From the NCBI GenBank assembly GCA_016744375.1, contig JADGEM010000006.1:1-64000 (forward strand): a DNA stretch of 64,000 bases, in the 5' to 3' direction. The position numbers and the translations under genes are program-made. Below the pieces are notes generated by a model that saw only the letters and a program-made list of their open reading frames with translations, searched no databases and was not told the DNA's origin. The DNA comes from Gammaproteobacteria bacterium. Its GTDB lineage: Bacteria > Pseudomonadota > Gammaproteobacteria > GRL18. Shown here in pieces: positions 1-64,000 of the stretch (positions within the stretch are counted from its first letter, which is position 1; every line of letters starts with the position of its first letter).

Positions 1-147
1 ACGTTTTCAACAAGCGCTACAGGGAAGTACTCGCAGCGTCCCCAGTTAGACGAACCAGTCTCGGGTGCAATCGGCAGGCTCAACCTTTGCCCGAACGCCC
101 TTTTTCTTTTGATTTTAAGGCAGACTCAAATTGCCGCTAAGGTAGTG
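1..147. repeat. Repeat element copy A, right-hand part (cut by window edge)
   Basis: The first ~147 bases match the right-hand parts of the elements at 13354-13716 and 33541-34083. They include the loop, the right stem arm (about 40-62), the block reading ggcaggctcaacctttgccc, and a terminal segment ending ttgccgctaaggtagtg. The reverse complement of that end matches the left terminus of the other copies, so the element has imperfect terminal inverted repeats. The left part lies outside the window. There is no credible transposase; the element is MITE-like. It ends about 140 bases upstream of the rpoN promoter. Confidence 0.85.
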
Positions 148-285
148 AAGCAGAGATTAAAAAAGTGCATTTCTGTAAATAAACAGAATTAATCACTATT
201 TTCCTTATTTTTAACTCATTGATAACTAATAGTAATTTTTTTTTACTTCAAAATAGTATACTTTTTTGATCCTTATCAACTGCAA

Positions 286-300
286 TGGCACACAATTTGC
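286..300 (+). promoter_or_regulatory. Sigma-54 (-24/-12) promoter of rpoN
   Basis: The sequence TGGCAC-ACAAT-TTGC gives GG at 287-288 and GC at 299-300 with exactly ten bases between, matching the sigma-54 consensus (TGGCAC-N5-TTGC). Transcription would start near 311-313, leaving a leader of about 60 bases before the rpoN start at 373. The site is on the coding strand directly upstream of the gene for sigma-54 itself, which implies autoregulation (inference). I saw no clear enhancer-binding site upstream. Confidence 0.7.
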
Positions 301-372
301 GCTACTATTAAATCAAGGAACACTTATTTTCAACGGTATGAGCAAAATCGACAGGTAGTAACTATTTAATTT

Positions 373-1911
373 ATGAAACAATCGCTTCAGCTTCGCTTAG
401 GCCAGCAACTTACAATGACGCCTCAATTGCAACAGGCGATAAAACTGCTGCAATTATCCAGCCTGGATCTCCAGCAGGAAATACAAGAAGCACTTGATAG
501 CAACGTTATGCTCGAAGTTGATGAAGATCAGTCAAATAATTCCTCTGAAAATTCGCAAAATGATACATCAAGCCCTGAGAACTCTCAATCTGAGACCGAA
601 GACAGCCTCAATAACAATACTTCAAGTGATGATTTCACCAATGAAGTCAATTCGGATAGTGTTGATTTTGAAAACACCCAGAATGATATACCCAACGAAC
701 TTTCTACTGATTCCAACTGGGATGACGTCTATGATACCGGCCCTACTTATACTGCGGGACAAAGCATCAGCAACTCCTGGAGTGGCGATGACAGCAATTT
801 ATTTGAAAATAATGGCAAGACAGAAGACAGTCTGAAAGAACATCTTGTCTGGCAAATGGAAATGACACCATTTAGCGAGACTGATAGAATCATTGCTGAA
901 ACAATTATTGACGGCATCGATGACAGCGGTTACCTGACACAAACTATTGAAGAATTACTGCAGTCATTTCCTCCTGAGGATGAAATTGAAGCCGATGAAA
1001 TTGAAGCAGTACTCCATCGAATTCAAAATTTTGATCCACCCGGTGTTGCTGCTCGTGACTTACAGGAAAACTTACTGCTACAATTAAGAGCACTTGAACG
1101 TGAAACACCCTGGTTGAGCGAAGCAAAAATTCTAGTTTCCAGACATTTAAAAATACTGGCTAATCGTGATTTTGCCACCTTAAAGCGCCGCATGAAATTA
1201 GATGAGACAAAACTGGCTCAGGTCATTGATTTAATCAAAAGCCTGAGCCCCAGACCCGGCAGCCATATTTCTGACGATAGACCTCATTATGTCACTCCCG
1301 ATGTTTACGTCAAAAAAATAAAAGGTATCTGGACCTGTGAACTTAATCCAGATTCCGCACCTAATATTAAGATAAACGAGCAATATTTAAATCTGGTTAA
1401 AGGTGCAAAAAAAAATAGTGAGATGAACTCTATTAAGGATCACCTGCAGGAAGCTCGTTGGTTTATTAAAAGTCTGCAAAGCCGAAATGACACACTGTTA
1501 AAAGTTTCACGTTGTATTTTAAATTTTCAAAGAGATTTTTTTGAATATGGAGAAGAGCACATGCGGGCATTAGTGCTTGCTGATGTTGCTGAAGTAGTTG
1601 AAATGCATGAATCAACAATTTCCAGAGTCACCACTCAAAAATACATGCATACGCCTAAAGGTATCTTTGAATTAAAGTACTTTTTTTCCAGTCATGTGAC
1701 AACAGCCAGTGGTGGTGAAGCATCAGCAACGGCTATTCGCGCAATCATTAAAAAGTTTATTGCAGCAGAAAATAGCCGCAAGCCATTAAGTGATAATAAA
1801 ATATCTACCATGCTGGCAGAACAGAATTATAAGGTGGCTAGACGCACCGTGGCAAAATACCGCGAGTCAATGTCGATTCCACCCTCTAATGAGAGAAAGA
1901 ATATTGTCTAG
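373..1911 (+). CDS. rpoN: RNA polymerase sigma-54 factor RpoN
   Basis: Alternative sigma factor that directs core RNA polymerase to -24/-12 promoters and needs an AAA+ activator to open them. The 512-residue protein shows the whole family layout. A Gln/Leu-rich activator-contact region is at about 1-50 (LRLGQQLTMTPQLQQAIKLL). An unusually long Asp/Asn/Ser-rich acidic region II spans about 50-155. Core-binding and helix-turn-helix regions follow, and the RpoN box ARRTVAKYRE is at 489-498. It heads the cluster that runs to the HPr gene, the usual gammaproteobacterial order, although lptB, common just upstream, is replaced by a repeat element. A sigma-54 promoter lies upstream. Somewhat longer than typical (~480) because of region II. 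Confidence 0.97.
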   Translation: MKQSLQLRLGQQLTMTPQLQQAIKLLQLSSLDLQQEIQEALDSNVMLEVDEDQSNNSSENSQNDTSSPENSQSETEDSLNNNTSSDDFTNEVNSDSVDFENTQNDIPNELSTDSNWDDVYDTGPTYTAGQSISNSWSGDDSNLFENNGKTEDSLKEHLVWQMEMTPFSETDRIIAETIIDGIDDSGYLTQTIEELLQSFPPEDEIEADEIEAVLHRIQNFDPPGVAARDLQENLLLQLRALERETPWLSEAKILVSRHLKILANRDFATLKRRMKLDETKLAQVIDLIKSLSPRPGSHISDDRPHYVTPDVYVKKIKGIWTCELNPDSAPNIKINEQYLNLVKGAKKNSEMNSIKDHLQEARWFIKSLQSRNDTLLKVSRCILNFQRDFFEYGEEHMRALVLADVAEVVEMHESTISRVTTQKYMHTPKGIFELKYFFSSHVTTASGGEASATAIRAIIKKFIAAENSRKPLSDNKISTMLAEQNYKVARRTVAKYRESMSIPPSNERKNIV

Positions 1912-1915
1912 AGAC

Positions 1916-1969
1916 CTTATCCAGCTCTGCTGGGTCAGGAACGATTTCTGACAATAGATAAAGGATAAG
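1916..1969 (+). other. Possible three-way-junction RNA structure in rpoN-hpf spacer
   Basis: Just after the rpoN stop codon, cttatcc (1916-1922) can pair with ggataag (1963-1969). It encloses a hairpin ccagc-tct-gctgg (1921-1933) and a second hairpin gtcag...ctgac (1934-1952). There is no U-run after it, so it does not look like a simple terminator. It could be a 3' processing structure or a leader element for hpf. This is a fold drawn by eye only. Confidence 0.3.
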
Positions 1970-2063
1970 TGCCATTCACAATACCGGCACTAAAAACCGA
2001 TAAAACTTTTTTATTAATAATTCAAATAATACTGTTTTATCATTTTAACGAGGAGCCAAACTT

Positions 2064-2387
2064 ATGCAAATAGATATAACCGGACATCATATCGACATTA
2101 CTGATTCACTTCGCGATTATGTTAATCAGAAAATGGAACGTGTTGAACGCCATTTTGATATTGTCAATAATAGTCATGTTATTTTAAGTGTCGAGAAACA
2201 ACGTCAGAAAGCAGAAGCAACTCTGATGGTAAAGGGTAATAAAGTATTCGCTGAAGCCGTTGATGAAGATATGTACAGTGCAATTGACAATCTGATTGAC
2301 AAACTGGATCGTCAGGTGAAAAAGCATAAAGAGAAAATGACTGATCACCACCGTGGTGAAGTCAGTCTAAAAACACACGAGCTATAA
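2064..2387 (+). CDS. hpf: Ribosome hibernation promoting factor, short form (HPF/YfiA family)
   Basis: Small ribosome-binding protein that helps form inactive 100S dimers or stabilises idle 70S ribosomes in slow growth. The 107 residues have the family pattern: MQIDITGHHIDITDSLRDYV at the start, a basic helix, then a second helix in DKLDRQVKKHKEKM. It lacks the C-terminal dimerisation domain of long HPF. The start is supported by an AGGAG eight bases or so upstream. It is the second gene of the rpoN cluster, its usual place in gammaproteobacteria, and is followed by a hairpin terminator at 2397-2440. Confidence 0.95.
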   Translation: MQIDITGHHIDITDSLRDYVNQKMERVERHFDIVNNSHVILSVEKQRQKAEATLMVKGNKVFAEAVDEDMYSAIDNLIDKLDRQVKKHKEKMTDHHRGEVSLKTHEL

Positions 2388-2396
2388 TAGAGTCTT

Positions 2397-2440
2397 TTTC
2401 AGCCCTGATTCTCCTGGAAAGTATGAGATTCAGGGCTGAA
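2397..2440 (+). terminator. Hairpin terminator after hpf
   Basis: A 16-bp stem with one mismatch (left arm ttcagccctgattctc, right arm gagattcagggctgaa) encloses a 12-base loop. It lies 10 bases after the hpf stop and about 45 bases before ptsN. The U-run is weak, so it may only attenuate transcription into ptsN. Confidence 0.55.
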
Positions 2441-2486
2441 ATTTATTGATATTTCTTATGACAAAAAATTTAGTAACTTAACCAAC

Positions 2487-2936
2487 ATGAAATTGAGCAA
2501 TCTTATCAAAATTGATCAGATTCAACTGAACAACAGTGCCAGCAGCAAAAAAAAAGCGCTCGAAGCTATCAGTCAGATAATTACAGCGAGTTATCCTGAA
2601 TACAATATTAACAATGTTTTTGAAACTCTGATTGAACGTGAACGACTTGGCAGTACAGGGATAGGACATGGCGTTGCGTTACCACATGGGCGACTACCTG
2701 AATGTACCGATACTATTGGTGTTTTTATCAGCCTGAAAAATGGAATTGATTATGATGCTATTGATAAGGAACCGGTCAGATTACTTTTTGCACTTTTGAT
2801 CCCGGATCATTCAACAGAAGAACATCTACAAATATTGGCAAAGCTTGCTGAATTTTTTCGTAGTAGCGAGAATCGGCAAAAACTTGAGAATGCCACCTCC
2901 CCTGAAACTGTTTATAATTTAATAATTAACATTTAG
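2487..2936 (+). CDS. ptsN: Nitrogen PTS phosphocarrier EIIA-Ntr
   Basis: EIIA of the nitrogen-related phosphotransferase system. It takes phosphate from NPr/HPr on a histidine and acts as a regulator (potassium transport, sensor kinases) rather than in sugar uptake. The 149-residue protein has the fructose/mannitol EIIA fold; the phosphorylated histidine is H67 in GVALPHGRL. It sits between hpf and the short hprK gene, with only 26 bases to the latter, so co-transcription is likely. No EI gene is nearby, so the phosphate donor chain must start elsewhere. Confidence 0.95.
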   Translation: MKLSNLIKIDQIQLNNSASSKKKALEAISQIITASYPEYNINNVFETLIERERLGSTGIGHGVALPHGRLPECTDTIGVFISLKNGIDYDAIDKEPVRLLFALLIPDHSTEEHLQILAKLAEFFRSSENRQKLENATSPETVYNLIINI

Positions 2937-2962
2937 CCGATTTTGAGTTAATCCAATATATA

Positions 2963-3535
2963 ATGACAACACTCCCTTCTCATGGCGTATTACTTGAACT
3001 GCACAATATGGGAATTTATCTGATCGGTCATAGTGGTATCGGCAAATCTGAAATCGCTTTGCAATTAATTCATCAGGGTGCCTGTCTGGTTTGTGATGAT
3101 GCACCCGATTTTACCAGCAATGTTGTCTCACAGGATAATGAAAATGATAAAATTCATGGGCAGATAACAGGCCACTGTCCTAAAGGCTACTATGGTCTGA
3201 TGCACTTGCATGATTTGGGTATTATTAATATCATCGAACTCTTCAGCTCAGATGCATCTGAAAGACAATATTTTAAACCCTCTCAGATCGTCCATTTTGT
3301 TATTGAGTTAATTGCTGTTGATAACAGACAAACAATTATCACCAAACAGAGCCCGCAACAGCTCCTGACACCTGGCTACCAACACTGGCATTGCCATAGC
3401 TGGACAATTCCGGGGATTCGCATACATTTATATCCAAACAGAAATATACCTATGATTATCAATACTGCCGTCTTGCAATTTTCCACCTTGTTTCATAAAG
3501 CTTCTTTTGATAACAGCAGAGAAAAAAAACAATGA
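2963..3535 (+). CDS. hprK: HPr kinase/phosphorylase, short form lacking the N-terminal domain
   Basis: Bifunctional enzyme that phosphorylates or dephosphorylates Ser46 of HPr. At 190 residues it has only the kinase domain: HGVLLELHNMGIYLIG leads into a P-loop GHSGIGKS, then LVCDDA, then LHDLGIINIIELF, and a late PNRN that corresponds to the PGRN of the family. Full-length proteins are about 310 residues; the N-terminal domain is absent and the 26-base gap to ptsN leaves no room for it. It resembles the short alphaproteobacterial type. The substrate Ser46 is present in the HPr encoded downstream, so activity is plausible. It overlaps rapZ by ATGA. Confidence 0.85.
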   Translation: MTTLPSHGVLLELHNMGIYLIGHSGIGKSEIALQLIHQGACLVCDDAPDFTSNVVSQDNENDKIHGQITGHCPKGYYGLMHLHDLGIINIIELFSSDASERQYFKPSQIVHFVIELIAVDNRQTIITKQSPQQLLTPGYQHWHCHSWTIPGIRIHLYPNRNIPMIINTAVLQFSTLFHKASFDNSREKKQ

Positions 3536-4386
3536 AATTACAAATCGTCAGTGGCTTATCAGGTTCAGGTAAAACCATTGCCCTACAGGTGCTGGAAGAT
3601 TTAGATTATTACTGCATTGATAATCTACCTCTGGAGCTTTTATCTGAACTGGTTGAAAAAAGTCTTAAAAATCGACCTTATCTGGATAAGGTTGCTATTG
3701 GTATTGATGCCCGGACTCTGGGTAGTAATTTTTCAGAATTTTCAACGATCATACAGCAAATAAACAGCGATGATATCAACTGCGATGTTTTATTCCTTGA
3801 TGCTAAAACTAATATACTACTCAAACGCTTTAGTGAAACACGAAGAAAGCACCCTCTGACCAATGAACAAACATCACTTGAAGAAGCCATTGAACGCGAA
3901 CGGCTGGTCCTGGAGTTGATTCGTACTGAGTCCAACCAGCAGATTGATACTTCCAACACTAATGTTCATCAATTAAGAGACAAAGTAAAACACTTTATCA
4001 CTCTTAACAATCAGCCTGTTATGGCTCTGCAATTTTTGTCCTTTGGTTTTAAGCACGGCCTGCCAAGTGATATGGACATGATGTTTGATATGCGCTGCCT
4101 GCCAAACCCTCATTGGGAGGTAGAACTCCGCTCATTAACCGGAAAAGATCAAGCTGTTGCAGACTTTTTAAGCCAGCATGACAGCTGTAATGAAATGTTT
4201 GATGACATTCAACGTTACGTTGAAAAATGGCTCCCCTGTTTTGAAAATAATAATCGAAACTATTTAACTATTGCCATTGGCTGTACTGGTGGACAACATC
4301 GCTCTGTCTATATGGTTGAAAAACTGACTCATTACTTCAAAAAACAACGAGAGTCTGTCATTGCACGTCATAAAGAACTCAGCTGA
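3532..4386 (+). CDS. rapZ: RNase adapter protein RapZ (P-loop nucleotide-binding)
   Basis: In E. coli RapZ binds the small RNA GlmZ and guides RNase E to it, controlling glucosamine-6-phosphate synthesis. The 284-residue protein starts with a Walker A motif GLSGSGKT (8-15), followed by LEDLDYYCIDNLPLELL. The C-terminal domain carries GCTGGQHRSVYMVEKL, typical of the family. The start overlaps the hprK stop (ATGA), so the two are translationally coupled. Its place after ptsN/hprK is the standard gammaproteobacterial arrangement. Whether GlmY/GlmZ exist here cannot be judged. Confidence 0.96.
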   Translation: MKLQIVSGLSGSGKTIALQVLEDLDYYCIDNLPLELLSELVEKSLKNRPYLDKVAIGIDARTLGSNFSEFSTIIQQINSDDINCDVLFLDAKTNILLKRFSETRRKHPLTNEQTSLEEAIERERLVLELIRTESNQQIDTSNTNVHQLRDKVKHFITLNNQPVMALQFLSFGFKHGLPSDMDMMFDMRCLPNPHWEVELRSLTGKDQAVADFLSQHDSCNEMFDDIQRYVEKWLPCFENNNRNYLTIAIGCTGGQHRSVYMVEKLTHYFKKQRESVIARHKELS

Positions 4387-4514
4387 TTCGGTTCTATAAA
4401 TTTCTAGCTCCCCATATTTTTTAATTGTTAAGGTATATCCCATTTGTCCTCTGTTAAAGCTGGTGCTTTCAGCTTATAATTAATGCATCTTTTAATTTTT
4501 AAGGGCATGATGGC

Positions 4515-4928
4515 ATGGCTGTCACACTGCTACTCATTACTCATGACGACATTGGCAGTAGTCTTCTGAGCACTGTGACAAACATGTTGGGCATTTTACC
4601 TCTTGTTTGCATTAATCTAAAAATCACATCACAAATGGATATTGAACAAGGGCACGCCCAGGCCATTAAACTTTGTGAAACACTTGGTGACAATGATGAG
4701 CTCCTGATTGCCACCGATATTTATGGTTCAACACCAAGCAATATTGCAAGCCGATTAACGACTAATTCATCCGACACACAAAGACTCATCATCACTGGAA
4801 TTAACTTGCCAATGTTGGTTCGGATTATGAATTACGCCCACCTGAATTTGCCTGAACTCGCCCAAAAAGCCTGTTCCACAGCAAGTGACAGTATCTTTAT
4901 CGTTCACGAAGAAAGCAACTGTGATTAA
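4515..4928 (+). CDS. PTS EIIA component, mannose family
   Basis: Mannose-type EIIA domain of 137 residues. The phosphorylated histidine falls at H10 (LLITHDDIGSSLL), the same number as in E. coli ManX. The later ELLIATDIYGSTPSNIASRL is also typical. No IIB, IIC or IID genes follow, so this stand-alone EIIA is probably regulatory, fed by the adjacent HPr (inference). The start is chosen because of AAGGG nine bases upstream; an in-frame alternative is not seen. The HPr gene begins inside its last codons. Confidence 0.9.
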   Translation: MAVTLLLITHDDIGSSLLSTVTNMLGILPLVCINLKITSQMDIEQGHAQAIKLCETLGDNDELLIATDIYGSTPSNIASRLTTNSSDTQRLIITGINLPMLVRIMNYAHLNLPELAQKACSTASDSIFIVHEESNCD

Positions 4929-5187
4929 CAGGATACTCATCATAAGCAACAAACTGGGCTTACATGCTCGTGCTGCGGCTAAACTAGTCACTTTGGCCAG
5001 TAGTTTCAATGCCGATATTGAGCTTAAAACAAAATGCAAAACTGCCAATGGTAAGAGTATTATGAGTGTCATGATGCTGGCCGCAGCAAAAGGGACAGAA
5101 ATCACTTTAACAATCAATGGCGATGACGAAAAAGAAGCCATTGCCGCCCTGGAAATATTAATCAAACGAAAATTTGATGAAGAATAA
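4921..5187 (+). CDS. ptsH: Phosphocarrier protein HPr (NPr-like)
   Basis: Small phosphocarrier that passes phosphate from EI to EIIA proteins. I place the start at GTG 4921, overlapping the end of the EIIA gene by eight bases. This gives 88 residues and puts the catalytic histidine at H15 (LGLHARAA) and the regulatory serine at S46 (NGKSIMSVM), exactly the canonical numbers. An upstream ATG at 4885 would add 12 residues that do not fit the family. Ser46 plus the neighbouring HprK suggest that serine phosphorylation of HPr operates here. ptsI is not in the window. Confidence 0.93.
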   Translation: MINRILIISNKLGLHARAAAKLVTLASSFNADIELKTKCKTANGKSIMSVMMLAAAKGTEITLTINGDDEKEAIAALEILIKRKFDEE

Positions 5188-5461
5188 ATCCATGCCGACC
5201 AGTAAACTGGTGGTTACTACCCGAAAAATGGATCATGACGATCTGACTGATTTATTGCCGGAGATGCCCGATGTAGTCAGTCGCATTTTGCTCCAGTCAA
5301 TGGAATCTCAACACCGGGAACGACTTGAATCTGTGCTCGCCTACCCTGAAGACAGTGCCGGAGCCGATCCAGCATTAGCTGGTGGTATCCGTTTAACAAC
5401 AGTGACCGATATTGTTGGATTTTTTTCTTTTCTGGGTTTAGCCAGTATTATGCTGATTTAA
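5174..5461 (+). pseudogene. mgtE: Internally deleted remnant of magnesium transporter mgtE
   Basis: This 95-codon frame joins two distant parts of MgtE. Residues ~18-59 match the end of the cytoplasmic N domain (MDHDDLTDLLPEMPDVVSR ... LAYPEDSAG). Residues ~60-95 match the very C-terminal transmembrane end (LTTVTDIVGFFSFLGL). The CBS domains and four of five membrane helices, roughly 300 residues, are missing, as is the first part of the N domain. The join is in frame, at the GCCGGAGCC near 5357. mgtE normally follows the HPr gene in this cluster, so this is decay in place. It cannot be a working channel; a residual small membrane protein is possible. It overlaps the HPr gene by 14 bases. Confidence 0.8.
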
Positions 5462-5462
5462 T

Positions 5463-6638
5463 ATGAAAAATAGTCTTTTTTTTATTTTTGGGAGTCTCTC
5501 AATTATGGCATTAGCCTGGCAGCTGTTAAACCAGAACCCGCCAGGGCTTTTTCAAAACACTATTAATGCAAAAGTTGATAACAAAGAAACCTTACAGGAC
5601 AAAATAAAAGAACGCCCTGCTTTCTACCAATCTAATTTTGCATCCCATCAATCAACTCCTGAAGTTCATAGCGCCACAGCAATTGAACTGGACAATAATG
5701 ACATTATGGCATTCTGGTATGGTGGCACACGTGAAGGCCATAAAGATGTCACTATTTATCAAAACACCTGGCACAATAATACAAAACAATGGGGGCAGGA
5801 AAAAAGCCTGCTGAGCCGCTCAATCACAAGAGATGCGACATCACGTTATATTAGAAAATTGGGCAACCCGGTTGTTACTCGGGGAACAGACAAAAGCATC
5901 TGGCTGTTTTATGTCAGTGTTTCAGTCGGTGGCTGGGCAGGCAGCAGTATTAATTTAACCCAATCTTTTGATCAGGGCATAAACTGGTCAAAACCAAAAC
6001 GTCTCATCATAAGTCCTTTTCTTAATCTCAGCACCCTTATTAAAGGCACCCCTATTCATTTTACTGACGGTACAATAGGCCTCCCTGTTTATCATGAGTT
6101 AATAGGTAAGTTTGGTGAGTTATTAAAGCTCAATTCCAAGGGCGAGGTCATTGATAAGATACGTATGTCATGGGGAAAAACGTCACTGCAGCCTATTATT
6201 TTTACCCTTTCACCCAACGATGCTGTGGCCATGATGCGTTATCAGGGTGAAGCACCAAAGCGTATATTGGAACAAACAAGTCATGATGCTGGTTTAAGCT
6301 GGTCTGCAGTAGAAAAAACTACACTGCCTAATCCTGGCGCAGGTATTATCGGACTGACACTTAAAGACAAAGAATTATTACTGGCATTCAATAATGATGA
6401 GAGAGAAAGAGATGATATCTCTCTGGCTATTTCCAATAATCATGGTCAGAGCTGGAAACATGCCCGAACAATAGAAGAAAATAAGCTACCTGTACCGGAT
6501 AAGAGTAAACAATTTTCTTATCCGTGGCTGTTACAAACAAAGAACGGCAACATTCATCTTCTTTACACCTGGCATAAAAGTCATATTAAACATATTATTT
6601 TTAATACCGCCTGGCTTAAGCAGGGGGAGTTGCAATGA
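5463..6638 (+). CDS. Sialidase-like (BNR/Asp-box beta-propeller) exported protein
   Basis: 391 residues with an N-terminal hydrophobic signal/anchor (about 4-20). The sialidase-like propeller carries recognisable Asp-boxes: SFDQGINW, SHDAGLSW and the weaker SNNHGQSW. The YGGTREG segment is also typical of the bacterial BNR_2 group. True sialic acid hydrolysis is not established: the arginine triad cannot be assigned confidently by eye. It begins one base after the mgtE remnant stop and overlaps the next gene by ATGA, so these two form a unit. The substrate is probably an exopolysaccharide or glycan outside the inner membrane (inference). Confidence 0.8.
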   Translation: MKNSLFFIFGSLSIMALAWQLLNQNPPGLFQNTINAKVDNKETLQDKIKERPAFYQSNFASHQSTPEVHSATAIELDNNDIMAFWYGGTREGHKDVTIYQNTWHNNTKQWGQEKSLLSRSITRDATSRYIRKLGNPVVTRGTDKSIWLFYVSVSVGGWAGSSINLTQSFDQGINWSKPKRLIISPFLNLSTLIKGTPIHFTDGTIGLPVYHELIGKFGELLKLNSKGEVIDKIRMSWGKTSLQPIIFTLSPNDAVAMMRYQGEAPKRILEQTSHDAGLSWSAVEKTTLPNPGAGIIGLTLKDKELLLAFNNDERERDDISLAISNNHGQSWKHARTIEENKLPVPDKSKQFSYPWLLQTKNGNIHLLYTWHKSHIKHIIFNTAWLKQGELQ

Positions 6639-7285
6639 ACTTGCAGACAATTATTGGCCTGAGTGGAGTTTCCTTATTACTCAGTGTTATTTTATTTCGA
6701 GTACTGAATTTTTTTAAGATAAGAAAATACTATGCTTACTTTTTTTCAGCGTTACTATTTATCATTTCATTTATTTCTTTTTCGGGTGATTCTATTAACA
6801 TTTATCTTAGGGGACTGATTAACGACTTAAGCATCACCAGCATCATTCTATTAAGTTATTACCTTTACCAGCCTGACAGAGATAAAAAAGGAGATAAAAA
6901 AGAGACATCCACTGTTTTTTTTATTATTACAATAACCGGCTTGTTTTTCTATCCCACCGCATTAGGCTTTGGTGCAATTGATCCTTATGCATGGGGATTC
7001 CTGAATAAGGATCATGGTCTATTGCCGTCAGCACTATTTCTTAGTCTGCTCTTCGGGCTTATGCTATATGCTTTAGTAAAAAAGCAGACACTTCTATTAC
7101 TGAGCCTTGTCTTATCAACTTTTGCCTATCAGTTTGAATTACTGGAAAGCCGAAACATCTGGGATTATTTATTTGATCCTCTTCTTTTTATTTATGCTTT
7201 GATGGCAATGCTGAATTTTTTATTTTCTTTATTAAACCCGGAAAAATCAGTTAAAGCTGAAAGAGACAAAGCTATTATTGAATAG
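6635..7285 (+). CDS. Integral membrane protein of unknown function, partner of the sialidase-like gene
   Basis: 216 residues with about six hydrophobic segments (roughly 4-22, 32-50, 60-77, 92-110, 128-146, 150-168 and possibly 178-200), ending in a charged tail. I do not recognise a family. The start overlaps the stop of the sialidase-like gene (ATGA), which indicates translational coupling and a joint role in glycan processing or export (inference). The gene ends 12 bases before a convergent small gene. Confidence 0.75.
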   Translation: MNLQTIIGLSGVSLLLSVILFRVLNFFKIRKYYAYFFSALLFIISFISFSGDSINIYLRGLINDLSITSIILLSYYLYQPDRDKKGDKKETSTVFFIITITGLFFYPTALGFGAIDPYAWGFLNKDHGLLPSALFLSLLFGLMLYALVKKQTLLLLSLVLSTFAYQFELLESRNIWDYLFDPLLFIYALMAMLNFLFSLLNPEKSVKAERDKAIIE

Positions 7286-7297
7286 TGTTTGAGATGA

Positions 7298-7516
7298 TTA
7301 GAGTCGATTGCGCCAGGCATGAAGTTTTTGCTGTGCTGTGCGGGTGGCATGAACTGAATTTTGAATATGCTGTGTCCAGTTTCTTAGATTTTTAAATTTT
7401 TCTTCTGGATAACTAAAATCCTGGCAAATATCCTCTGCCTCTGGCACATAGCCATCCGCATCGGCAAACTTTACTACATCATTGCAAAACATATCGAGCT
7501 TGGTGTAATGAAACAT
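7298..7516 (-). CDS. Small hypothetical protein
   Basis: The chosen start at 7516 gives 72 residues beginning MFHYTKLDMFCND; it is preceded by GAGGG eight bases upstream. A longer frame from 7564 exists but lacks such a site. The protein is rich in aromatic and charged residues, has no signal or membrane segment, and is not recognised. It converges with the membrane-protein gene. Moderate confidence that it is expressed, based on the ribosome site only. Confidence 0.5.
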   Translation of the reverse strand: MFHYTKLDMFCNDVVKFADADGYVPEAEDICQDFSYPEEKFKNLRNWTQHIQNSVHATRTAQQKLHAWRNRL

Positions 7517-7769
7517 TTTACATTCCCTCATAATTAAACGAAAACCTAAAATATCAAACTTCAAAAAAAGCTGTTATTAAAGGCCTAGTTTTAACTATGG
7601 GACAGGAATGTGGATTGAGCAAGAAAATAAATCAAATAAAATACGTTATTTTACAATTGTATTATAATTCAAAATCTTGCTGAGCAACATTAATAAACAA
7701 AACAATCAAAGACAAATAACTCATTGAAATATAACTTATTTTATTATTTATAAAACAAGTCGTAGTCTT

Positions 7770-9956
7770 TTATTTTTTCGCCAGAGACTCTCGTTTCAAC
7801 TGAATAAAGTCCAATAAGATATTCGCAGACTCTAACAAAAAGGTTTGACTATCACTGTCTTCATCATCTTCTTTATCATCATGATCGTCGTTTAAGCCTA
7901 GAACATCTTCATCTTCATCAAGTTCTTTGATGTTTTTAAATGGTTCTTCACCTTTGGCTATCCGACGCTTATTCTCAATATCTAGTTGTTCCTGACGTGA
8001 TTCATTATATTCCTTCTCTCTCATTTTATAATTGAGTGATACTGTTTTTTGATCTTTTTTCTTATCAATTCGAGTAACCGTTTCCTGAACATAGAGAAAA
8101 TCAGGATCAACTTTGCTTCGTTTGCTGTGATTATCTTGAAGAACTGGAAATAAATGACTAAAGTTCGGGTAAAGTGTATATTCTGCATTTTCAACCTGAT
8201 CCCATGGCAGAGCTTCAGGCAGTGAGCTTTCACCAATATCATCTTTATCATAGAGTGCTGGAAAAACAACATCTGGTATAACACCCAGATTTTGTGTACT
8301 ATCTCCCGAGATCCGATAAAACTTAGCATGGGTTAGTTTTATCTGGCCCTGCTCTAATTGTTGAAGAGCCTGGACAGTTCCCTTACCAAAGGTTTGATTA
8401 CCAATAATTAAGCCGCGATTATAGTCTTGAATAGCACCTGCAAAAATCTCCGAAGCAGAAGCACTTAAGCGATTAACCAGAACACCCAGCGGCCCCTGAT
8501 AAGTTACTTCATCAGTGTCATCACTTAACTGAGCAATTCGACCATCAGCCGCTTTTACCTGAACTGTTGGTCCGGATTTAATGAATAGACCGACCAGAGA
8601 ATTAACTTCCTGTAATGAGCCGCCGCCGTTATTTCTCAAATCAATAATCAGACCATCAATATTTTCCTGTTTCAGTTCATTGATGAGTTTTTTTACATCC
8701 CGGGTGGTACTTTTATAATTAGGGTCACCAGCTTGTGCCGCCTTAAAGTCAATGTAAAATGCAGGAATATCAATGACACCGATTTTTTCTTTTTTACCAT
8801 TATTAGTGACTTCAATAATTTCTTTCTGAGCAGCCTGTTCCTCAAGCTTGACCGTATTTCGAACAATTAGAATGGTTTTGGTTTTATGTTCATCAACTGT
8901 TTTTTGTGGGATAAGTTCCAGGCGGACTGTGGTCCCTTTTTTACCCCGTATAAGCTGCACAACATCGTCCAGTCGCCAACCAATCACATCGACCATTTCA
9001 CCATCAACACCCTGGCCAACACTGACAATACGGTCCCCGGCTTTTAATTGCCCCGCTTTCTCAGCAGGTCCTGCCGGTACCAGGCGTTTGACCTTAGTAT
9101 AGCCATCTTCTGCCTGCAGCATAGCACCAATGCCTTCCAGAGACAGACTCATCTGAATATCAAAATTTTCAGAAATACGCGGTGAAAAATATTGAGTATG
9201 GGGATCATACGATTCTGCTAATGCATTCATATAAATTCTGAATGCATCTTCGTTATTTGTTTGTTTGATCCGATTAAGTTGGTTTTTATAGCGCTTTACC
9301 AATAATTCCTGAATTTCTTTGTCGTCTTTACCCGCAAGCTTAAAGCTGATAATGACATTTTTTAGTTGTTGAGTGGTCAGCTTATTTTGTGCTTTTTTAT
9401 TTGCAGGCCATAGCTGCTCATCCCGATCAATGATCAATTCTTCATTGGTATTGAAATCCAGATCTTTGTAATGATTTTCAAGTAAATTCAGGGTGTACAC
9501 CAGGCGTTCTGTATGGCGCTTCTGATAAAGGTTAAAGGTCGAAAAAGCATTTTTCAGTTCACCACGGCGAAAGTTGTTATCAATTAAAAAACGAAAGCGT
9601 TCAAATTGTTCAATATCTGCCGCTAGAAAAAAGGTTCGATTGGGATCCAGTGACTTCAAAAAAGCATCAAATACTTTTGATGACAATTCATCATCCAGTA
9701 CCATTTGGCGATAATGCTGATATTGCAGCTGCTTGGCAATGACAAAACTGAGTTTTGCATGCTCTTTGGCGGGTTTAACCGGATGGACATATTCTTCGAC
9801 ATCATAGACCTTTGCTGTCGATATCAACGGTATACTGAGAAAAATAGCAGCAATAGCAATTATCAGTAATCGATTAAAATGATTAGCCTCCAATCGGTTA
9901 AAAATAGAGAACTGAAAATAGGTTTTTAAAAATTGGGTCATAGATAGCTGCTTCAT
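7770..9956 (-). CDS. prc: Tail-specific (C-terminal processing) periplasmic protease Prc
   Basis: S41-family serine protease that degrades or trims periplasmic proteins from their C-termini, including peptidoglycan hydrolases and SsrA-tagged proteins in E. coli. The 728-residue protein has an N-terminal signal segment (about 28-49), a PDZ domain (about 265-350, with LSLEGIGAML before it) and the protease core. The catalytic Ser/Lys pair is S500 in LSASASEIF and K525 in TFGKGTVQ. The C-terminus is an acidic Asp/Glu-rich stretch before a last helix. Single gene with 253 bases of AT-rich DNA after it and 315 before it. Confidence 0.95.
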   Translation of the reverse strand: MKQLSMTQFLKTYFQFSIFNRLEANHFNRLLIIAIAAIFLSIPLISTAKVYDVEEYVHPVKPAKEHAKLSFVIAKQLQYQHYRQMVLDDELSSKVFDAFLKSLDPNRTFFLAADIEQFERFRFLIDNNFRRGELKNAFSTFNLYQKRHTERLVYTLNLLENHYKDLDFNTNEELIIDRDEQLWPANKKAQNKLTTQQLKNVIISFKLAGKDDKEIQELLVKRYKNQLNRIKQTNNEDAFRIYMNALAESYDPHTQYFSPRISENFDIQMSLSLEGIGAMLQAEDGYTKVKRLVPAGPAEKAGQLKAGDRIVSVGQGVDGEMVDVIGWRLDDVVQLIRGKKGTTVRLELIPQKTVDEHKTKTILIVRNTVKLEEQAAQKEIIEVTNNGKKEKIGVIDIPAFYIDFKAAQAGDPNYKSTTRDVKKLINELKQENIDGLIIDLRNNGGGSLQEVNSLVGLFIKSGPTVQVKAADGRIAQLSDDTDEVTYQGPLGVLVNRLSASASEIFAGAIQDYNRGLIIGNQTFGKGTVQALQQLEQGQIKLTHAKFYRISGDSTQNLGVIPDVVFPALYDKDDIGESSLPEALPWDQVENAEYTLYPNFSHLFPVLQDNHSKRSKVDPDFLYVQETVTRIDKKKDQKTVSLNYKMREKEYNESRQEQLDIENKRRIAKGEEPFKNIKELDEDEDVLGLNDDHDDKEDDEDSDSQTFLLESANILLDFIQLKRESLAKK

Positions 9957-10271
9957 TTCTTTGTTTGTATGATTGTTTCTTCGTCTACTTACATCACTTC
10001 AGGTAAAGTCATCATTCCCTCAACATTTACTGCCAACATAACTCTACCAACATAAGGGCAACCTGTTAGAAAAAAGGGGACTTAAAATCTGAATCTACTC
10101 TGTATTATAGCTTATAGACCGCTATTTTACCGGTCAGTTCAAAACCATCATACAACACTTGTACACTGTTACTGATATTCTTTTTAATATATAGTGACTA
10201 TTTTCATATTTTTAAACGAAAAAATCACTTAATTCTATATAAATGAATAAATTAATCAGGAATTCTTGTTT
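9957..10271. other. Intergenic region between prc and greB
   Basis: 315 bases between divergent genes. It must hold the promoters for prc (minus) and greB (plus). I see AT-rich stretches but no -35/-10 pair that I would defend, and no repeat, RNA gene or operator. Confidence 0.5.
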
Positions 10272-10778
10272 ATGGGACGTTACCGCCCGCCACGAAAACC
10301 AGCCTCTAAATATATCACACCTGAAGGTAAAGCACGCCTGGAGGAAGAATTGCGCTATTTATGGAAGGTAAAACGCCCTATAGTAACCCAGTCTGTATCT
10401 GAAGCTGCTGCACAGGGTGATCGCAGTGAAAATGCAGAATATATTTATGGTAAAAAGCAACTAAGGGAGATTGATTCCAGAGTACGTTTTCTATCAAAGC
10501 GACTGGATGATATGGTAGAGGTGGATCGGATCCCAGATGATAAAAAGAAAGTTTTCTTTGGTGCATGGGTTGAGCTGGAAGATGAAGAAGGCAATTTAAA
10601 ACAGTACCGTATTGTCGGCCCCGATGAATTTGATGTAAAACTAGGCTTTATCAGTATGGACTCACCTCTTTCCCAGGCGCTTTTAAACAAAAAAGAAGAG
10701 GATGATATTTTTGTAAAAGGCCCAAATGGTGTGATGGAGTATTATTTAAGCAAAGTTCAATATAAGCCATTTTCTTAG
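10272..10778 (+). CDS. greB: Transcription elongation factor GreB
   Basis: Binds the secondary channel of RNA polymerase and stimulates cleavage of backtracked transcripts. The 168-residue protein begins MGRYRPPRKPASKYITPEG, a GreB-type start, followed by the N-terminal coiled coil with the acidic tip region (AAAQGDRSENAEYIYGKK). The C-terminal FKBP-like domain ends in GVMEYYLSKVQY. I prefer ATG at 10272; a TTG at 10266, closer to AGGA, is possible and would add two residues. GreB rather than GreA is supported by the RYRPP start and the length. Confidence 0.95.
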   Translation: MGRYRPPRKPASKYITPEGKARLEEELRYLWKVKRPIVTQSVSEAAAQGDRSENAEYIYGKKQLREIDSRVRFLSKRLDDMVEVDRIPDDKKKVFFGAWVELEDEEGNLKQYRIVGPDEFDVKLGFISMDSPLSQALLNKKEEDDIFVKGPNGVMEYYLSKVQYKPFS

Positions 10779-10825
10779 ATACAGACCCTCATTCCAAAGC
10801 AACTTATTCAGGCTTTTTTGTAGGC

Positions 10826-11158
10826 TTATGTTTTAATAGTAAAAACAGTTTCAGCCGTTTTTTTATCAATTGTAACAAGTAAGTCACAATAGGTATTCTC
10901 TGACATTGGATCATCACCGCAATTGCAGCCGGCAATAATTTCATTAAAGAAAATACCGACATTCACTTGTATTTTTGTCTCCGTTTCTATCGCAGAGTTG
11001 ATCAGTGCTGAAATATTAGAACCATCGGCTTTACCGCCCTGGCAAGTAGCTTGTTCTAAGGGCAAAGTGCCATCAGTCAATGCCTCCAATTCTTTTTTTA
11101 AGGTTTTTTTAAAGCCTTCAGAGTTCCATTCTTTCAAAGAGTTCGCAAGTTTTGTCAT
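10826..11158 (-). CDS. Conserved-looking hypothetical protein with a CxC motif
   Basis: 110 residues, no signal peptide or membrane segment. The C-terminal half holds four cysteines including IIAGCNCGDDP and YCDLLVTIDKKTAE; the spacing could fit metal binding or a redox role, but this is only a guess. I do not recognise the family. It is 43 bases downstream of the DUF971-MoaD fusion gene on the same strand and probably shares its transcript. Confidence 0.65.
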   Translation of the reverse strand: MTKLANSLKEWNSEGFKKTLKKELEALTDGTLPLEQATCQGGKADGSNISALINSAIETETKIQVNVGIFFNEIIAGCNCGDDPMSENTYCDLLVTIDKKTAETVFTIKT

Positions 11159-11201
11159 ATTTTTTTACTCAAGTAACATTCGTTTGTTCAAAATACTAAA
11201 A

Positions 11202-11819
11202 TTATTTTGGCTTTGGAATGAGAGCTACTTCATCGCCATGCTCAAGCAAAGTAAATAGTTCAGCAAATTCTTTGTTCACAGTAAATTGAATACTATCCGT
11301 ATTAAAGGCCCGTTCCCAGCGATTGCCCCGTTTGCACAGCAAATCAAGTAAATCCTGAACTGTACTTATATTTTCAGGTAACTCCAATTCTTCTTCTTCA
11401 TTGGTAAATTGAATCAGCTTATCCATAAAATATAAAATTTTAATGACAGCAGGACCTTTATGACTTTTTTCAGATTCACCACGATTCAGATTATGTTTTT
11501 CTAAAGATAAAAGATATTGGTCCCAATTTTGTTCATAATGCTCCCCTAATTCGTAAAGGGTTTCCCATGAATAAATACCCTGGTCATAACCATCATCAAA
11601 AAAAAGCCTGAGGGCATAGCTTCCCTGTGCTTCAATAGTCTTAATGTTGACGTTAATTTTACCCGCAACAGGGATATCAGATGTAGTGATTTCAGCAGAT
11701 TTGCCATGAGTACGCAAGTACTCACAACTCAGCTTATAGTTTTCACCTGTATCAAAACTGATTTCCAGTAGGCGGGATTTTTTGTGCAGATTAATTGCAA
11801 TTGGGTTATGTTCTATCAT
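11202..11819 (-). CDS. Fusion of a DUF971 (GBBH-like N-terminal) domain with a MoaD-like ubiquitin-fold domain
   Basis: 205 residues in two parts. Residues about 5-95 match DUF971, the GBBH-like N-terminal domain also seen with Mrp/ApbC iron-sulfur carriers; SYALRLFFDDGYDQGIYSWETL is diagnostic. Residues about 125-205 match the MoaD/ThiS beta-grasp fold (KILYFMDKL ... VNKEFAELFTLLEHGDEVAL). The chain ends in IPKPK, without the terminal GlyGly that MoaD/ThiS need for thiocarboxylation. So the domain is unlikely to donate sulfur and may be a binding module. Its partners are unknown. The gene is 4 bases downstream of the anti-sigma gene. Confidence 0.8.
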   Translation of the reverse strand: MIEHNPIAINLHKKSRLLEISFDTGENYKLSCEYLRTHGKSAEITTSDIPVAGKINVNIKTIEAQGSYALRLFFDDGYDQGIYSWETLYELGEHYEQNWDQYLLSLEKHNLNRGESEKSHKGPAVIKILYFMDKLIQFTNEEEELELPENISTVQDLLDLLCKRGNRWERAFNTDSIQFTVNKEFAELFTLLEHGDEVALIPKPK

Positions 11820-11823
11820 CTTT

Positions 11824-12672
11824 CTAATATGGGGATAATTGTTGAAGAAGTACAGGGTTGATTGGCATTTCCGGGTATTTTACCTTAAATTGCTGCAATA
11901 TTTCTTTAGCTTCATCAAATTTGCCCTGTTTTATTAATTGCTGAATTTTTTCCAATTGGTGAGATTGCTCTTTGGAATAGTATTCCCCCAAACCCTGCTC
12001 TTTAGATAGATTATTTTTTTGTTCTCTTTTTTCTATTAATACCGATTCTTCAGACAATTCGGACGGTACAAATCTTCCAGCATCATCAGTTACAGTATCA
12101 CCCAGTACTACTCCCTGAGTTTGAGATTTGTTAGCTCTCTCTGGTGGGCTAATAATTGGCTTACGTGAAATATATTCTTGTGCGGCAGGCATAACAGGTG
12201 CTGGTGCTGATTTATATAAGAGCTTTCGGCTATCATTATTATCACCATGATGTGTTCGTTTTTTTTCTTTTACATCATTGGGTAAGAGTCTTGGTGAAGC
12301 AGTATAAGTCTTATCAGCTTGTATTGTTTCAACAGCATCTATTGGCGCAAAATCCTGCTCCGAAAAATCTTGCTCAGCCTGCCAGGTTTGATGGGTTAAC
12401 AATGCAGCCAGTGAGAAAACAGCGACAGATGCTGCCCAGGATGCAGGTTGCTGCCACCATTGAACTGACTTTTTCTGCATTTCACTGGACTTCTTTCTGG
12501 CAGCAGAAAGAATGTTCTGATCAAGCATCTCAGGAGGTTCAGGAGAGTTAACTTTCTGATAAGTTTCAGAGAGTGAGGATTCACCTTTTAGGTATTGTTC
12601 AAAAAATGCTTCATCTTCCTCATCTATTAAAAGAGAGCTTAATGGAGTCGAATTGTTGCTGGTCTTTTTCAT
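11824..12672 (-). CDS. Putative membrane-bound anti-sigma factor
   Basis: 282 residues: a cytoplasmic N-terminal part, one membrane segment at about 77-93, then a periplasmic region rich in Ser/Lys/Glu ending in a helical IKQGKFDEAKEILQQFKVKY repeat-like segment. The layout (short cytosolic helix, single helix in the membrane, extracytoplasmic tail) and its position directly after an ECF sigma gene, overlapping it by four bases, support an anti-sigma role. There is no HxxxCxxC zinc motif, so it is not a ZAS-type factor. The call rests mostly on context. Confidence 0.65.
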   Translation of the reverse strand: MKKTSNNSTPLSSLLIDEEDEAFFEQYLKGESSLSETYQKVNSPEPPEMLDQNILSAARKKSSEMQKKSVQWWQQPASWAASVAVFSLAALLTHQTWQAEQDFSEQDFAPIDAVETIQADKTYTASPRLLPNDVKEKKRTHHGDNNDSRKLLYKSAPAPVMPAAQEYISRKPIISPPERANKSQTQGVVLGDTVTDDAGRFVPSELSEESVLIEKREQKNNLSKEQGLGEYYSKEQSHQLEKIQQLIKQGKFDEAKEILQQFKVKYPEMPINPVLLQQLSPY

Positions 12673-13271
12673 AATGTGAGTACCAGATTCATATGATGAC
12701 GTAATTTTTTGATTGCATAACGCAAGCGACTTTTAGTACTTTCAAATGAGCTATCAGTTACCAATGCGATTTCCTGAAGTGTTAAGCCACTTTTTTCATG
12801 AAGCAGAAACACTTCTCTTTGTTCTTCAGGTAAATCATTGATCCCCTGGAGCAAAAGATGACTTACTTGTTGTTCCTGTATAGTCATCTCCGGTTCATTT
12901 GATTCCAGGGCTGATGATTCAATTGCTTTTTCTATTTCTATTTTTTCATCTGATACGCCATTTTGAGTGTCTGTTTTAACAAGATACAGCGGTTGTCTAC
13001 TACTCTGCCGGTAATGATCGACTAGACGATTGTGAGCAATTTTATATAACCAGGTTTTAAAAGAGGATTGCTGAGTGAAGCGGGATGATGATTTAATAAT
13101 ATTTAACCAGACATCCTGATGCAATTCATCTGCAGTATCTTTTGAGTGTACCTGACGAAAAAAATAATGGTATATGGCACTTTTATATCGAGCATAGAGC
13201 AGCTCAAAAGCTTCTGAATCACCTTTTTGATAAAACTGAATTAACTGTTCATCTGCTGCATTCTTTCCCAT
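12669..13271 (-). CDS. ECF-family RNA polymerase sigma factor
   Basis: 200 residues with sigma region 2 (about 20-88: DADAFELL-like start SEAFELLYARYKSAIYHYF, then TADELHQDVWLNIIKS and FKTWLYKIAHNRLVDHYR). Region 4 is at about 135-192 (INDLPEEQREVFLLHEKSGL, then IALVTDSSFESTKSRLRYA). No region 3 is present. An acidic linker of about 45 residues separates the two. The next gene overlaps its end and probably encodes the anti-sigma factor. The signal it senses is unknown. Confidence 0.92.
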   Translation of the reverse strand: MGKNAADEQLIQFYQKGDSEAFELLYARYKSAIYHYFFRQVHSKDTADELHQDVWLNIIKSSSRFTQQSSFKTWLYKIAHNRLVDHYRQSSRQPLYLVKTDTQNGVSDEKIEIEKAIESSALESNEPEMTIQEQQVSHLLLQGINDLPEEQREVFLLHEKSGLTLQEIALVTDSSFESTKSRLRYAIKKLRHHMNLVLTL

Positions 13272-13353
13272 GCTGTAGATTATAGACGTTGATTCCTTGA
13301 AATAGGGTTATTTTTTTGTACTTTATACATAAAAAATATTTAAATATTAACTT

Positions 13354-13716
13354 TACTACCTTAACGGTAATTGAGTTTGATTTAAAATCAAGAGAAAAAG
13401 CAGAGGTAGCGCTCGAATAAGCACGCATAAAACGACTGCAAGGTGAATCGTATGACTACAGGCCTTATAAATTCTCTGCTTTGCTTTTGGACAACACCAG
13501 AGAGGACAATTGAGGTAGAAGAGTGTACCTGAGACTGGTTCGTCTAACTGGGGTGTTTGAAAACAGGGACGTTTTCAACAAGCGCTACAAGGAAGTACTC
13601 GCAGCGTCCCCAGTTAGGCGAACCAGTCTTGGGTGCAATCGGCAGGCTCAACCTTTGCCCGAACGCCACTTTTCTTTTAATTTTAAGCCATACTCAAATC
13701 GTTATTTTAGCAATTT
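13354..13716. repeat. Repeat element copy B (one-hairpin version)
   Basis: About 363 bases matching copy C at both ends but lacking the 181 bases that form C's left hairpin (33638-33818). The remaining hairpin has arms at 13531-13553 and 13608-13630 with a 54-base loop. Two bases differ from C in the right arm, and both changes give G:U pairs instead of breaking the stem. The left terminus is well preserved; the right terminus is degraded. It lies between the ECF sigma gene and recQ. A reading frame starting at 13523 is a by-product of the repeat. Confidence 0.85.
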
Positions 13717-13734
13717 ACTGCTAATTGACAGCAT

Positions 13735-15573
13735 TCAAGGCTGGTTTAAAACAGTAAGAAATTCATCACCATATTTCTCCAGTTTACTGGCGCCAACACC
13801 ACTGATCTGACTAAGCTCATGTCGAGTGGTTGGGTGATATTCAACCATTTCCATTAGTGTGGCATCATGAAAAATAATATAAGCTGGAACCCCTTGTTCC
13901 TGAGCAATATCAGTTCGTTTTGCTCGCAAAGCTTCCCAGACAACTTTCTCTTCCGATTTATCAGAAAAGCTGTCTGCATAACGGCCAGCCTGATTTGTTT
14001 TTTTTCGCCTGCTGGATTTTTTAGCTCGAGCAACATCCTTCCTGAAATAGATGGTTTCTTCACCCCGAAGTACCGGACGACTCTCTGAAGTCAGTTTAAG
14101 TGACCCAAACCCCTCTAAATCAACAGCGATAAAACCTCTTGCCATCAACTGTCGAAACACCGAACGCCACTGAACCTCAGTAAGTTCCTGTCCAATACCA
14201 AAAGTTGAGACTTGATCATGTCTGAACTGTTCAATACGAGGTGTTTTCTTCCCCCGAAGTACATCAATCAGATAATTAACACCAAAACGCTGCCCTGTTC
14301 GAAAAACACAGGATAATGCCTTTTGGGCTTCGGTCGTACCTTCCCAGCTCTCAACAGGCTCCAGGCAATTATCACAATTTCCACAGGGTTCTTTCTGTTG
14401 CTCACCAAAATAACTCAGTAGACTGATTCGTCGGCATGAGATAATTTCACAAAAGCCCAGCATCGCCTCTAGTTTTCTTTGCTCCAGTCTTTTTACTTCT
14501 TCCACCGCCTCTGAGCTGGAAAGCATCTGCCTGAGCATAATGACATCCTGTAAACCATAAACCATCCAGGCATCTGCAGGTAGCCCATCACGTCCGGCAC
14601 GGCCGGTTTCCTGATAGTAGGACTCAATACTTTTAGGTAAATCCAGATGAGCAACATAGCGCACATCTGGCTTATCAATCCCCATGCCAAATGCAACGGT
14701 GGCCACAATAACAATTTCATCTTCTCGTAGAAATCGTTCCTGATGCGCCTGTCGCACAGATGTGGATAAACCTGCATGATAGGGTATGGCCTTTATTCCT
14801 TGCTGCTCTAACCAAAGTGCAGTTTCATCGACTTTTTTTCGACTTAAACAGTAAACAATACCGGCATCCTGAGGGTGCTCTGTTTCTATAAACTGAAGGA
14901 GTTGTGAACGAGCATTATTCTTTTGCCTGACTCGATAGCGAATATTAGGTCTATCAAAGCTGCTGATAAATAAGTGGGCATTACCCAGCTCCAGTCGCAG
15001 TGAAATTTCCTTACGAGTTGTTTCATCGGCCGTTGCGGTTAATGCAATGCGGGGAATCTGCGGGAATTGTTCATGCAAGATAGAAAGTTGTATGTATTCC
15101 GGTCTAAAATCGTGCCCCCATTGAGACACGCAATGTGCTTCATCAATAGCAAACAAAGCAACATCAATTTGATGTAATAAATTAAGAGTACGATCCTGAC
15201 AAAGGCGCTCTGGAGCAACATAAAGCATATCGAGCTCACCACGCATTAATCGCCCTTCAATTTCCTGCACTTCCTGAAACGACAGGCTGGAATTTAAAAA
15301 TGCAACCGCTACGCCTTGTAATTTCAGAGCTGCAACCTGATCCTGCATTAAGGCGATTAAGGGGGATACGATAATGCCTGTGCCAGCACGGATAATTGCA
15401 GGGATCTGATAGCAGAGTGACTTTCCTCCACCAGTAGGCATTAGAACCAGAGCATCCTGCCCTGATATGATTTGGTTAATAATAGATTCTTGTTCACCGC
15501 GGAAAGCACTATAACCAAAAACACGATTAAGAACATCCAGAGAAGAAACACTTTGTTCAGATGGCATCGACAT
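13735..15573 (-). CDS. recQ: ATP-dependent DNA helicase RecQ
   Basis: 3'-5' helicase for recombination and stalled-fork repair. The 612-residue protein has the helicase core with Walker [13 protein letters not shown] and the DEAH box [33 protein letters not shown] is motif VI. A zinc-binding RQC domain has cysteines in FCEIISCRR and [10 protein letters not shown], and a C-terminal HRDC domain ends the chain ([17 protein letters not shown]). All domains are present, so it appears intact. It ends about 20 bases from repeat copy B. Transcribed alone; bamC upstream is a separate unit 131 bases away. Confidence 0.97.
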
Positions 15574-15704
15574 CCTTGTTTCAAGAAAAAAGCTTAGCTA
15601 GTAAGTGTCCACCGGTAAGCAGCTATTCTTTTAGCTCTCCCTTCTAAAGAAAAGGGGAAGCTAGAAGCAGAATAAACAGATGGGCACTAGCCAGAGGGAA
15701 AAAC

Positions 15705-16901
15705 TTACTTCAGCTGTTCATGCAGCAGGTTAAGAATACGATAAGATGTTTTGGATGTATCCGGCTGACCATTCGAATCCAGAACAATGATAACGGTATC
15801 ATCACCACGAGCAAATAGTTTAATCTGATATTTACTCTTATCAACAGCCACTTTATCTTTCCAGAATTTCAGGCCTGAGAAGAAACCGTCATCAGCTTCT
15901 TCTGCTAATGGATCAGCATACTGAACATAATAAACACCTTCTTCTCGATTACGATCTTCAACCACAAAACTAATTCGATCCAGCGAAGCACCGGTACGAC
16001 GCCATGTTCTTGGGAAGGTTTCTTTAACCACAAGACGTGAATTACCCTGAGCATTGCGAGAGATGGTTGCTCTGTCTACTTTTTTGGTTACAGAACGTGC
16101 TAACAATGCCTTAGCTTTGTGTTCTTCAACTCCCATGTAAACCATCATACGGCCCAGCATTTCCGCTTCAAGCTCAGGGTCTCTTGGTCGCGGCTTCCAG
16201 ATAGTACGTTCTGTGATGTCACTTTCAATAATTTCTTCCATGCCATAATGAGTCAGATAAAGATTAATTTTGCCTGGCTCCGCGCTGTCCTCTATTCGAA
16301 CGCGGTATTTATCCCGGGTTGCTGCAGAATAAAATGATTCAAGCACATAACTTAAAGCCGAACGTATAAAGTCCTGAGGAATATCAGCACGATTTTCAGA
16401 CCATTCCGTCTCTAAAATACCCGTAGCTGGATTCTCGCGTTTGATTAGCATGCCGCTATTAAGCCAGAATTCCCGCATTTTCTCCCAGGTCTGAGCTTTT
16501 GTTCCGGTAATAATCAGATGACGAACATCCTCACCTTCACGGATCAGTTCAATATCATCTTGCTCGGGCAGCACTTTATCAACCACAAGCTGGTTTCCAC
16601 CCAGACGTTCATTGGCGTATTTCTGATACGAGGCACTGCCGCCTGTATTAATATCAGGAACCACCATCATTTCATCATAGGTTGCAGCGGTTAAATCCGG
16701 AGGAATTTCCAGGGTGTCAACATCTCTGCTTTGTTTTTTGTAGTCTACTTTTCGACCGGCAAACGTATCATCCATATTAGGCATTGAATCACATGCGATT
16801 AATGCGGATGATATTGCCGCAACGATAGCTAACTTAGAGAAGGCCAGCTTAGTAAATTGACCGTTACTATTGTTTTTATTCTTTGAAGCACTTTGGTTCA
16901 T
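15705..16901 (-). CDS. bamC: Outer membrane assembly lipoprotein BamC
   Basis: Lipoprotein of the BAM complex, which inserts beta-barrel proteins into the outer membrane. With the ATG at 16901 (AGGG six bases upstream; a GTG at 16904 is the alternative) it has 398 residues. The signal peptide ends in a lipobox ALIAC with the lipidated Cys at about 37. Two helix-grip domains follow, typical of BamC. The N-terminus before the hydrophobic core is unusually long and rich in Lys/Asn. It follows dapA by 47 bases, the standard dapA-bamC operon. Confidence 0.9.
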   Translation of the reverse strand: MNQSASKNKNNSNGQFTKLAFSKLAIVAAISSALIACDSMPNMDDTFAGRKVDYKKQSRDVDTLEIPPDLTAATYDEMMVVPDINTGGSASYQKYANERLGGNQLVVDKVLPEQDDIELIREGEDVRHLIITGTKAQTWEKMREFWLNSGMLIKRENPATGILETEWSENRADIPQDFIRSALSYVLESFYSAATRDKYRVRIEDSAEPGKINLYLTHYGMEEIIESDITERTIWKPRPRDPELEAEMLGRMMVYMGVEEHKAKALLARSVTKKVDRATISRNAQGNSRLVVKETFPRTWRRTGASLDRISFVVEDRNREEGVYYVQYADPLAEEADDGFFSGLKFWKDKVAVDKSKYQIKLFARGDDTVIIVLDSNGQPDTSKTSYRILNLLHEQLK

Positions 16902-16948
16902 CACATACCCTGTTTTCTATCTACTTTAACTGATTGCACTATAATTTA

Positions 16949-17824
16949 TTAAGAGACCAACACCTGGTTGATAGCGCCGCGAACCACATCATGGTATTGA
17001 GTATCCAGCACAGTCAGCGGTAATCTGATGCCTTGAGGAATTAAACCCATCTCATACAATGCCCATTTTACCGGAATAGGATTCGACTCAACAAATAACT
17101 TACTATGCAGTCCCAACAACCGTTCATTGATTTCAGTTGCAGTGTCACGATCGCCGGCTAAAGCTGCCGCACACATTTCATGCATGGCTTTGGGAGCAAC
17201 ATTAGCAGTGACAGAAATATCACCTTTAGCACCCAATAATATTAATTCCATAGCTGTTGCATCATCACCCGAATATACATCCAGCTTGTCGCCGCATTCC
17301 TCTATAAGCTGCTGTCCACGTTTTAAATCGCCAGTCGCCTCTTTAATACCAACAATGTTGGAAATTCCCGAAAGTCTCAACACTGTTTCTGGCAACATAT
17401 CAACCGCTGTACGTCCGGGCACATTATATAGTATTTGTGGAACTGCAACGGCTTCAGCGATTGTTTTAAAATGCTGATATAAACCTTCCTGAGTAGGCTT
17501 ATTATAATAAGGTGTTACTAAAAGACAGGCATCAGCTCCTGCCTTCATGGCACACTGAGTCAGCTCAATGGCTTCTGTCGTTGAATTTGCACCCGTACCT
17601 GCAATCACAGGGATACGATCCCTAACCATGCCGACAACTTGTTTTATCACCTGGCAGTGTTCTTTTTCATCAAGGGTTGCAGATTCGCCGGTTGTCCCCA
17701 TCGCAACAATGGCATCAGTGCCATTTTCTATATGAAATTCAATCAGTTTTTCCAGGGACTTTTGATCCACACTTCCATCTGTATGCATCGGAGTCACCAA
17801 AGCAACCATACTGCCACTAAACAT
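16949..17824 (-). CDS. dapA: 4-hydroxy-tetrahydrodipicolinate synthase
   Basis: First committed step of lysine and diaminopimelate synthesis: condenses pyruvate with aspartate semialdehyde. The 291-residue TIM-barrel protein shows the family landmarks: AMGTTGESATLDEKEH, tyrosine in LYNVPGRTAVDM, and the Schiff-base lysine in GIKEATGD. Length is normal. The start has GGAGAGGG upstream. It heads the dapA-bamC unit and is divergent from the gcvR-like gene with a 217-base spacer that must hold both promoters. Confidence 0.97.
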   Translation of the reverse strand: MFSGSMVALVTPMHTDGSVDQKSLEKLIEFHIENGTDAIVAMGTTGESATLDEKEHCQVIKQVVGMVRDRIPVIAGTGANSTTEAIELTQCAMKAGADACLLVTPYYNKPTQEGLYQHFKTIAEAVAVPQILYNVPGRTAVDMLPETVLRLSGISNIVGIKEATGDLKRGQQLIEECGDKLDVYSGDDATAMELILLGAKGDISVTANVAPKAMHEMCAAALAGDRDTATEINERLLGLHSKLFVESNPIPVKWALYEMGLIPQGIRLPLTVLDTQYHDVVRGAINQVLVS

Positions 17825-18041
17825 TCACCCTCTCCAAATCATCTCTATAAACATAGCTGCCACCCGACGAATTCATTCAAGCGGCATGAGTTTATTAAAC
17901 AGTCGCCTATTATCCTTGATTCCTATACAGAAAACCACTGTTTGGACATACGATTATTAATGAATCACACCAAAAGCTTTATTTATTGAGCCATGTAGAT
18001 AATAATTTAAGATATTCATAACACATCAGGTTTCAATACAT

Positions 18042-18608
18042 ATGGCAGCTCTTTCATCAAAAGGTTCACCCCAACTAGTTATTTCTGCAATCGGCAGTGA
18101 TCGCCCAGGCATTGTAAATGCACTCTCACAACTCATCGTACAGAATAACGGTAATATTGATGACAGCCGTATGACTGTTTTAGGCGGCGAATTTGCCATT
18201 ATTTTATTAATTTCAGCATCACTCAATGAATTAAAAACCATTGAGCAAGTTCTAAAACAACAGGCAAATTATCTGGAACTGAATATTATTACCAAACAAA
18301 CTGACGGTGATGCACTTCCTCACAGTGTTTCTGTAGAAAAAAAGATCCCTTATATTGTTGAAGTGCTTGCCATGGATAACCCTGGAATCGTATACCAACT
18401 GGCCGATTTCTTCTCTTCAAGGGAGATCAATATCCAGAGCCTTCAGACTGATCGATACCCTGCCCCCCACACTGGCACACAGATGTTTGCTATTGAAATG
18501 ATCATTACCGTCCCTCAATCAATTATCATCAACGATCTCAGAGAAGATTTTCTGAATCTCTGTGACGATATGAACCTGGATGCTTCCATTGAAGCACCCA
18601 GGCTTTAG
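18042..18608 (+). CDS. gcvR: Glycine cleavage system regulator-like protein (two ACT domains)
   Basis: 188 residues with two ACT domains: the first begins LVISAIGSDRPGIVNALSQL, the second IVEVLAMDNPGIVYQLADFF. This matches GcvR, which in E. coli binds glycine and antagonises GcvA. The position between dapA and bcp is the usual gammaproteobacterial one. gcvA is not in the window, so the exact regulatory partner is open. Confidence 0.88.
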   Translation: MAALSSKGSPQLVISAIGSDRPGIVNALSQLIVQNNGNIDDSRMTVLGGEFAIILLISASLNELKTIEQVLKQQANYLELNIITKQTDGDALPHSVSVEKKIPYIVEVLAMDNPGIVYQLADFFSSREINIQSLQTDRYPAPHTGTQMFAIEMIITVPQSIIINDLREDFLNLCDDMNLDASIEAPRL

Positions 18609-18649
18609 TCTCATTTTTTTTAACCATTTTGAACAAATAAAGGATTTTT

Positions 18650-19120
18650 ATGAGCAAAGTTGAAACAGGTAAAAAAGTGCCTGATTTCTCTGGCCAGGCA
18701 ACCAGTGAAATTGATTTTAAACTCAGTAAATATAAGGGTTCACCTATTTTGATTTATTTTTATCCCAGAGATAATACACCAGGCTGCACGCAGGAGGGGA
18801 AAGATTTCCGTGATCACTATGCCTCATTTGAAAAAAAAGGCATCGCCATATTCGGCCTTTCAAGAGACAGCATTAAAGTGCATGAGAATTTCAAAGCCAA
18901 ACATGAATTTCCCTTTGATCTCATTTCAGATAAAGATGAAAGCATTTGTACTCTTTTTGATGTCATAAAGGAGAAGAAACTTTATGGTAAAATTCATATG
19001 GGTATAGAGCGCAGTACTTTCCTTATTAATAGCGATGGCAAGCTGGTTAAAGAATGGCGAAAAGTGAAAGTAAAAGAGCATATTGCTCAAGTCCTTGAAG
19101 CAATTGAAACAGAACTGTAA
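18650..19120 (+). CDS. bcp: Peroxiredoxin Bcp/PrxQ, apparently 1-Cys type
   Basis: Thiol peroxidase that reduces hydrogen and alkyl peroxides. The 156-residue protein keeps the thioredoxin fold and the peroxidatic cysteine C46 in PRDNTPGCTQEG. The resolving cysteine, normally five residues later, is Lys51, so it should work as a 1-Cys enzyme needing an outside thiol. A later cysteine (ESICTLFD) exists but is not at the usual place. It follows gcvR by 41 bases, the common order in this group. Confidence 0.93.
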   Translation: MSKVETGKKVPDFSGQATSEIDFKLSKYKGSPILIYFYPRDNTPGCTQEGKDFRDHYASFEKKGIAIFGLSRDSIKVHENFKAKHEFPFDLISDKDESICTLFDVIKEKKLYGKIHMGIERSTFLINSDGKLVKEWRKVKVKEHIAQVLEAIETEL

Positions 19121-19205
19121 TACTATTTTCAAACAAAAGCTGAAGGCTATTACGCAACAGCAGCTGAAGGCTCCTATCTAACAAAAAAGGCGAGAAAAAA
19201 TAATA

Positions 19206-20648
19206 ATGACTGAAAATGAAGAGAACTCTTTGCAGGACGATAATGAAAAACGCTTATTTGTTCTAGATACAAATGTATTAATTCACGATCCCAGTGCATT
19301 ATTTCGTTTTTCTGAGCATGACTTATTTCTTCCTATGATCGTTCTGGAAGAGTTAGATAATAACAAAAAAGGGCATTCTGAAGTCGCAAGAAATGCTCGT
19401 CAGGCCAGTCGATTTCTTGATGATATCACCTCAAACTCAACCCCGGAAGAAATAAGAAACGGTCTTGATCTTAACCTGCGTGTTGGCTTTGATGAAGATA
19501 GTGAAGAAGCACTTATCGCCAGTGGAAAGCTTTTTCTTCAAACAGAGCACCTGGGGACAGATATCCCCATCAGCTTACCCGGTCAAAAAAATGATAACTA
19601 TATTTTAGGCATTACCCTTGCTCTGCAAAATGATCCAAAGCTGCCAAAAGTCTCCTTAATCAGCAAAGATATTAACCTGCGGATCAAAGCTGTAGCAATT
19701 GGAATTCAGGTTGAAGATTATAATAATGATCAGGTTCTTGATGACGTTAACCTGCTTTACAGCGGCGTTCAAAACCTGCCGAATACTTTCTGGGATACCA
19801 ATGATAAAGAAGTTGACAGTTGGTCAGAAGAAGGACATACCTTTCACAAAATAACTGGCGATGAGGTCAAAAAGTGGCTGCCCAATCAATTTATTACTAT
19901 TGGTGATAATGGTGACTTTGAAGCCATCGTCAGAAGTAATACCGATGATGGTGTTATCGTTGAACAAGTGCGCCATTATTATTCTGAAAAACAAAGCATC
20001 TGGGGCATCTCTGCCCGAAACAAAGAGCAGAACTATGCCTTAAACTTATTAATGGATCCGGAAGTTGACTTCGTATCACTGGTAGGACAGGCAGGAACTG
20101 GCAAAACACTTCTGGCTCTCGCTGCAGGCTTAAACCAGGTTATGGATGAAAAAATCTATCAGGAAATTATCATGACCCGAGCCACAATTTCTGTGGGCGA
20201 AGATATTGGTTTTTTACCAGGCACAGAAGAAGAAAAAATGGCACCCTGGATGGGTGCACTAATGGATAACCTGGAAGTTCTTACCCATAATGAGGACGCA
20301 GGCGAGTGGGGCAAACAAGCAACGAATGATCTGCTTACAAGCCGAATTAAAATTCGCTCTCTTAATTTTATGCGAGGTCGAACTTTTCTAAACCGCTATA
20401 TTATCCTTGATGAAGCACAGAACCTGACATCTAAGCAGATGAAAACACTCATCACTCGTGCAGGACCTGGCAGTAAAATTATATGTCTGGGTAACATTGC
20501 TCAAATCGATACGCCCTATCTGACAGAAACAACCTCAGGTCTTACTTTCGTAGTGGATCGTTTTCGTCGATGGGAGCACAGTGGACATATTACACTCAAA
20601 CGAGGTGAGCGCTCCAGACTTGCTGATTATGCTTCCGATGTTTTGTAA
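19206..20648 (+). CDS. PhoH-like ATPase with N-terminal PIN domain
   Basis: 480 residues: a PIN-type RNase domain at about 15-170 (FVLDTNVLIHDPSALFRF, acidic residues in LPMIVLEELDNNKKG) and a PhoH P-loop ATPase at about 270-480. The Walker A motif is GQAGTGKT near 294-301 and the Walker B motif is YIILDEAQNLT. The family (PhoH2) couples an RNA helicase-like ATPase to ribonuclease. A spacer of 85 bases with two copies of gctgaaggct precedes it. It converges with the DUF3108 gene; a terminator lies between. Confidence 0.92.
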   Translation: MTENEENSLQDDNEKRLFVLDTNVLIHDPSALFRFSEHDLFLPMIVLEELDNNKKGHSEVARNARQASRFLDDITSNSTPEEIRNGLDLNLRVGFDEDSEEALIASGKLFLQTEHLGTDIPISLPGQKNDNYILGITLALQNDPKLPKVSLISKDINLRIKAVAIGIQVEDYNNDQVLDDVNLLYSGVQNLPNTFWDTNDKEVDSWSEEGHTFHKITGDEVKKWLPNQFITIGDNGDFEAIVRSNTDDGVIVEQVRHYYSEKQSIWGISARNKEQNYALNLLMDPEVDFVSLVGQAGTGKTLLALAAGLNQVMDEKIYQEIIMTRATISVGEDIGFLPGTEEEKMAPWMGALMDNLEVLTHNEDAGEWGKQATNDLLTSRIKIRSLNFMRGRTFLNRYIILDEAQNLTSKQMKTLITRAGPGSKIICLGNIAQIDTPYLTETTSGLTFVVDRFRRWEHSGHITLKRGERSRLADYASDVL

Positions 20649-20662
20649 AAATTGAGCAGCAT

Positions 20663-20686
20663 GCCCATCTTTCGGTTGAGATGGGC
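20663..20686. terminator. Hairpin between phoH-like gene and DUF3108 gene
   Basis: A perfect 8-bp stem gcccatct / agatgggc with loop ttcggttg lies 15 bases after the phoH-like stop and between convergent genes. Outer bases (agcat / atgct) can extend it. There is no strong U-run on either strand, so this is a probable but weak bidirectional terminator. Confidence 0.4.
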
Positions 20687-20709
20687 TACCCATGCTCCCA
20701 GTCAGGTTA

Positions 20710-21672
20710 TCAATCATTTTCTAGTTGAGTGACCGCTATTAGATCAATTTCAAGTTTTCCTAATGGTGCATCCATTGCCATTCTCAGAGGAATCTTTTTC
20801 TTATCATTGCTAAACCAGACGTAGTAATAATTCTCTTTTTTTTCATCTGTCTGTATTTGGTACTTTATTCCCTGATAAACCTTACCGTTGATAGAAATTT
20901 CTTCCTGAGACAATTGTATAACATGGTACTGGCGTATATCATCAGAAACAGCAATTGAAAATATTTTTTCTCTGCCTTGCCCAGTACTGGAATCTGAATC
21001 AAATCCCTGTGAACGCAAGGTATAGATGAGAGATAATGGATCAAGAATCTGTGAGAACTCGATTTTATCACCCGATTCTTTATGGATCAGATACGTTTGC
21101 TGATCAGCAAGCAATGGGAAATTTCCTAAAAAGTCAGGAACAGACTGCATTCCGTCTTTTTCCCAAACTTCTCTGATATCCATCCCCAAAAAACCATAAT
21201 GTTCCTGTTCTTTTTCACGTTTTTTAAAGAGTTGGGTTTCTTTATTTTGCCAATCAAGCCAAAGGAAGTCATGGCTTTGATTTTCTCCAACATCGATTTC
21301 TTCTATCAAAACCGTTCGCTGCAAAGTGGAATCAAGAGTTGTTGTGTAAGTGTATCGGACAGGCTGAAACATTTCCGCCTTGCTATAACGCTCAGTACTG
21401 AGAAATAACTCAAATTGATAGGCATTTTGGTTATCCGGAGTTTTCTTATCATTTAAATAAGTCATTCTAACATCAGCAAGAACAGCCCAGATCATGGATG
21501 TTAATAAGCCCCTGTAACTGAGCTTATAGTGAAGTATTTCACCCGAAGAAAAAGGAAAGACAGACTGAGTTTTCTCTGAAATCGCAGATGAATCACCAGC
21601 AAACGCACAGAAAGAGATAACGCTGCAGAAAAAAATAAGTGCCCATTGTTTTATTCTTAAGAATAAGCTCAT
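20710..21672 (-). CDS. Exported DUF3108-family protein
   Basis: 320 residues with a signal peptide (hydrophobic 10-24, cleavage after CAFAG). The remainder is a beta-rich domain with the DUF3108 landmarks: PFSSGEILHYKLSYRGLL near the start and YYYVWFSNDKKKIPLRM near the end. The function of the family is unknown; it is periplasmic or outer-membrane associated. Single gene between phoH (convergent) and the perM pair (same strand). Confidence 0.8.
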   Translation of the reverse strand: MSLFLRIKQWALIFFCSVISFCAFAGDSSAISEKTQSVFPFSSGEILHYKLSYRGLLTSMIWAVLADVRMTYLNDKKTPDNQNAYQFELFLSTERYSKAEMFQPVRYTYTTTLDSTLQRTVLIEEIDVGENQSHDFLWLDWQNKETQLFKKREKEQEHYGFLGMDIREVWEKDGMQSVPDFLGNFPLLADQQTYLIHKESGDKIEFSQILDPLSLIYTLRSQGFDSDSSTGQGREKIFSIAVSDDIRQYHVIQLSQEEISINGKVYQGIKYQIQTDEKKENYYYVWFSNDKKKIPLRMAMDAPLGKLEIDLIAVTQLEND

Positions 21673-21731
21673 AGATTTATTTGCTTAAACTGAAAGCACG
21701 GGCTTGTCTCACACGTGATAAATAAAACACC

Positions 21732-22802
21732 TCAAGAGCTCTCAGTATTCCCATCACTGGGAATAGATGGCCAGACACTAATCACTGAATTGACTAATGT
21801 CCCCAGTGGAATAGCAAAAAACACCCCCCAGAAGCCCCACAAACCACCAAAAAACAAGATGGCAACAATAATTGCAACCGGGTGAATATTAACCACTTCT
21901 GAAAATAATAACGGCACAACGACATTACCATCCAGTGCCTGGATAATACCATAGGCCAGCATAAGCCAGGCAAAATCAGCAGTCCACCCCCATTGAAAAA
22001 AAGCAATTATGGCGACAGGAATCGTCACAACTGTCGCACCTATATAAGGTACAACCACAGATAAACCTACTAGAATTGATATCAATAGTGCATATTTCAG
22101 CCCAAGGAATGAAAAGGTAATAAAACAGGCCACAGAAATAATCATTATTTCCCAAAACTTACCTCTGACGTAATTGCCAATCTGTTGATCCATTTCTAAC
22201 CAGACTTTAGTCGATAGCTGGGTATCTCTGGGGAAAAAACGCATAAACCAGCCCAAAATTATATCTTTGTCTTTTAAAAAGAAAAACACCAGTAATGGGG
22301 CCAAAATCAAATAAATCATGATAGTAATACTGCTTTGAATCGAGCTCAGAGAAAGTGTCAAAATATGCTTGCCCATTGATGTTACTTCGGACTGAATCAG
22401 TGCAAAAATTTCTAAAACAACCTCTTCGGAAATAAAGCTGTAAGTTGACGGCAACTGCAAAATAAGCTGCCGTCCCCGCTCAATGTATCTAGGCGTGTCA
22501 GTAATTAAGTCCGTAATTTGCTCCCATAATAGAGGAGAAATAACAAATAAAGTCACCATTAAAGCAGTCAAAAAACCCACAAAAACAAAAATTACAGAAA
22601 CAATACGCCGTTTTATCCCGCGGTTAAAGATAACGACGAGTCCCTCAAGAAGATAGGCAATAACAATGGCGGCAAAAACGGGTGCCAAGGTATCATTGAA
22701 ACCAATAACAACTGTAAATGACAGAACTAAAAAAACAACCAGAAAAATGACCTGAGGATCGGAGAAATGCCTCTGAAACCAACGGTTAAAAATATCTATC
22801 AT
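21732..22802 (-). CDS. perM: AI-2E family transporter (PerM-like permease)
   Basis: 356 residues when started at ATG 22802, which overlaps the stop of the preceding gene as ATGA. About seven to eight membrane helices are visible, with the central soluble stretch and the late motif YGIIQALDGNVVVPLLFSE typical of the AI-2E/PerM family. Family members export autoinducer-2 or act as sodium/proton antiporters; the substrate here is unknown. A PerM gene near bcp is the usual gammaproteobacterial context, which supports the symbol. Confidence 0.88.
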   Translation of the reverse strand: MIDIFNRWFQRHFSDPQVIFLVVFLVLSFTVVIGFNDTLAPVFAAIVIAYLLEGLVVIFNRGIKRRIVSVIFVFVGFLTALMVTLFVISPLLWEQITDLITDTPRYIERGRQLILQLPSTYSFISEEVVLEIFALIQSEVTSMGKHILTLSLSSIQSSITIMIYLILAPLLVFFFLKDKDIILGWFMRFFPRDTQLSTKVWLEMDQQIGNYVRGKFWEIMIISVACFITFSFLGLKYALLISILVGLSVVVPYIGATVVTIPVAIIAFFQWGWTADFAWLMLAYGIIQALDGNVVVPLLFSEVVNIHPVAIIVAILFFGGLWGFWGVFFAIPLGTLVNSVISVWPSIPSDGNTESS

Positions 22803-23179
22803 GAGTCTGCTGCTTCCCTGCCATCCGGTTCGCGATGCCTGCAAAATTCCTCATAACGGACTTTGAAGAGTGCCTCTAATTCATCAATTACATCTTTGGC
22901 CGAACGCCCTTTAAGAATGTGCTCAGACATTAAAGCGGCTGTTTCATTAAGCATACTGCTTTTTTTAAGCATAGGAAAAGTCGCAGATAAGCGCTTAATC
23001 GCTGCAACAACTCGCTCTTCTTCAGGACGGGAAATATCAACCGGCTGATCGACTACCATAAGCCGCCCATCCTGTTTTGCTTTTTCCAGCAAAAATTCGG
23101 CAAAAGAAACAATACTGCTCTGATCATTTTTATCCAGATCAGAAAAAATATTCAGTAATTTTAATTCGGTTCTATTCAT
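22799..23179 (-). CDS. Conserved-looking hypothetical protein coupled to perM
   Basis: 126 residues, mostly helical, with no signal or membrane segment; begins MNRTELKLLNIFSDLDKNDQ and contains ISRPEEERVVAAIKRL. Not recognised by name. It is translationally coupled to the PerM-like gene by an ATGA overlap, so the two are co-expressed and may work together. Cytoplasmic by composition. Confidence 0.75.
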   Translation of the reverse strand: MNRTELKLLNIFSDLDKNDQSSIVSFAEFLLEKAKQDGRLMVVDQPVDISRPEEERVVAAIKRLSATFPMLKKSSMLNETAALMSEHILKGRSAKDVIDELEALFKVRYEEFCRHREPDGREAADS

Positions 23180-23329
23180 ATTTTAAACACTTATCCTGGC
23201 TCACATCCCAGCTTTTAGTCGCATCATTATATCACCTTTTGCCTGCTTCAAGATCGAATCCTGAATAAGTGTATTTAAAATTAATTGAACAGTATTTTTT
23301 GCACTGCCTTCTACCCATGCTTTACCTTG

Positions 23330-23617
23330 TCAGAAATACGGTTGATCCGCCTTGCCAATCACAAGATTACCATAATAAACAACGGCTCTGGGAGAAGCAG
23401 TGAGTATAGTTGATAATCCCCCTGTACTCAACTTCAAAGCACTGGAAATGGATAGGTTCATGCTCAATTTTTTCTGCATTTGTTCAACCTGCTGGGGGTC
23501 ATCATTAAGACACTCCCGAATCTGATCAGGCACCCGTTTGTCCTGCAATAAAGTCCTCAGCCGGTAAAAAGCCTCCAGCAGATAAGGACAAATTAGTAAT
23601 AAAAAGAATGGCAACAA
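23330..23617 (-). CDS. Uncertain short reading frame, possibly a decayed gene
   Basis: The 95-codon frame begins at a TTG with no ribosome site and has a hydrophobic first 14 residues followed by a soluble part ending IGKADQPYF. In the neighbouring frame, the DNA just upstream also reads as a hydrophobic stretch (LTVLFIVAILFI), so a frameshift within an older membrane-anchored gene is possible. I do not recognise it. The rest of the 23180-23727 region shows only the terminator at 23679-23710. Confidence 0.3.
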   Translation of the reverse strand: MLPFFLLLICPYLLEAFYRLRTLLQDKRVPDQIRECLNDDPQQVEQMQKKLSMNLSISSALKLSTGGLSTILTASPRAVVYYGNLVIGKADQPYF

Positions 23618-23678
23618 TAAACAAAACTGTCAGGGGAATGGAAATTAAAATATATGATGAAGGGAGATAATTCTTAAT

Positions 23679-23710
23679 GAAAAGGCGTTAGGTGTTAACA
23701 CCTAACGCCT
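23679..23710 (-). terminator. Perfect-palindrome terminator of the DUF302-like gene
   Basis: A 28-base perfect palindrome (23683-23710; half-site aggcgttaggtgtt) is followed on the minus strand by TTTT. It is 17 bases past the stop of the gene ending at 23728. A perfect inverted repeat with no loop must open a few central bases to form the RNA hairpin. Confidence 0.65.
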
Positions 23711-23727
23711 AATGTCTTCTATAGTAT

Positions 23728-24684
23728 CTAAAAGTCAAATCCTCCAGATGCTTTAGATTCCCCCCCTCCACCTGAGGCCAAAGTCAGCGCTTTTTTTATT
23801 GCATCGGGAGATGCCATAATCCCCATAAAGCTGTGATCACCGGCCATAGATAAGTCAGGGAAACTGATAGCGATACGAAATTTTGCACTTAAGGCGTAAA
23901 CTTTACCATCTTCATGGATCAGCATTTCATAAGGCAGGTGAGCAGTTGCCCGAATATCCTTAAAATCAACTTCTTTCATAATGGTCGCATCGCTGCTCAT
24001 GTCTTTAGTCATGGCAACACCAACAATCGTTTGTTTTTTCCCGGGTATCTCCAGCATATAGACCTTGCTGACACCACCTTTATTTGTAGCCAGTGCTGCT
24101 TGTACATTTTTAACTGCATCATCATAGCTGCCATGTTCAGAGAGAACATCCGGCTCATCAAAGTAAGGCATGCCAAACATATAATGATAGTCCTGTAAAT
24201 CCTTACCCGGCAAACCATTTTTTGAACCATAGGCTTCTTGTTCACCCAGAGCACTTTTTAGAGCGGCTGATACATCTTCAAGCTGCCCTTTCATTCTATA
24301 ACTATTAGCCATATAAATTGGATTGGTAAAAGTCACCTGTATCGTGCCATCACGATCAGTGACAGCAACGCGCTGTACAGCACCATAACCACCGAACTCA
24401 GTTGCTTTCGCATTTGATGTTAGTGCATCGCTTGTCACAATTATAATATTCGCACCATCATAGGGAGCGTATTCACCAATAACCTCAAAACCGCCGGTGG
24501 TGAGCTTAGATTTTGTATCAGCCACAGCCTCGGAAAAATTACCCGTACTCGTGCTGGCCAGGACAAAAGGCTTTAAATTCTCTGCCTGAGCAAAAGATAA
24601 ACCTAGTAAAAAGGATAAAACAATTATTTGCAGACCTGACAAAGCATATGCAGATATTGATTTTAAAAAATAAGTGTTAAACAT
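23728..24684 (-). CDS. Exported protein of unknown function (DUF302-like)
   Basis: The start at 24684 is chosen because GGGAG lies eight bases upstream; a longer frame from 24762 lacks this. The 318 residues have a clear signal peptide (hydrophobic 14-32, cleavage after SFAQA). The mature part reads like a tandem of alpha/beta domains, with VLASTSTGNFSEAVADTKSK and YDDAVKNVQAALATNKGGVS at comparable places. That pattern resembles DUF302, but I am not sure. The C-terminus is Gly/Ser-rich. Likely periplasmic; function unknown. Confidence 0.6.
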   Translation of the reverse strand: MFNTYFLKSISAYALSGLQIIVLSFLLGLSFAQAENLKPFVLASTSTGNFSEAVADTKSKLTTGGFEVIGEYAPYDGANIIIVTSDALTSNAKATEFGGYGAVQRVAVTDRDGTIQVTFTNPIYMANSYRMKGQLEDVSAALKSALGEQEAYGSKNGLPGKDLQDYHYMFGMPYFDEPDVLSEHGSYDDAVKNVQAALATNKGGVSKVYMLEIPGKKQTIVGVAMTKDMSSDATIMKEVDFKDIRATAHLPYEMLIHEDGKVYALSAKFRIAISFPDLSMAGDHSFMGIMASPDAIKKALTLASGGGGESKASGGFDF

Positions 24685-24830
24685 TGTTAAATCTCCCTGA
24701 CATTTCAATGACCGTTTCATGGACGTATCTTTGTATAATGTAGTTAAGTAATAATAAATCAATTAGCTAAGCGACCAAACAAGGTAATAAGTTTGTCGAA
24801 TTAAGCATTAATTATAATATGAAAAGACAA

Positions 24831-24859
24831 AAAAAAGAGGTCATAAAGACCTCTTTTTT
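24831..24859 (-). terminator. Terminator of the minus-strand FadL-type gene
   Basis: A 12-bp stem aaaaaagaggtc / gacctctttttt encloses loop ataaa, 20 bases past the stop at 24879. The T-run on the minus strand marks it as a Rho-independent terminator; the A-run makes it potentially bidirectional. Confidence 0.85.
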
Positions 24860-24878
24860 ATGACCATGTCAGGAAGTT

Positions 24879-26273
24879 TTAGAAATTCCAACCATAAGCA
24901 ATACCCCAGGCATCCTGAGACATTTTGATGTCAGCTTCGCCACCGCCAAATGCTCCTGGAATTGAGTTGCGACCTTTAACATCATTTTCAAAGGCATGCA
25001 TATAAAATAATGAAATTTCGCTACCTTGAGGTAAGACATAAGTCATACCAATTGTCGCGTGCTCTTCAATAACAGCAGGTGCTAGAATATTAAAGAAAGT
25101 CTGATCTTTATCAATTGGGTTATCAGCTTGACTATAACCTGCACGAAGAGTCAGCTGTTCATTCCACTTATATTCACCAGCTAATTTATATACAGTCATA
25201 TCATCCCAACCAAAACCTGAACCATTCTTGGTTCCAAGATAGTTTTGAGGGTTGAACATATCAAAACCTGAGTTGCTAGGACCCGCCTGTAAAGAATTTC
25301 CAATAGCTTTCACATCACTATAATTAATCTGCTGTATATCAAAACCGACTAAGAATTTATCAGTTGCCTTAAACGCAATACCAATACCATAGTTTTCGGG
25401 TATGTCCAGGCTGCCATCTTCAGCAAATAAGCCTTTATAATCATCAAACTCACCCATATCAATTTCAGAGTTATAGACCACACCAACGGTCAAACGATCA
25501 TTCATAAAGCTACCTTGCCAACCTAGTGACAGTCCAAATCCCCATGCATCATCACGTCCTTTTCCTGAAAGTTTGTTTGGTGCTTGAGAAACTTGAGGAT
25601 CAAAAACTTGTCCAGCAGGTCCTGGAGGAGATGGGACTGGTGTAGAATTAGTACCAGTAAAACCGTCTAAGCCCCATGCTTTAAACTGTTGGTAAGCAAT
25701 TTGCAAAGAAACACCGACCGTGTGATTTTCATTAACTCTATAAGATAATGTAGGTAAAATTCTAACCTGCTCCAGATTAATACCTACATCATGTGGGAAT
25801 GCTGCGCCATTGAACGGAATAATGCCATCATTATAGTTTGTATTCATGCCACCAGTACCAACAACAGTCAAACCAATAGACATATCATCGTTCAGCATGT
25901 AGTTAAAACCACCTTCTGGGATGTAAAAAGGGCCATCACTGTTACCATCTTGCTTAAAATCATAAGATGTTGGTAAGTTAAAAGGATTTCCTGGAACAGC
26001 GGAAAGAGGGTTGCCATTGCTTCCGGAAATCTCAGCGGCACGATCAGGATCAAAAATCTGCAAACCAAAATCAAAGCGGTTACCCACTCTAACCATTGCC
26101 GCAGGGTTATCTGCACCAGAGATAGCGCTGTCAGCCATACCAATACCAACACCAGCACGGCCATTAGCTTTAGTACCATTACCCATCATAAACATACCAT
26201 TGGTGGCCATAGCAGTGGTCGGGATTAATATTGCAGCAGACACAGCTGCGGCGAGAAGACGATTTTTAATCAT
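24879..26273 (-). CDS. FadL/OmpP1/TodX-family outer membrane porin
   Basis: Outer-membrane channel for hydrophobic compounds. 464 residues with a signal peptide (cleavage after TTAMA) and the family N-terminus NGMFMMGNGTKANGRAGVGI. Beta-barrel strands follow, with an aromatic C-terminus (AYGWNF) as expected for BAM substrates. The start has AGGAG about ten bases upstream. It is divergent from a second FadL-type gene at 27035; the two are clearly different in sequence. Substrate unknown: long-chain fatty acids or hydrocarbons are the usual cargo. Confidence 0.88.
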   Translation of the reverse strand: MIKNRLLAAAVSAAILIPTTAMATNGMFMMGNGTKANGRAGVGIGMADSAISGADNPAAMVRVGNRFDFGLQIFDPDRAAEISGSNGNPLSAVPGNPFNLPTSYDFKQDGNSDGPFYIPEGGFNYMLNDDMSIGLTVVGTGGMNTNYNDGIIPFNGAAFPHDVGINLEQVRILPTLSYRVNENHTVGVSLQIAYQQFKAWGLDGFTGTNSTPVPSPPGPAGQVFDPQVSQAPNKLSGKGRDDAWGFGLSLGWQGSFMNDRLTVGVVYNSEIDMGEFDDYKGLFAEDGSLDIPENYGIGIAFKATDKFLVGFDIQQINYSDVKAIGNSLQAGPSNSGFDMFNPQNYLGTKNGSGFGWDDMTVYKLAGEYKWNEQLTLRAGYSQADNPIDKDQTFFNILAPAVIEEHATIGMTYVLPQGSEISLFYMHAFENDVKGRNSIPGAFGGGEADIKMSQDAWGIAYGWNF

Positions 26274-27034
26274 TACGGTTGAGCTCCTTTAAAACTATTT
26301 TAGCGTCAGTTAATTTGTTGCTTTGTTCATTTATCTATAAATAAGTAGATTAAGTTTAAGTACACTAAAGCAAAAAATCGTGATTACATTTTTATAAGAC
26401 CTTTCAACAAGAAAGTTTCAAAAGGCCATGAATTTACAAAATCACGCTTAAGCGTTTGTTATTATTAGACATTATCAACATGCTGTACAAAAAAACAACT
26501 TTGATATAAAGTTAAAAGATAATATCTTTTTTTTATTATTGAAAAAATGTTGCAAACACACAACAAGTTTCATCAATGTAAGATATTTTGTACATTTACA
26601 TCACAAATGTCAAGCAAAAATAACATTGCAAGTGCTTGATTTATTAACTTTTTCACACTTTAAAACATGCTTATATACTAACAAAAAACAAATTAAAATA
26701 AAAAAACAGACTTCATTAACAATAAGTTATTGAACAAACATTATAAAAAACATAAAGTTTATCAAGTAAACAATCATAAATTGCTCGACAATTTCGAAGA
26801 AAGTTGGTATTTTTAATAAATATTTTTCTGAAATGTTGCTTTTTTTCATTTTTTTATAAGTAACACTTTAATTATTTAACCCATGAGATGTATATTGTGT
26901 GTTAAATACAACACTTTCGGTCTGCTGAAATTTAATCATTTCTACTTAGAATAATCATCTTTTACATAAATACAGTTGATAGCTTTGATTTTTAAAGAGT
27001 GATGATTATTAAAGAATAATAGGGAGTAACCACA
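26274..27034. other. Long AT-rich spacer between divergent FadL-type genes
   Basis: 761 bases, strongly AT-rich, with no convincing gene: a 64-codon frame at 26539-26733 has biased composition and no ribosome site. It should contain both porin promoters and any regulator sites. I see several poly-A/T tracts consistent with curved DNA or H-NS-like binding, but no clear palindromic operator. Confidence 0.5.
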
Positions 27035-28351
27035 ATGAACAAATCGCTTCAAACCACTGTTGCAGTTTCAACACTGACTTCAGCTCTATGCCTGACAACA
27101 ACCGCTTTCGCATCAGGCTTTGCAATCATAGAAAATAGTGCCAGTGGCATGGGACAAGCATTTGCGGGTGCTGCTGCCGTTGCTGAAGATCCTTCAACTA
27201 TTTATTTTAACCCTGCAGGCATGATGTATCTTAAAGGTACGCAAGTCACTGCAGGACTGCATATTATTGATTCTGATGCTAAGCTTGAAAACAAAGGAAG
27301 TACAAACTTGGCACTTGCTGGTGTCCCTCAAGGAGGTGAAGGAGGCAATGCGGGAGACACATTTTATGTACCAAATTTTTATTACGTCCGTGATTTTGGT
27401 GATAAATATAAAATTGGTCTGGGTGTCAATGCACCTTTCGGTCTAGGCACTGAATATAAAGATGACTGGATGGGGCGCTACACATCAACTAACTCTGAAC
27501 TGGAATCAATCAACTTTAACCCATCTATTGCTTTTCGTGCAAACGAGAAACTATCAATAGGTGTTGGTATGAGCATTCAGTATCTTAAAGCAACTTTGGA
27601 AAAAAATATCTATCAATTTGGTTTACCAGCTCCTTTTACAGGCACTCCAGATGGTCATGTTAAAGTTGATGGTGACTCATGGGATTTTGGTTTTAATGGC
27701 GGATTCATATATGAAATAACCCCCCAAACAAGACTTGGCATGCACTACAGACATGAAATTTCACATACTCTTGATGGTGACATTAAATATAAAGGATTAT
27801 CACCCGCTCTAACAGGCAACCCTTTAACGGCACCTAAATTTACGAATCAGGGCGCTGAGGCCAGAATAGATACCCCTTCAACTTTATCAATTAGTTTAAC
27901 TCATCAGCTCAATAATCGTTTGACCTTACTTGGCGATGTAACATACACAAGGTGGAGTAATTTTGAAGAGCTAAGTATCATTGGTGACAATGGTGTCGAA
28001 GTGTCCCATGTTGATGAAAAATGGAATAATACTTACCGTATCGCAGGGGGAATGAAATATCAGTACAACGCTCAATGGGTATTGAGAACGGGTGTTGCAC
28101 ATGACGAAACCCCGATTGATAAAAAGTATCGTACATCCAGAATTCCTGGGGATGACAGAACCTGGCTTAGCTTCGGTGCAAGCTATTCACCCAATAACAA
28201 CTTAACCATTGATGTTGGTTATTCTCATTTATGGGTAGAAGATGCAGATATCGATGAAGAATTCCCACTTTTGACAGCATCAGGTACTTTAAAAGGCGAA
28301 TATGATTCCGATGTCGATATTTTAAGTGTTCAGGCAACCTGGAAGTTTTAA
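27035..28351 (+). CDS. FadL/OmpP1/TodX-family outer membrane porin
   Basis: 438 residues with signal peptide (cleavage after TTAFA) and the classic FadL start ASGFAIIENSASGMGQAFAG, followed by AEDPSTIYFNPAGM. The C-terminus ends in an aromatic strand (VQATWKF). This copy is closer to canonical FadL/OmpP1 than the divergent neighbour. Probable role is uptake of long-chain fatty acids or related hydrophobic substrates. GGGAG seven to eight bases upstream supports the start. Its transcript ends at the terminator at 28405-28444. Confidence 0.92.
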   Translation: MNKSLQTTVAVSTLTSALCLTTTAFASGFAIIENSASGMGQAFAGAAAVAEDPSTIYFNPAGMMYLKGTQVTAGLHIIDSDAKLENKGSTNLALAGVPQGGEGGNAGDTFYVPNFYYVRDFGDKYKIGLGVNAPFGLGTEYKDDWMGRYTSTNSELESINFNPSIAFRANEKLSIGVGMSIQYLKATLEKNIYQFGLPAPFTGTPDGHVKVDGDSWDFGFNGGFIYEITPQTRLGMHYRHEISHTLDGDIKYKGLSPALTGNPLTAPKFTNQGAEARIDTPSTLSISLTHQLNNRLTLLGDVTYTRWSNFEELSIIGDNGVEVSHVDEKWNNTYRIAGGMKYQYNAQWVLRTGVAHDETPIDKKYRTSRIPGDDRTWLSFGASYSPNNNLTIDVGYSHLWVEDADIDEEFPLLTASGTLKGEYDSDVDILSVQATWKF

Positions 28352-28404
28352 AATGAATGATCAGGTGTCAATCAGTAAGTGATGGCACCTCTAGGTAGTA
28401 AAAC

Positions 28405-28444
28405 AAAAAAGCCCACTGTATCAATTAATACAGTGGGCTTTTTT
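28405..28444. terminator. Bidirectional terminator between FadL-type gene and tusA
   Basis: A 17-bp perfect stem (aaaaaagcccactgtat and its complement) encloses loop caatta, flanked by A and T runs. It serves the plus-strand porin gene and the minus-strand tusA gene. Confidence 0.9.
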
Positions 28445-28474
28445 ACTTACTTTTTAAAAGGTAAGTAGAGGTAA

Positions 28475-28705
28475 TTAAGCTTTCTTGATTAAGAACTCAA
28501 ACTTACCGCCATTTTCGCTGCTTTCCATCAGTTCGTTACCTGTCTGGTTTGCAAAAGCTTCAAAATCTTTCACTGAACCCGGATCAGTAGCAATAATGTG
28601 AAGAACCTGGCCAGCATCTAATTCTGCTAATGCTTTCTTAGCACGTAAAATTGGAAGTGGACAGTTTAATCCTGAAGCATCTAATTCTTTATCAAAATCA
28701 GCCAT
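28475..28705 (-). CDS. tusA: Sulfur carrier protein TusA
   Basis: Small sulfurtransferase carrying persulfide sulfur for tRNA thiolation or, in sulfur oxidisers, for cytoplasmic sulfur trafficking. 76 residues with the CPxP motif: catalytic C15 in DASGLNCPLPILRAKKAL. Next to a rhodanese gene and bepA; the tusA-bepA neighbourhood is known in gammaproteobacteria. The sulfur-oxidising context (sox genes 3 kb away) makes a dissimilatory role possible but not shown. Confidence 0.95.
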   Translation of the reverse strand: MADFDKELDASGLNCPLPILRAKKALAELDAGQVLHIIATDPGSVKDFEAFANQTGNELMESSENGGKFEFLIKKA

Positions 28706-28874
28706 TAATATTCCCTCGTCTCGTTATGAGTCTTATTGAGTTATGTGTTTATATATTCGTGTGCTGATTTTAGCTTAAAAATTTGCTAACCACCAGCATC
28801 TTTACCTGAATATTCTAATACAGTTTATCTATAATAAACAAGTCTGCCAAAAGAGATAGACCGTATGGTCAAAA

Positions 28875-29198
28875 TTATACCGCTATTGGTAAACCCATTT
28901 GAGCCCAGGTAACAATCCCACCACGTAAATTGTATACATTATCAACGCCTTTGGAAGCCATAAAGGCACAGGCCTGAGCTGAGCGAGCCCCTGTCTGACA
29001 ATAGAAGATAATGGTATCATCATTTGAAAACTCATCCACTTTCAACGGAATAACGTGGAGAGGCAGGTTTTCTGAACCTGTAATTTTTCCTCGGGCAACT
29101 TCAGCCGGAGTACGTACATCAATCAGTTTAATGTTCTTCGGAGGATTTTCCATCTGAAGACTCAGCTCGTTTACATCAATTTCTTTTATACCGTACAT
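28875..29198 (-). CDS. Single-domain rhodanese-like sulfurtransferase
   Basis: 107 residues from ATG 29198, chosen because AGGGGG lies nine bases upstream. It has LIDVRTPAEVARGKI and the active-site loop YCQTGARS with catalytic Cys67, so it should carry a persulfide. No signal peptide: cytoplasmic. It lies 170 bases upstream of tusA on the same strand and could pass sulfur to it (inference from family and position). Confidence 0.92.
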   Translation of the reverse strand: MYGIKEIDVNELSLQMENPPKNIKLIDVRTPAEVARGKITGSENLPLHVIPLKVDEFSNDDTIIFYCQTGARSAQACAFMASKGVDNVYNLRGGIVTWAQMGLPIAV

Positions 29199-29467
29199 AA
29201 AAAGAACCCCCTGTACAAAGTGCAAGTATCTATTATAAAATTGGTCAAAACCATCCGACCCAAAAAAAGCATTTAATTATATACTAATATTAAATAATTT
29301 CAAGGCAAATATTGAGTTTTTTAGTCTGAGTTAATAATTCTTGAACTATAAACTAAATCTGCTATCTAAATCACTAAGTAACTGTACAATACTCTAGTTT
29401 ACACAAGGATAAGTCTCATCAAAGCGAATTATTCCATCACCCAAATTATGACGAACTATTCCCGACT

Positions 29468-30961
29468 GTGAAAAATTTTTTCTTCCTGTCCATCCGCCTA
29501 TGGTTGAGTATAAGCATTTTGTGTATGAGCCTGCTCTATCGGCCGCTTTACGCCAAAGAAATTGAGCTACCCGAAATGGGAGCCTCATCCAGCATAACCT
29601 TAACACCTCACATGGAAGAGCAAATTGGTCGTGAAATAGCAACACAAATCCGAAACTCACATGAAGTCATCGATGATCTTGAGCTGAATGAATATCTACA
29701 GAACCTTGGCTATTCATTGGTTGCTAACAGTGACGATGCTTATCAGAACTTTCATTTTTTTCTTATAGGCTCGAACCAAATTAACGCATTTGCCACACCC
29801 GGTGGTGTTGTTGCAGTTTATAGCGGGCTTTTTTTAACAACAGATACAGAGAGCGAACTGGCTTCGGTATTAGGACATGAAATTGCACATGTCACTCAGA
29901 GGCATCTGGCTCGAACTTTTGAAAAAGCCAGCCAGATGAGCCTGCCAATTTTGGCCGGCATGATTGCTGGTATTCTTTTAGGAGCAGCATCGGGAGATGG
30001 CGGACTCGGTGCAGCAACAGCAATTGGCTTATCTGCAGCGGGGCAGCAGGCACAAATAAATTATACTCGAGCGAATGAAAAAGAGGCCGACCGCGTAGGT
30101 ATGCGTTATCTTGCACGCTCTGGCTACAATCCCGAAGGTATGCCTGGTTTCTTCCAGAAACTTGAACGAAAAAATCGTTATACCGGTCAAAATTATCCTG
30201 AATTTTTAAGAACTCACCCGATTACCATTGACCGGATTGCTGAAGCCACACAAAGAGCGGAGCAATATAAACACAAAATGACCCGTTTCAAAGATCCATT
30301 AAATTACCATATTATGAAAGCAAAATTGAAAGTACTCACAGCAGCGAATGCTAATAGAGTTGTCCAGCATTATCTTGCTAAAACAAAAAAAAGCAGTCTG
30401 TCTATACACCCTGAATATTATTATGGCTACGGTCTGGCTTTATTTAAGCAGCAATCCTATAGAAAAGCGATTGCCGTTTTAAAAAAACTCAAAGCCTCTG
30501 ACCCACAAAATACTTCATACACCATTGCACTAGCTAAGGCTTATATTGCTGAAGATAAAAAAACATCCATTAAAACTGGCTTAAAGTTACTCTCTGATGC
30601 CTCCCAAAATAAGCCTTATAACCTGGTTCTCACCGCAAATTATGCCTATGCATTAATACAGACTCAAAAACTCACCCACAGTATTCAATTGCTTGAGGAC
30701 TATAATCAGGACAATCTGAAACACCCGGCCATTTATAAGCTTCTCTCAATTGCATTAGGCAAAAATAAAGAGCTCGTGAAAGCTCACATTGCTGAATCAA
30801 ACTACTATTACCTCAATGGTTTGTTAGAAGCAGCGATTGAACAGTTAGAAATTGCAAAGAGAATAACGCCTAAAAATGATTTTTATACACTGTCGAAACT
30901 TGATGCCCGTAAACGGGCACTCAAGGAGGAAAAATCACTTTATCAGCTTGATGATAATTAA
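29468..30961 (+). CDS. bepA: Periplasmic M48 metalloprotease/chaperone BepA
   Basis: Quality-control protease for outer-membrane proteins and LptD assembly. 497 residues with a signal peptide (about 5-27, cleavage after LYAKE region). The zinc motif is HEIAH at about 137-141, with the third ligand in NEKEADRVGMRYL. The C-terminal part is TPR repeats (about 310-480). The start is a GTG; no better in-frame site precedes the signal peptide. The gene is divergent from the rhodanese gene. Confidence 0.93.
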   Translation: MKNFFFLSIRLWLSISILCMSLLYRPLYAKEIELPEMGASSSITLTPHMEEQIGREIATQIRNSHEVIDDLELNEYLQNLGYSLVANSDDAYQNFHFFLIGSNQINAFATPGGVVAVYSGLFLTTDTESELASVLGHEIAHVTQRHLARTFEKASQMSLPILAGMIAGILLGAASGDGGLGAATAIGLSAAGQQAQINYTRANEKEADRVGMRYLARSGYNPEGMPGFFQKLERKNRYTGQNYPEFLRTHPITIDRIAEATQRAEQYKHKMTRFKDPLNYHIMKAKLKVLTAANANRVVQHYLAKTKKSSLSIHPEYYYGYGLALFKQQSYRKAIAVLKKLKASDPQNTSYTIALAKAYIAEDKKTSIKTGLKLLSDASQNKPYNLVLTANYAYALIQTQKLTHSIQLLEDYNQDNLKHPAIYKLLSIALGKNKELVKAHIAESNYYYLNGLLEAAIEQLEIAKRITPKNDFYTLSKLDARKRALKEEKSLYQLDDN

Positions 30962-31299
30962 CCCCCTCCAGTTTAAGTTAACCACCAAATTTCCAAACCT
31001 TCTCAGCATTTACTGTTAAGACCTCACATTTTACATACTTTTATTCATATCATTATATTTTTTAACCAAGTAAAACAACAATTTAAGATCTTGCTAACTT
31101 ACTAATTTTATTAGAACTTGCTGACTTTTTCCTTTTTATAGCCCCAAGGTATTGTATTAACGTACCAATACTGCTATTTTTACATCTGTTCATACTGAAC
31201 AAAACTTAAAATTAGTACCTAAAACTTAGTAAGTAATAAGTATTGGGAATATAATAAGTCACCTCACGGTGCGGGATAACTTTTTAATAGGAGGAGTCG
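30962..31299. promoter_or_regulatory. Upstream region of soxXYZA
   Basis: 338 bases of AT-rich DNA between bepA and soxX. An imperfect dyad with arms gtattg / caatac (around 31150-31174) could be an operator, but it is short. A strong ribosome site AGGAGGAG lies just before soxX. I cannot assign a promoter with confidence. Confidence 0.4.
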
Positions 31300-31677
31300 A
31301 TGCGACGTTTTTCAAAAATCGTATCTACAACATCAATTATTGCTGTTGCAATTACAGGTCTGAGCTTAGTCTCAACCACAGTAAGTGCTGCAGGAAGCAG
31401 CAAATCAGACATAGAAAAAGGCCAGGATATAGCCTTTAGTCGAAAAAAAGGCAATTGTCTTGCCTGTCATAACATTAAAGGGGGTCAATTACCTGGAAAT
31501 ATAGCGCCACCTCTGGTTACTATGCAGCAACGCTTTCCAGATAAAACTAAGCTAAGGGCACAGATTTACGACTCAACCGTTGCCAATCCAAATTCAATTA
31601 TGCCTCCATTCGGACGTCACAAGATTATCAGTGATAAAGAAATTGATTTGGTCACAGATTTTATTTATCAGCTTTAA
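31300..31677 (+). CDS. soxX: Sulfur oxidation c-type cytochrome SoxX
   Basis: Monohaem subunit of SoxXA, which couples thiosulfate oxidatively to the SoxY swinging arm. 125 residues: a signal peptide cleaved after VSAAG region, haem motif CLACH at 53-57 and a probable axial Met in SIMPPFGRH. Periplasmic. First gene of soxXYZA, 32 bases before soxY, with an excellent AGGAGGAG ribosome site. Confidence 0.93.
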   Translation: MRRFSKIVSTTSIIAVAITGLSLVSTTVSAAGSSKSDIEKGQDIAFSRKKGNCLACHNIKGGQLPGNIAPPLVTMQQRFPDKTKLRAQIYDSTVANPNSIMPPFGRHKIISDKEIDLVTDFIYQL

Positions 31678-31709
31678 TTCTGATTAAAAACTGGAATTTG
31701 TCTTAAATA

Positions 31710-32228
31710 ATGCCGCTGAATAAACAATTTAATAAGGATGTATGTAGAAATCTTTTTGCTAAAGACAGCCGAAGGCTCTTTTTAAAAAGAACCCTGAACT
31801 CTGCAACAATAACACTTGCTGTAAGTTCTGGTCTTCTTTTACCCATACAGGCTATCGCTGCATGGAATGAAGTCGCTTTTGCTGCCACAAATCTACAAAC
31901 AGCCATTAAATCTGTTTTGGGCACCGATTTATCACGAGCCAGTGACAAAATCAGTATCAAAATACCTGATATTATCGAGAATGGAGCCATAGTACCGGTT
32001 ACCGTATCCAGCACTCTAAAAGAGGTCAGCACCATTACCCTCTTCTCTGAGAAAAATACTGCACCTCTGGTTGCACAATTTGAGCTGGACAAAGACTGTA
32101 TTGCTTTTATTTCAACTCGTATAAAGATGAGCCAGACATCCAATGTCATCGCCATCGTAACAGCAAGAGGAAATAACTACAGTGCTCGAAAAAAAGTCAA
32201 AGTCACCATTGGTGGTTGTGGCGACTAA
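31710..32228 (+). CDS. soxY: Thiosulfate carrier protein SoxY
   Basis: Carrier that holds sulfur intermediates on a C-terminal cysteine. 172 residues with a Tat signal SRRLFLKR at 20-27, as SoxY is exported folded with SoxZ. The immunoglobulin-like SoxY domain ends in VTIGGCGD, so the carrier cysteine is C170, with Gly-Asp after it instead of the usual Gly-Gly. Thirteen bases separate it from soxZ. The final Asp is the only departure from the family. Confidence 0.93.
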   Translation: MPLNKQFNKDVCRNLFAKDSRRLFLKRTLNSATITLAVSSGLLLPIQAIAAWNEVAFAATNLQTAIKSVLGTDLSRASDKISIKIPDIIENGAIVPVTVSSTLKEVSTITLFSEKNTAPLVAQFELDKDCIAFISTRIKMSQTSNVIAIVTARGNNYSARKKVKVTIGGCGD

Positions 32229-32241
32229 CAGATGATTTGAT

Positions 32242-32559
32242 ATGATCAGAAGCTCGATTAAAATTCGTGCCAAAATTAAGAATGGCATAACAACGGTAAA
32301 GGCTCTAATCAGCCATCCAATGGAAACTGGTTTGCGTAAAGACAGAAAAACAGGGCAGCCAATTCCAGCAAAATTTATAAGCAATGTAAAATGCGTGTCA
32401 AATGAAAAAGTACTCTTAAATTCACAATGGGGAGTTGCAGTTGCAAAAAACCCTTACGTATCATTTAAGTACACTGGCGGTAGCATAGGAGATATTATTA
32501 AAGTCTCTTGGCTCGATAATACCAACCAGTCTGACAGCATTGAAGCTAAAGTAAAATAG
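32242..32559 (+). CDS. soxZ: SoxYZ complex subunit SoxZ
   Basis: 105 residues, no signal peptide, as expected for a partner that rides with Tat-exported SoxY. The fold markers are KNGITTVKALISHPMETGLR and NPYVSFKYTGG. It forms the SoxYZ heterodimer that carries sulfur intermediates in the periplasm. Third gene of the sox operon, 17 bases before soxA. Confidence 0.94.
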   Translation: MIRSSIKIRAKIKNGITTVKALISHPMETGLRKDRKTGQPIPAKFISNVKCVSNEKVLLNSQWGVAVAKNPYVSFKYTGGSIGDIIKVSWLDNTNQSDSIEAKVK

Positions 32560-32576
32560 CAAGGATAACATCCAAA

Positions 32577-33446
32577 ATGAAACCTTTAAATAATAAATCT
32601 TCTCATATAAAAAGAGTCGTATTAGCTTTAACCACAGTCGGTGCTATAGGGGGCCTATTCAGCAATGCAATGGCAACCACACCAGAAGAAGATCTGCAAA
32701 ACTTCCGTGAATATTTTTATAAAAAATTTCCAGGAGTGCCTCTCAGTGAGTATGGTAATGGTGTCTACGGCATTGATCAGAAATCAAGAGAGACTTGGGA
32801 AGCTATTGAAGAATTTCCTCCCTATGAAATTGACATTGAAACAGGCGAAGAGCTTTTCAACACACCTTTTGCTAACGGTAACACCTATGCATCCTGTTTT
32901 AAAAATGGAGGAATTGGCATTCGTCAAAACTTCCCATTTTACAGCAAAGAGCACAAACAGGTTAAAACCCTTGAGCAAGTAATTAATGAGTGTCGTACAA
33001 AAAATGGTGAGAAACCATTAAAATGGAAAAAAGGCAAAATTGCTTCTATTTCTGCCTATATGGCCTACACCTCACGAGGCAAGGCAACTCATGTTAAAAC
33101 GCCCACAACACCTGATGAAATCAAGTGGTATGAGCGTGGTCGTAAGCACTTTTATGCAAAACGCGGTCAACTGAACATGTCCTGTGCAAACTGTCACCAG
33201 GATAATGCTGGTAACTACATCCGTGCAGACATCCTGAGCCCAGGTTTAGGTCATGTCACCCACTTCCCGGTTTATCGTGCTAAATGGGGCAACCTGGGAA
33301 CAATGCACCGTCGCTATGGTGGTTGTAACAAACAGGTTCGTGCCCTACCACTCAAAGCTCAGAGTGATGAATACAAAGCACTTGAATACTTCCATACCTA
33401 CATGAGTAACGGTATTGAAGTTAATGGCCCTGGCTCTAGAAAATAA
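32577..33446 (+). CDS. soxA: Sulfur oxidation cytochrome SoxA, single-haem type
   Basis: Catalytic subunit of SoxXA: forms the thiosulfate-SoxY bond. 289 residues with a signal peptide ending at AMATT. One haem motif, CANCH at 203-207, is present. At the place of the first haem in dihaem SoxA there is only a single Cys (C107, YASCFKNGG), so this is the monohaem form. C250 in YGGCNKQV is the expected persulfide ligand at the active site. Last gene of the operon, followed by a strong terminator. Confidence 0.93.
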   Translation: MKPLNNKSSHIKRVVLALTTVGAIGGLFSNAMATTPEEDLQNFREYFYKKFPGVPLSEYGNGVYGIDQKSRETWEAIEEFPPYEIDIETGEELFNTPFANGNTYASCFKNGGIGIRQNFPFYSKEHKQVKTLEQVINECRTKNGEKPLKWKKGKIASISAYMAYTSRGKATHVKTPTTPDEIKWYERGRKHFYAKRGQLNMSCANCHQDNAGNYIRADILSPGLGHVTHFPVYRAKWGNLGTMHRRYGGCNKQVRALPLKAQSDEYKALEYFHTYMSNGIEVNGPGSRK

Positions 33447-33466
33447 ACCAGCCGCTGTAAAGACCT

Positions 33467-33507
33467 AAAAAAGCCCATCACCTGGAAACAGGTGATGGGC
33501 TTTTTTT
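33467..33507 (+). terminator. Terminator of the soxXYZA operon
   Basis: An 18-bp perfect stem (left arm 33467-33484, right arm 33489-33506) closes on a GAAA tetraloop and ends in a T-run. It is 20 bases after the soxA stop: a textbook Rho-independent terminator. Confidence 0.95.
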
Positions 33508-33540
33508 ATTGACCATAGGATTATTTATAATTGTCGGTTT

Positions 33541-34083
33541 TACTACCTTAGCGGTAATTGAGTTTGATTTAAAATCAAAAGACAAAGCAGAGGTAGCGTT
33601 CGAATAAGTGCTTATAAAACGACTGCAAGGTAAATCGGTACAACCAACTGGGGACGCTGCAAGTACGTCCATGTAATGCTTGCTGTCGCCATCCATGGCT
33701 CCAAACACCCCATTTGGTTGCACCGATTCACCTCACATTCTCTTAAGGCATTTATTCTCACTTGGAGCGTCCAAAGTCAAAAGCTAAGAAAAAGAGAATC
33801 ATTGTTGTCCGCGAGTTGTATGACTACAGACCTTATAAGTTCTCTGCTTTGCTTTTGGACAACACCAGAGAGGGCAATTGAGGTAGAAGAGTGTACCTGA
33901 GACTGGTTCGTCTAACTGGGGTGTTTGAAAACAGGGACGTTTTCAACAAGCGCTACAGGGAAGTACTCGCAGCGTCCCCAGTTAGACGAACCAGTCTCGG
34001 GTGCAATCGGCAGGCTCAACCTTTGCCCGAACGCCACTTTTCTTTTGATTTTAAGCCACACTTAAATTACCGCTATGGTAGTG
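33541..34083. repeat. Repeat element copy C (two-hairpin, most complete version)
   Basis: 543 bases with imperfect terminal inverted repeats of about 60 bases (left begins tactaccttagcggtaatt, right ends ttaccgctatggtagtg). Inside are two hairpin modules in opposite orientation. The left module has 26-base arms at 33628-33653 and 33708-33733, with three mismatches. The right module has perfect 23-base arms at 33899-33921 and 33976-33998. Both loops are 54 bases and homologous when one is reversed. No transposase frame is present. The 33891-34190 reading frame is a shadow of the repeat. Confidence 0.88.
33899..33998 (+). other. Right hairpin module of copy C (perfect 23-bp stem)
   Basis: Arms 33899-33921 and 33976-33998 are exact reverse complements (gagactggttcg... 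and ...cgaaccagtctc). The 54-base loop itself contains ttgaaaac...gttttcaa. The same module recurs at 13531-13630 and, in part, at the window start. Strong potential for a structured RNA or DNA cruciform. Confidence 0.8.
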
Positions 34084-34101
34084 CGGCGTACATTCATAAG
34101 A

Positions 34102-35844
34102 TTAAGCAGATTGCTGTTGTGCCCCAGGAAAAGTCAAAGGACAGTTCGCAGAATCAAACTCAGAGGTATCTCCTAATCGCTTATAAATAGATTCTAGTGC
34201 CATATCTTCATTAGCAAATATATTTTCCTGGCCAATTTCATCAAACAAGCCAGTTTCACGCATAACCACCAGAACCTGACGTTTTAAACCACTAAAAACA
34301 ATTTGAACATTATTTTCTTTCAGACGCTCAGTCAAGTGATGAAGGACTTCTTCTCCTGAGGCATCCAATTGATTAATTGCATCAGCAACCACCAGAATAT
34401 ATTCAGCATCCGGCTTTTCGCTCACGGCTTCAAGTATAGCATCTTCAAAATAAGACACGTTGGCAAAATATAACGACCCATCAAAACGAATGGCTATAAT
34501 TTGGTCACTGGTCTCTAGATCATTCACTTTCACATCACGCAAAGTACCATCTTTATAACGTCCTAAAATAGCGACACGAGGTGTCATAGTACGATATAGA
34601 TAAAGAAGGATTGCCAAGCCGGCACCAATTTCAATCCCTTTATCCAGGTGAGGAGCAAAGGCCAGTGTGGCAACAAAGGTTACTATAGAAGCAATTCCAT
34701 CATGGCGTGAGGCGTGCCATGCATGTTTAACAGACTTAAAATTTATCAGGCCAAACACCGCTGTCATAATAACTGCCGCCAATACTGCTTTTGGTAAATG
34801 ATAAAGCAATGGTGTTAAAAAGAGTAAGGTGATTAAAACGATAATACCAGTATAAACCGATGACATACCAGTCAGAGCCCCGGCATTGATGTTAACTGCA
34901 GAGCGTGAAAAAGAACCACTGGTTGGATAGGAAGAACTCATCGCGCCAATCATATTACCCAGGCCTTGTCCCATCAGCTCCTGGCTGGGATCAATGCGCT
35001 CTTTTGTTTTAGCAGCCATTGCCTTGGCAATAGAAATAGCTTCCATAAAACCAATCAGAGAAATAACAATCGCGCTGGAGATCAATGTCCCAAAAACATC
35101 CATATTAAAGGTAGGAATAGCAAGAGAAGGCAGACCTTCAGGGATGGTACCCACAACAGCACCGCCCATACCTTCAAAATCAATGGCCCAGCTGATAAGA
35201 ATAGTACCTGCAACTGCAATCAAAACACCCGGCAACGTTGGCCATTTCTTTTTTGCAAACATAATACCAAAAACAGAAGTCGCACCAAAGGCCAGGGTAA
35301 CCAGGTGAGTATCGCCCAGATTGAGCACAACACTCCAGATATCCCCGAGGAAAAACTCACTGCTAGGCTTTTCGACACCAAAAATTTTATTGACCTGAGA
35401 AAGAGCAATAACCATAGCAGCTGCATTGGTAAAACCAACAATAACAGGATGAGATAAGAAGTTAACCACAACACCCAGCTTAAAAACACCAAGCATAAAC
35501 TGGAACACTCCGACCATAAAGGCCAGCATAATGGCCAGAGAAATAAATTCTGGGGAACCAACTGGAGCCAAAGGTGTAATAGCTGATGCCGTTAGCAAGG
35601 AAACAACGGCAACCGGGCCGGTTCCCAGCTGACTGGATGAGCCCCATAGTGCCGCCACCATGACTGGTAAGAATGCTGCATATAAACCAAAATAGGCTGG
35701 AAGACCAGCCAAAGAAGCATAGGCCATAGATTGTGGAATTAAAACCAGTGCAACGGTGATACCAGCAATAATATCAGCTTTAACGGTGTTTCCATCCATA
35801 GGAAACCACCTTAAAAAAGGCAAAAATCGTCTGATTGAACTCAT
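34102..35844 (-). CDS. SulP-family anion transporter with C-terminal STAS domain
   Basis: 580 residues: a membrane domain of about 12-14 segments with family motifs (AGITVALVLIPQSMAYASLAG; GLGNMIGAMSSSYPTSGSFS) and a cytoplasmic STAS domain at about 435-555 (IIAIRFDGSLYFANVSYFED). SulP proteins move sulfate, bicarbonate or other anions. Near the sox operon sulfate efflux or bicarbonate uptake for autotrophy would both make sense, but the substrate cannot be read from sequence. It ends 18 bases from repeat copy C. Confidence 0.92.
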   Translation of the reverse strand: MSSIRRFLPFLRWFPMDGNTVKADIIAGITVALVLIPQSMAYASLAGLPAYFGLYAAFLPVMVAALWGSSSQLGTGPVAVVSLLTASAITPLAPVGSPEFISLAIMLAFMVGVFQFMLGVFKLGVVVNFLSHPVIVGFTNAAAMVIALSQVNKIFGVEKPSSEFFLGDIWSVVLNLGDTHLVTLAFGATSVFGIMFAKKKWPTLPGVLIAVAGTILISWAIDFEGMGGAVVGTIPEGLPSLAIPTFNMDVFGTLISSAIVISLIGFMEAISIAKAMAAKTKERIDPSQELMGQGLGNMIGAMSSSYPTSGSFSRSAVNINAGALTGMSSVYTGIIVLITLLFLTPLLYHLPKAVLAAVIMTAVFGLINFKSVKHAWHASRHDGIASIVTFVATLAFAPHLDKGIEIGAGLAILLYLYRTMTPRVAILGRYKDGTLRDVKVNDLETSDQIIAIRFDGSLYFANVSYFEDAILEAVSEKPDAEYILVVADAINQLDASGEEVLHHLTERLKENNVQIVFSGLKRQVLVVMRETGLFDEIGQENIFANEDMALESIYKRLGDTSEFDSANCPLTFPGAQQQSA

Positions 35845-36113
35845 TATCTTTTACTTACCCAGAGAATTAAATATTAGAAGATGAATATCATTGCAAGCCA
35901 AAAGCTTATCAGACAAGCTTCATGATTCAATACATAAAGCCTGCTTTACAAAATCAGGTACAATCGACATGAAGTGAGTCGTGGTGCACAAAAGATCGCA
36001 GCTCTGGATTAATTACAGCATAAAAACGATATCCGCGAGTATATTTGAAGCAGTATTTTATTCTATTTTTATCATAAAATCAATGACATTCAGAGTGTAA
36101 GCGGTTACTTACT

Positions 36114-36575
36114 TTATTTTTTTGTTCTTACTGCAAGCACATCACAGGGTGCATGATGCAGGATTGCATTCGCTGTTGAACCCAGCAGTAACTCAAAACC
36201 ACTGCGTCCATGAGAGCCGCAAACAATAAGGTCAGACTGCTCTTCCTCACTTAAACGCAATATTTCCGTTTTTGGAATACCAGAAATGACATCACTCTTA
36301 ACTTGGAGATTTTCTTTTTTATCCAGTTTTGCAATTAAGTCGTGCATTTTGTCTTCACTGAGTTTTATTAATTCTTCTTCATTTTTTGCCAAATCCTCAA
36401 AAGCAGGATAAAACATAGGATCATAAGCAACGCTGACCTGATAAACAAATTCAACCACATGAATGATAAAAATATCAGTCCTGTTTTCCCCGGCAACTTC
36501 AATTGCCTTACAACAAACTTGATAAGAATCTTCAGTTAAATCCACAGCGACTAAAATTTGTTTGTAAGCATTCAT
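36114..36575 (-). CDS. Universal stress protein, UspA family
   Basis: 153 residues of the Usp fold: YKQILVAVDLTEDSYQVC at the start and the nucleotide-binding signature GSHGRSGFELLLGSTAN near the end, which indicates the ATP-binding subgroup. Cytoplasmic. Transcribed alone and divergent from rnd; the 269 bases on its 3' side separate it from the SulP gene on the same strand, so co-transcription is not likely. Confidence 0.92.
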   Translation of the reverse strand: MNAYKQILVAVDLTEDSYQVCCKAIEVAGENRTDIFIIHVVEFVYQVSVAYDPMFYPAFEDLAKNEEELIKLSEDKMHDLIAKLDKKENLQVKSDVISGIPKTEILRLSEEEQSDLIVCGSHGRSGFELLLGSTANAILHHAPCDVLAVRTKK

Positions 36576-36725
36576 ATCAGTGCACCTTTGAATAAGTTCA
36601 GCTAATGGCTTATATGTTTAGTTAATGGTTTTCTATTTAGCTATTTGCTTTAAATTAATTATCTTAGAGGTATGAATTAAGTTAAAATAACTCATACAGC
36701 TACAATATAATTTTTAGGGATCTCA

Positions 36726-37871
36726 ATGCAAGTCCATTTTATTGATAATAAAGAAAGTCTGGTGGAAATTTGTCAGCAATTCGCACAAAGTAACTTTCTG
36801 GCTCTGGATACTGAATTTGTCCGTCAGACGACCTACTATCCTATTCTAGCTCTGATACAAATTTGTGATGGTGAACAAATCGCAATCATTGATCCGGTGG
36901 CAATTAAAGATCTGAGCCCTTTAATGTCTGTTTTATATAATAAAGCAATTCCAAAAATCATACATTCTGCCCGTCAGGATATGGAAATTTTTTATTATCT
37001 CAATCAGTCAGTACCTGAAGCACTCTTTGATACTCAGGTCAGTGCCGCATTATTAGGCTATGGCGAGCAAATTGGATATGCCACCCTGGTCAAGCAGCTG
37101 TTAAATGTTAGTTTAGATAAATCACAAACACGTACTGACTGGCTAAAACGACCGCTGACTCAAAAACAAATAGACTATGCCGCAGATGATGTCCGCTATC
37201 TGGCCAAACTCTACCCAATTCAAAAAGAAAAATTACAGGCACTTGGACGCTTGAGCTGGCTGGAAAAAGATTTTCAGTTTTTATCCAGCAGTTCAACCTA
37301 TACACCCTCCCCAAAAACAATCTGGAAAAAGACTAAAGGGCTAAACCGACTCAAAAAACAGAAACTGGCAATATTACAAAATCTTGCCGCATTTCGTGAA
37401 GAACTGGCCATCAAACAAAACCGTCCCCGACGTCGGGTCATTACTGATGAGACCTTAATCGAGTTATCAATGAATCCCCCTTCTAATAATGATGAACTCC
37501 AGGCATGTAGAGGGCTGAGTCATAAATTTCAGCAATATAATGGCACCGAAATTCTCTCTCTCATCCACAAGGGCCTGAACACTTCTGACAAAGATTGTCC
37601 GACATTACCTACTTATGAAAAACTCTCTCAAAATGAAGAAGCTCTAGCTGATTGCCTTATGGCTATTGTTCATCTCTCTGCCCATAACAACAATATTAGC
37701 CCACGTTGCCTATGCTCTCGAAAAGACTTAGATGCATTAATTAAAGGTCGTAGAGAGCTGGCCCTGTTGTCTGGTTGGCGAAACGAGCTGATCGGCAAGC
37801 ATCTGCTTAAGTTTTTATCTGGTGATGCACAGCTGAGCTATCATTCCGGGCAGCTCCTTTTTAGCCATTAA
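36726..37871 (+). CDS. rnd: Ribonuclease D
   Basis: 3'-5' exonuclease for tRNA and stable RNA processing. 381 residues: DEDDy exonuclease domain at about 1-180 (FLALDTEFVRQTTYYPILAL; HSARQDMEIFY; YAADDVRYL) and HRDC domains after 210. All acidic residues of the family are visible. Followed 12 bases later by the DUF3549 gene, with srkA after that, a conserved gammaproteobacterial trio. Confidence 0.96.
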   Translation: MQVHFIDNKESLVEICQQFAQSNFLALDTEFVRQTTYYPILALIQICDGEQIAIIDPVAIKDLSPLMSVLYNKAIPKIIHSARQDMEIFYYLNQSVPEALFDTQVSAALLGYGEQIGYATLVKQLLNVSLDKSQTRTDWLKRPLTQKQIDYAADDVRYLAKLYPIQKEKLQALGRLSWLEKDFQFLSSSSTYTPSPKTIWKKTKGLNRLKKQKLAILQNLAAFREELAIKQNRPRRRVITDETLIELSMNPPSNNDELQACRGLSHKFQQYNGTEILSLIHKGLNTSDKDCPTLPTYEKLSQNEEALADCLMAIVHLSAHNNNISPRCLCSRKDLDALIKGRRELALLSGWRNELIGKHLLKFLSGDAQLSYHSGQLLFSH

Positions 37872-37883
37872 GTCAGCGATATT

Positions 37884-39023
37884 ATGAATGAAATAAACAG
37901 CCTCAACCATTTTTTTTCAGAAATCGATTGTCATTTCCAATGTTACAATCTGGCCCGCAAAATTTTTCCCATCGATCAGCAGGTATTCATTGATTTTGAA
38001 AGCACTCATGCAGCCTGGAGTACCCCTTTTTTACAACATGCCTGGATTGGCCTTATCTTCTGGCAAAAACAAAGCGGAAAGAATAACCATAATGCAGAAC
38101 ACCATGTCTGGTTCCTGAAGCTGCCGCTTGATGAACAGGCAAAACTCAATCTTGCTGCTCGTGATGATTTTTTAAGGCGTTTATTTGAAGCACTGGGTGA
38201 TTTCTTAATCAACGCCAGAGAGCAAAAGCAATCTGGCTCAACCAAAAAGCGCCAGTCACTGGAAGGTGCCATGCAGGATAATCCTTATGGCTTTCAACCA
38301 AAGCCCGAACAACTGGCTAATTTTCATGCCATCGTTCATAAACAACTGTCACTGCCTGCATCTTCTTACTATAGAGACACTCAAGACTATCTCCTGGGTA
38401 ATTCTCCACATGGAAAAAAGGATTTCAACCACTGGGATAAACTGGGATTTCAGGGCTTTGCAGACATTGCCGCCCGCCTTAATGAGATTTGCTATGCTTC
38501 AAAATCTAAAACCAATGAACAAGTTATTAATGAAGCCATTGAGCATCTGCCCATAGAACCTTTTCAAGTCCTGAGCACCTGCCTTGAAAATCATTCTGTT
38601 TCAAAGAAAACCACTGAGATTATCTATAAAAACCTGATGGCCAATCTGAGCAAAAAAAATCAGACACCCTATCTTGTCCAGTTATGCGTTTCATCAATAC
38701 AGGCAAGTTCTCAGAGCACTGATCAAGCATTACAGATAAAACTCCTGAGCAAAATACTGAATTCAGACATCCAGTCAGATATAGAAATACTAGCAATCCT
38801 GTCAGGCCGATGTTGGCCTTTAATCTCACATCAGGAAATACTCCCGGCCTTTCTGGAAGCACTTGCTGCCAGTGATAATGAACATCCAGGTGCTTTTAAG
38901 GCAATATTATCTGACTTAATGTTTATTCCGGGTATGCGTGATACTATCTTACAGGCTTTTCGTTCACCTGAGCGCTCTCAACAGCTCGCTCATGCAATTG
39001 GTGCTTTTTTTAGTTCAATATGA
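37884..39023 (+). CDS. DUF3549-family protein
   Basis: 379 residues, cytoplasmic, alpha-helical. The N-terminal QVFIDFESTHAAWSTPFLQH and HAWIGLIFW segments fit DUF3549. The second half is Leu/Ala-rich helical repeats ending in SPERSQQLAHAIGAFF. Function unknown. It lies 12 bases after rnd and 12 bases before srkA, so the three are probably one transcript. DUF3301, often found with DUF3549, is also close by. Confidence 0.75.
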   Translation: MNEINSLNHFFSEIDCHFQCYNLARKIFPIDQQVFIDFESTHAAWSTPFLQHAWIGLIFWQKQSGKNNHNAEHHVWFLKLPLDEQAKLNLAARDDFLRRLFEALGDFLINAREQKQSGSTKKRQSLEGAMQDNPYGFQPKPEQLANFHAIVHKQLSLPASSYYRDTQDYLLGNSPHGKKDFNHWDKLGFQGFADIAARLNEICYASKSKTNEQVINEAIEHLPIEPFQVLSTCLENHSVSKKTTEIIYKNLMANLSKKNQTPYLVQLCVSSIQASSQSTDQALQIKLLSKILNSDIQSDIEILAILSGRCWPLISHQEILPAFLEALAASDNEHPGAFKAILSDLMFIPGMRDTILQAFRSPERSQQLAHAIGAFFSSI

Positions 39024-39035
39024 GCTTTTATATAC

Positions 39036-40049
39036 ATGACAGACAACACTGAAGAAATTCAAGACTACTCCAGGTTAAATCCTGATGCCGTTATTAATGC
39101 AGTTGAAAGCAAAGGTTTTTTTTCAGATGCCCGAGTGCTTGCTTTAAACAGCTATGAAAACAGAGTTTATCAAATTGGCATTGAAGATGAAGATCCCATT
39201 ATTGCCAAATTTTATCGCCCGGGACGCTGGACTGAGGAGCAAATACTGGAAGAACATACTTTTTCACAAGAACTGCATGAACTGGAAATACCCGCAATTC
39301 CCCCAATTTACCTGGAAGATTCATCAACGACTGAGCGACAAAGTTTGTTTGTTTATGAAGGCTATCGCTTTGCACTCTATAAGCGCAGAGGTGGACGCGC
39401 ACCAGAACTGACCGATCTGGATCAACTATACTGGCTGGGCAAATTAATGGGACGCATTCACGCCATTGGTCAAACAAAAAAGTTCCAATACCGCCCAACT
39501 CTTTCAATAAAGTCTTTTATTACCCATCCCTATGACTATATTTTAGAGCACAAATTTATGCCATCCCTTTTTATAGAGTCTTATAAAGCCATTGTTGCTG
39601 ATATTCTGCAGCATGTTGAGTCCAACTATCAAAAATTCCCGCCTAATTTAATCCGTCTGCATGGTGATTGCCATCCTGGCAATATTTTATGGACAGATAA
39701 CGGGCCGCATTTTGTGGATTTTGATGACAGCCGAAATGGCCCGGCTATTCAGGACCTCTGGATGTTGCTGTCTGGTGAGCGTAGTGATCAGGAAAAGCAA
39801 TTACGTGAGATAATAGACGGCTATGAAGAGTTTTGTGATTTTGACAGAACAGAACTCAATCTTATCGAATCATTAAGAAGCATGCGTATCATTCATTATG
39901 CTGGCTGGTTAGCAAAACGGTGGACTGATCCGGCATTTCCCAGAGCATTCCCCTGGTTTAATACGGAACAATTCTGGGGAGAGCATATATTGCAGTTAAA
40001 AGAGCAACTCGCTATTCTTCAGGAGCCGCCTTTGCAAATCTATCCTTAA
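39036..40049 (+). CDS. srkA: Stress response kinase SrkA (YihE-like)
   Basis: Aminoglycoside-phosphotransferase-fold Ser/Thr kinase that protects E. coli against stress-induced death. 337 residues with nucleotide-binding N-lobe (LNSYENRVYQIGIEDEDPII) and catalytic loop LHGDCHPGNILW followed by FVDFDDSRNGPAIQDLW, which supplies the metal-binding Asp. Length agrees with YihE (328). Third gene of the rnd unit; its stop codon lies inside the left arm of an inverted repeat. Confidence 0.95.
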   Translation: MTDNTEEIQDYSRLNPDAVINAVESKGFFSDARVLALNSYENRVYQIGIEDEDPIIAKFYRPGRWTEEQILEEHTFSQELHELEIPAIPPIYLEDSSTTERQSLFVYEGYRFALYKRRGGRAPELTDLDQLYWLGKLMGRIHAIGQTKKFQYRPTLSIKSFITHPYDYILEHKFMPSLFIESYKAIVADILQHVESNYQKFPPNLIRLHGDCHPGNILWTDNGPHFVDFDDSRNGPAIQDLWMLLSGERSDQEKQLREIIDGYEEFCDFDRTELNLIESLRSMRIIHYAGWLAKRWTDPAFPRAFPWFNTEQFWGEHILQLKEQLAILQEPPLQIYP

Positions 40050-40183
40050 AAGAAAGTCAGTCGTTTATAGTCTGTTATCATAAAGATAAAACCAAAAGCA
40101 TTTAGAAAGCAGAAGCTAATATATACTCCCTGCGTCGTTTCTTATGATATTGACGAATAACAACAAACGACTGACTTTCTTTT
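40048..40183. repeat. 19-base perfect inverted repeat flanking a 98-base spacer
   Basis: Left arm aaaagaaagtcagtcgttt at 40048-40066 and its exact reverse complement at 40165-40183 enclose 98 bases. The inner sequence also has smaller matching pieces (tatcata/tatgata). It fills the gap between the convergent srkA and DUF3301 genes. It may act as a bidirectional terminator or be a small mobile repeat. Confidence 0.7.
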
Positions 40184-40191
40184 AGCTGATC

Positions 40192-40500
40192 TTAATCAAT
40201 CTTGTAAGCATCCATATCAACGCTTTCAATTTTTAATCCACTTAGACTGATATAGCCTTTATAACGGCTATTACCATCAGAGCTGAACTCAAACTCATAA
40301 ATACGACAAAATTGCATATAACCATGTGGATGTCGACATAGTCGCAATTTAATCACATCAAGAGTATCGTCCAGAAACTGCAGTTCCATTCTGAAACAGG
40401 CATCTTTTGCCTGCTTATAAGCCACTTCATAAGCACTCACAGAATGCCACCAATACCAGACAATTCCTACAATCGAAAAAAAAACTACGTAATTAAGCAT
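40192..40500 (-). CDS. DUF3301-family membrane-anchored protein
   Basis: 102 residues with an N-terminal membrane segment (3-20, VVFFSIVGIVWYWW) and a short soluble domain. The ACFRMELQFLDDTLDVIKLR and RIYEFEFSSDGNSRYKG segments are diagnostic of DUF3301. Function unknown. It is the usual companion of DUF3549 in gammaproteobacteria, here convergent with the srkA unit. Confidence 0.85.
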   Translation of the reverse strand: MLNYVVFFSIVGIVWYWWHSVSAYEVAYKQAKDACFRMELQFLDDTLDVIKLRLCRHPHGYMQFCRIYEFEFSSDGNSRYKGYISLSGLKIESVDMDAYKID

Positions 40501-40605
40501 TAATACTCTACTAAATCAAAAAAAATTAAAATTTCCCTTGCATCATCTTATACTGCAAGCTATCCTTGAACATGATAAATCATTTTTAAAAGAAAAGGGA
40601 TCCTT

Positions 40606-41253
40606 ATGTCTATAAAAAAACTATTTGCTATGTCAGCTATTGGCTTAGCTATGGGTATTGTATCAGCTTCAGCCATTGCTGAGGGTGATGGTTTTGTTGA
40701 AGATTACGTAACTAACTCTTCTGGTCAGATCTGGAAAAACAGTTACGGCGAATGCTGGCGTGATCGCTTTGCAGCAACAGACACTAAATTAGAAGAATGT
40801 GGCTACGAAAAAGAAATGGGTGTTGCTGAAGTTATCGTTACTGACGGTGTTAAAGAAGTCATCATGACTGAAAATCCACCAGCATGTCCTGAAATCATTG
40901 TCCTGAAAGATCTTCACTTTGATTTTGACAGCACAACAGTTCATGAAGCTGACAAGGAAAAACTCATGTCTGCAAGAGATTTTATCCGTGCTGAAGTCCC
41001 AGAAGGTTGTAATAAGTCTGAAGATGTTCTGATTACCGGTCATACCGACAGCACAGGACCAGAAGCATATAATGACGGTCTTTCATTGAGACGTGCAGAA
41101 GCAGTCGCCAACTACCTGAAATCAATTGGTGTGGCAGCTACCTTAGTTACTGAAGGTAAGGGTGAAACTGATCCTGTTGCTGATAACTCAACTAAAGACG
41201 GCCGTGCTGAAAACCGTCGTGTTGTCATCGACGTCGATACAACTAACAACTAA
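40606..41253 (+). CDS. OmpA-family outer membrane protein
   Basis: 215 residues with a signal peptide cleaved after SAIAE region. A unique N-terminal part of about 80 residues contains three cysteines. The C-terminal OmpA/MotB domain at about 108-212 (LHFDFDSTTVHEADKEKL; GHTDSTGPEAYNDGLSLRRA; GRAENRRVVI) binds peptidoglycan. No eight-strand barrel is present, so it is an anchor rather than a porin. A strong ribosome site and terminator suggest high expression. Confidence 0.9.
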   Translation: MSIKKLFAMSAIGLAMGIVSASAIAEGDGFVEDYVTNSSGQIWKNSYGECWRDRFAATDTKLEECGYEKEMGVAEVIVTDGVKEVIMTENPPACPEIIVLKDLHFDFDSTTVHEADKEKLMSARDFIRAEVPEGCNKSEDVLITGHTDSTGPEAYNDGLSLRRAEAVANYLKSIGVAATLVTEGKGETDPVADNSTKDGRAENRRVVIDVDTTNN

Positions 41254-41305
41254 ACTAGTAGTTTTTAGTTCATCAAACGTTTCTCCCTTAATAAGGGAGA
41301 AGTAT

Positions 41306-41343
41306 AAAAGCTGTAACAGGAAAAAACCTGTTGCAGCTTTTTT
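41306..41343 (+). terminator. Terminator of the OmpA-like gene
   Basis: Stem aaaagctgtaacagg / cctgttgcagctttt with one mismatch and loop aaaaaa, followed by TTTTTT. A second hairpin (ttctccctta ataagggagaa) at 41281-41301 stands directly before it. Confidence 0.88.
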
Positions 41344-41363
41344 ATTTTTAACTACCACAAGTT

Positions 41364-42122
41364 ATGATATCAATTACCAGCTCTGATAACAGCCTCACAC
41401 CAGAAGCTCAGGCCATTGCCACTCAATGGGGATTCAAATTTTCTGAAACAGTCCCTCAGGAATCATTTTTTTTACAGATTACACCAGCACACCTGCAATT
41501 AATTCAATCAGATAAGCGCTCACCAGGACCAATTTACATTGACTTTTCCTCAGGTTCAATTGCTCATCGAAGACTATTTGGCGGCGGTAAAGGTCAAACC
41601 ATTGCTAAGGCCGTCGGTTTAAATAAATATGCTTCTCCACTCATTTTAGATGCCACTGCAGGCATGGGAAAAGACGCCTTTATTTTTGCCTCTTTGGGGG
41701 CTGAGGTCATTTTAATGGAACGATCCGCTATTTCTGCAGCTTTACTGACTGATGCCCTGCATCGAGCAGCAAGTGATCAATCAATATCTGACATAATTGA
41801 GCGGATGAGTTTTGTTTTTGCTGATTCTCGACAGTTGGATACCCAAAAGCTGGACAGGACACCCGATGTTATTTATCTGGATCCGATGTTCCCTCATAGA
41901 AAAAAATCAGCCCTGGTCAAAAAAGAAATGTTGGCCTTTCAAAACCTTATAGGAGATGACAATGACAGCAATGAGCTGCTCAGCGTTTGCTTACAACGGG
42001 CAAAAAAAAGAGTTGTCGTCAAACGCCCTATTAAAGCCCCTTTTCTTAATGAGAAAAAACCAACCTTGTCAATGAAAATGAAAAAACACAGGTTTGATAT
42101 TTATATTAAACCCGGTACTTAA
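41364..42122 (+). CDS. rsmJ: 16S rRNA m2G1516 methyltransferase RsmJ
   Basis: SAM-dependent methyltransferase acting on G1516 of 16S rRNA. 252 residues: the SAM site is ILDATAGMGKDAFIFASLGA, and the catalytic-type motif is VIYLDPMFPHRKKSALVKKEM, diagnostic of RsmJ (YhiQ). FSSGSIAHRRLFGGGKGQ is the family N-terminal motif. The gene starts 20 bases after the OmpA-like terminator and is followed by a 151-base spacer with no recognisable element. Confidence 0.95.
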   Translation: MISITSSDNSLTPEAQAIATQWGFKFSETVPQESFFLQITPAHLQLIQSDKRSPGPIYIDFSSGSIAHRRLFGGGKGQTIAKAVGLNKYASPLILDATAGMGKDAFIFASLGAEVILMERSAISAALLTDALHRAASDQSISDIIERMSFVFADSRQLDTQKLDRTPDVIYLDPMFPHRKKSALVKKEMLAFQNLIGDDNDSNELLSVCLQRAKKRVVVKRPIKAPFLNEKKPTLSMKMKKHRFDIYIKPGT

Positions 42123-42273
42123 GCACAATAATTTTGAATGGTTAAACTGCCTGTTCTAATAAAACAAAACTTTGCACCCCAGAGTTCTTGCAGACATATT
42201 CAGAACCTTGGAGGCCAGACTTTAGCCCGTCAATTGACGTCCTGAAGGGCAACCTGCAATAACACCCCATCAA

Positions 42274-42690
42274 TTACCCTTCTACAATCTCATAATCGTG
42301 AGTAATTTCTACGGTTTGGGCAAGCATAATTGAAGCGGAACAATATTTTGTTGCTGATAACTCAACTGCTCTCTGCACCATCTTTTCTTTCAGATTAACA
42401 CCTGTAATGACAAAATGAATATGAATTTTAGTAAAAATTTTAGGGTCGGTTTCTGCTCTTTCAGCACTTAATTCTGCAACGCAATCTGTGACATTCTGCC
42501 GGGAACGCTTAAGGATCAGCATCACATCAAATGAAGTGCAGCCTCCCAGGCCAAGCAACATCATTTCCATAGGTCGAATGCCCATATTTTTTCCACCAAG
42601 TTCAGGGGGGCCATCCATAACAACCGCATGTCCACTTCCGGACTGGCCCATAAACATCATATCTTCAACCCATTTGATTTTTGCTTTCAT
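42274..42690 (-). CDS. OsmC-family peroxide/redox protein (YhfA-like)
   Basis: 138 residues. Two conserved redox cysteines are in LGLGGCTSFDVMLIL and KYCSASIMLAQTVEI, as in OsmC/Ohr. The position divergent from crp matches E. coli yhfA, so it is the YhfA type rather than OsmC itself. Cytoplasmic; organic peroxide or thiol metabolism is the expected role. Confidence 0.92.
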   Translation of the reverse strand: MKAKIKWVEDMMFMGQSGSGHAVVMDGPPELGGKNMGIRPMEMMLLGLGGCTSFDVMLILKRSRQNVTDCVAELSAERAETDPKIFTKIHIHFVITGVNLKEKMVQRAVELSATKYCSASIMLAQTVEITHDYEIVEG

Positions 42691-42963
42691 TTTTTTAACC
42701 TTCCAGGCTACGTTCCAATTTATCAGTCATATTTCATCCTGAATAAATCAGACGATTTGTTCAGGATGATTTAATTTAATATTATTTCATGCCTTTACGC
42801 CAAATATCTACTTTATAGGCAAATAAATGTGAAATCACCTGAAGAATTAACATGAATGTTCTCGCACTTTTCTTTTTTCATGCTATTCTAGTAGTTACAA
42901 GAGCCTATTCATTCTTTTTGTTAAGTTTACAAAAAGAGCTAAACATTTACCCATTTCAAGCTG

Positions 42964-43605
42964 ATGAGTATGTCAATAATAAATTTAAAAGAAGAAAATC
43001 CTGCTATTACAGATTTCCTTACCCATTGCCACAAACGAAAATACCCAAGCAAAAAAACAATTATTCATGCTGGAACTGAGTCTGATACTTTATATTTTAT
43101 TGTTAAGGGGTCAGTCTCTGTTTTACTAGAAGATAAAGATGATCACGAGATTGTACTGGACTATTTAAATGATGGTGATTTTTTTGGTGAAATGGGCTTA
43201 TTTTCCCAGCCATCAAATCGCAGTGCCTGGGTCAAAGCCAGAACAGATTGTGAAATCGCTGAAATAAGTTATACCAAATTTAATAGTTTACGCCAGAACA
43301 TCCCTGATGTTTTGTTTGAAATATCAACTCAGATAGCCAACCGCTTACGCAAAACAAGTCGTAAGGTCGGAGATCTGGCATTTCTGGATGTCACTGGACG
43401 GATCGCCGGAACCTTACTTGATCTTGCCAAACAACCGGATGCAATGACTCACCCGGATGGTATGCAGATTAAAATTACGCGCCAGGAACTTGGAAAAATT
43501 GTCGGATGCTCTAGAGAAATGGCCGGCAGAGTATTAAAAATTCTTGAAGAACAAAATTTAATCTACGTCAAAGGTAAAACAATTGTTATCTTTGGAACAC
43601 GCTAA
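42964..43605 (+). CDS. crp: cAMP receptor protein family regulator (Crp/Vfr)
   Basis: 213 residues. The cAMP-binding cassette is [22 protein letters not shown] with the R-S pair of true cAMP receptors. The dimerisation helix holds the R-T-S-like [20 protein letters not shown]. The winged helix recognition segment is [20 protein letters not shown], identical in layout to Crp/Vfr. The adenylate cyclase gene is not in the window. Divergent OsmC neighbour supports orthology. An overlapping earlier frame at 42852-43079 is noise. Confidence 0.95.
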
Positions 43606-43634
43606 ATTTTGGCAATAAACTGATTGAGGAAAAA

Positions 43635-44318
43635 ATGAGCCTTTCCATTACCTATTACTCAGATGTTCTTTGTATCTGGAGTTACTCCGCTAAGATAAAA
43701 ATTGATGAAATGAAAAAGCAATTTGGTGATCAAATTGCCCTTGACTATCGATATACCCCACTCTTTGTTGATATGCATACCATGCTGGAAAAGAACTGGG
43801 CTGAAAAAGGTGGGCTGCAGGGATACAACAAAATGATGCACAAGCTCAACAGTATGTTCCCCTACGTTGAGATACACCCTGAAATTGGTTTAAAAAACTT
43901 ACCCCGCTCATCGGCATCCTGCCATCAATTTTTAAAAGCCATTGGGCTGCTTGAACAACGCGGTGGAATACAGTCTGATGATAGCCACCATAGTTTACTT
44001 GAACAGGCTGACTGGCAAATACGTCTAGGCTATTTTCGCGATGCTGAGGATATTTCTCAGACAACAAAACTCATGTCTATTGCAGAGCAGTTAAATATTC
44101 CAGTTAAGCCAATTGAAACACTACTGGCTAATGGTGAAGCAATGGCGGCGCTGGCTTCCTGTACAACCGATGACAAACAAAAGTTCATTGAAGGCTGTCC
44201 AACCTTTGAACTCAATGAAGGCCGACAAAAGCTCTATGGTAATGTGGGTTATCACATCATTGAAGCCAATATAAAGGCTCTGTTAGAAACACCTGAAAAC
44301 AAACCTGCCTGGTTTTAG
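43635..44318 (+). CDS. DsbA-family (FrnE-like) oxidoreductase
   Basis: 227 residues of the DsbA/2-hydroxychromene-2-carboxylate isomerase fold. The position of the CxxC is occupied by LCIWSY, so only one cysteine is present; FPYVEIHPEIGLKNLPRSSA and FIEGCPTFELNEGRQKLYGN fit the family. No signal peptide: cytoplasmic. With one cysteine it is more likely a glutathione-type transferase or isomerase than a dithiol oxidase (inference). Confidence 0.75.
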   Translation: MSLSITYYSDVLCIWSYSAKIKIDEMKKQFGDQIALDYRYTPLFVDMHTMLEKNWAEKGGLQGYNKMMHKLNSMFPYVEIHPEIGLKNLPRSSASCHQFLKAIGLLEQRGGIQSDDSHHSLLEQADWQIRLGYFRDAEDISQTTKLMSIAEQLNIPVKPIETLLANGEAMAALASCTTDDKQKFIEGCPTFELNEGRQKLYGNVGYHIIEANIKALLETPENKPAWF

Positions 44319-44343
44319 CCATTATTATATTTTAGAGACCTCA

Positions 44344-45618
44344 ATGAAAAAAATCATCATTGCTTTGTTTGCCTTAAGTATTGCTTTCTTTTCTCTGGTT
44401 AAAATCAGCTTATGGTATTTTACTCAGCAGTTTGTTGACAATCAGGTTGTTCAGGTAAAACCTTTTGCCCAGATTTCTTATAAAGAAATAATAACATCAT
44501 TTACAGGCAGTGCTACCGTAAATGGTATCAGTGTTTATATACCAGCACTTGACGAAAGTTTTTCTATTGAATCAATTAAATTTGCAGCCCCGGATATCAT
44601 TACCTTTCTCAGCCTTAACAACAAGCTGAAGAGCAATGAGCTGCCCCAATCCCTTAGCTTAATTATCAAGGGCATTTCCATTGGTTTGAACAGTAATCTA
44701 ATGAAAATGACTGACAACCCTGATGTCGAGCCTACTCAACTGGAAGTATTTTCTACTTTAGCCTGCGGTGAAATTCATCGGATTGGCAGTAAGGCATTAG
44801 GTAAGATGGGTTATGACTCAATCACTACTGATATTTATTTAAGCTACCAGTTTAATAAACGAAATAAGACACTGAGCTACAACCTTCAAAATAATATTCG
44901 TGATATGACTCAATTTATTTTTTCCGGTGAGCTTCGAGGTGTTGCTAACATACAATCTCTAAGCAACCAATCAGCCCAACCCGGCCCTATTACGCTTGAA
45001 ATTATCGACGACTCTTATATCAAGCGAAAAAATAATTTTTGCGCAAATCAGAAAAATCAGAAAATTGAAGACTATATCAATGAGCATAACCTTCAAATTA
45101 AAGAGTATTTATTATCTTACGGAGTAAAACCAGAAGAAGGCCTTCTAAATGCCTATAAGACCGTTCTTGAAACTTCCGGCCCGATTCGAGTGGAAGCAGA
45201 TTTGAGCAACCTGACTGGTACTGAAGAAATTATGTCTTTTGAGCCCAATGATATTATTCAATTTGTCCGCTTAAAATTATTTGTAGACAATAAACGGATC
45301 AACGAAATTTCAATTAATATTGATAAAGACAAATTAATAAAGACAGCAACTGATACTGAAATTGAATTGGAAACACCTGACGAAATCAAGAAAAAACGAG
45401 CCATAATAATAAAAAAATACCGCTCGGTCACTGTTGAAAATCTAAAAGATTTTATAGGCTTCAGAGTCCGAATTGTGACCAATAAAGGCAAAAAATTTAC
45501 TGGGACACTCAGAATCGATACAATTGGTGTGTATGAAATCGTCACGCGTCTGCGTTCAGGCAATATTAGTTATCATATTCCCATTGCAACCATTACTAAA
45601 GCAGAAGTTTTTAATTAG
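44344..45618 (+). CDS. Membrane-anchored protein of unknown function with possible Sm-like C-terminal domain
   Basis: 424 residues: signal/anchor at 4-22, then a long soluble part likely in the periplasm. The last 55 residues (about 370-424, IGFRVRIVTNKGKKFTGTL then YEIVTRLRSGNISYHI) read like a five-stranded Sm/Hfq-type barrel, with the glycine in Sm1 and a final strand. I do not recognise the family of the rest. The gene follows the DsbA-like gene by 25 bases. A Sm-like fold in the periplasm would be unusual; treat it as a hypothesis. Confidence 0.6.
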   Translation: MKKIIIALFALSIAFFSLVKISLWYFTQQFVDNQVVQVKPFAQISYKEIITSFTGSATVNGISVYIPALDESFSIESIKFAAPDIITFLSLNNKLKSNELPQSLSLIIKGISIGLNSNLMKMTDNPDVEPTQLEVFSTLACGEIHRIGSKALGKMGYDSITTDIYLSYQFNKRNKTLSYNLQNNIRDMTQFIFSGELRGVANIQSLSNQSAQPGPITLEIIDDSYIKRKNNFCANQKNQKIEDYINEHNLQIKEYLLSYGVKPEEGLLNAYKTVLETSGPIRVEADLSNLTGTEEIMSFEPNDIIQFVRLKLFVDNKRINEISINIDKDKLIKTATDTEIELETPDEIKKKRAIIIKKYRSVTVENLKDFIGFRVRIVTNKGKKFTGTLRIDTIGVYEIVTRLRSGNISYHIPIATITKAEVFN

Positions 45619-45625
45619 TACCCAC

Positions 45626-46906
45626 TCATTTGTTAGATAAAACCTTAAAAATGGATGTTGTTAATGCAGTCAGTTCTTCTTGCTTGATAATATAGGCCGG
45701 CATGATGTAAACCAGTTTATTGAATGGCCGGATCCAGACACCCTGATTGACAAAATCAGCCTGTATGGTTTTCATATCCACAGTTTCTTTAAGTTCAACC
45801 ACTCCGATTGCACCCTTTACCCTTACTTCTTTCACATGGGAGAGTTCCCGGCAGACCGATAACTCTTTATGCAACTGTTTTTCTATCTGCTTTATATTTG
45901 CCTCCCAGGGTGAAGACAACAATAAATCAATGCTGGCATTGGCCACCTGACAGGCAAGAGGATTAGCCATAAACGTCGGGCCATGCATTAATACACCAGC
46001 ACCATCGGCACTGATACCCCGCACCACTTTTTTACAGGTCAATGTCGCAGCCAGAGTCAAATACCCACCAGTTATTGCCTTGCCCAGACAAAGAATATCT
46101 GGAACAACATCTGCTTGCTCATAAGCAAATAATGTCCCTGTACGGCCAAAGCCAGTGGCAATTTCATCAAAAATAAGCAGCACATCATATTCATCACACA
46201 GTATTCTGAGTTGCTGTAAATATTCAGGGCAATAAAAACGCATACCACCAGCCCCCTGAACCAGCGGCTCAATAATAACAGCTGCAATTTCTGTGTGATA
46301 CTGCTGTAATCGTTTTTCCAGAGTACTAATATTCGTTGAGCCATCATCAAAACAGTTTGGTTCCGGAGCAAAGAAATGTTCCGGCAGTATGCCCTTAAAC
46401 ATTGCGTGCATACCATTAACAGGGTCACATACAGCCATGCCACCCAAAGTATCGCCATGGTAGCCATTTCGTACGGTCAGTAGCTTTTGCTTTTGTGTTT
46501 TGCCTTGTGCATACCAGTATTGAATGGCCATTTTAATAGCCACTTCAACAGCAACTGAGCCGGAATCAGCCAAAAAAACATGCTGCAGGGATTTGGCAGT
46601 GATCTTGATCAACTTTTCTGCAAGAGTAACAGCAGGGAGATGTGTCAGCCCCCCAAACATAACATGTGATACAGACTGCATCTGCTGTTTAAGCGCAGCA
46701 TTCAGCACAGGATGGTTATAACCATGAATAGCAGCCCACCAGGATGACATACCATCAATTAACTCACGGCCATCCGCCAGCTTTAGCCGAACACCATGAG
46801 CAGAATCCACTGGATAGGTGGGCAATGGGTCAGTCATGCTGGTATAAGGATGCCAAAGGTGCTCCTTGTCATAGTTTAACCAGTCTGATGTGTTTTTAAA
46901 GGACAT
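45626..46906 (-). CDS. bioA: Adenosylmethionine-8-amino-7-oxononanoate aminotransferase BioA
   Basis: PLP-dependent aminotransferase of biotin synthesis: 7-keto-8-aminopelargonate to 7,8-diaminopelargonate with SAM as amino donor. 426 residues with class-III features: HLWHPYTSM at the start, FLADSGSVAVEVAIKMA, LLIFDEIATGFGRTGTLFA and the PLP lysine in LCLGKAITGGYLTLAAT. It begins 6 bases after trpC and is likely the last gene of that transcript; no other bio genes are here. Confidence 0.95.
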   Translation of the reverse strand: MSFKNTSDWLNYDKEHLWHPYTSMTDPLPTYPVDSAHGVRLKLADGRELIDGMSSWWAAIHGYNHPVLNAALKQQMQSVSHVMFGGLTHLPAVTLAEKLIKITAKSLQHVFLADSGSVAVEVAIKMAIQYWYAQGKTQKQKLLTVRNGYHGDTLGGMAVCDPVNGMHAMFKGILPEHFFAPEPNCFDDGSTNISTLEKRLQQYHTEIAAVIIEPLVQGAGGMRFYCPEYLQQLRILCDEYDVLLIFDEIATGFGRTGTLFAYEQADVVPDILCLGKAITGGYLTLAATLTCKKVVRGISADGAGVLMHGPTFMANPLACQVANASIDLLLSSPWEANIKQIEKQLHKELSVCRELSHVKEVRVKGAIGVVELKETVDMKTIQADFVNQGVWIRPFNKLVYIMPAYIIKQEELTALTTSIFKVLSNK

Positions 46907-46912
46907 GATTGC

Positions 46913-47716
46913 TTAGAAAAAAAGCTCAGCCAGCTTTTCACCCGGCTGTTCAGCACGCATAAAGGATTCTCCCACTAAAAAGGCATTCACTTCATGCTTT
47001 CTCATAAGAGACACATCTTCAGGTTGATGTATGGCACTTTCTGTGACCACAATTCGATCATCTGGAATTGTATCTAATAATTCAATTGTGGTATTTAATG
47101 TTGTTTCAAAGGTTCTTAAGTTGCGGTTATTGATGCCCATCAAGCGAACGGGTAATTTAAGTGCGCGTTCTAATTCTTCCTGGTCATGAACTTCAACCAG
47201 AACATCCAGCTCAAGTTCATGTGCCAGCACAGTAAACTCACTCAGTTGAACATCACTCAGACAAGCAACAATTAATAAAATAGCATCTGCACCAATCAGG
47301 CGTGCCTCATAAATCTGATACGGTTCGATAACAAAGTCTTTACGCAGAACAGGTAATTGACAGGCATTTCGAGCTTGTTGTAGATAAGCATCACTGCCTT
47401 GAAAAAAATCAATATCCGTTAGCACGGACAAACAGGCTGCCCCGCCCTTTTCATAGGATTGAGCAATTTCAGAGGGAATAAAATTTTCTCGAATCAAGCC
47501 TTTGCTTGGTGAAGCTTTTTTTATTTCTGCAATCACTGCAGACTGGTTCGTATTAAGCTTGTTTTCAATTGCTTTTACAAAGCCACGAGTAGCACCGATC
47601 CCATCTAGAGCATCAATAATTGACTGCAGTGGTTTTGCTGAACACAAAGCATCCACTTCTTCATGCTTGCGATTTAAAATTTTTACTAAAATATCCGGTG
47701 GGTTTGATTGATTCAT
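46913..47716 (-). CDS. trpC: Indole-3-glycerol phosphate synthase
   Basis: Converts CdRP to indole-3-glycerol phosphate in tryptophan synthesis. 267 residues with [14 protein letters not shown]-like [40 protein letters not shown] and [15 protein letters not shown]. Not fused to trpF, as in many gammaproteobacteria outside enterics. It is 116 bases downstream of trpD, with a hairpin in the spacer, and 6 bases before bioA. Confidence 0.96.
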
Positions 47717-47778
47717 AAGCTATTAGCCATCAATGGTTATAATTTAAGTTGTTCACAAAAAATTGCATAGTTTCATTG

Positions 47779-47811
47779 CTGGAAGCATGGATGATTCATC
47801 CTTGCTTCCAG
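47779..47811. other. Hairpin in the trpD-trpC spacer
   Basis: A 16-bp near-perfect stem (arms 47779-47794 and 47796-47811, one mismatch) with almost no loop. There is no U-run on the minus strand, so it is not an obvious terminator; it may be a processing or stability element or a small repeat. Confidence 0.55.
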
Positions 47812-47832
47812 GATATTAGAAGCCGGTCTAAT

Positions 47833-48849
47833 TCAAAAGCCCTGAGTAAAACTGGCAAGCTTTGTTAGTTTTTCTTTTGCTGCACCGGATGAAATAGCCT
47901 CGCGTGCTTTCTCAATACCATCTTCCAGAGTATCACTGAGACCGGCACAATATATTGCTGCGCCAGAATTAAGTGCCACAATATCTCTTGCCGGACCAGG
48001 TTCGTCAGCCAGGACACGTTGAACCATATTCAAAGACTCTTCTGCACCATTCACCATAATATCTTTAATATTTCCACGTGTCATACCAAACTGTTCTGGT
48101 GTTAAAGTATATTGAGTCAATTGCCCCTGCTTCAGCTCACAAACATAAGTTTCATCTGCCATACTGATTTCATCCATACCATCTGCAGAATGAACCACCA
48201 TAACATGGTTGCTGCCCAGATTTTTAAGCACTTTAGCCAGAGGTTCAAGCCAGTGTTTATCAAAAACACCCAACAACTGATTGGGTGCACCGGCAGGATT
48301 TGTTAAAGGTCCCAACAAGTTAAACATTGTTCTGATGCCCATTTCCTTACGAGGGCCGATGGCATGCTTCATGGCGCTATGATGCAGAGGAGCAAACATA
48401 AAGCCAATACCCAGTTCTTTAATACATTGCTCAACCTGATGTGAACTGACATTAAGATTAATACCAGCCGCTTCAAGAATATCAGCACTACCGGATGCGC
48501 TACTCACAGAACGATTACCATGCTTCGCAACCATGCCACCCGCAGCAGCCACCACAAAACAAGCAGTAGTAGAAACATTAAAAGTGTGCAGTCCATCACC
48601 ACCCGTACCGACAATATCAATAATATATTCACCTGTAACCCTAACAGGAGTCACTAACTCACGCATCACACTGGCGGAAGCCGTTAATTCATCAACCGTT
48701 TCACCCTTCATACGTAAAGCCACCAATAAGGCTGCAACTTGTGCTGAAGTCGTTTCTCCAGTCATGATCTGACGCATGACATTTTCCATATCAAGGATAG
48801 AAATATCCTGATTCTCAACGGCGTTTGCAATAGCAGTTTTAATATCCAT
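47833..48849 (-). CDS. trpD: Anthranilate phosphoribosyltransferase
   Basis: Transfers phosphoribose from PRPP to anthranilate. 338 residues with the PRPP-binding DIVGTGGDGLHTFNVST and KHGNRSVSSASGSADILEA, and the later MFNLLGPLTNPAGAPNQLLG. Length is normal and it stands alone, not fused to trpG. It begins 9 bases after trpG ends. Confidence 0.97.
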   Translation of the reverse strand: MDIKTAIANAVENQDISILDMENVMRQIMTGETTSAQVAALLVALRMKGETVDELTASASVMRELVTPVRVTGEYIIDIVGTGGDGLHTFNVSTTACFVVAAAGGMVAKHGNRSVSSASGSADILEAAGINLNVSSHQVEQCIKELGIGFMFAPLHHSAMKHAIGPRKEMGIRTMFNLLGPLTNPAGAPNQLLGVFDKHWLEPLAKVLKNLGSNHVMVVHSADGMDEISMADETYVCELKQGQLTQYTLTPEQFGMTRGNIKDIMVNGAEESLNMVQRVLADEPGPARDIVALNSGAAIYCAGLSDTLEDGIEKAREAISSGAAKEKLTKLASFTQGF

Positions 48850-48858
48850 GATTAATCC

Positions 48859-49443
48859 TCAGCAAGTCTGTTCCAGAAAAGTTTGTAGCATTTTATGACC
48901 ATGTTGGCTCAGAATAGACTCCGGATGAAACTGAACCCCTTCAATAGCTAATTCTTTATGTCGGACCCCCATAATTTCATCGATATTTCCCTGCTCATCT
49001 TCCGTCCATGCAGTAATTTCAAGACATTCAGGAAGTGATGCTTTATCAATGACCAGAGAATGATAACGGGTGGCCTCAAAGGGGGATTCCAGAGAATGGA
49101 AAACGCCTTTATCATTGTGGTACATCATAGATGTTTTACCATGCATAATTTCTTTAGCATGAACAATCTGGCCGCCAAATGCCTGGCCAATACTTTGATG
49201 GCCCAGACAAACACCCAGAATTGGTATCTTCCCAGAAAAACACCTGATGGCTTCAATCGAAATACCGGCTTCATTTGGGGTGCAGGGGCCGGGTGAAATC
49301 ATAAGATGATCGGGCGTCATTTTTTCAATTTCCGCCACAGTAATTTCATCATTGCGAAAGACTTTTACCGTCGCTTTTAATTCCCCAAGGTATTGCACCA
49401 GGTTGTAGGTAAAGGAGTCATAGTTATCGATCATTATCAACAT
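48859..49443 (-). CDS. trpG: Anthranilate synthase glutamine amidotransferase subunit
   Basis: Class-I glutamine amidotransferase giving ammonia to TrpE. 194 residues from ATG 49443, chosen for its AGGAG eight bases upstream; a frame from 49464 lacks such a site. The nucleophile is in [17 protein letters not shown] and the His/Glu pair in [11 protein letters not shown]. It may also serve folate synthesis as PabA, which cannot be excluded. Two bases after trpE. Confidence 0.96.
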
Positions 49444-49445
49444 AT

Positions 49446-51026
49446 TTATTTCTCCTGAGTACACTGGCTATTAGCATTTGAATCCAGACCGCACTCAGCC
49501 ATAGCGACTGCACGGAAGACGCCACGTCCTTTATTCATTGTTTCATCCCATTCATTTTGTGGAACTGAATCAGCAACAATTCCTGCCCCGGCCTGAATAT
49601 GTAATTGTTTATCTTTAATTACAGCAGTACGAATGGCGATGGCAGTATCCATATTTCCAGACCATGAGATATAACCCACAGCCCCAGAATAAATACCTCG
49701 TTTCACAGGTTCTAATTCGTTAATAATTTCCATCGCTCGTATTTTTGGTGCCCCGCTCACCGTCCCAGCAGGAAAGGTTGCTTTTAAGGCATCCATGGTG
49801 CTCATATTCTTATCCAGCGCACCTTCAACATTTGAAACAATGTGCATCACATGGGAATAGCGCTCAATGATCATTTTATCCGTTAATTTTACCGTACCGA
49901 TCTCAGAGACCCGTCCGGCATCATTGCGTCCCAGATCAATTAACATCAAATGTTCCGCCAGCTCTTTAGGATCGGATAATAAATCCTGTTCAAGCTGCTT
50001 ATCCTGCTCTTCAGTCTGCCCCCTGGGGCGTGTGCCTGCAATGGGGCGAACGGTAATTTTACCCTCTTCAACTCGCGTCAAAATTTCCGGAGATGAGCCA
50101 ACAATATGAAATTCGTCCAGATCCAGAAAATACATATAGGGTGATGGATTCAGACTGCGTAGAGCTCGATAAAGATCCAGAGGTGGCGCATTATAGGGTA
50201 TCGACATACGCTGAGACACCACAACCTGCATGGCATCCCCTTCAACGATATAATCTTTGATTCGTGACACAGCATTCTTAAAGCCTGCTTCAGTGAAGCC
50301 GGAAACAAAATCACTTTCCTTTACTTTCGTGACTTTGGAATGCGCTTTATAAGCAGTATCAGACTGACGAAGTTGACTCGCCAGTGCTTTGAGGTGCTGA
50401 ACTGCCTTTTCCCATTCAGATTCTATCTCCGCCTTGTCAGGTAAAGAATTGCCGGGAAGTGTATCTGACGGTGACTGATCAAAATGGGCATGCACAATGA
50501 TATAGAGTTTGCCACTAAGGTTATCAAACACCAGAACTTCTTCTGAAACCATCAGGAGAATATCAGGGGTACCCAATGGATCATTTTTATCAGTATTTTT
50601 TAATCGAGGCTCAATATAGCCGATGGTTTCATAACCAAAATAACCCACCAGCCCCCCCGTAAAGCGTGGCAGAACAGACTGCTCAGTCAGGTGTTCTGGA
50701 ATATTGTAATGTTGCTGGTATTCTTCAATCCAGCTCAATGGATCCGCATGATTCAGTTCTTCAATGACCTGGCCGTCATGAGTCACTTTGATCAGCCCGT
50801 TATCAACGCTGATAATGGTTTTACAAGGCAGACCGATAATAGAATAACGCCCCCACTTCTCACCACCATGGACGGATTCTAATAAATAGGAATAGGGACC
50901 TGAAGCCAGTTTCAGATAGGCGCTTAGAGGTGTATCTAAATCAGCCAGGATTTCATGGACAACTGGAATTCGGTTATACCCTTCTCCAGCAAGTTTAATA
51001 AACTGTTCTTTACTAACGATAGACAT
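49446..51026 (-). CDS. trpE: Anthranilate synthase component I
   Basis: Chorismate to anthranilate, using ammonia from TrpG. 526 residues with the feedback-site N-terminus ([38 protein letters not shown]) and the catalytic core ([52 protein letters not shown]). The order trpE-trpG-trpD-trpC is that of pseudomonads. The 209-base upstream region gives no convincing leader peptide with repeated Trp codons. Confidence 0.97.
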
Positions 51027-51235
51027 AATTAATTACTCAAAAATAACAAATGAAATTGTGTTTTCTTTTGCCTCCCACCTTATCCGAAAGTATCTGCGGC
51101 TGGTAAAAAATGAGGAAGCTAAAAGATGATCACCAGCGATAAAACCGGTCATTTATTTATCTACGCTAAAACAACCATCGTTCTTTCATTTGTTTTTTAT
51201 TGAGTAAGTTCATATCTTTTTCTATTTAAATTAAT

Positions 51236-51925
51236 CTATATAAGATTTTTTAATTCAGCCATAGAGTCAATCACCACATCTGGCTCAGATTCTCGTATAT
51301 CAACACCATGATTATAACCATAGCTCATACAAATAATCTGAAAGCCCGCAGCACGAGCTGCTTTGACATCACTGATTGAATCACCAAGCATCAGAGAATC
51401 TTCTGGTAAAACCCCCAGTTTTTCAGCTGAATGAATCAATGGCATCGGATCAGGTTTTTTCTTTTCCAGAGTATCACCACTGACAATTGACTCAAAGTAA
51501 TCAAATAAACCCAGATCTTTTAATAATGGATGCGTAAAAGCTTCCGCCTTATTCGTCACACAACCCAATTTATAACCGGCTTGCTGCAGATAATCAATCC
51601 CTTCTTTAACCCCGGGATACAGACTACTACGCTTTGAGGTATTGTCTTTATACAAAGCCATAAAAATTGGATAGGCCTTATCAAACAAAGCATCATCCGG
51701 CTCACCATCTAATTGTCCAATCAGCGCACGACGAACCAGTCGCTCAACACCATTACCAACCCAGTGCCGAACTTCTGCTTCACCATGAGGCGCCATATCA
51801 ACTGCTTTTAGCATTTCATCAACGCAAAAAGCCAGGTCAGGCACACTATCAACTAATGTGCCATCAACATCAATCAGCACCATTTTTGGCTTTACTATTT
51901 TGTGCTGCTCAGTCGCACTCGTCAT
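51236..51925 (-). CDS. gph: Phosphoglycolate phosphatase
   Basis: HAD-family phosphatase that removes 2-phosphoglycolate from DNA repair or, in autotrophs, from RuBisCO oxygenation. 229 residues from ATG 51925 (a TTG at 51934 would add three). HAD motif I is VLIDVDGTLVDSVPDL, motif II CVTNKAEAFTHP, motif III LEKKKPDPMPLIHSA, and motif IV MLGDSISDVKAARAAG. It follows rpe closely in the standard rpe-gph-trpE order. Confidence 0.93.
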   Translation of the reverse strand: MTSATEQHKIVKPKMVLIDVDGTLVDSVPDLAFCVDEMLKAVDMAPHGEAEVRHWVGNGVERLVRRALIGQLDGEPDDALFDKAYPIFMALYKDNTSKRSSLYPGVKEGIDYLQQAGYKLGCVTNKAEAFTHPLLKDLGLFDYFESIVSGDTLEKKKPDPMPLIHSAEKLGVLPEDSLMLGDSISDVKAARAAGFQIICMSYGYNHGVDIRESEPDVVIDSMAELKNLI

Positions 51926-51936
51926 TGTATTCAAAC

Positions 51937-52611
51937 TTACTTACCTGCTTTTGCAAGTTCAGCTCGCATTTGATCAATTGTATCCTTGTAATCATCTGTG
52001 TTGAAAATTGCAGAGCCAGCAACAAACATGTCAGCACCGGCTTCAGCGATTTCTGCGATATTATTAATTTTAACACCGCCGTCGATTTCTAAACGGATAT
52101 CATAACCACTGTCATCAATCATTTTACGTGCTTCACGCAGTTTATTGAGAGTCTCAGGAATAAAGCTTTGACCACCAAACCCAGGGTTGACAGACATCAA
52201 TAAAATCACATCAACTTTATCCATAACGTGCTTTAACACTGAGAGTGGCGTTGCTGGATTAAAAACCAGACCTGATTTACAGCCGGACTCACGAATTAAC
52301 GATAAGCTGCGATCGATATGCTCAGAAGCTTCAGGGTGGAATGTGATATAGCTTGCTCCAGCTTTAGCAAATTCCGGAATAATAGCATCAACAGGCTTAA
52401 CCATAAGGTGAACATCAATTTCCTGCTTAATACCGTGATTTCTTAATGCTTCACAAATCATCGGACCGATAGTTAAAACCGGCACGTAGTGATTGTCCAT
52501 GACATCAAAGTGGATAACATCAGCACCGCTATCCAGGACATTAACACATTCTTCACCCAGGCGAGCGAAATCAGCGGATAAAATAGATGGTGCAATTAAA
52601 GATTTTGCCAT
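51937..52611 (-). CDS. rpe: Ribulose-phosphate 3-epimerase
   Basis: Interconverts ribulose-5-phosphate and xylulose-5-phosphate in the pentose phosphate and Calvin pathways. 224-residue TIM barrel with [48 protein letters not shown] and [15 protein letters not shown]. All the metal and catalytic positions look intact. First gene of the rpe-gph-trp unit and divergent from the DUF3530 gene. Confidence 0.97.
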
Positions 52612-52767
52612 GACAAATCCCCATAAAATTATTAAACTGTGAGAAACATTGCTTTATAACGAATTTAGAAATCATTAGAAAAACGCAATTAGCCCACTTA
52701 AACTGTAAAATAAGCCACTAAAAAATAGCTTATACTAAAAGACAAACAATTATTTTAAACGATAACT

Positions 52768-53649
52768 ATGAATATTTCAGCATTTAATCCAGGATTTACC
52801 CCGAAAAAAAGCTTTTTTGTGCTTGCAGCCTTCTTTTTATTCCTCATAGCCTTTGAGACTTTTGCCTCAAACACCGCCAGTGAAAAGCGTTGGGCTGAAC
52901 AATTGAGAGATAATATTGTCATCGGTGACCCGGTTGATATCACCCCCTCAGGTACTGAGTCGAGCAGTGGCACTGATAATACTTTTTTTAGTATCTTCAC
53001 CCCAGAGACAACAGCTTCTCCCAAAGGGGCTATTATCCTGATGCATGGAACAGGTGCTCACCCTGACTGGCCTGATATTATTCACCCTTTACGTTCTGAG
53101 TTACCGGATAGAGGCTGGGCGACATTGTCCATACAACTACCTTTAGTCTCTCCTGATAAAAAAGATAAGGAAAGCCGGGAAAAAGTGATTGAATCTTCAG
53201 TGTCTCGAATAGAAGCTGCCATCAAATTTCTAAAGTCAAAATCATATAATCGAGTTGTGATTGTTTCACACAGTTTTGGAACATTGATGGCACTCAACTT
53301 TTTACAACTGAAGGCCATTGAAACCAATCCTGATAAAACACCTATTATTAATGCAGCTGTCATCATTGGTGCTCCTTCATCAAATAACACAATTCCCCTT
53401 AATAGCCCATTAATGGTTGAAAAAATCAATATTCCATTATTAGATATGTATGGCAGCAATGACCTCGATTCAGTGATGCGCTCTGCAAAAGCTCGAAAAA
53501 CCGCTGCAGCTAAAGCAGGAAATAAACAATACAGACAAGTTGAAACCATTGGCGCCAACCATTTTTATCATGGTTTGAATGATGAACTAGTCTCATATGT
53601 CTATCATTGGCTCAGTAAAACTTTTTCTGGAAGCATGAACGATATTTAA
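52768..53649 (+). CDS. DUF3530-family exported alpha/beta-hydrolase-like protein
   Basis: 293 residues with a signal peptide (hydrophobic 17-32, cleavage after ETFAS region). The mature part has an alpha/beta-hydrolase pattern: GAIILMHGTGAHPDWPDII as oxyanion region and IVSHSFGTLMALNF as a nucleophile elbow (S-H-S-F-G), as in DUF3530. A histidine in GANHFYHG could finish the triad. Substrate unknown; periplasmic esterase-like role is possible. Confidence 0.82.
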   Translation: MNISAFNPGFTPKKSFFVLAAFFLFLIAFETFASNTASEKRWAEQLRDNIVIGDPVDITPSGTESSSGTDNTFFSIFTPETTASPKGAIILMHGTGAHPDWPDIIHPLRSELPDRGWATLSIQLPLVSPDKKDKESREKVIESSVSRIEAAIKFLKSKSYNRVVIVSHSFGTLMALNFLQLKAIETNPDKTPIINAAVIIGAPSSNNTIPLNSPLMVEKINIPLLDMYGSNDLDSVMRSAKARKTAAAKAGNKQYRQVETIGANHFYHGLNDELVSYVYHWLSKTFSGSMNDI

Positions 53650-53700
53650 AAAAGGTGGACGGGATACCCATCCTACCGGCAGGTAGATTGTTGAAGGCTT

Positions 53701-53764
53701 AGTATATTTGGCTGATGCTCAGTATATTTGGCTGATGCTCAGTATATTATTTGGCTGAAGGCTC
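53701..53764. repeat. Short tandem repeat, three 20-24 base units
   Basis: Two identical 20-base units (agtatatttggctgatgctc, 53701-53720 and 53721-53740) are followed by a diverged 24-base unit (53741-53764). It sits in the 163-base spacer before the CopD-like gene. No hairpin or spacer pattern; not a CRISPR. Confidence 0.9.
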
Positions 53765-53812
53765 TTATCCCGATATAATACCCAACTATTTTCTTATTTT
53801 TGAGGCTTTTTT

Positions 53813-54295
53813 ATGGGTTATTCTTTGGCATTTACTCTGCATTTACTGGCAGCAGTTATCTGGGTTGGCGGGATGTTTTTCGCGCATATGATACTTCGAC
53901 CTTCTGCGGTTGAAGTACTTGAGCCACCTCAGCGCTTACCACTTTGGGTTGCAGTATTCGGACGTTTTTTCTTTTGGGTCTGGATTGCAGTCGGCACGAT
54001 TCTCATTTCAGGCTACTGGATGATTTTTGATGTTTTTGGTGGTTTGCTCGGCTTAAAAGCACTTTATATACAGATTATGCATGCCATTGGGCTAATTATG
54101 TCAGGCATTTATACTTACATATTCTTTGTCCCTTACCAAAAATTAAAAATTGCCGTAGCCAATAAAGAATACCCTGTTGGCGGTGCTTTAATGAATAAAA
54201 TTCGCCAGCTGGTAACCATTAACCTTATACTCGGCTTGATAACAATCATTATTGCGAGTGGTGGAAAGTATATTAATTTTTACGGCTCTCTTTAA
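53813..54295 (+). CDS. CopD-like integral membrane protein
   Basis: 160 residues with four membrane segments (about 5-25, 48-70, 82-103, 128-148) and LHLLAAVIWVGGMFFAHMIL, which carries the His residues of the CopD family. Related proteins are in copper import or act as haem-binding membrane proteins; the substrate is uncertain here. The last 23 bases overlap the convergent djlA end. Confidence 0.75.
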   Translation: MGYSLAFTLHLLAAVIWVGGMFFAHMILRPSAVEVLEPPQRLPLWVAVFGRFFFWVWIAVGTILISGYWMIFDVFGGLLGLKALYIQIMHAIGLIMSGIYTYIFFVPYQKLKIAVANKEYPVGGALMNKIRQLVTINLILGLITIIIASGGKYINFYGSL

Positions 54296-55073
54296 CCATC
54301 TCATAAGCGGCTTTAATTTGTTGAGTTTTTTCTGTAGCCATCTGAATCATTTCTTCAGGCAAGCCTTTAGAGACCAGTTTATCCGGATGATGCTGATTCA
54401 TTAAACGCCGATATGCTTTTTTTGCTTCAGCATCTGAAGAGGATGCTGGAACGCCTAACATCTTATAGGCTTCCTGAAGTAAAGCAGATGGACTTTTATG
54501 TTCATCACCCTCTCCATAGTAATAGCGATTGCCCCCCAGGCCCAGGTTAGAACGAACAAGTGCTATCAGTTGCTCAACATGCAGAGTAGTAAAACCTAAA
54601 CGCTGAGCAATTTTATTGATGATCAGCTGTTCCTCAGAATCAATTTTCCCATCAGCCAAAGCAGCATGAAGTTGAATCTCAAGGAATATCTGCAAGAGTG
54701 TTGTGCGTCTATGGGCAACTTGTTTAAATTGAAATAAGACACCTTCCATGTCAAAGTCTGACTGCTTTCCTTTATTGAACAAATCAATGGCTGCTTTTTT
54801 TTGTTCTGCATCCAGCTTCATATGATCCATAATCTGCTTTGCCATGGCAATTTCATCTTTGCTCACGACACCATCGGCTTTAGTAATATACCCCATGATT
54901 GAAAAAGTTGCAGAGAAAAAAGCAGCCTGAGTTAACTCATTATTTTCGCTCAGCCCTTCCTGCATGGGTTTATCAACTAATTTATGGCCAATGACTCCCC
55001 CGATTAATAAACCCAGAGGTCCGCCCATAGAAAAACCAACTGCACCACCTATAAATTTACCCCACCAACTCAT
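54273..55073 (-). CDS. djlA: DnaJ-like membrane co-chaperone DjlA
   Basis: Type-III J-protein of the inner membrane that works with DnaK. 266 residues from ATG 55073, chosen for GAGGA seven to eight bases upstream. A glycine-rich membrane segment (7-30: IGGAVGFSMGGPLGLLIGG) is followed by the TerB-like helical domain (about 50-170) and a C-terminal J domain (about 200-265) with the HPD motif in NQHHPDKLVSKG. The J domain at the C-terminus is the DjlA layout. Confidence 0.93.
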   Translation of the reverse strand: MSWWGKFIGGAVGFSMGGPLGLLIGGVIGHKLVDKPMQEGLSENNELTQAAFFSATFSIMGYITKADGVVSKDEIAMAKQIMDHMKLDAEQKKAAIDLFNKGKQSDFDMEGVLFQFKQVAHRRTTLLQIFLEIQLHAALADGKIDSEEQLIINKIAQRLGFTTLHVEQLIALVRSNLGLGGNRYYYGEGDEHKSPSALLQEAYKMLGVPASSSDAEAKKAYRRLMNQHHPDKLVSKGLPEEMIQMATEKTQQIKAAYEMVKESRKN

Positions 55074-55213
55074 CTCATTTTCCTCATGAAACACCCCTAT
55101 ATCTTTTATACAGAACATAATGTGACTAAATTATAACAAGAAAGAAGCTACATATTGAATTATATGCTAATTTATTAAGAATAATTACAACAAAAAAACA
55201 AGGCCAACAACCA

Positions 55214-55564
55214 ATGTCAAACACAAACTGCCTTTTTTGTCAGATTGCCGAGAGAAAAATACCCTCTGAGATAGCCTATGAAGATGAACTTATTATTGCC
55301 TTTCATGATGTCGCACCACAGGCACCAATACATATTCTTATTATCCCCAAACAACACATTGCAACTGTCAATGATTTCAGTGAACAAGACGCCGGACTTC
55401 TAGGGCATATGATCCTGACTGCAAAAAATCTGGCCTCTGAATTAAAAATTGCTGAACATGGTTATCGGCTGAACATCAATTGCAATCAACTGGGGGGCCA
55501 AACTGTTTTTCACACACATCTGCATCTGCTGGCAGGAAGACAATTTGGCTGGCCTCCCGGTTGA
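55214..55564 (+). CDS. HIT-family nucleotide hydrolase (HinT-like)
   Basis: 116 residues of the histidine triad family: CLFCQIAERKIPSEIAYEDE at the start and the triad TVFHTHLHLLAGR near the end. HinT proteins hydrolyse AMP-lysine or adenosine phosphoramidates. Length and motif are normal. It is monocistronic, between djlA (divergent) and the YjbQ-like gene (convergent). Confidence 0.94.
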   Translation: MSNTNCLFCQIAERKIPSEIAYEDELIIAFHDVAPQAPIHILIIPKQHIATVNDFSEQDAGLLGHMILTAKNLASELKIAEHGYRLNINCNQLGGQTVFHTHLHLLAGRQFGWPPG

Positions 55565-55591
55565 TATGCCAGGACTGCTTACAATGAGTTG

Positions 55592-55999
55592 CTACTCACT
55601 TAAATGAATAACAATAGTACGTTGTCCACGCTGTTTACGATGCTCCCATAAATAAAGTCCCTGCCATGTACCTAAAGCCATTTTATTCTGCATGACTGGT
55701 ATGGCAATTGATGTTGCAGTAATCGCTGATTTTATATGTGCAGGCATATCATCTGCCCCCTCAAAAGTATGAGTATAAAGTGGATCGTTTTCACAAACTA
55801 ATCGGTTTAGCCAGTTTTCTAAATCCTGTCGTGCAGAGGGATCAGCATTTTCCTGAATAATCAGGCTTGCTGAAGTATGCCGAACAAAGACAGTACACAA
55901 ACCCTCATTTATATTTGTACGTTGGATAAGCAGATCAATTTGTTCAGTAATATCATGCAGTCCTTGTCCTGAAACCACTATTTTTATCGATTCAATCAC
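55592..55999 (-). CDS. YjbQ/UPF0047-family protein
   Basis: 135 residues from a GTG at 55999, preceded by AAGG eight bases upstream; this gives the usual family length. A longer AT-rich extension to 56095 is less likely. Family motifs: FVRHTSASLIIQENADPSA, ADDMPAHIKSAITATSI, LGTWQGLYLWEHRKQRGQR. YjbQ has thiamin phosphate synthase activity in vitro; its real role is uncertain. Confidence 0.9.
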   Translation of the reverse strand: MIESIKIVVSGQGLHDITEQIDLLIQRTNINEGLCTVFVRHTSASLIIQENADPSARQDLENWLNRLVCENDPLYTHTFEGADDMPAHIKSAITATSIAIPVMQNKMALGTWQGLYLWEHRKQRGQRTIVIHLSE

Positions 56000-56211
56000 A
56001 TTTTTAACCTTTTTATTCGCTTTCTTAAGCAGAACCATTAAATAAATGTATTTTTTTGAATATTTTGCTGTTTTTTTTATAAAAAACCTATACATATCTC
56101 AGATCAATGATTATGCTTACATAATAGTCTGATATTTAGTTTATTTTATTTAAGCCTATATTATAAGCCTTTAGAAGATTTTAATTTGAATCTAACATAC
56201 CGGAGTCCATC

Positions 56212-56718
56212 ATGGCCGTTAAAAAGAAAGCTGCAACCAAAAAAAAGGTTGCCAATAAAAAAGTTGTTAAGAAGAAAGTTGTGACAAAAAAAGCTGCAAA
56301 GAAAAGTGTCGCTAAAAAAACTGCAGTAAAAAAAACCGCGACTAAAAAACGAGTTGTTAAAAAGAAAGCTGCAATCAAAAAAGCACCTTCTACTAGAAAA
56401 GCCACTGCAATTCAAAATAAAATGACTAAATCTCAAATTTTAACCGAGATTGCAGAAAAAACTGACATCAGCAAAAAAGATGTTTCCACTGTTTTAGCTG
56501 AGTTAGATTTATTAATCGAACGTCACATCAAAAAACGTGCCTGTGGTGAGTTTTTACTTCCTGGACTGCTAAAAATTGTCACCGTTAAAAAACCTGCGGT
56601 CAAAGCAAGAAAAGGCATTAACCCTTTCACTGGTGAGGAGATGATGTTTAAAGCTAAAAAAGCAACGACAGTAGTTAAAGTCAGAGCACTTAAAAAATTA
56701 AAAGAGATGGCGGTTTAA
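56212..56718 (+). CDS. HU-family DNA-binding protein with a long histone H1-like N-terminal tail
   Basis: 168 residues. The first 70 are a tail of Lys, Ala, Val and Thr in KKxxAxKK-like repeats, very like eukaryotic H1 or the tails of some bacterial nucleoid proteins. The HU domain runs from M71 (MTKSQILTEIAEKTDISKKD) to the end; the DNA-contact arm region has RKGINPFTGEEMMFKAKKA in place of the usual RNP motif. Probably a nucleoid protein that compacts DNA by tail binding. Its AT-rich purine tract could also cause slippage errors. A minus-strand Phe/Leu-rich reading is a shadow. Confidence 0.88.
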   Translation: MAVKKKAATKKKVANKKVVKKKVVTKKAAKKSVAKKTAVKKTATKKRVVKKKAAIKKAPSTRKATAIQNKMTKSQILTEIAEKTDISKKDVSTVLAELDLLIERHIKKRACGEFLLPGLLKIVTVKKPAVKARKGINPFTGEEMMFKAKKATTVVKVRALKKLKEMAV

Positions 56719-56750
56719 TCTGTCATATTACATTTGTCCACAGTTCATTG

Positions 56751-56897
56751 ACTAAAATAGCTATTCCTAAATAGTGCGCACAGAGCATCAGCTCCTATTT
56801 GTTTATTATTGTGTGATTTGGCACAACCCGAGCACAATAATAAACAATAATAGCTAATACGGTCTCTGTTCTCCATTTTCAGAAAGAGCTATTTAGC
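56751..56897. repeat. Long imperfect palindrome downstream of the HU gene
   Basis: Two arms of about 63-65 bases (56751-56813 and 56833-56897) are imperfect reverse complements around a 19-base centre. The inner 15 bases of each arm (ttgtttattattgtg / cacaataataaacaa) match exactly. It fills most of the 399-base spacer between the HU gene and the CBS gene. It could fold as a large hairpin in RNA or act as a MITE-like element. Confidence 0.75.
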
Positions 56898-57117
56898 CGC
56901 TGTTTTCATTGAGCTAGAGGCTGCTCTCTTTTCTTACTATCACCCACCTCCTTTTTACACACTCAATCTTTTTTTCTTTTTTTATTGTATTTCCCGCATT
57001 ATTTGTCTACATTTTATTTCAAAGGTAAATTGTTTGATCTATTTGCATGGTTAATTTAGTTTTTATTGTTCAGACCCATTTATTAAAGCCGTGTAAAGAC
57101 CATAAGGGAGATGTAGT
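56898..57117. other. Remaining spacer before the CBS-domain gene
   Basis: 220 bases, AT-rich. It contains a good ribosome site (AAGGGAG) before 57118 and must hold the CBS gene's promoter, which I cannot place confidently. No gene or repeat seen in it. Confidence 0.5.
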
Positions 57118-57717
57118 ATGCCTTGTAATTATCAAGAACTCGAAATAAAAACGCTTCAGGTTGCAGCAACTTTGTGTGAGCCAGAAAATTATCCTAGCGG
57201 CACAGTGAGTATGGAAGAGCCTGCCACTAAAGTAATGACTGATTTAACCACTGTCACGGCCGTAACAATATCACCTTCATGTTCACTGGATGAAACCACT
57301 GACCGAATGTTAAAAATGAAGGTTAAACTCTTATTTGTAACCGATTCAAAAGATCAAATCATCGGTCTGATCACCTACAGTGATTTACAAGGTGAAAGGC
57401 CCATACAATTTCAGCAATCTAACGGTGTGCCCAGAAGTGAAGTATGCGTACTGGACATTATGACCGGCATTGAAACAATTGACGTCATGGATTTTTCGGT
57501 TGTTGAAAAAGCCCGTGTTGGAGATATTGCTATGACCATGAGGAAAATGAATCGTCAGCATGCATTGGTTATGGAGCAATCCCTGGACAATAGTTATAAA
57601 ATACGTGGTATTTTTTCCACCAGTTTACTCAGTAAATTATTAGGAATACAAATTGACAGCACAGAAGTAGCTCAAACCTTTGCTGAATTTGAGCGGGTGC
57701 TTGGTTGCGGCACTTAG
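57118..57717 (+). CDS. Two-CBS-domain protein
   Basis: 199 residues with a pair of CBS motifs: MTDLTTVTAVTISPSCSL with FVTDSKDQIIGLITYSDLQG as the first, then KARVGDIAMTMRKMNRQHAL with IRGIFSTSLLSKLLG as the second. No other domain, so it is a stand-alone adenosyl-ligand sensor module. Cytoplasmic. What it regulates is unknown. Convergent with the membrane-protein gene next to it. Confidence 0.88.
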   Translation: MPCNYQELEIKTLQVAATLCEPENYPSGTVSMEEPATKVMTDLTTVTAVTISPSCSLDETTDRMLKMKVKLLFVTDSKDQIIGLITYSDLQGERPIQFQQSNGVPRSEVCVLDIMTGIETIDVMDFSVVEKARVGDIAMTMRKMNRQHALVMEQSLDNSYKIRGIFSTSLLSKLLGIQIDSTEVAQTFAEFERVLGCGT

Positions 57718-57732
57718 ACCGCCAGAACTGAA

Positions 57733-58089
57733 TTAATGACTACCCTTTTCCAGTTGAGCAATAATATCCAGGTACTGCTTTTCCTTCTTACTCCAGGAAG
57801 TCATCAGAATAGCCAGCAGAATTATCAAAACAAACAGAACTGAAATAGCAGTTGCACCCGTGACTGCCAAAAGCGCAACATCGGTCACTTGTGTTAAATC
57901 AATACCATTGCTACTTTTTTCTTTTAGAAGTGCTAATACAGCCTGAGGACTCACCATTTCAGGTTTAAACCAATAGATTATCCCCCATGCTGCTGCGGTA
58001 GAAAAACCAACACTCCAGGATATGTAAGCAGAAATCTTTTGAAACATGGTTCGTTTAAAGATAAATTGTGTTTGTTTCTCAGTCAGCAT
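57733..58089 (-). CDS. Small membrane protein of unknown function
   Basis: 118 residues from ATG 58089 (AAGG six bases upstream). Two membrane segments, about 18-38 and 80-105, with a short soluble linker. Not recognised by family. It is divergent from the cbpA gene, sharing a spacer of 142 bases, so co-regulation with it is possible. Confidence 0.65.
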   Translation of the reverse strand: MLTEKQTQFIFKRTMFQKISAYISWSVGFSTAAAWGIIYWFKPEMVSPQAVLALLKEKSSNGIDLTQVTDVALLAVTGATAISVLFVLIILLAILMTSWSKKEKQYLDIIAQLEKGSH

Positions 58090-58231
58090 AAAATACCTTA
58101 TTAGCCTCAAGCCCTTCTTTTTTGAGTGTTTAAACCCCATATTATAACCCAGTCACCTGTCTGAGAATAGCACCCTGCTCCTGACAGATGACTGGAAAAC
58201 TTTAAAAAATACCAAAACAACCTATAAAACT

Positions 58232-59146
58232 ATGTCAAAAAAAGATTATTACAAAACACTAGGCGTCAAACGGGATGCTAGTGAAGCTGAGATAAAAAAA
58301 CAATATCGTAAACTGGCCAGAAAATATCACCCCGATGTCAGTAAGCTTAAAAATTCAGAAGAAAAGTTTAAAGAAGTCAGTGAAGCATACGACATCCTCA
58401 AGGATAAAGAGAAACGAGCTAACTTTGACCAGTTCGGTTCTGCAGAAGGCAATCCTTTTCAGGGCGGTGGTTTTAGACCGCCACCGGAAGGCAGCAATTT
58501 TGGCGGTTTTGGTCAGGGCAGCTTTAATGATATCTTTGATAATATGTTTCACAATTCCCAGGGCGGGCAGTTTACTGGTGGAGAAGACACATTTACCCGA
58601 CAGCAAAGACGCCCACAGAAAGGGCAAGATCAAACAGTCACAATCACGGTAGACTTAGATGACTCCTACCATGGTGCAGAGCGTTCCCTGAATGTCCATA
58701 TTCCAGGAACAAAGGGGATAAAAAAACTGAAGGTCAAAATCCCTAAAGGCATCAAAGAAGGTCAAAAAATTCGTTTAAGCGGCCAGGGTGGTCCGGGACA
58801 AATCAAAGGTGATCTTTTTCTGGAAGTAAAATTCAATCGTCACAAACATTTTACAGCGGAGGGCAAGGATATTAACCTTATTTTACCCATCACTCCCTGG
58901 GAAGCTGCGCTGGGTACAAAATTATCCATTCCAACCCTTGGCGGCACAGTTGAAATGAAGCTTTCAGCCAATACCAAAGGGGGTAAAAAACTTCGCTTAA
59001 AAGGCCGCGGCTTACCGGGCAAAGAAGTGGGTGATCAATATGTTATTTTGCAGATCATGACGCCTGAGGCTGATACAGATGAACTTAAAAAACTCTATGA
59101 AAAGATGCAACAGTTAAGTCAATTTAATCCCAGAGCAGGATATTGA
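58232..59146 (+). CDS. cbpA: CbpA-type DnaJ co-chaperone (no zinc finger)
   Basis: 304 residues. The J domain (about 1-70) begins [20 protein letters not shown] and has the HPD motif in [10 protein letters not shown] Gly/Phe-rich linker follows at about 75-125 and the two substrate-binding domains at about 130-300. The CXXCXGXG zinc repeats of DnaJ are missing, so it is the CbpA type: stimulates DnaK and may bind curved DNA. 59 bases before the degQ gene, probably one transcript of stress functions. Confidence 0.92.
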
Positions 59147-59205
59147 ACTAAAACATTTCAGGGTGGTCACATAAAATAACTGATTTAATTAATTTGTGGA
59201 ACATT

Positions 59206-60645
59206 ATGAAAAGACGCTATTTTACATCCATCACGCATGCTTTATCATCTTTACTCTTTTTAAGCCTTTTTTTAACTGACCTCCAGGCTCTGCCAACTTA
59301 CGACAGTCAAAACAAAGCACTACCTACCCTGGCACCGATGCTGGAAAAAGTCACCCCGGCAGTGGTTAACATTTCAGCAAAAGGCTCTTCCTCATCCCCT
59401 CACTCGTCCTCTCATAAAGGACAGGGGCAATTACCTGATTTTTTCAATGACCCTATGTTTAAGCGTTTTTTCAAGTTTGACACACCTCAACAACCACAGC
59501 AGCAACAGGCGCATGCATTAGGTTCAGGTGTCATTGTTAATGCTGAAAAAGGGTATATCCTGACCAATAACCACGTCATTGACGGTGCCACTAAAATACT
59601 GGTCACATTAAAAGATGGACGAAAAATTGTAGCTGAACTGATTGGTACTGATCCCCAGACTGACATCGCAGTGCTTAAGATAAACAGTTCTAATCTATCC
59701 GAAATTAAATTCTCCAATTCAGACCAACTGCGTGTTGGAGATTTTGCTTTAGCCATTGGTCATCCCTTTGGCCTGGATCAAACCGTCACATCTGGAATTG
59801 TCAGTGGCTTGGGCCGCAGTGGACTCGGTATCGAAGGCTATGAAGATTTTATCCAGACAGATGCCTCTATCAATCTGGGAAATTCAGGTGGCGCTTTGAT
59901 TAACCTGCATGGAGAACTGATTGGCATTAACACTGCGATATTTTCTCGCAGTGGCGGTAATATCGGCATTGGCTTTGCGATTCCAGTGAATATGGCAAAA
60001 TCAGTCATGGACCAACTCATTAAACACGGCACCATTCAACGTGGTTTACTTGGTGTTCAGATCCAGGACTTCACTCCAGAACTGGCCTCAGCCTTTAATG
60101 TCGACGTGACACATGGTGCTATTGTTGCTCAGGTTGTCCCTGAATCTGCAGCAAGTTATGCTGGAGTCAAAGCAGGTGATATTATTGTGGCAGTCAATAA
60201 CCGCACGATTAACAATTCATCGGCTTTACGTAATTACATTGGTTTAAGGCGTCCTGGAGAACAAGCCCGATTAAAAATCATTCGCGGCAAAAAAACAATG
60301 GAAATTAAAGCCACTATTGGCGGTGAAAAATTACTCTCATCCACGACACACAAAGTCCCTGACCCTAAGCACTTTGATGGACAACAACTTCATCCTTCCC
60401 TGAAAGGTGCTCACTTTGCCTCAATCGTAAAAAAACAGGGCATGGGAGTAGAAGTCACCAGTGTCAAAAAAGGCTCTCCCGCATGGCAAGTGGGCTTGCG
60501 CAGTGGAGATATTATTGTCACCATCAATAGAAAATCGGTCAATTCTATCAGTGATATAAAAAAACAGGCTGTAAAAAAACACCAACAGAGTATTGCTTTA
60601 AATATCCACCGTGGCCGCTCAGCTCTATTTCTGGTATTAAATTAA
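59206..60645 (+). CDS. degQ: Periplasmic serine endoprotease DegQ/DegP (HtrA family)
   Basis: Trypsin-like protease and chaperone for misfolded envelope proteins. 479 residues from ATG 59206 (a TTG at 59194 is the alternative); signal peptide about 9-30. The catalytic triad is H123 (LTNNHVIDGA), D153 (TDIAVLKI) and S227 (LGNSGGAL). Two PDZ domains follow, at about 270-355 and 395-475. The short Q-linker (PQQPQQQQAHALGSG) before the protease core is typical of DegQ-like proteins, but DegP cannot be excluded. Confidence 0.93.
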   Translation: MKRRYFTSITHALSSLLFLSLFLTDLQALPTYDSQNKALPTLAPMLEKVTPAVVNISAKGSSSSPHSSSHKGQGQLPDFFNDPMFKRFFKFDTPQQPQQQQAHALGSGVIVNAEKGYILTNNHVIDGATKILVTLKDGRKIVAELIGTDPQTDIAVLKINSSNLSEIKFSNSDQLRVGDFALAIGHPFGLDQTVTSGIVSGLGRSGLGIEGYEDFIQTDASINLGNSGGALINLHGELIGINTAIFSRSGGNIGIGFAIPVNMAKSVMDQLIKHGTIQRGLLGVQIQDFTPELASAFNVDVTHGAIVAQVVPESAASYAGVKAGDIIVAVNNRTINNSSALRNYIGLRRPGEQARLKIIRGKKTMEIKATIGGEKLLSSTTHKVPDPKHFDGQQLHPSLKGAHFASIVKKQGMGVEVTSVKKGSPAWQVGLRSGDIIVTINRKSVNSISDIKKQAVKKHQQSIALNIHRGRSALFLVLN

Positions 60646-60992
60646 ACCAGATTATATCACTTTTTTAAAATCCATTTTGATCTGGATGCCTATCAAAGAA
60701 CTGGCATCTGGATCATACAAACTTAACCACTCATAATCATTATTTGTTCCTGGGTTTATGTTGTCATTCCAGCAGCAAATTACTTTAACGCCAGATTAAA
60801 AAAATTAATTTTTAATTTTCAGATTGAAAATTGCTATTGGTTTGCCTATCCTTAACACAGAAAGCAGTATATGGTTGAGAACCAGACACATAAAACAATT
60901 CAAGTTTTAGCGGCTATGGCCGTTAAGGTCTAGTACCCACCCTTTTATTACATTCTACCTCCTGAGGTTCAGTGAAGCACAAAGGATATTTA
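60646..60992. other. Spacer between degQ and the chemoreceptor gene
   Basis: 347 bases with no gene. A small hairpin ggctatggcc lies near 60914-60923. AAGGA precedes the MCP start. No sigma-28 or sigma-54 promoter was seen. No repeat shared with the rest of the window. Confidence 0.5.
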
Positions 60993-63233
60993 ATGATTCA
61001 AAATATATCTATCAATAAAAAGCTCATTATTTTAAGCCTGTTATCTATTGTAGCCATACTGATATATGGCATTGTTTTCTCAGTAAACGATTATAATACG
61101 TACAAAAACTCCCGACAGACCATTCAGATTGTTCATTTGTCAGTACACCTTGGTGATGTTATTCATGAGATTCAAAAGGAAAGAGGTGCAAGTGCCGGTT
61201 TTTTAAGCTCCAAAGGCTCAAAATTTTCCGACACTCTGATACAGCAAAGAAAGATAACCAATGAGAAAATATCTGCTTTAAAGAGCTATCTGGCCTCATC
61301 ACAAGATGAATTCAGCAAAATCATCAACAAACGTATTAACTTTGAAGGTATCGATTCAATGCGCTCCAGGGTTGATGATCTGAGCATCGATACTAAGGGA
61401 GCAGTGTCATTTTATACAGCACTGAATAAATTATCATTGGATACTATTTCAGAATTTTCAGTTTTTGCAATCAATATCAAAATACGAAACCTCCTGAACA
61501 GTCAAATATTGTTTATCAGTGCAAAAGAGAGAGCCGGGATTGAACGGGCAATATTGTCAGCCACTTTTGCCAAAAATGAATTTAATCATTTTTTAAAGGG
61601 CAAATTTTTATCTGTATTATCTCAGCAACAAGCTTTATTCAACCTGTTTCAATCCAGTGCCAGTAATAAACTCAAAAGTCATTTTGAACAAATGAAAAAA
61701 GAGCACTCCTTTATAGAAGTTGAAAGAATGAGGCAAGTTGCATTAAGAAAAGATAAAGATTTTGGAACTGACTCAGCCTACTGGTTTAAAACCATTACAC
61801 AAAAAATCAACTATTTAAAAAAAATGGAAGACATTATTGCAACCTCCGTTTTTGAAAAGGCTGAAAAAGATAAAAATCAGTCATTTGTTAGGATGATTCT
61901 GATTATGATTTGCTCAATATTGGTTTTAGTTGCTATTCTCTGGCTCAGCAGAGGTATCAGGCTTGCTATTATGAGTAAAATTTATAATTTTAAAACAGCA
62001 ATTGAACGTGTTAAAAATGGTGATTTATCTGTCATGTTGAACTACAAAAGAGATAGCAATAACGAGATGGATCAAATTGCTCAACTATTTCAGTCACTGA
62101 TTACGATTATGCTGGACTTAACCACCCGGATCAGCACTTCTGTCCATTTTGCCGCTAAAGGTGATTTTAAATCCTGTGAATTAAATGCCCATGGCCTGGA
62201 AGGTGATTTTGCCAAAGCAGTCAGGAGTGTATTAAGTGGTATTGATGCAATGAAAGATGCACATGATAAACAACAACTTATTAATTTTAATGGGCAATTA
62301 CGCAAAATCAATGATGTCAGCAGCAGCATTCACCTGATCCAGAATGAAGTAGCCAGCCTGGTTGATGATTTAGGGAATGTATTGAAAACAACGGACATCA
62401 CCAGAACACAATCAAGACAAAGCCTGGATGTTGTTGAAGAAATTTTAGCAAAGATGAAATCGCTGGATGATAACATCAATTCATCTAACGTCACTATTGA
62501 AGGGCTGGATGAGAAAAGTAATGAAATTACATCCGTAGTTGATCTTATAAAAAACATCGCTGAACAGACAAATTTACTGGCACTCAATGCCGCCATTGAA
62601 GCCGCACGTGCTGGTGAGCATGGCAGGGGATTTTCTGTGGTTGCCGATGAGGTCAGAAGTCTGGCAGAACATACACAGAAAGCAACCAGTGAAATCGCCG
62701 TATCTATTAATGCCATGAGACAGGAAACTTCATCCATTGTGGAAAAATCTGAAACAATGACAAATCTTGCTCAAGATGTTTCCTCATCTGTAGAAGACTT
62801 TAAAAACACCATGAATCAGCTTAATAATGACACTAAAGGTATGTTTAATCTGGTTGAAGATATGGAGCATCTTGCCTTTATTATATTGGCAAAAATTGAT
62901 CATATAATTTTTAAATCAAATGCTTATGGTGCCATGATTAATGTTGATTCAGAAGCTAAATTTCCCGATCATAATAATTGCCGATTTGGAAAATGGTATA
63001 GCTCTAGAGCAAATGGCCATTATTCCAAAGCACAGAGTTATAATAAAATTGATAAACCTCATATCATAGTGCATGACCGGGTCCTGAAGAATATGAGTTT
63101 TATTGAAAATTCCGATCAAAGATTGGAACACGAGGGTGAAATCATTAAGAATTACCAGGAAATGGAGCAGGCCAGCAGTGAACTCTTTAACTTACTGGAT
63201 GTAATGAGAAGTGAGCTAAGCCGTAGGAACTAA
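60993..63233 (+). CDS. Methyl-accepting chemotaxis protein: NIT sensor and CZB domain
   Basis: Start at ATG 60993 (AAGGA upstream; a GTG at 60972 is possible), 746 residues. Membrane helix 1 is at about 11-30. Next is a large periplasmic NIT-type sensor (about 35-290; [16 protein letters not shown] is its signature), then helix 2 near 303-323 and a HAMP domain. The signalling domain has the MCP hairpin [20 protein letters not shown]. At the C-terminus a CZB zinc-binding domain is seen ([12 protein letters not shown] and [10 protein letters not shown]). It lacks the NWETF-type tail for CheR. NIT domains sense nitrate/nitrite; CZB senses zinc or hypochlorite. Confidence 0.9.
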
Positions 63234-63332
63234 TACTCTTACGGACTGCCTGGTGTTAGCTGTGTTCAGCTATTCCCGTTTGCAACTTGCACTGTACTGC
63301 AATCCAGATTGATAAAAAATATAGCATTTCAA

Positions 63333-63992
63333 TTATTTATTGAGCTGTTCAGCCACATAACGCCTCAGTTCAGGACTAAGATTATCAGTTGTTAATGCTT
63401 GTTGAAAGGCTTTAATTGCATTCTCATCTTCACCTGTACCCCGATAGGCCAGGGCAATTCCTGTCCAGAGTTCACCTTGCTGTGGAGCAATTTCAAGTGC
63501 TTTTCGATAGGAAATAATGGCGTCATCATATTGCTTCTGACGTTGCTGAAGGTTTGCTAACAATGAGTAGTAATCCATATCTGGATTGATGATATTAATA
63601 TTTTCTTTCAATAACTGAATCGCAGCACTCTGATCACGAGCCATTAGTTCTCTGGCCTGATAAACGACCTGTTCCCGCGTTTTTTTATTGACTGTTTTTT
63701 TGGCTGGAGATTGTTTAACTTTTACAGCTGTGTTTGAAGTGACTTTTGTTTTAGTTTCAGAATAACTGGTTACCCTACTGCTTTTAGATTTAATTTTAAC
63801 ACGGCTTTCGGTGGTCTTCTTTTCTTTTACCCGGTTCGTTTCTGCTGGCGTTATCGGATTACTGATTACTTTAACAGTTTGCGTGACAGTTTCTTCTTGT
63901 TCATTAAATTTTACACTGGGTTTTAGCTCAATTTTTGTTTTAACTGTAGGTTGTTTATAAACACTTTTCGGAGATTCTGTTCTCTCTATCAC
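63333..63992 (-). CDS. TPR protein, MshN-like (partial, 5' end outside window)
   Basis: The frame is open to the window edge, so the first residues are missing and the start shown (GTG 63992) is only the last possible one. The N-terminal part is Lys/Thr/Val-rich and disordered. The C-terminal half (about 105-219) has TPR repeats: LLANLQQRQKQYDDAIISYR, then GELWTGIALAYRGTGEDENA, then LSPELRRYVAEQL. This combination resembles MshN, a biogenesis protein of MSHA-type pili. Other pilus genes would be expected outside the window; the call is moderate. Confidence 0.6.
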   Translation of the reverse strand: MIERTESPKSVYKQPTVKTKIELKPSVKFNEQEETVTQTVKVISNPITPAETNRVKEKKTTESRVKIKSKSSRVTSYSETKTKVTSNTAVKVKQSPAKKTVNKKTREQVVYQARELMARDQSAAIQLLKENINIINPDMDYYSLLANLQQRQKQYDDAIISYRKALEIAPQQGELWTGIALAYRGTGEDENAIKAFQQALTTDNLSPELRRYVAEQLNK

Positions 63993-64000
63993 TGGAATTA

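Follow-up and report, generated by a model that had tools for sequence, protein, structure and literature searches.

A dispersed MITE-like repeat of Gammaproteobacteria with twin GGA-loop hairpin modules as a probable carrier of predicted CsrA-binding RNA

The window analyzed here, a 64,000-nucleotide stretch of a gammaproteobacterial contig, contains an element designated copy C, which lies between soxA on one side and a gene for a SulP-type permease on the other (Pfam). Copy C holds two modules in opposite orientation (Table 1). The original prediction had assigned each module a pair of arms enclosing a 54-base loop, and both the arms and the loop length were confirmed in the sequence. It had also placed one small hairpin at the center of each loop; this hairpin is present, but each module has a second hairpin that had been missed. 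The reported paired base change was recovered (right module GAAAAC/GTTTTC, left module GCC/GGC). What had escaped the earlier reader is that each of the four small hairpins of copy C carries, on one strand, a loop of the form A-N-GGA-N. The ends of copy C are imperfect inverted repeats (TACTACCWTAGCGGYAATT), as had been described, and a further inner 28-base repeat (82%) was found. A separate 25-bp inverted repeat, 92% complementary and with arms 88 bases apart, is located at 40047-40184 of the window. Just two frames of at least 80 aa overlap copy C (81 aa and 99 aa) and neither is a transposase, in agreement with the claim that the element lacks one. A coding role for the modules was rejected, given that spacing within the module shifts by single bases and that the frames of copy C are short.

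Table 1 Features of the element and its copies in the window (positions are those of the window)
Feature	Position	Strand	Basis or detail
Copy A, right-end portion truncated at the contig start	1..147		Repeat comparison
Copy B, about 180 internal bases missing	13354..13699		Repeat comparison
Copy B, one whole module	13529-13632	+	Covariance model
Copy C, full double-module element	33541..34083		Repeat comparison; 543 bp
Left terminal inverted repeat TACTACCTTAGCGGTAATT	33541..33560	+	Inverted-repeat and end-pattern searches
Left module	33624..33737	-	Covariance model 106.9 bits; Rfam TwoAYGGAY 36.1 bits
Left module, arms of outer stem	33624-33653 and 33708-33737		30 pairs; read on the minus strand 25 Watson-Crick, 4 G-U, 1 other
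GGA hairpin 2, left module, UAC-AUGGAC-GUA	33664..33675	-	Loop 33667-33672
GGA hairpin 1, left module, GCC-AUGGAU-GGC	33688..33699	-	Loop 33691-33696
Linker between modules, partly self-complementary	33738..33891		Sequence and folding
Right module	33892..34005	+	Covariance model 103.8 bits
Right module, arms of outer stem	33892-33921 and 33976-34005
GGA hairpin 1, right module	33925..33946	+	Loop AGGGAC 33933-33938
GGA hairpin 2, right module, UAC-AGGGAA-GUA	33954..33965	+	Loop 33957-33962
Right terminal inverted repeat	34064..34083	-	Inverted-repeat and end-pattern searches

Copies A and B lie in the same window, copy B between two genes identified by eye, one recQ-like and the other sigma-factor-like. 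The genome as a whole contains four copies that are 96-100% identical over at least 540 bases, copy C included, one more at 79%, and many partial matches. The covariance model gave 23 matches in this genome, two of which are the opposite strand of a better match, leaving 21 distinct places; five full inverted pairs are found among these 21 module places. In one full copy (C122:8330-8854; G000, in L013) the hairpin types are swapped, with the GAAAAC type on the left and the GCC type on the right, as expected of inversion or conversion between inverted modules.

In Gammaproteobacteria CsrA/RsmA exerts global regulation, and the antagonists best known for it are a small number of sRNAs dedicated to this task. 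The CsrA/RsmE motif is an ANGGAN loop, with the SELEX consensus RUACARGGAUGU, and a pair of sites separated by 10-63 nt is within reach of one CsrA dimer (PMC7652899). Alignment of 35 non-redundant modules yielded a consensus composed of an outer stem of about 30 bp and two small hairpins, with a constant rim of GGGG/CCCC with AGCG and, on one strand, A-N-GGA-N loops closed by C-G. Of 147 non-overlapping model matches, 135 had two and only two loops of the form C-A(N)GGA(N)-G, 11 had one and 1 had none, a result conditional on the seeding of model R1 with sequences chosen for ANGGAN loops. These 147 modules were obtained from 165 model matches by removal of 18 antisense or overlapping duplicates and cut or odd-length matches. 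The loop starts are 22-25 nt apart, and the first loop is one base short in 4 of the 135. Variation in the loops falls mainly on the N positions of the published motif, and hairpin 2 in some copies reads UACAGGGAUGUA, which can be compared with the SELEX consensus. The module loops have the properties of a CsrA-type site: ANGGAN in a hairpin, the GGA unpaired, and two sites at bridging distance. Units bearing the module also occur in tandem arrays, at L255 536-1616 (253 bp x 4.4) and L254 688-2052 (227 bp x 6.0), the former lying 3' of a partial integron-integrase frame (222 bits; family cut-off 265).

Folding of copy C gave branched structures far above shuffles for both strands: the plus strand as RNA scored z -12.4 and the minus strand as DNA z -13.1, neither value being reached by any of 100 shuffles. 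Covariation over many copies, which the original prediction had named as the check on its fold, proved large. In the 35 non-redundant modules, both sides have changed in 27 of 34 pairs, and the covariation score was 0.665 compared with 0.19 for shuffled and at most 0.11 for slid alignments. For 70 matches from other families, which were aligned by the covariance model and whose alignment is hence biased towards it, the score was 1.04 (shuffled alignments 0.20, slid ones no more than 0.18); double changes occur at all 23 outer pairs, and 97.7% of cells are paired. The number of pairs with double changes in this set, 30, is not above shuffles (29.4; 265 of 500 reach 30), because the columns are so variable. 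The stem sequence is nearly free to change, and the pairing and the GGA loops are retained.

The paired changes had been taken as the sign of selection on a fold. The pairs do covary, but paired changes alone are no proof of such selection, since DNA template switching can create and repair stems, altering both arms together (PMC8794818). The same process lies at the center of a rival explanation, a mobile palindrome acting at the DNA level, whose stem and hairpins would serve transposition or replication of single-stranded DNA, whose arms would be kept by template switching and whose likeness to CsrA sites would be incidental. Stems in several other families are near-perfect over about 30 bp and seem to have been rewritten as units, as this explanation would have it. 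In G260, 20 of 28 module pairs have cores at least 85% alike, and their stems are 38% alike (median); of the altered stem positions in those pairs, 188 differ on both arms and 5 on a single arm. By contrast with that expectation, changes confined to one arm (134) occur in the window's own genome as often as double changes (111). Loci L094, L132 and L133 (G112), like those of G260, combine near-identical cores with unrelated stems of about 30 bp that are still near-perfectly paired. Because stems differ between near-identical cores, copying of the arms from the insertion site was also considered; it was rejected for the window's genus, where the sequence outside the stem is common to the copies and the sole single-arm candidate (G004) resembles a remnant of the element.

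A strand test was applied to the question of RNA or DNA, in which outer-stem mispairs that differ between the strands were counted without gaps, G-T and A-C being treated alike. In 25 dereplicated modules found by BLAST in the window's genus and family, the GGA strand showed 44 G-U against 7 A-C (p 1e-7); individually, 17 of these modules lean to G-U and 0 to A-C. Before dereplication, all 53 genus and family modules gave 111 against 24. The 11 dereplicated modules found by the model in the window's genus gave 20 against 6, with p 0.009 by cells and 0.18 by modules, and 71 dereplicated modules from other families gave 51 against 37, which is not significant (p 0.17). The mispair test keeps apart 13 modules of G007 (window's genus) that are included in the wider, "class" sets used for the stem, orientation and U-tract counts. 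These data support the conclusion that in the window's genus and family the strand that behaves like single-stranded RNA is the GGA strand; elsewhere the bias is not significant. Symmetric DNA predicts no such bias unless only one strand folds, and the DNA-level palindrome leaves unexplained the class-wide ANGGAN in both loops with a C-G closing pair. We regard that explanation as unlikely, if still a serious contender. The excess of G-U over A-C found for the window's genus and family, together with the constant GGA loops, is stronger evidence for selection on the fold than the paired changes are, and the module family makes a clear case that covarying stems need a strand test before they are read as RNA under selection.

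Of the 274 class genomes sampled, 48 contained modules detected by the covariance model. A draw from the phylum gave a match in 32 of 398 genomes, all 32 from the same class, but every genome listed in that draw belongs to this class as well. With 14 candidates scored per genome in the class run and 10 in the phylum run, presence and counts are lower bounds. Six chosen carrier genomes, with 150 candidates scored in each, contained 139, 97, 57, 44, 32 and 18 matches, numbers that may include both strands of one copy (as for 2 of 23 in the window's own genome). A pattern scan returned 11 stretches from uncultured Gammaproteobacteria MAGs, one labelled Thiohalomonas sp. Neither plasmids nor phages matched a 121-base query on the left module, and a 66-base piece of one class module gave a single match, 25 bases long, to a Halomonas plasmid record of 1.83 Mb, with 0 in phages. 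The gap between the sox and permease genes is without the G000 element in the relatives G005, G004, G014, G002, G003 and G013, with a likely element remnant in G004, and the site orthologous to that of a second copy is empty in G005. In G008 (L224) the same gap holds a different single module, so this gap has been used at least twice.

The seven copies with both ends gave no target-site duplication; the best z, 2.8 among 1521 choices of offset and length, is within noise. In the end-pattern search with up to 3 mismatches, 39 matches were obtained compared with 18 for a reversed control pattern, so the weak matches are mostly chance. A link to a known insertion sequence, the alternative against which the original prediction had asked to be checked, was not found by ends in this genome. 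The notion that the copies are decayed remains of a known insertion sequence, or integron attC sites, draws on the terminal inverted repeats, on the resemblance of GTCTAAC/GTTAGAC in the right module to attC R boxes, and on the one tandem array that adjoins the partial integrase frame. It is contradicted by several observations: the left module has no R boxes, the stems lack constant boxes and pair ungapped over about 30 bp, no gene is enclosed by matching ends in the window's own fragmented assembly (by eye), and the array is positioned 3' of the integrase frame. This notion is largely refuted and we hold it to be very improbable.

Placement relative to genes was assessed with mechanical ORF calls. 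Using frames of at least 300 nt and dereplicated copies, modules favor convergent over divergent gaps (genus and family, 13 convergent and 0 divergent; wider set, 22 and 8), and frames of 420 and 540 nt showed the same trend. Such placement, and the Rfam type of TwoAYGGAY ('Cis-reg'), would suit an element that lies in the 3' region of mRNAs close by and acts in cis on stability or 3'-end formation, with or without CsrA. Orientation to the neighboring genes shows no preference, with ++ vs -- counts of 4 vs 4 in the genus and family and 17 vs 25 in the wider set (p 0.28), and hence gives no support for a sense 3'UTR role; the same lack of preference favors the DNA-level palindrome. A crude count of both sets without dereplication, -- 41 vs ++ 21, had pointed to sense-strand placement, which was rejected when the difference was not significant after a symmetric rule and dereplication. 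A U-tract follows the stem in 7 of 93 modules of the wider set compared with 6 of 93 at the control position, and the absence of enrichment led us to reject an intrinsic terminator. The T-rich stretch found just after the stem in the genus and family (18 of 53, control 1 of 53) is shared repeat sequence. On these grounds the cis-acting role appears improbable.

The explanation that we favor, and think probable with some reserve, is that the element is a non-autonomous, dispersed, MITE-like repeat whose payload is a predicted CsrA-binding RNA; that the element is transcribed, that its RNA binds and titrates CsrA, and that a transposase moves it in trans are inferred. The GGA strand of a module would form a long stem presenting two A-N-GGA-N hairpins about 24 nt apart, both of which one CsrA dimer could hold, and with the modules inverted in the double element a transcript of either strand would offer one dimer site. 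The RNA could arise from a promoter of the element itself or by read-through from neighboring genes, copies being found preferentially between convergent genes. Module RNAs might then hold CsrA off its mRNAs, or tether CsrA to 3' ends. Speaking against the CsrA reading, most SELEX hairpins had no more than four contiguous pairs (PMC7652899), in contrast to the long perfect outer stems of the modules, although short GGA hairpins are frequent in the modules as well.

The window's own genome has one canonical csrA gene, beside an aspartokinase-like gene (neighbor named by eye), and its product is closely similar to solved CsrA chains. Across the class, csrA was found in 235 of 274 genomes, and it does not track the element: 44 of 48 carriers have it, as do 191 of 226 non-carriers (by subtraction). 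Co-occurrence was accordingly rejected as proof of a CsrA link, as it does not discriminate carriers from non-carriers. One genome, G218, has 8 module matches and no csrA match and is listed as 98% complete. In Pseudomonas putida KT2440, RNAs bound by RsmA, RsmE and RsmI include intergenic regions beside copies of ISPpu8 and a 'long palindromic region downstream PP_3547' (PMC7937890, Table 3), ISPpu8 being an IS4-family element (PMC3056050). Apart from this remark on ISPpu8, none of the papers listed by our searches of the open-access literature was seen to describe, as such, an element that is dispersed or mobile and bears CsrA sites. The Rsm-bound palindromic regions may be the same kind of element as the window module and, if homologous, the modules offer a possible reason for their recovery in the Rsm pull-down.

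More broadly, and tentatively, we consider it possible though rather doubtful that class-wide selfish or domesticated repeats with portable CsrA/RsmA docking sites act as a distributed decoy that sets the level of free regulator, their stems rewritten by template switching and their GGA loops held by selection. With modules facing opposite ways, such repeats would show a site in any read-through transcript. If dispersed repeats carry dimer sites at tens to about a hundred loci, CsrA titration would depend on repeat load.

Among known systems, the modules come closest to the Rfam family TwoAYGGAY (RF01731), in which a long outer stem likewise closes two hairpins with GGA hexaloops. The original reading of a mobile structured unit is close to the evidence as to dispersal, empty sites, conserved fold and lack of coding, and needs correction where it knew of no named family with this layout. 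The left module aligns over all 168 positions of the TwoAYGGAY model at a score below the cut-off of 43 bits; the window's genome has 3 matches, the best at 37.0 and 0 above cut-off. No Rfam family, the known CsrA-sponge families included, reaches its gathering score in the window. Among loci of relatives, five modules in 4 of 20 pass the cut-off (L124, L123, L062 with two, and L052), compared with 0 in 20 loci from the wider class sample, and six array loci gave no TwoAYGGAY match (Rfam, E up to 0.1). The modules share the poorly conserved external stem typical of TwoAYGGAY; AYGGAY loops are present in the left module and replaced in the right by AGGGAC and AGGGAA. TwoAYGGAY RNAs were already proposed as CsrA-binding (PMC4333381), and we found no published test of this binding in the open-access literature. 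If our explanation is true, TwoAYGGAY, so far an unassigned motif, would acquire both a function and a way of spreading.

The GGA-loop hairpins of CsrB/CsrC and RsmX/Y/Z are, like those of the modules, fit to hold CsrA dimers. Each of these sRNAs is encoded at a single locus, contains several sites and has a regulated promoter of its own, whereas the modules have one dimer site each, are spread over tens to about a hundred loci and have no known promoter; the tandem arrays L255 and L254 resemble CsrB in their multi-site layout. Integron attC sites are defined by RYYYAAC/GTTRRRY boxes and extrahelical bases, and identity with them was rejected because R boxes occur in the right-module stem and are absent from the left, the stems being otherwise without constant boxes (by eye). 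MITEs are similar to the element in being short and without a gene, in their terminal inverted repeats and many copies, and in their variable presence at orthologous sites; the element differs in its conserved RNA-like payload, and no target duplication or partner transposase was found. REP elements of the GTAG/CGTC families are also dispersed intergenic palindromes, often paired, but they are 20-40 bp long with tagged ends (PMC3733652), whereas the modules exceed 100 bp and combine constant loops with free stems. TwoAYGGAY, for its part, is presented in the accessible text of PMC2864571 and PMC4333381 as an RNA motif and not as the payload of a dispersed repeat; what is new here is that a family of dispersed elements has this motif for its payload, frequently as two inverted modules, which places predicted sites on either strand.
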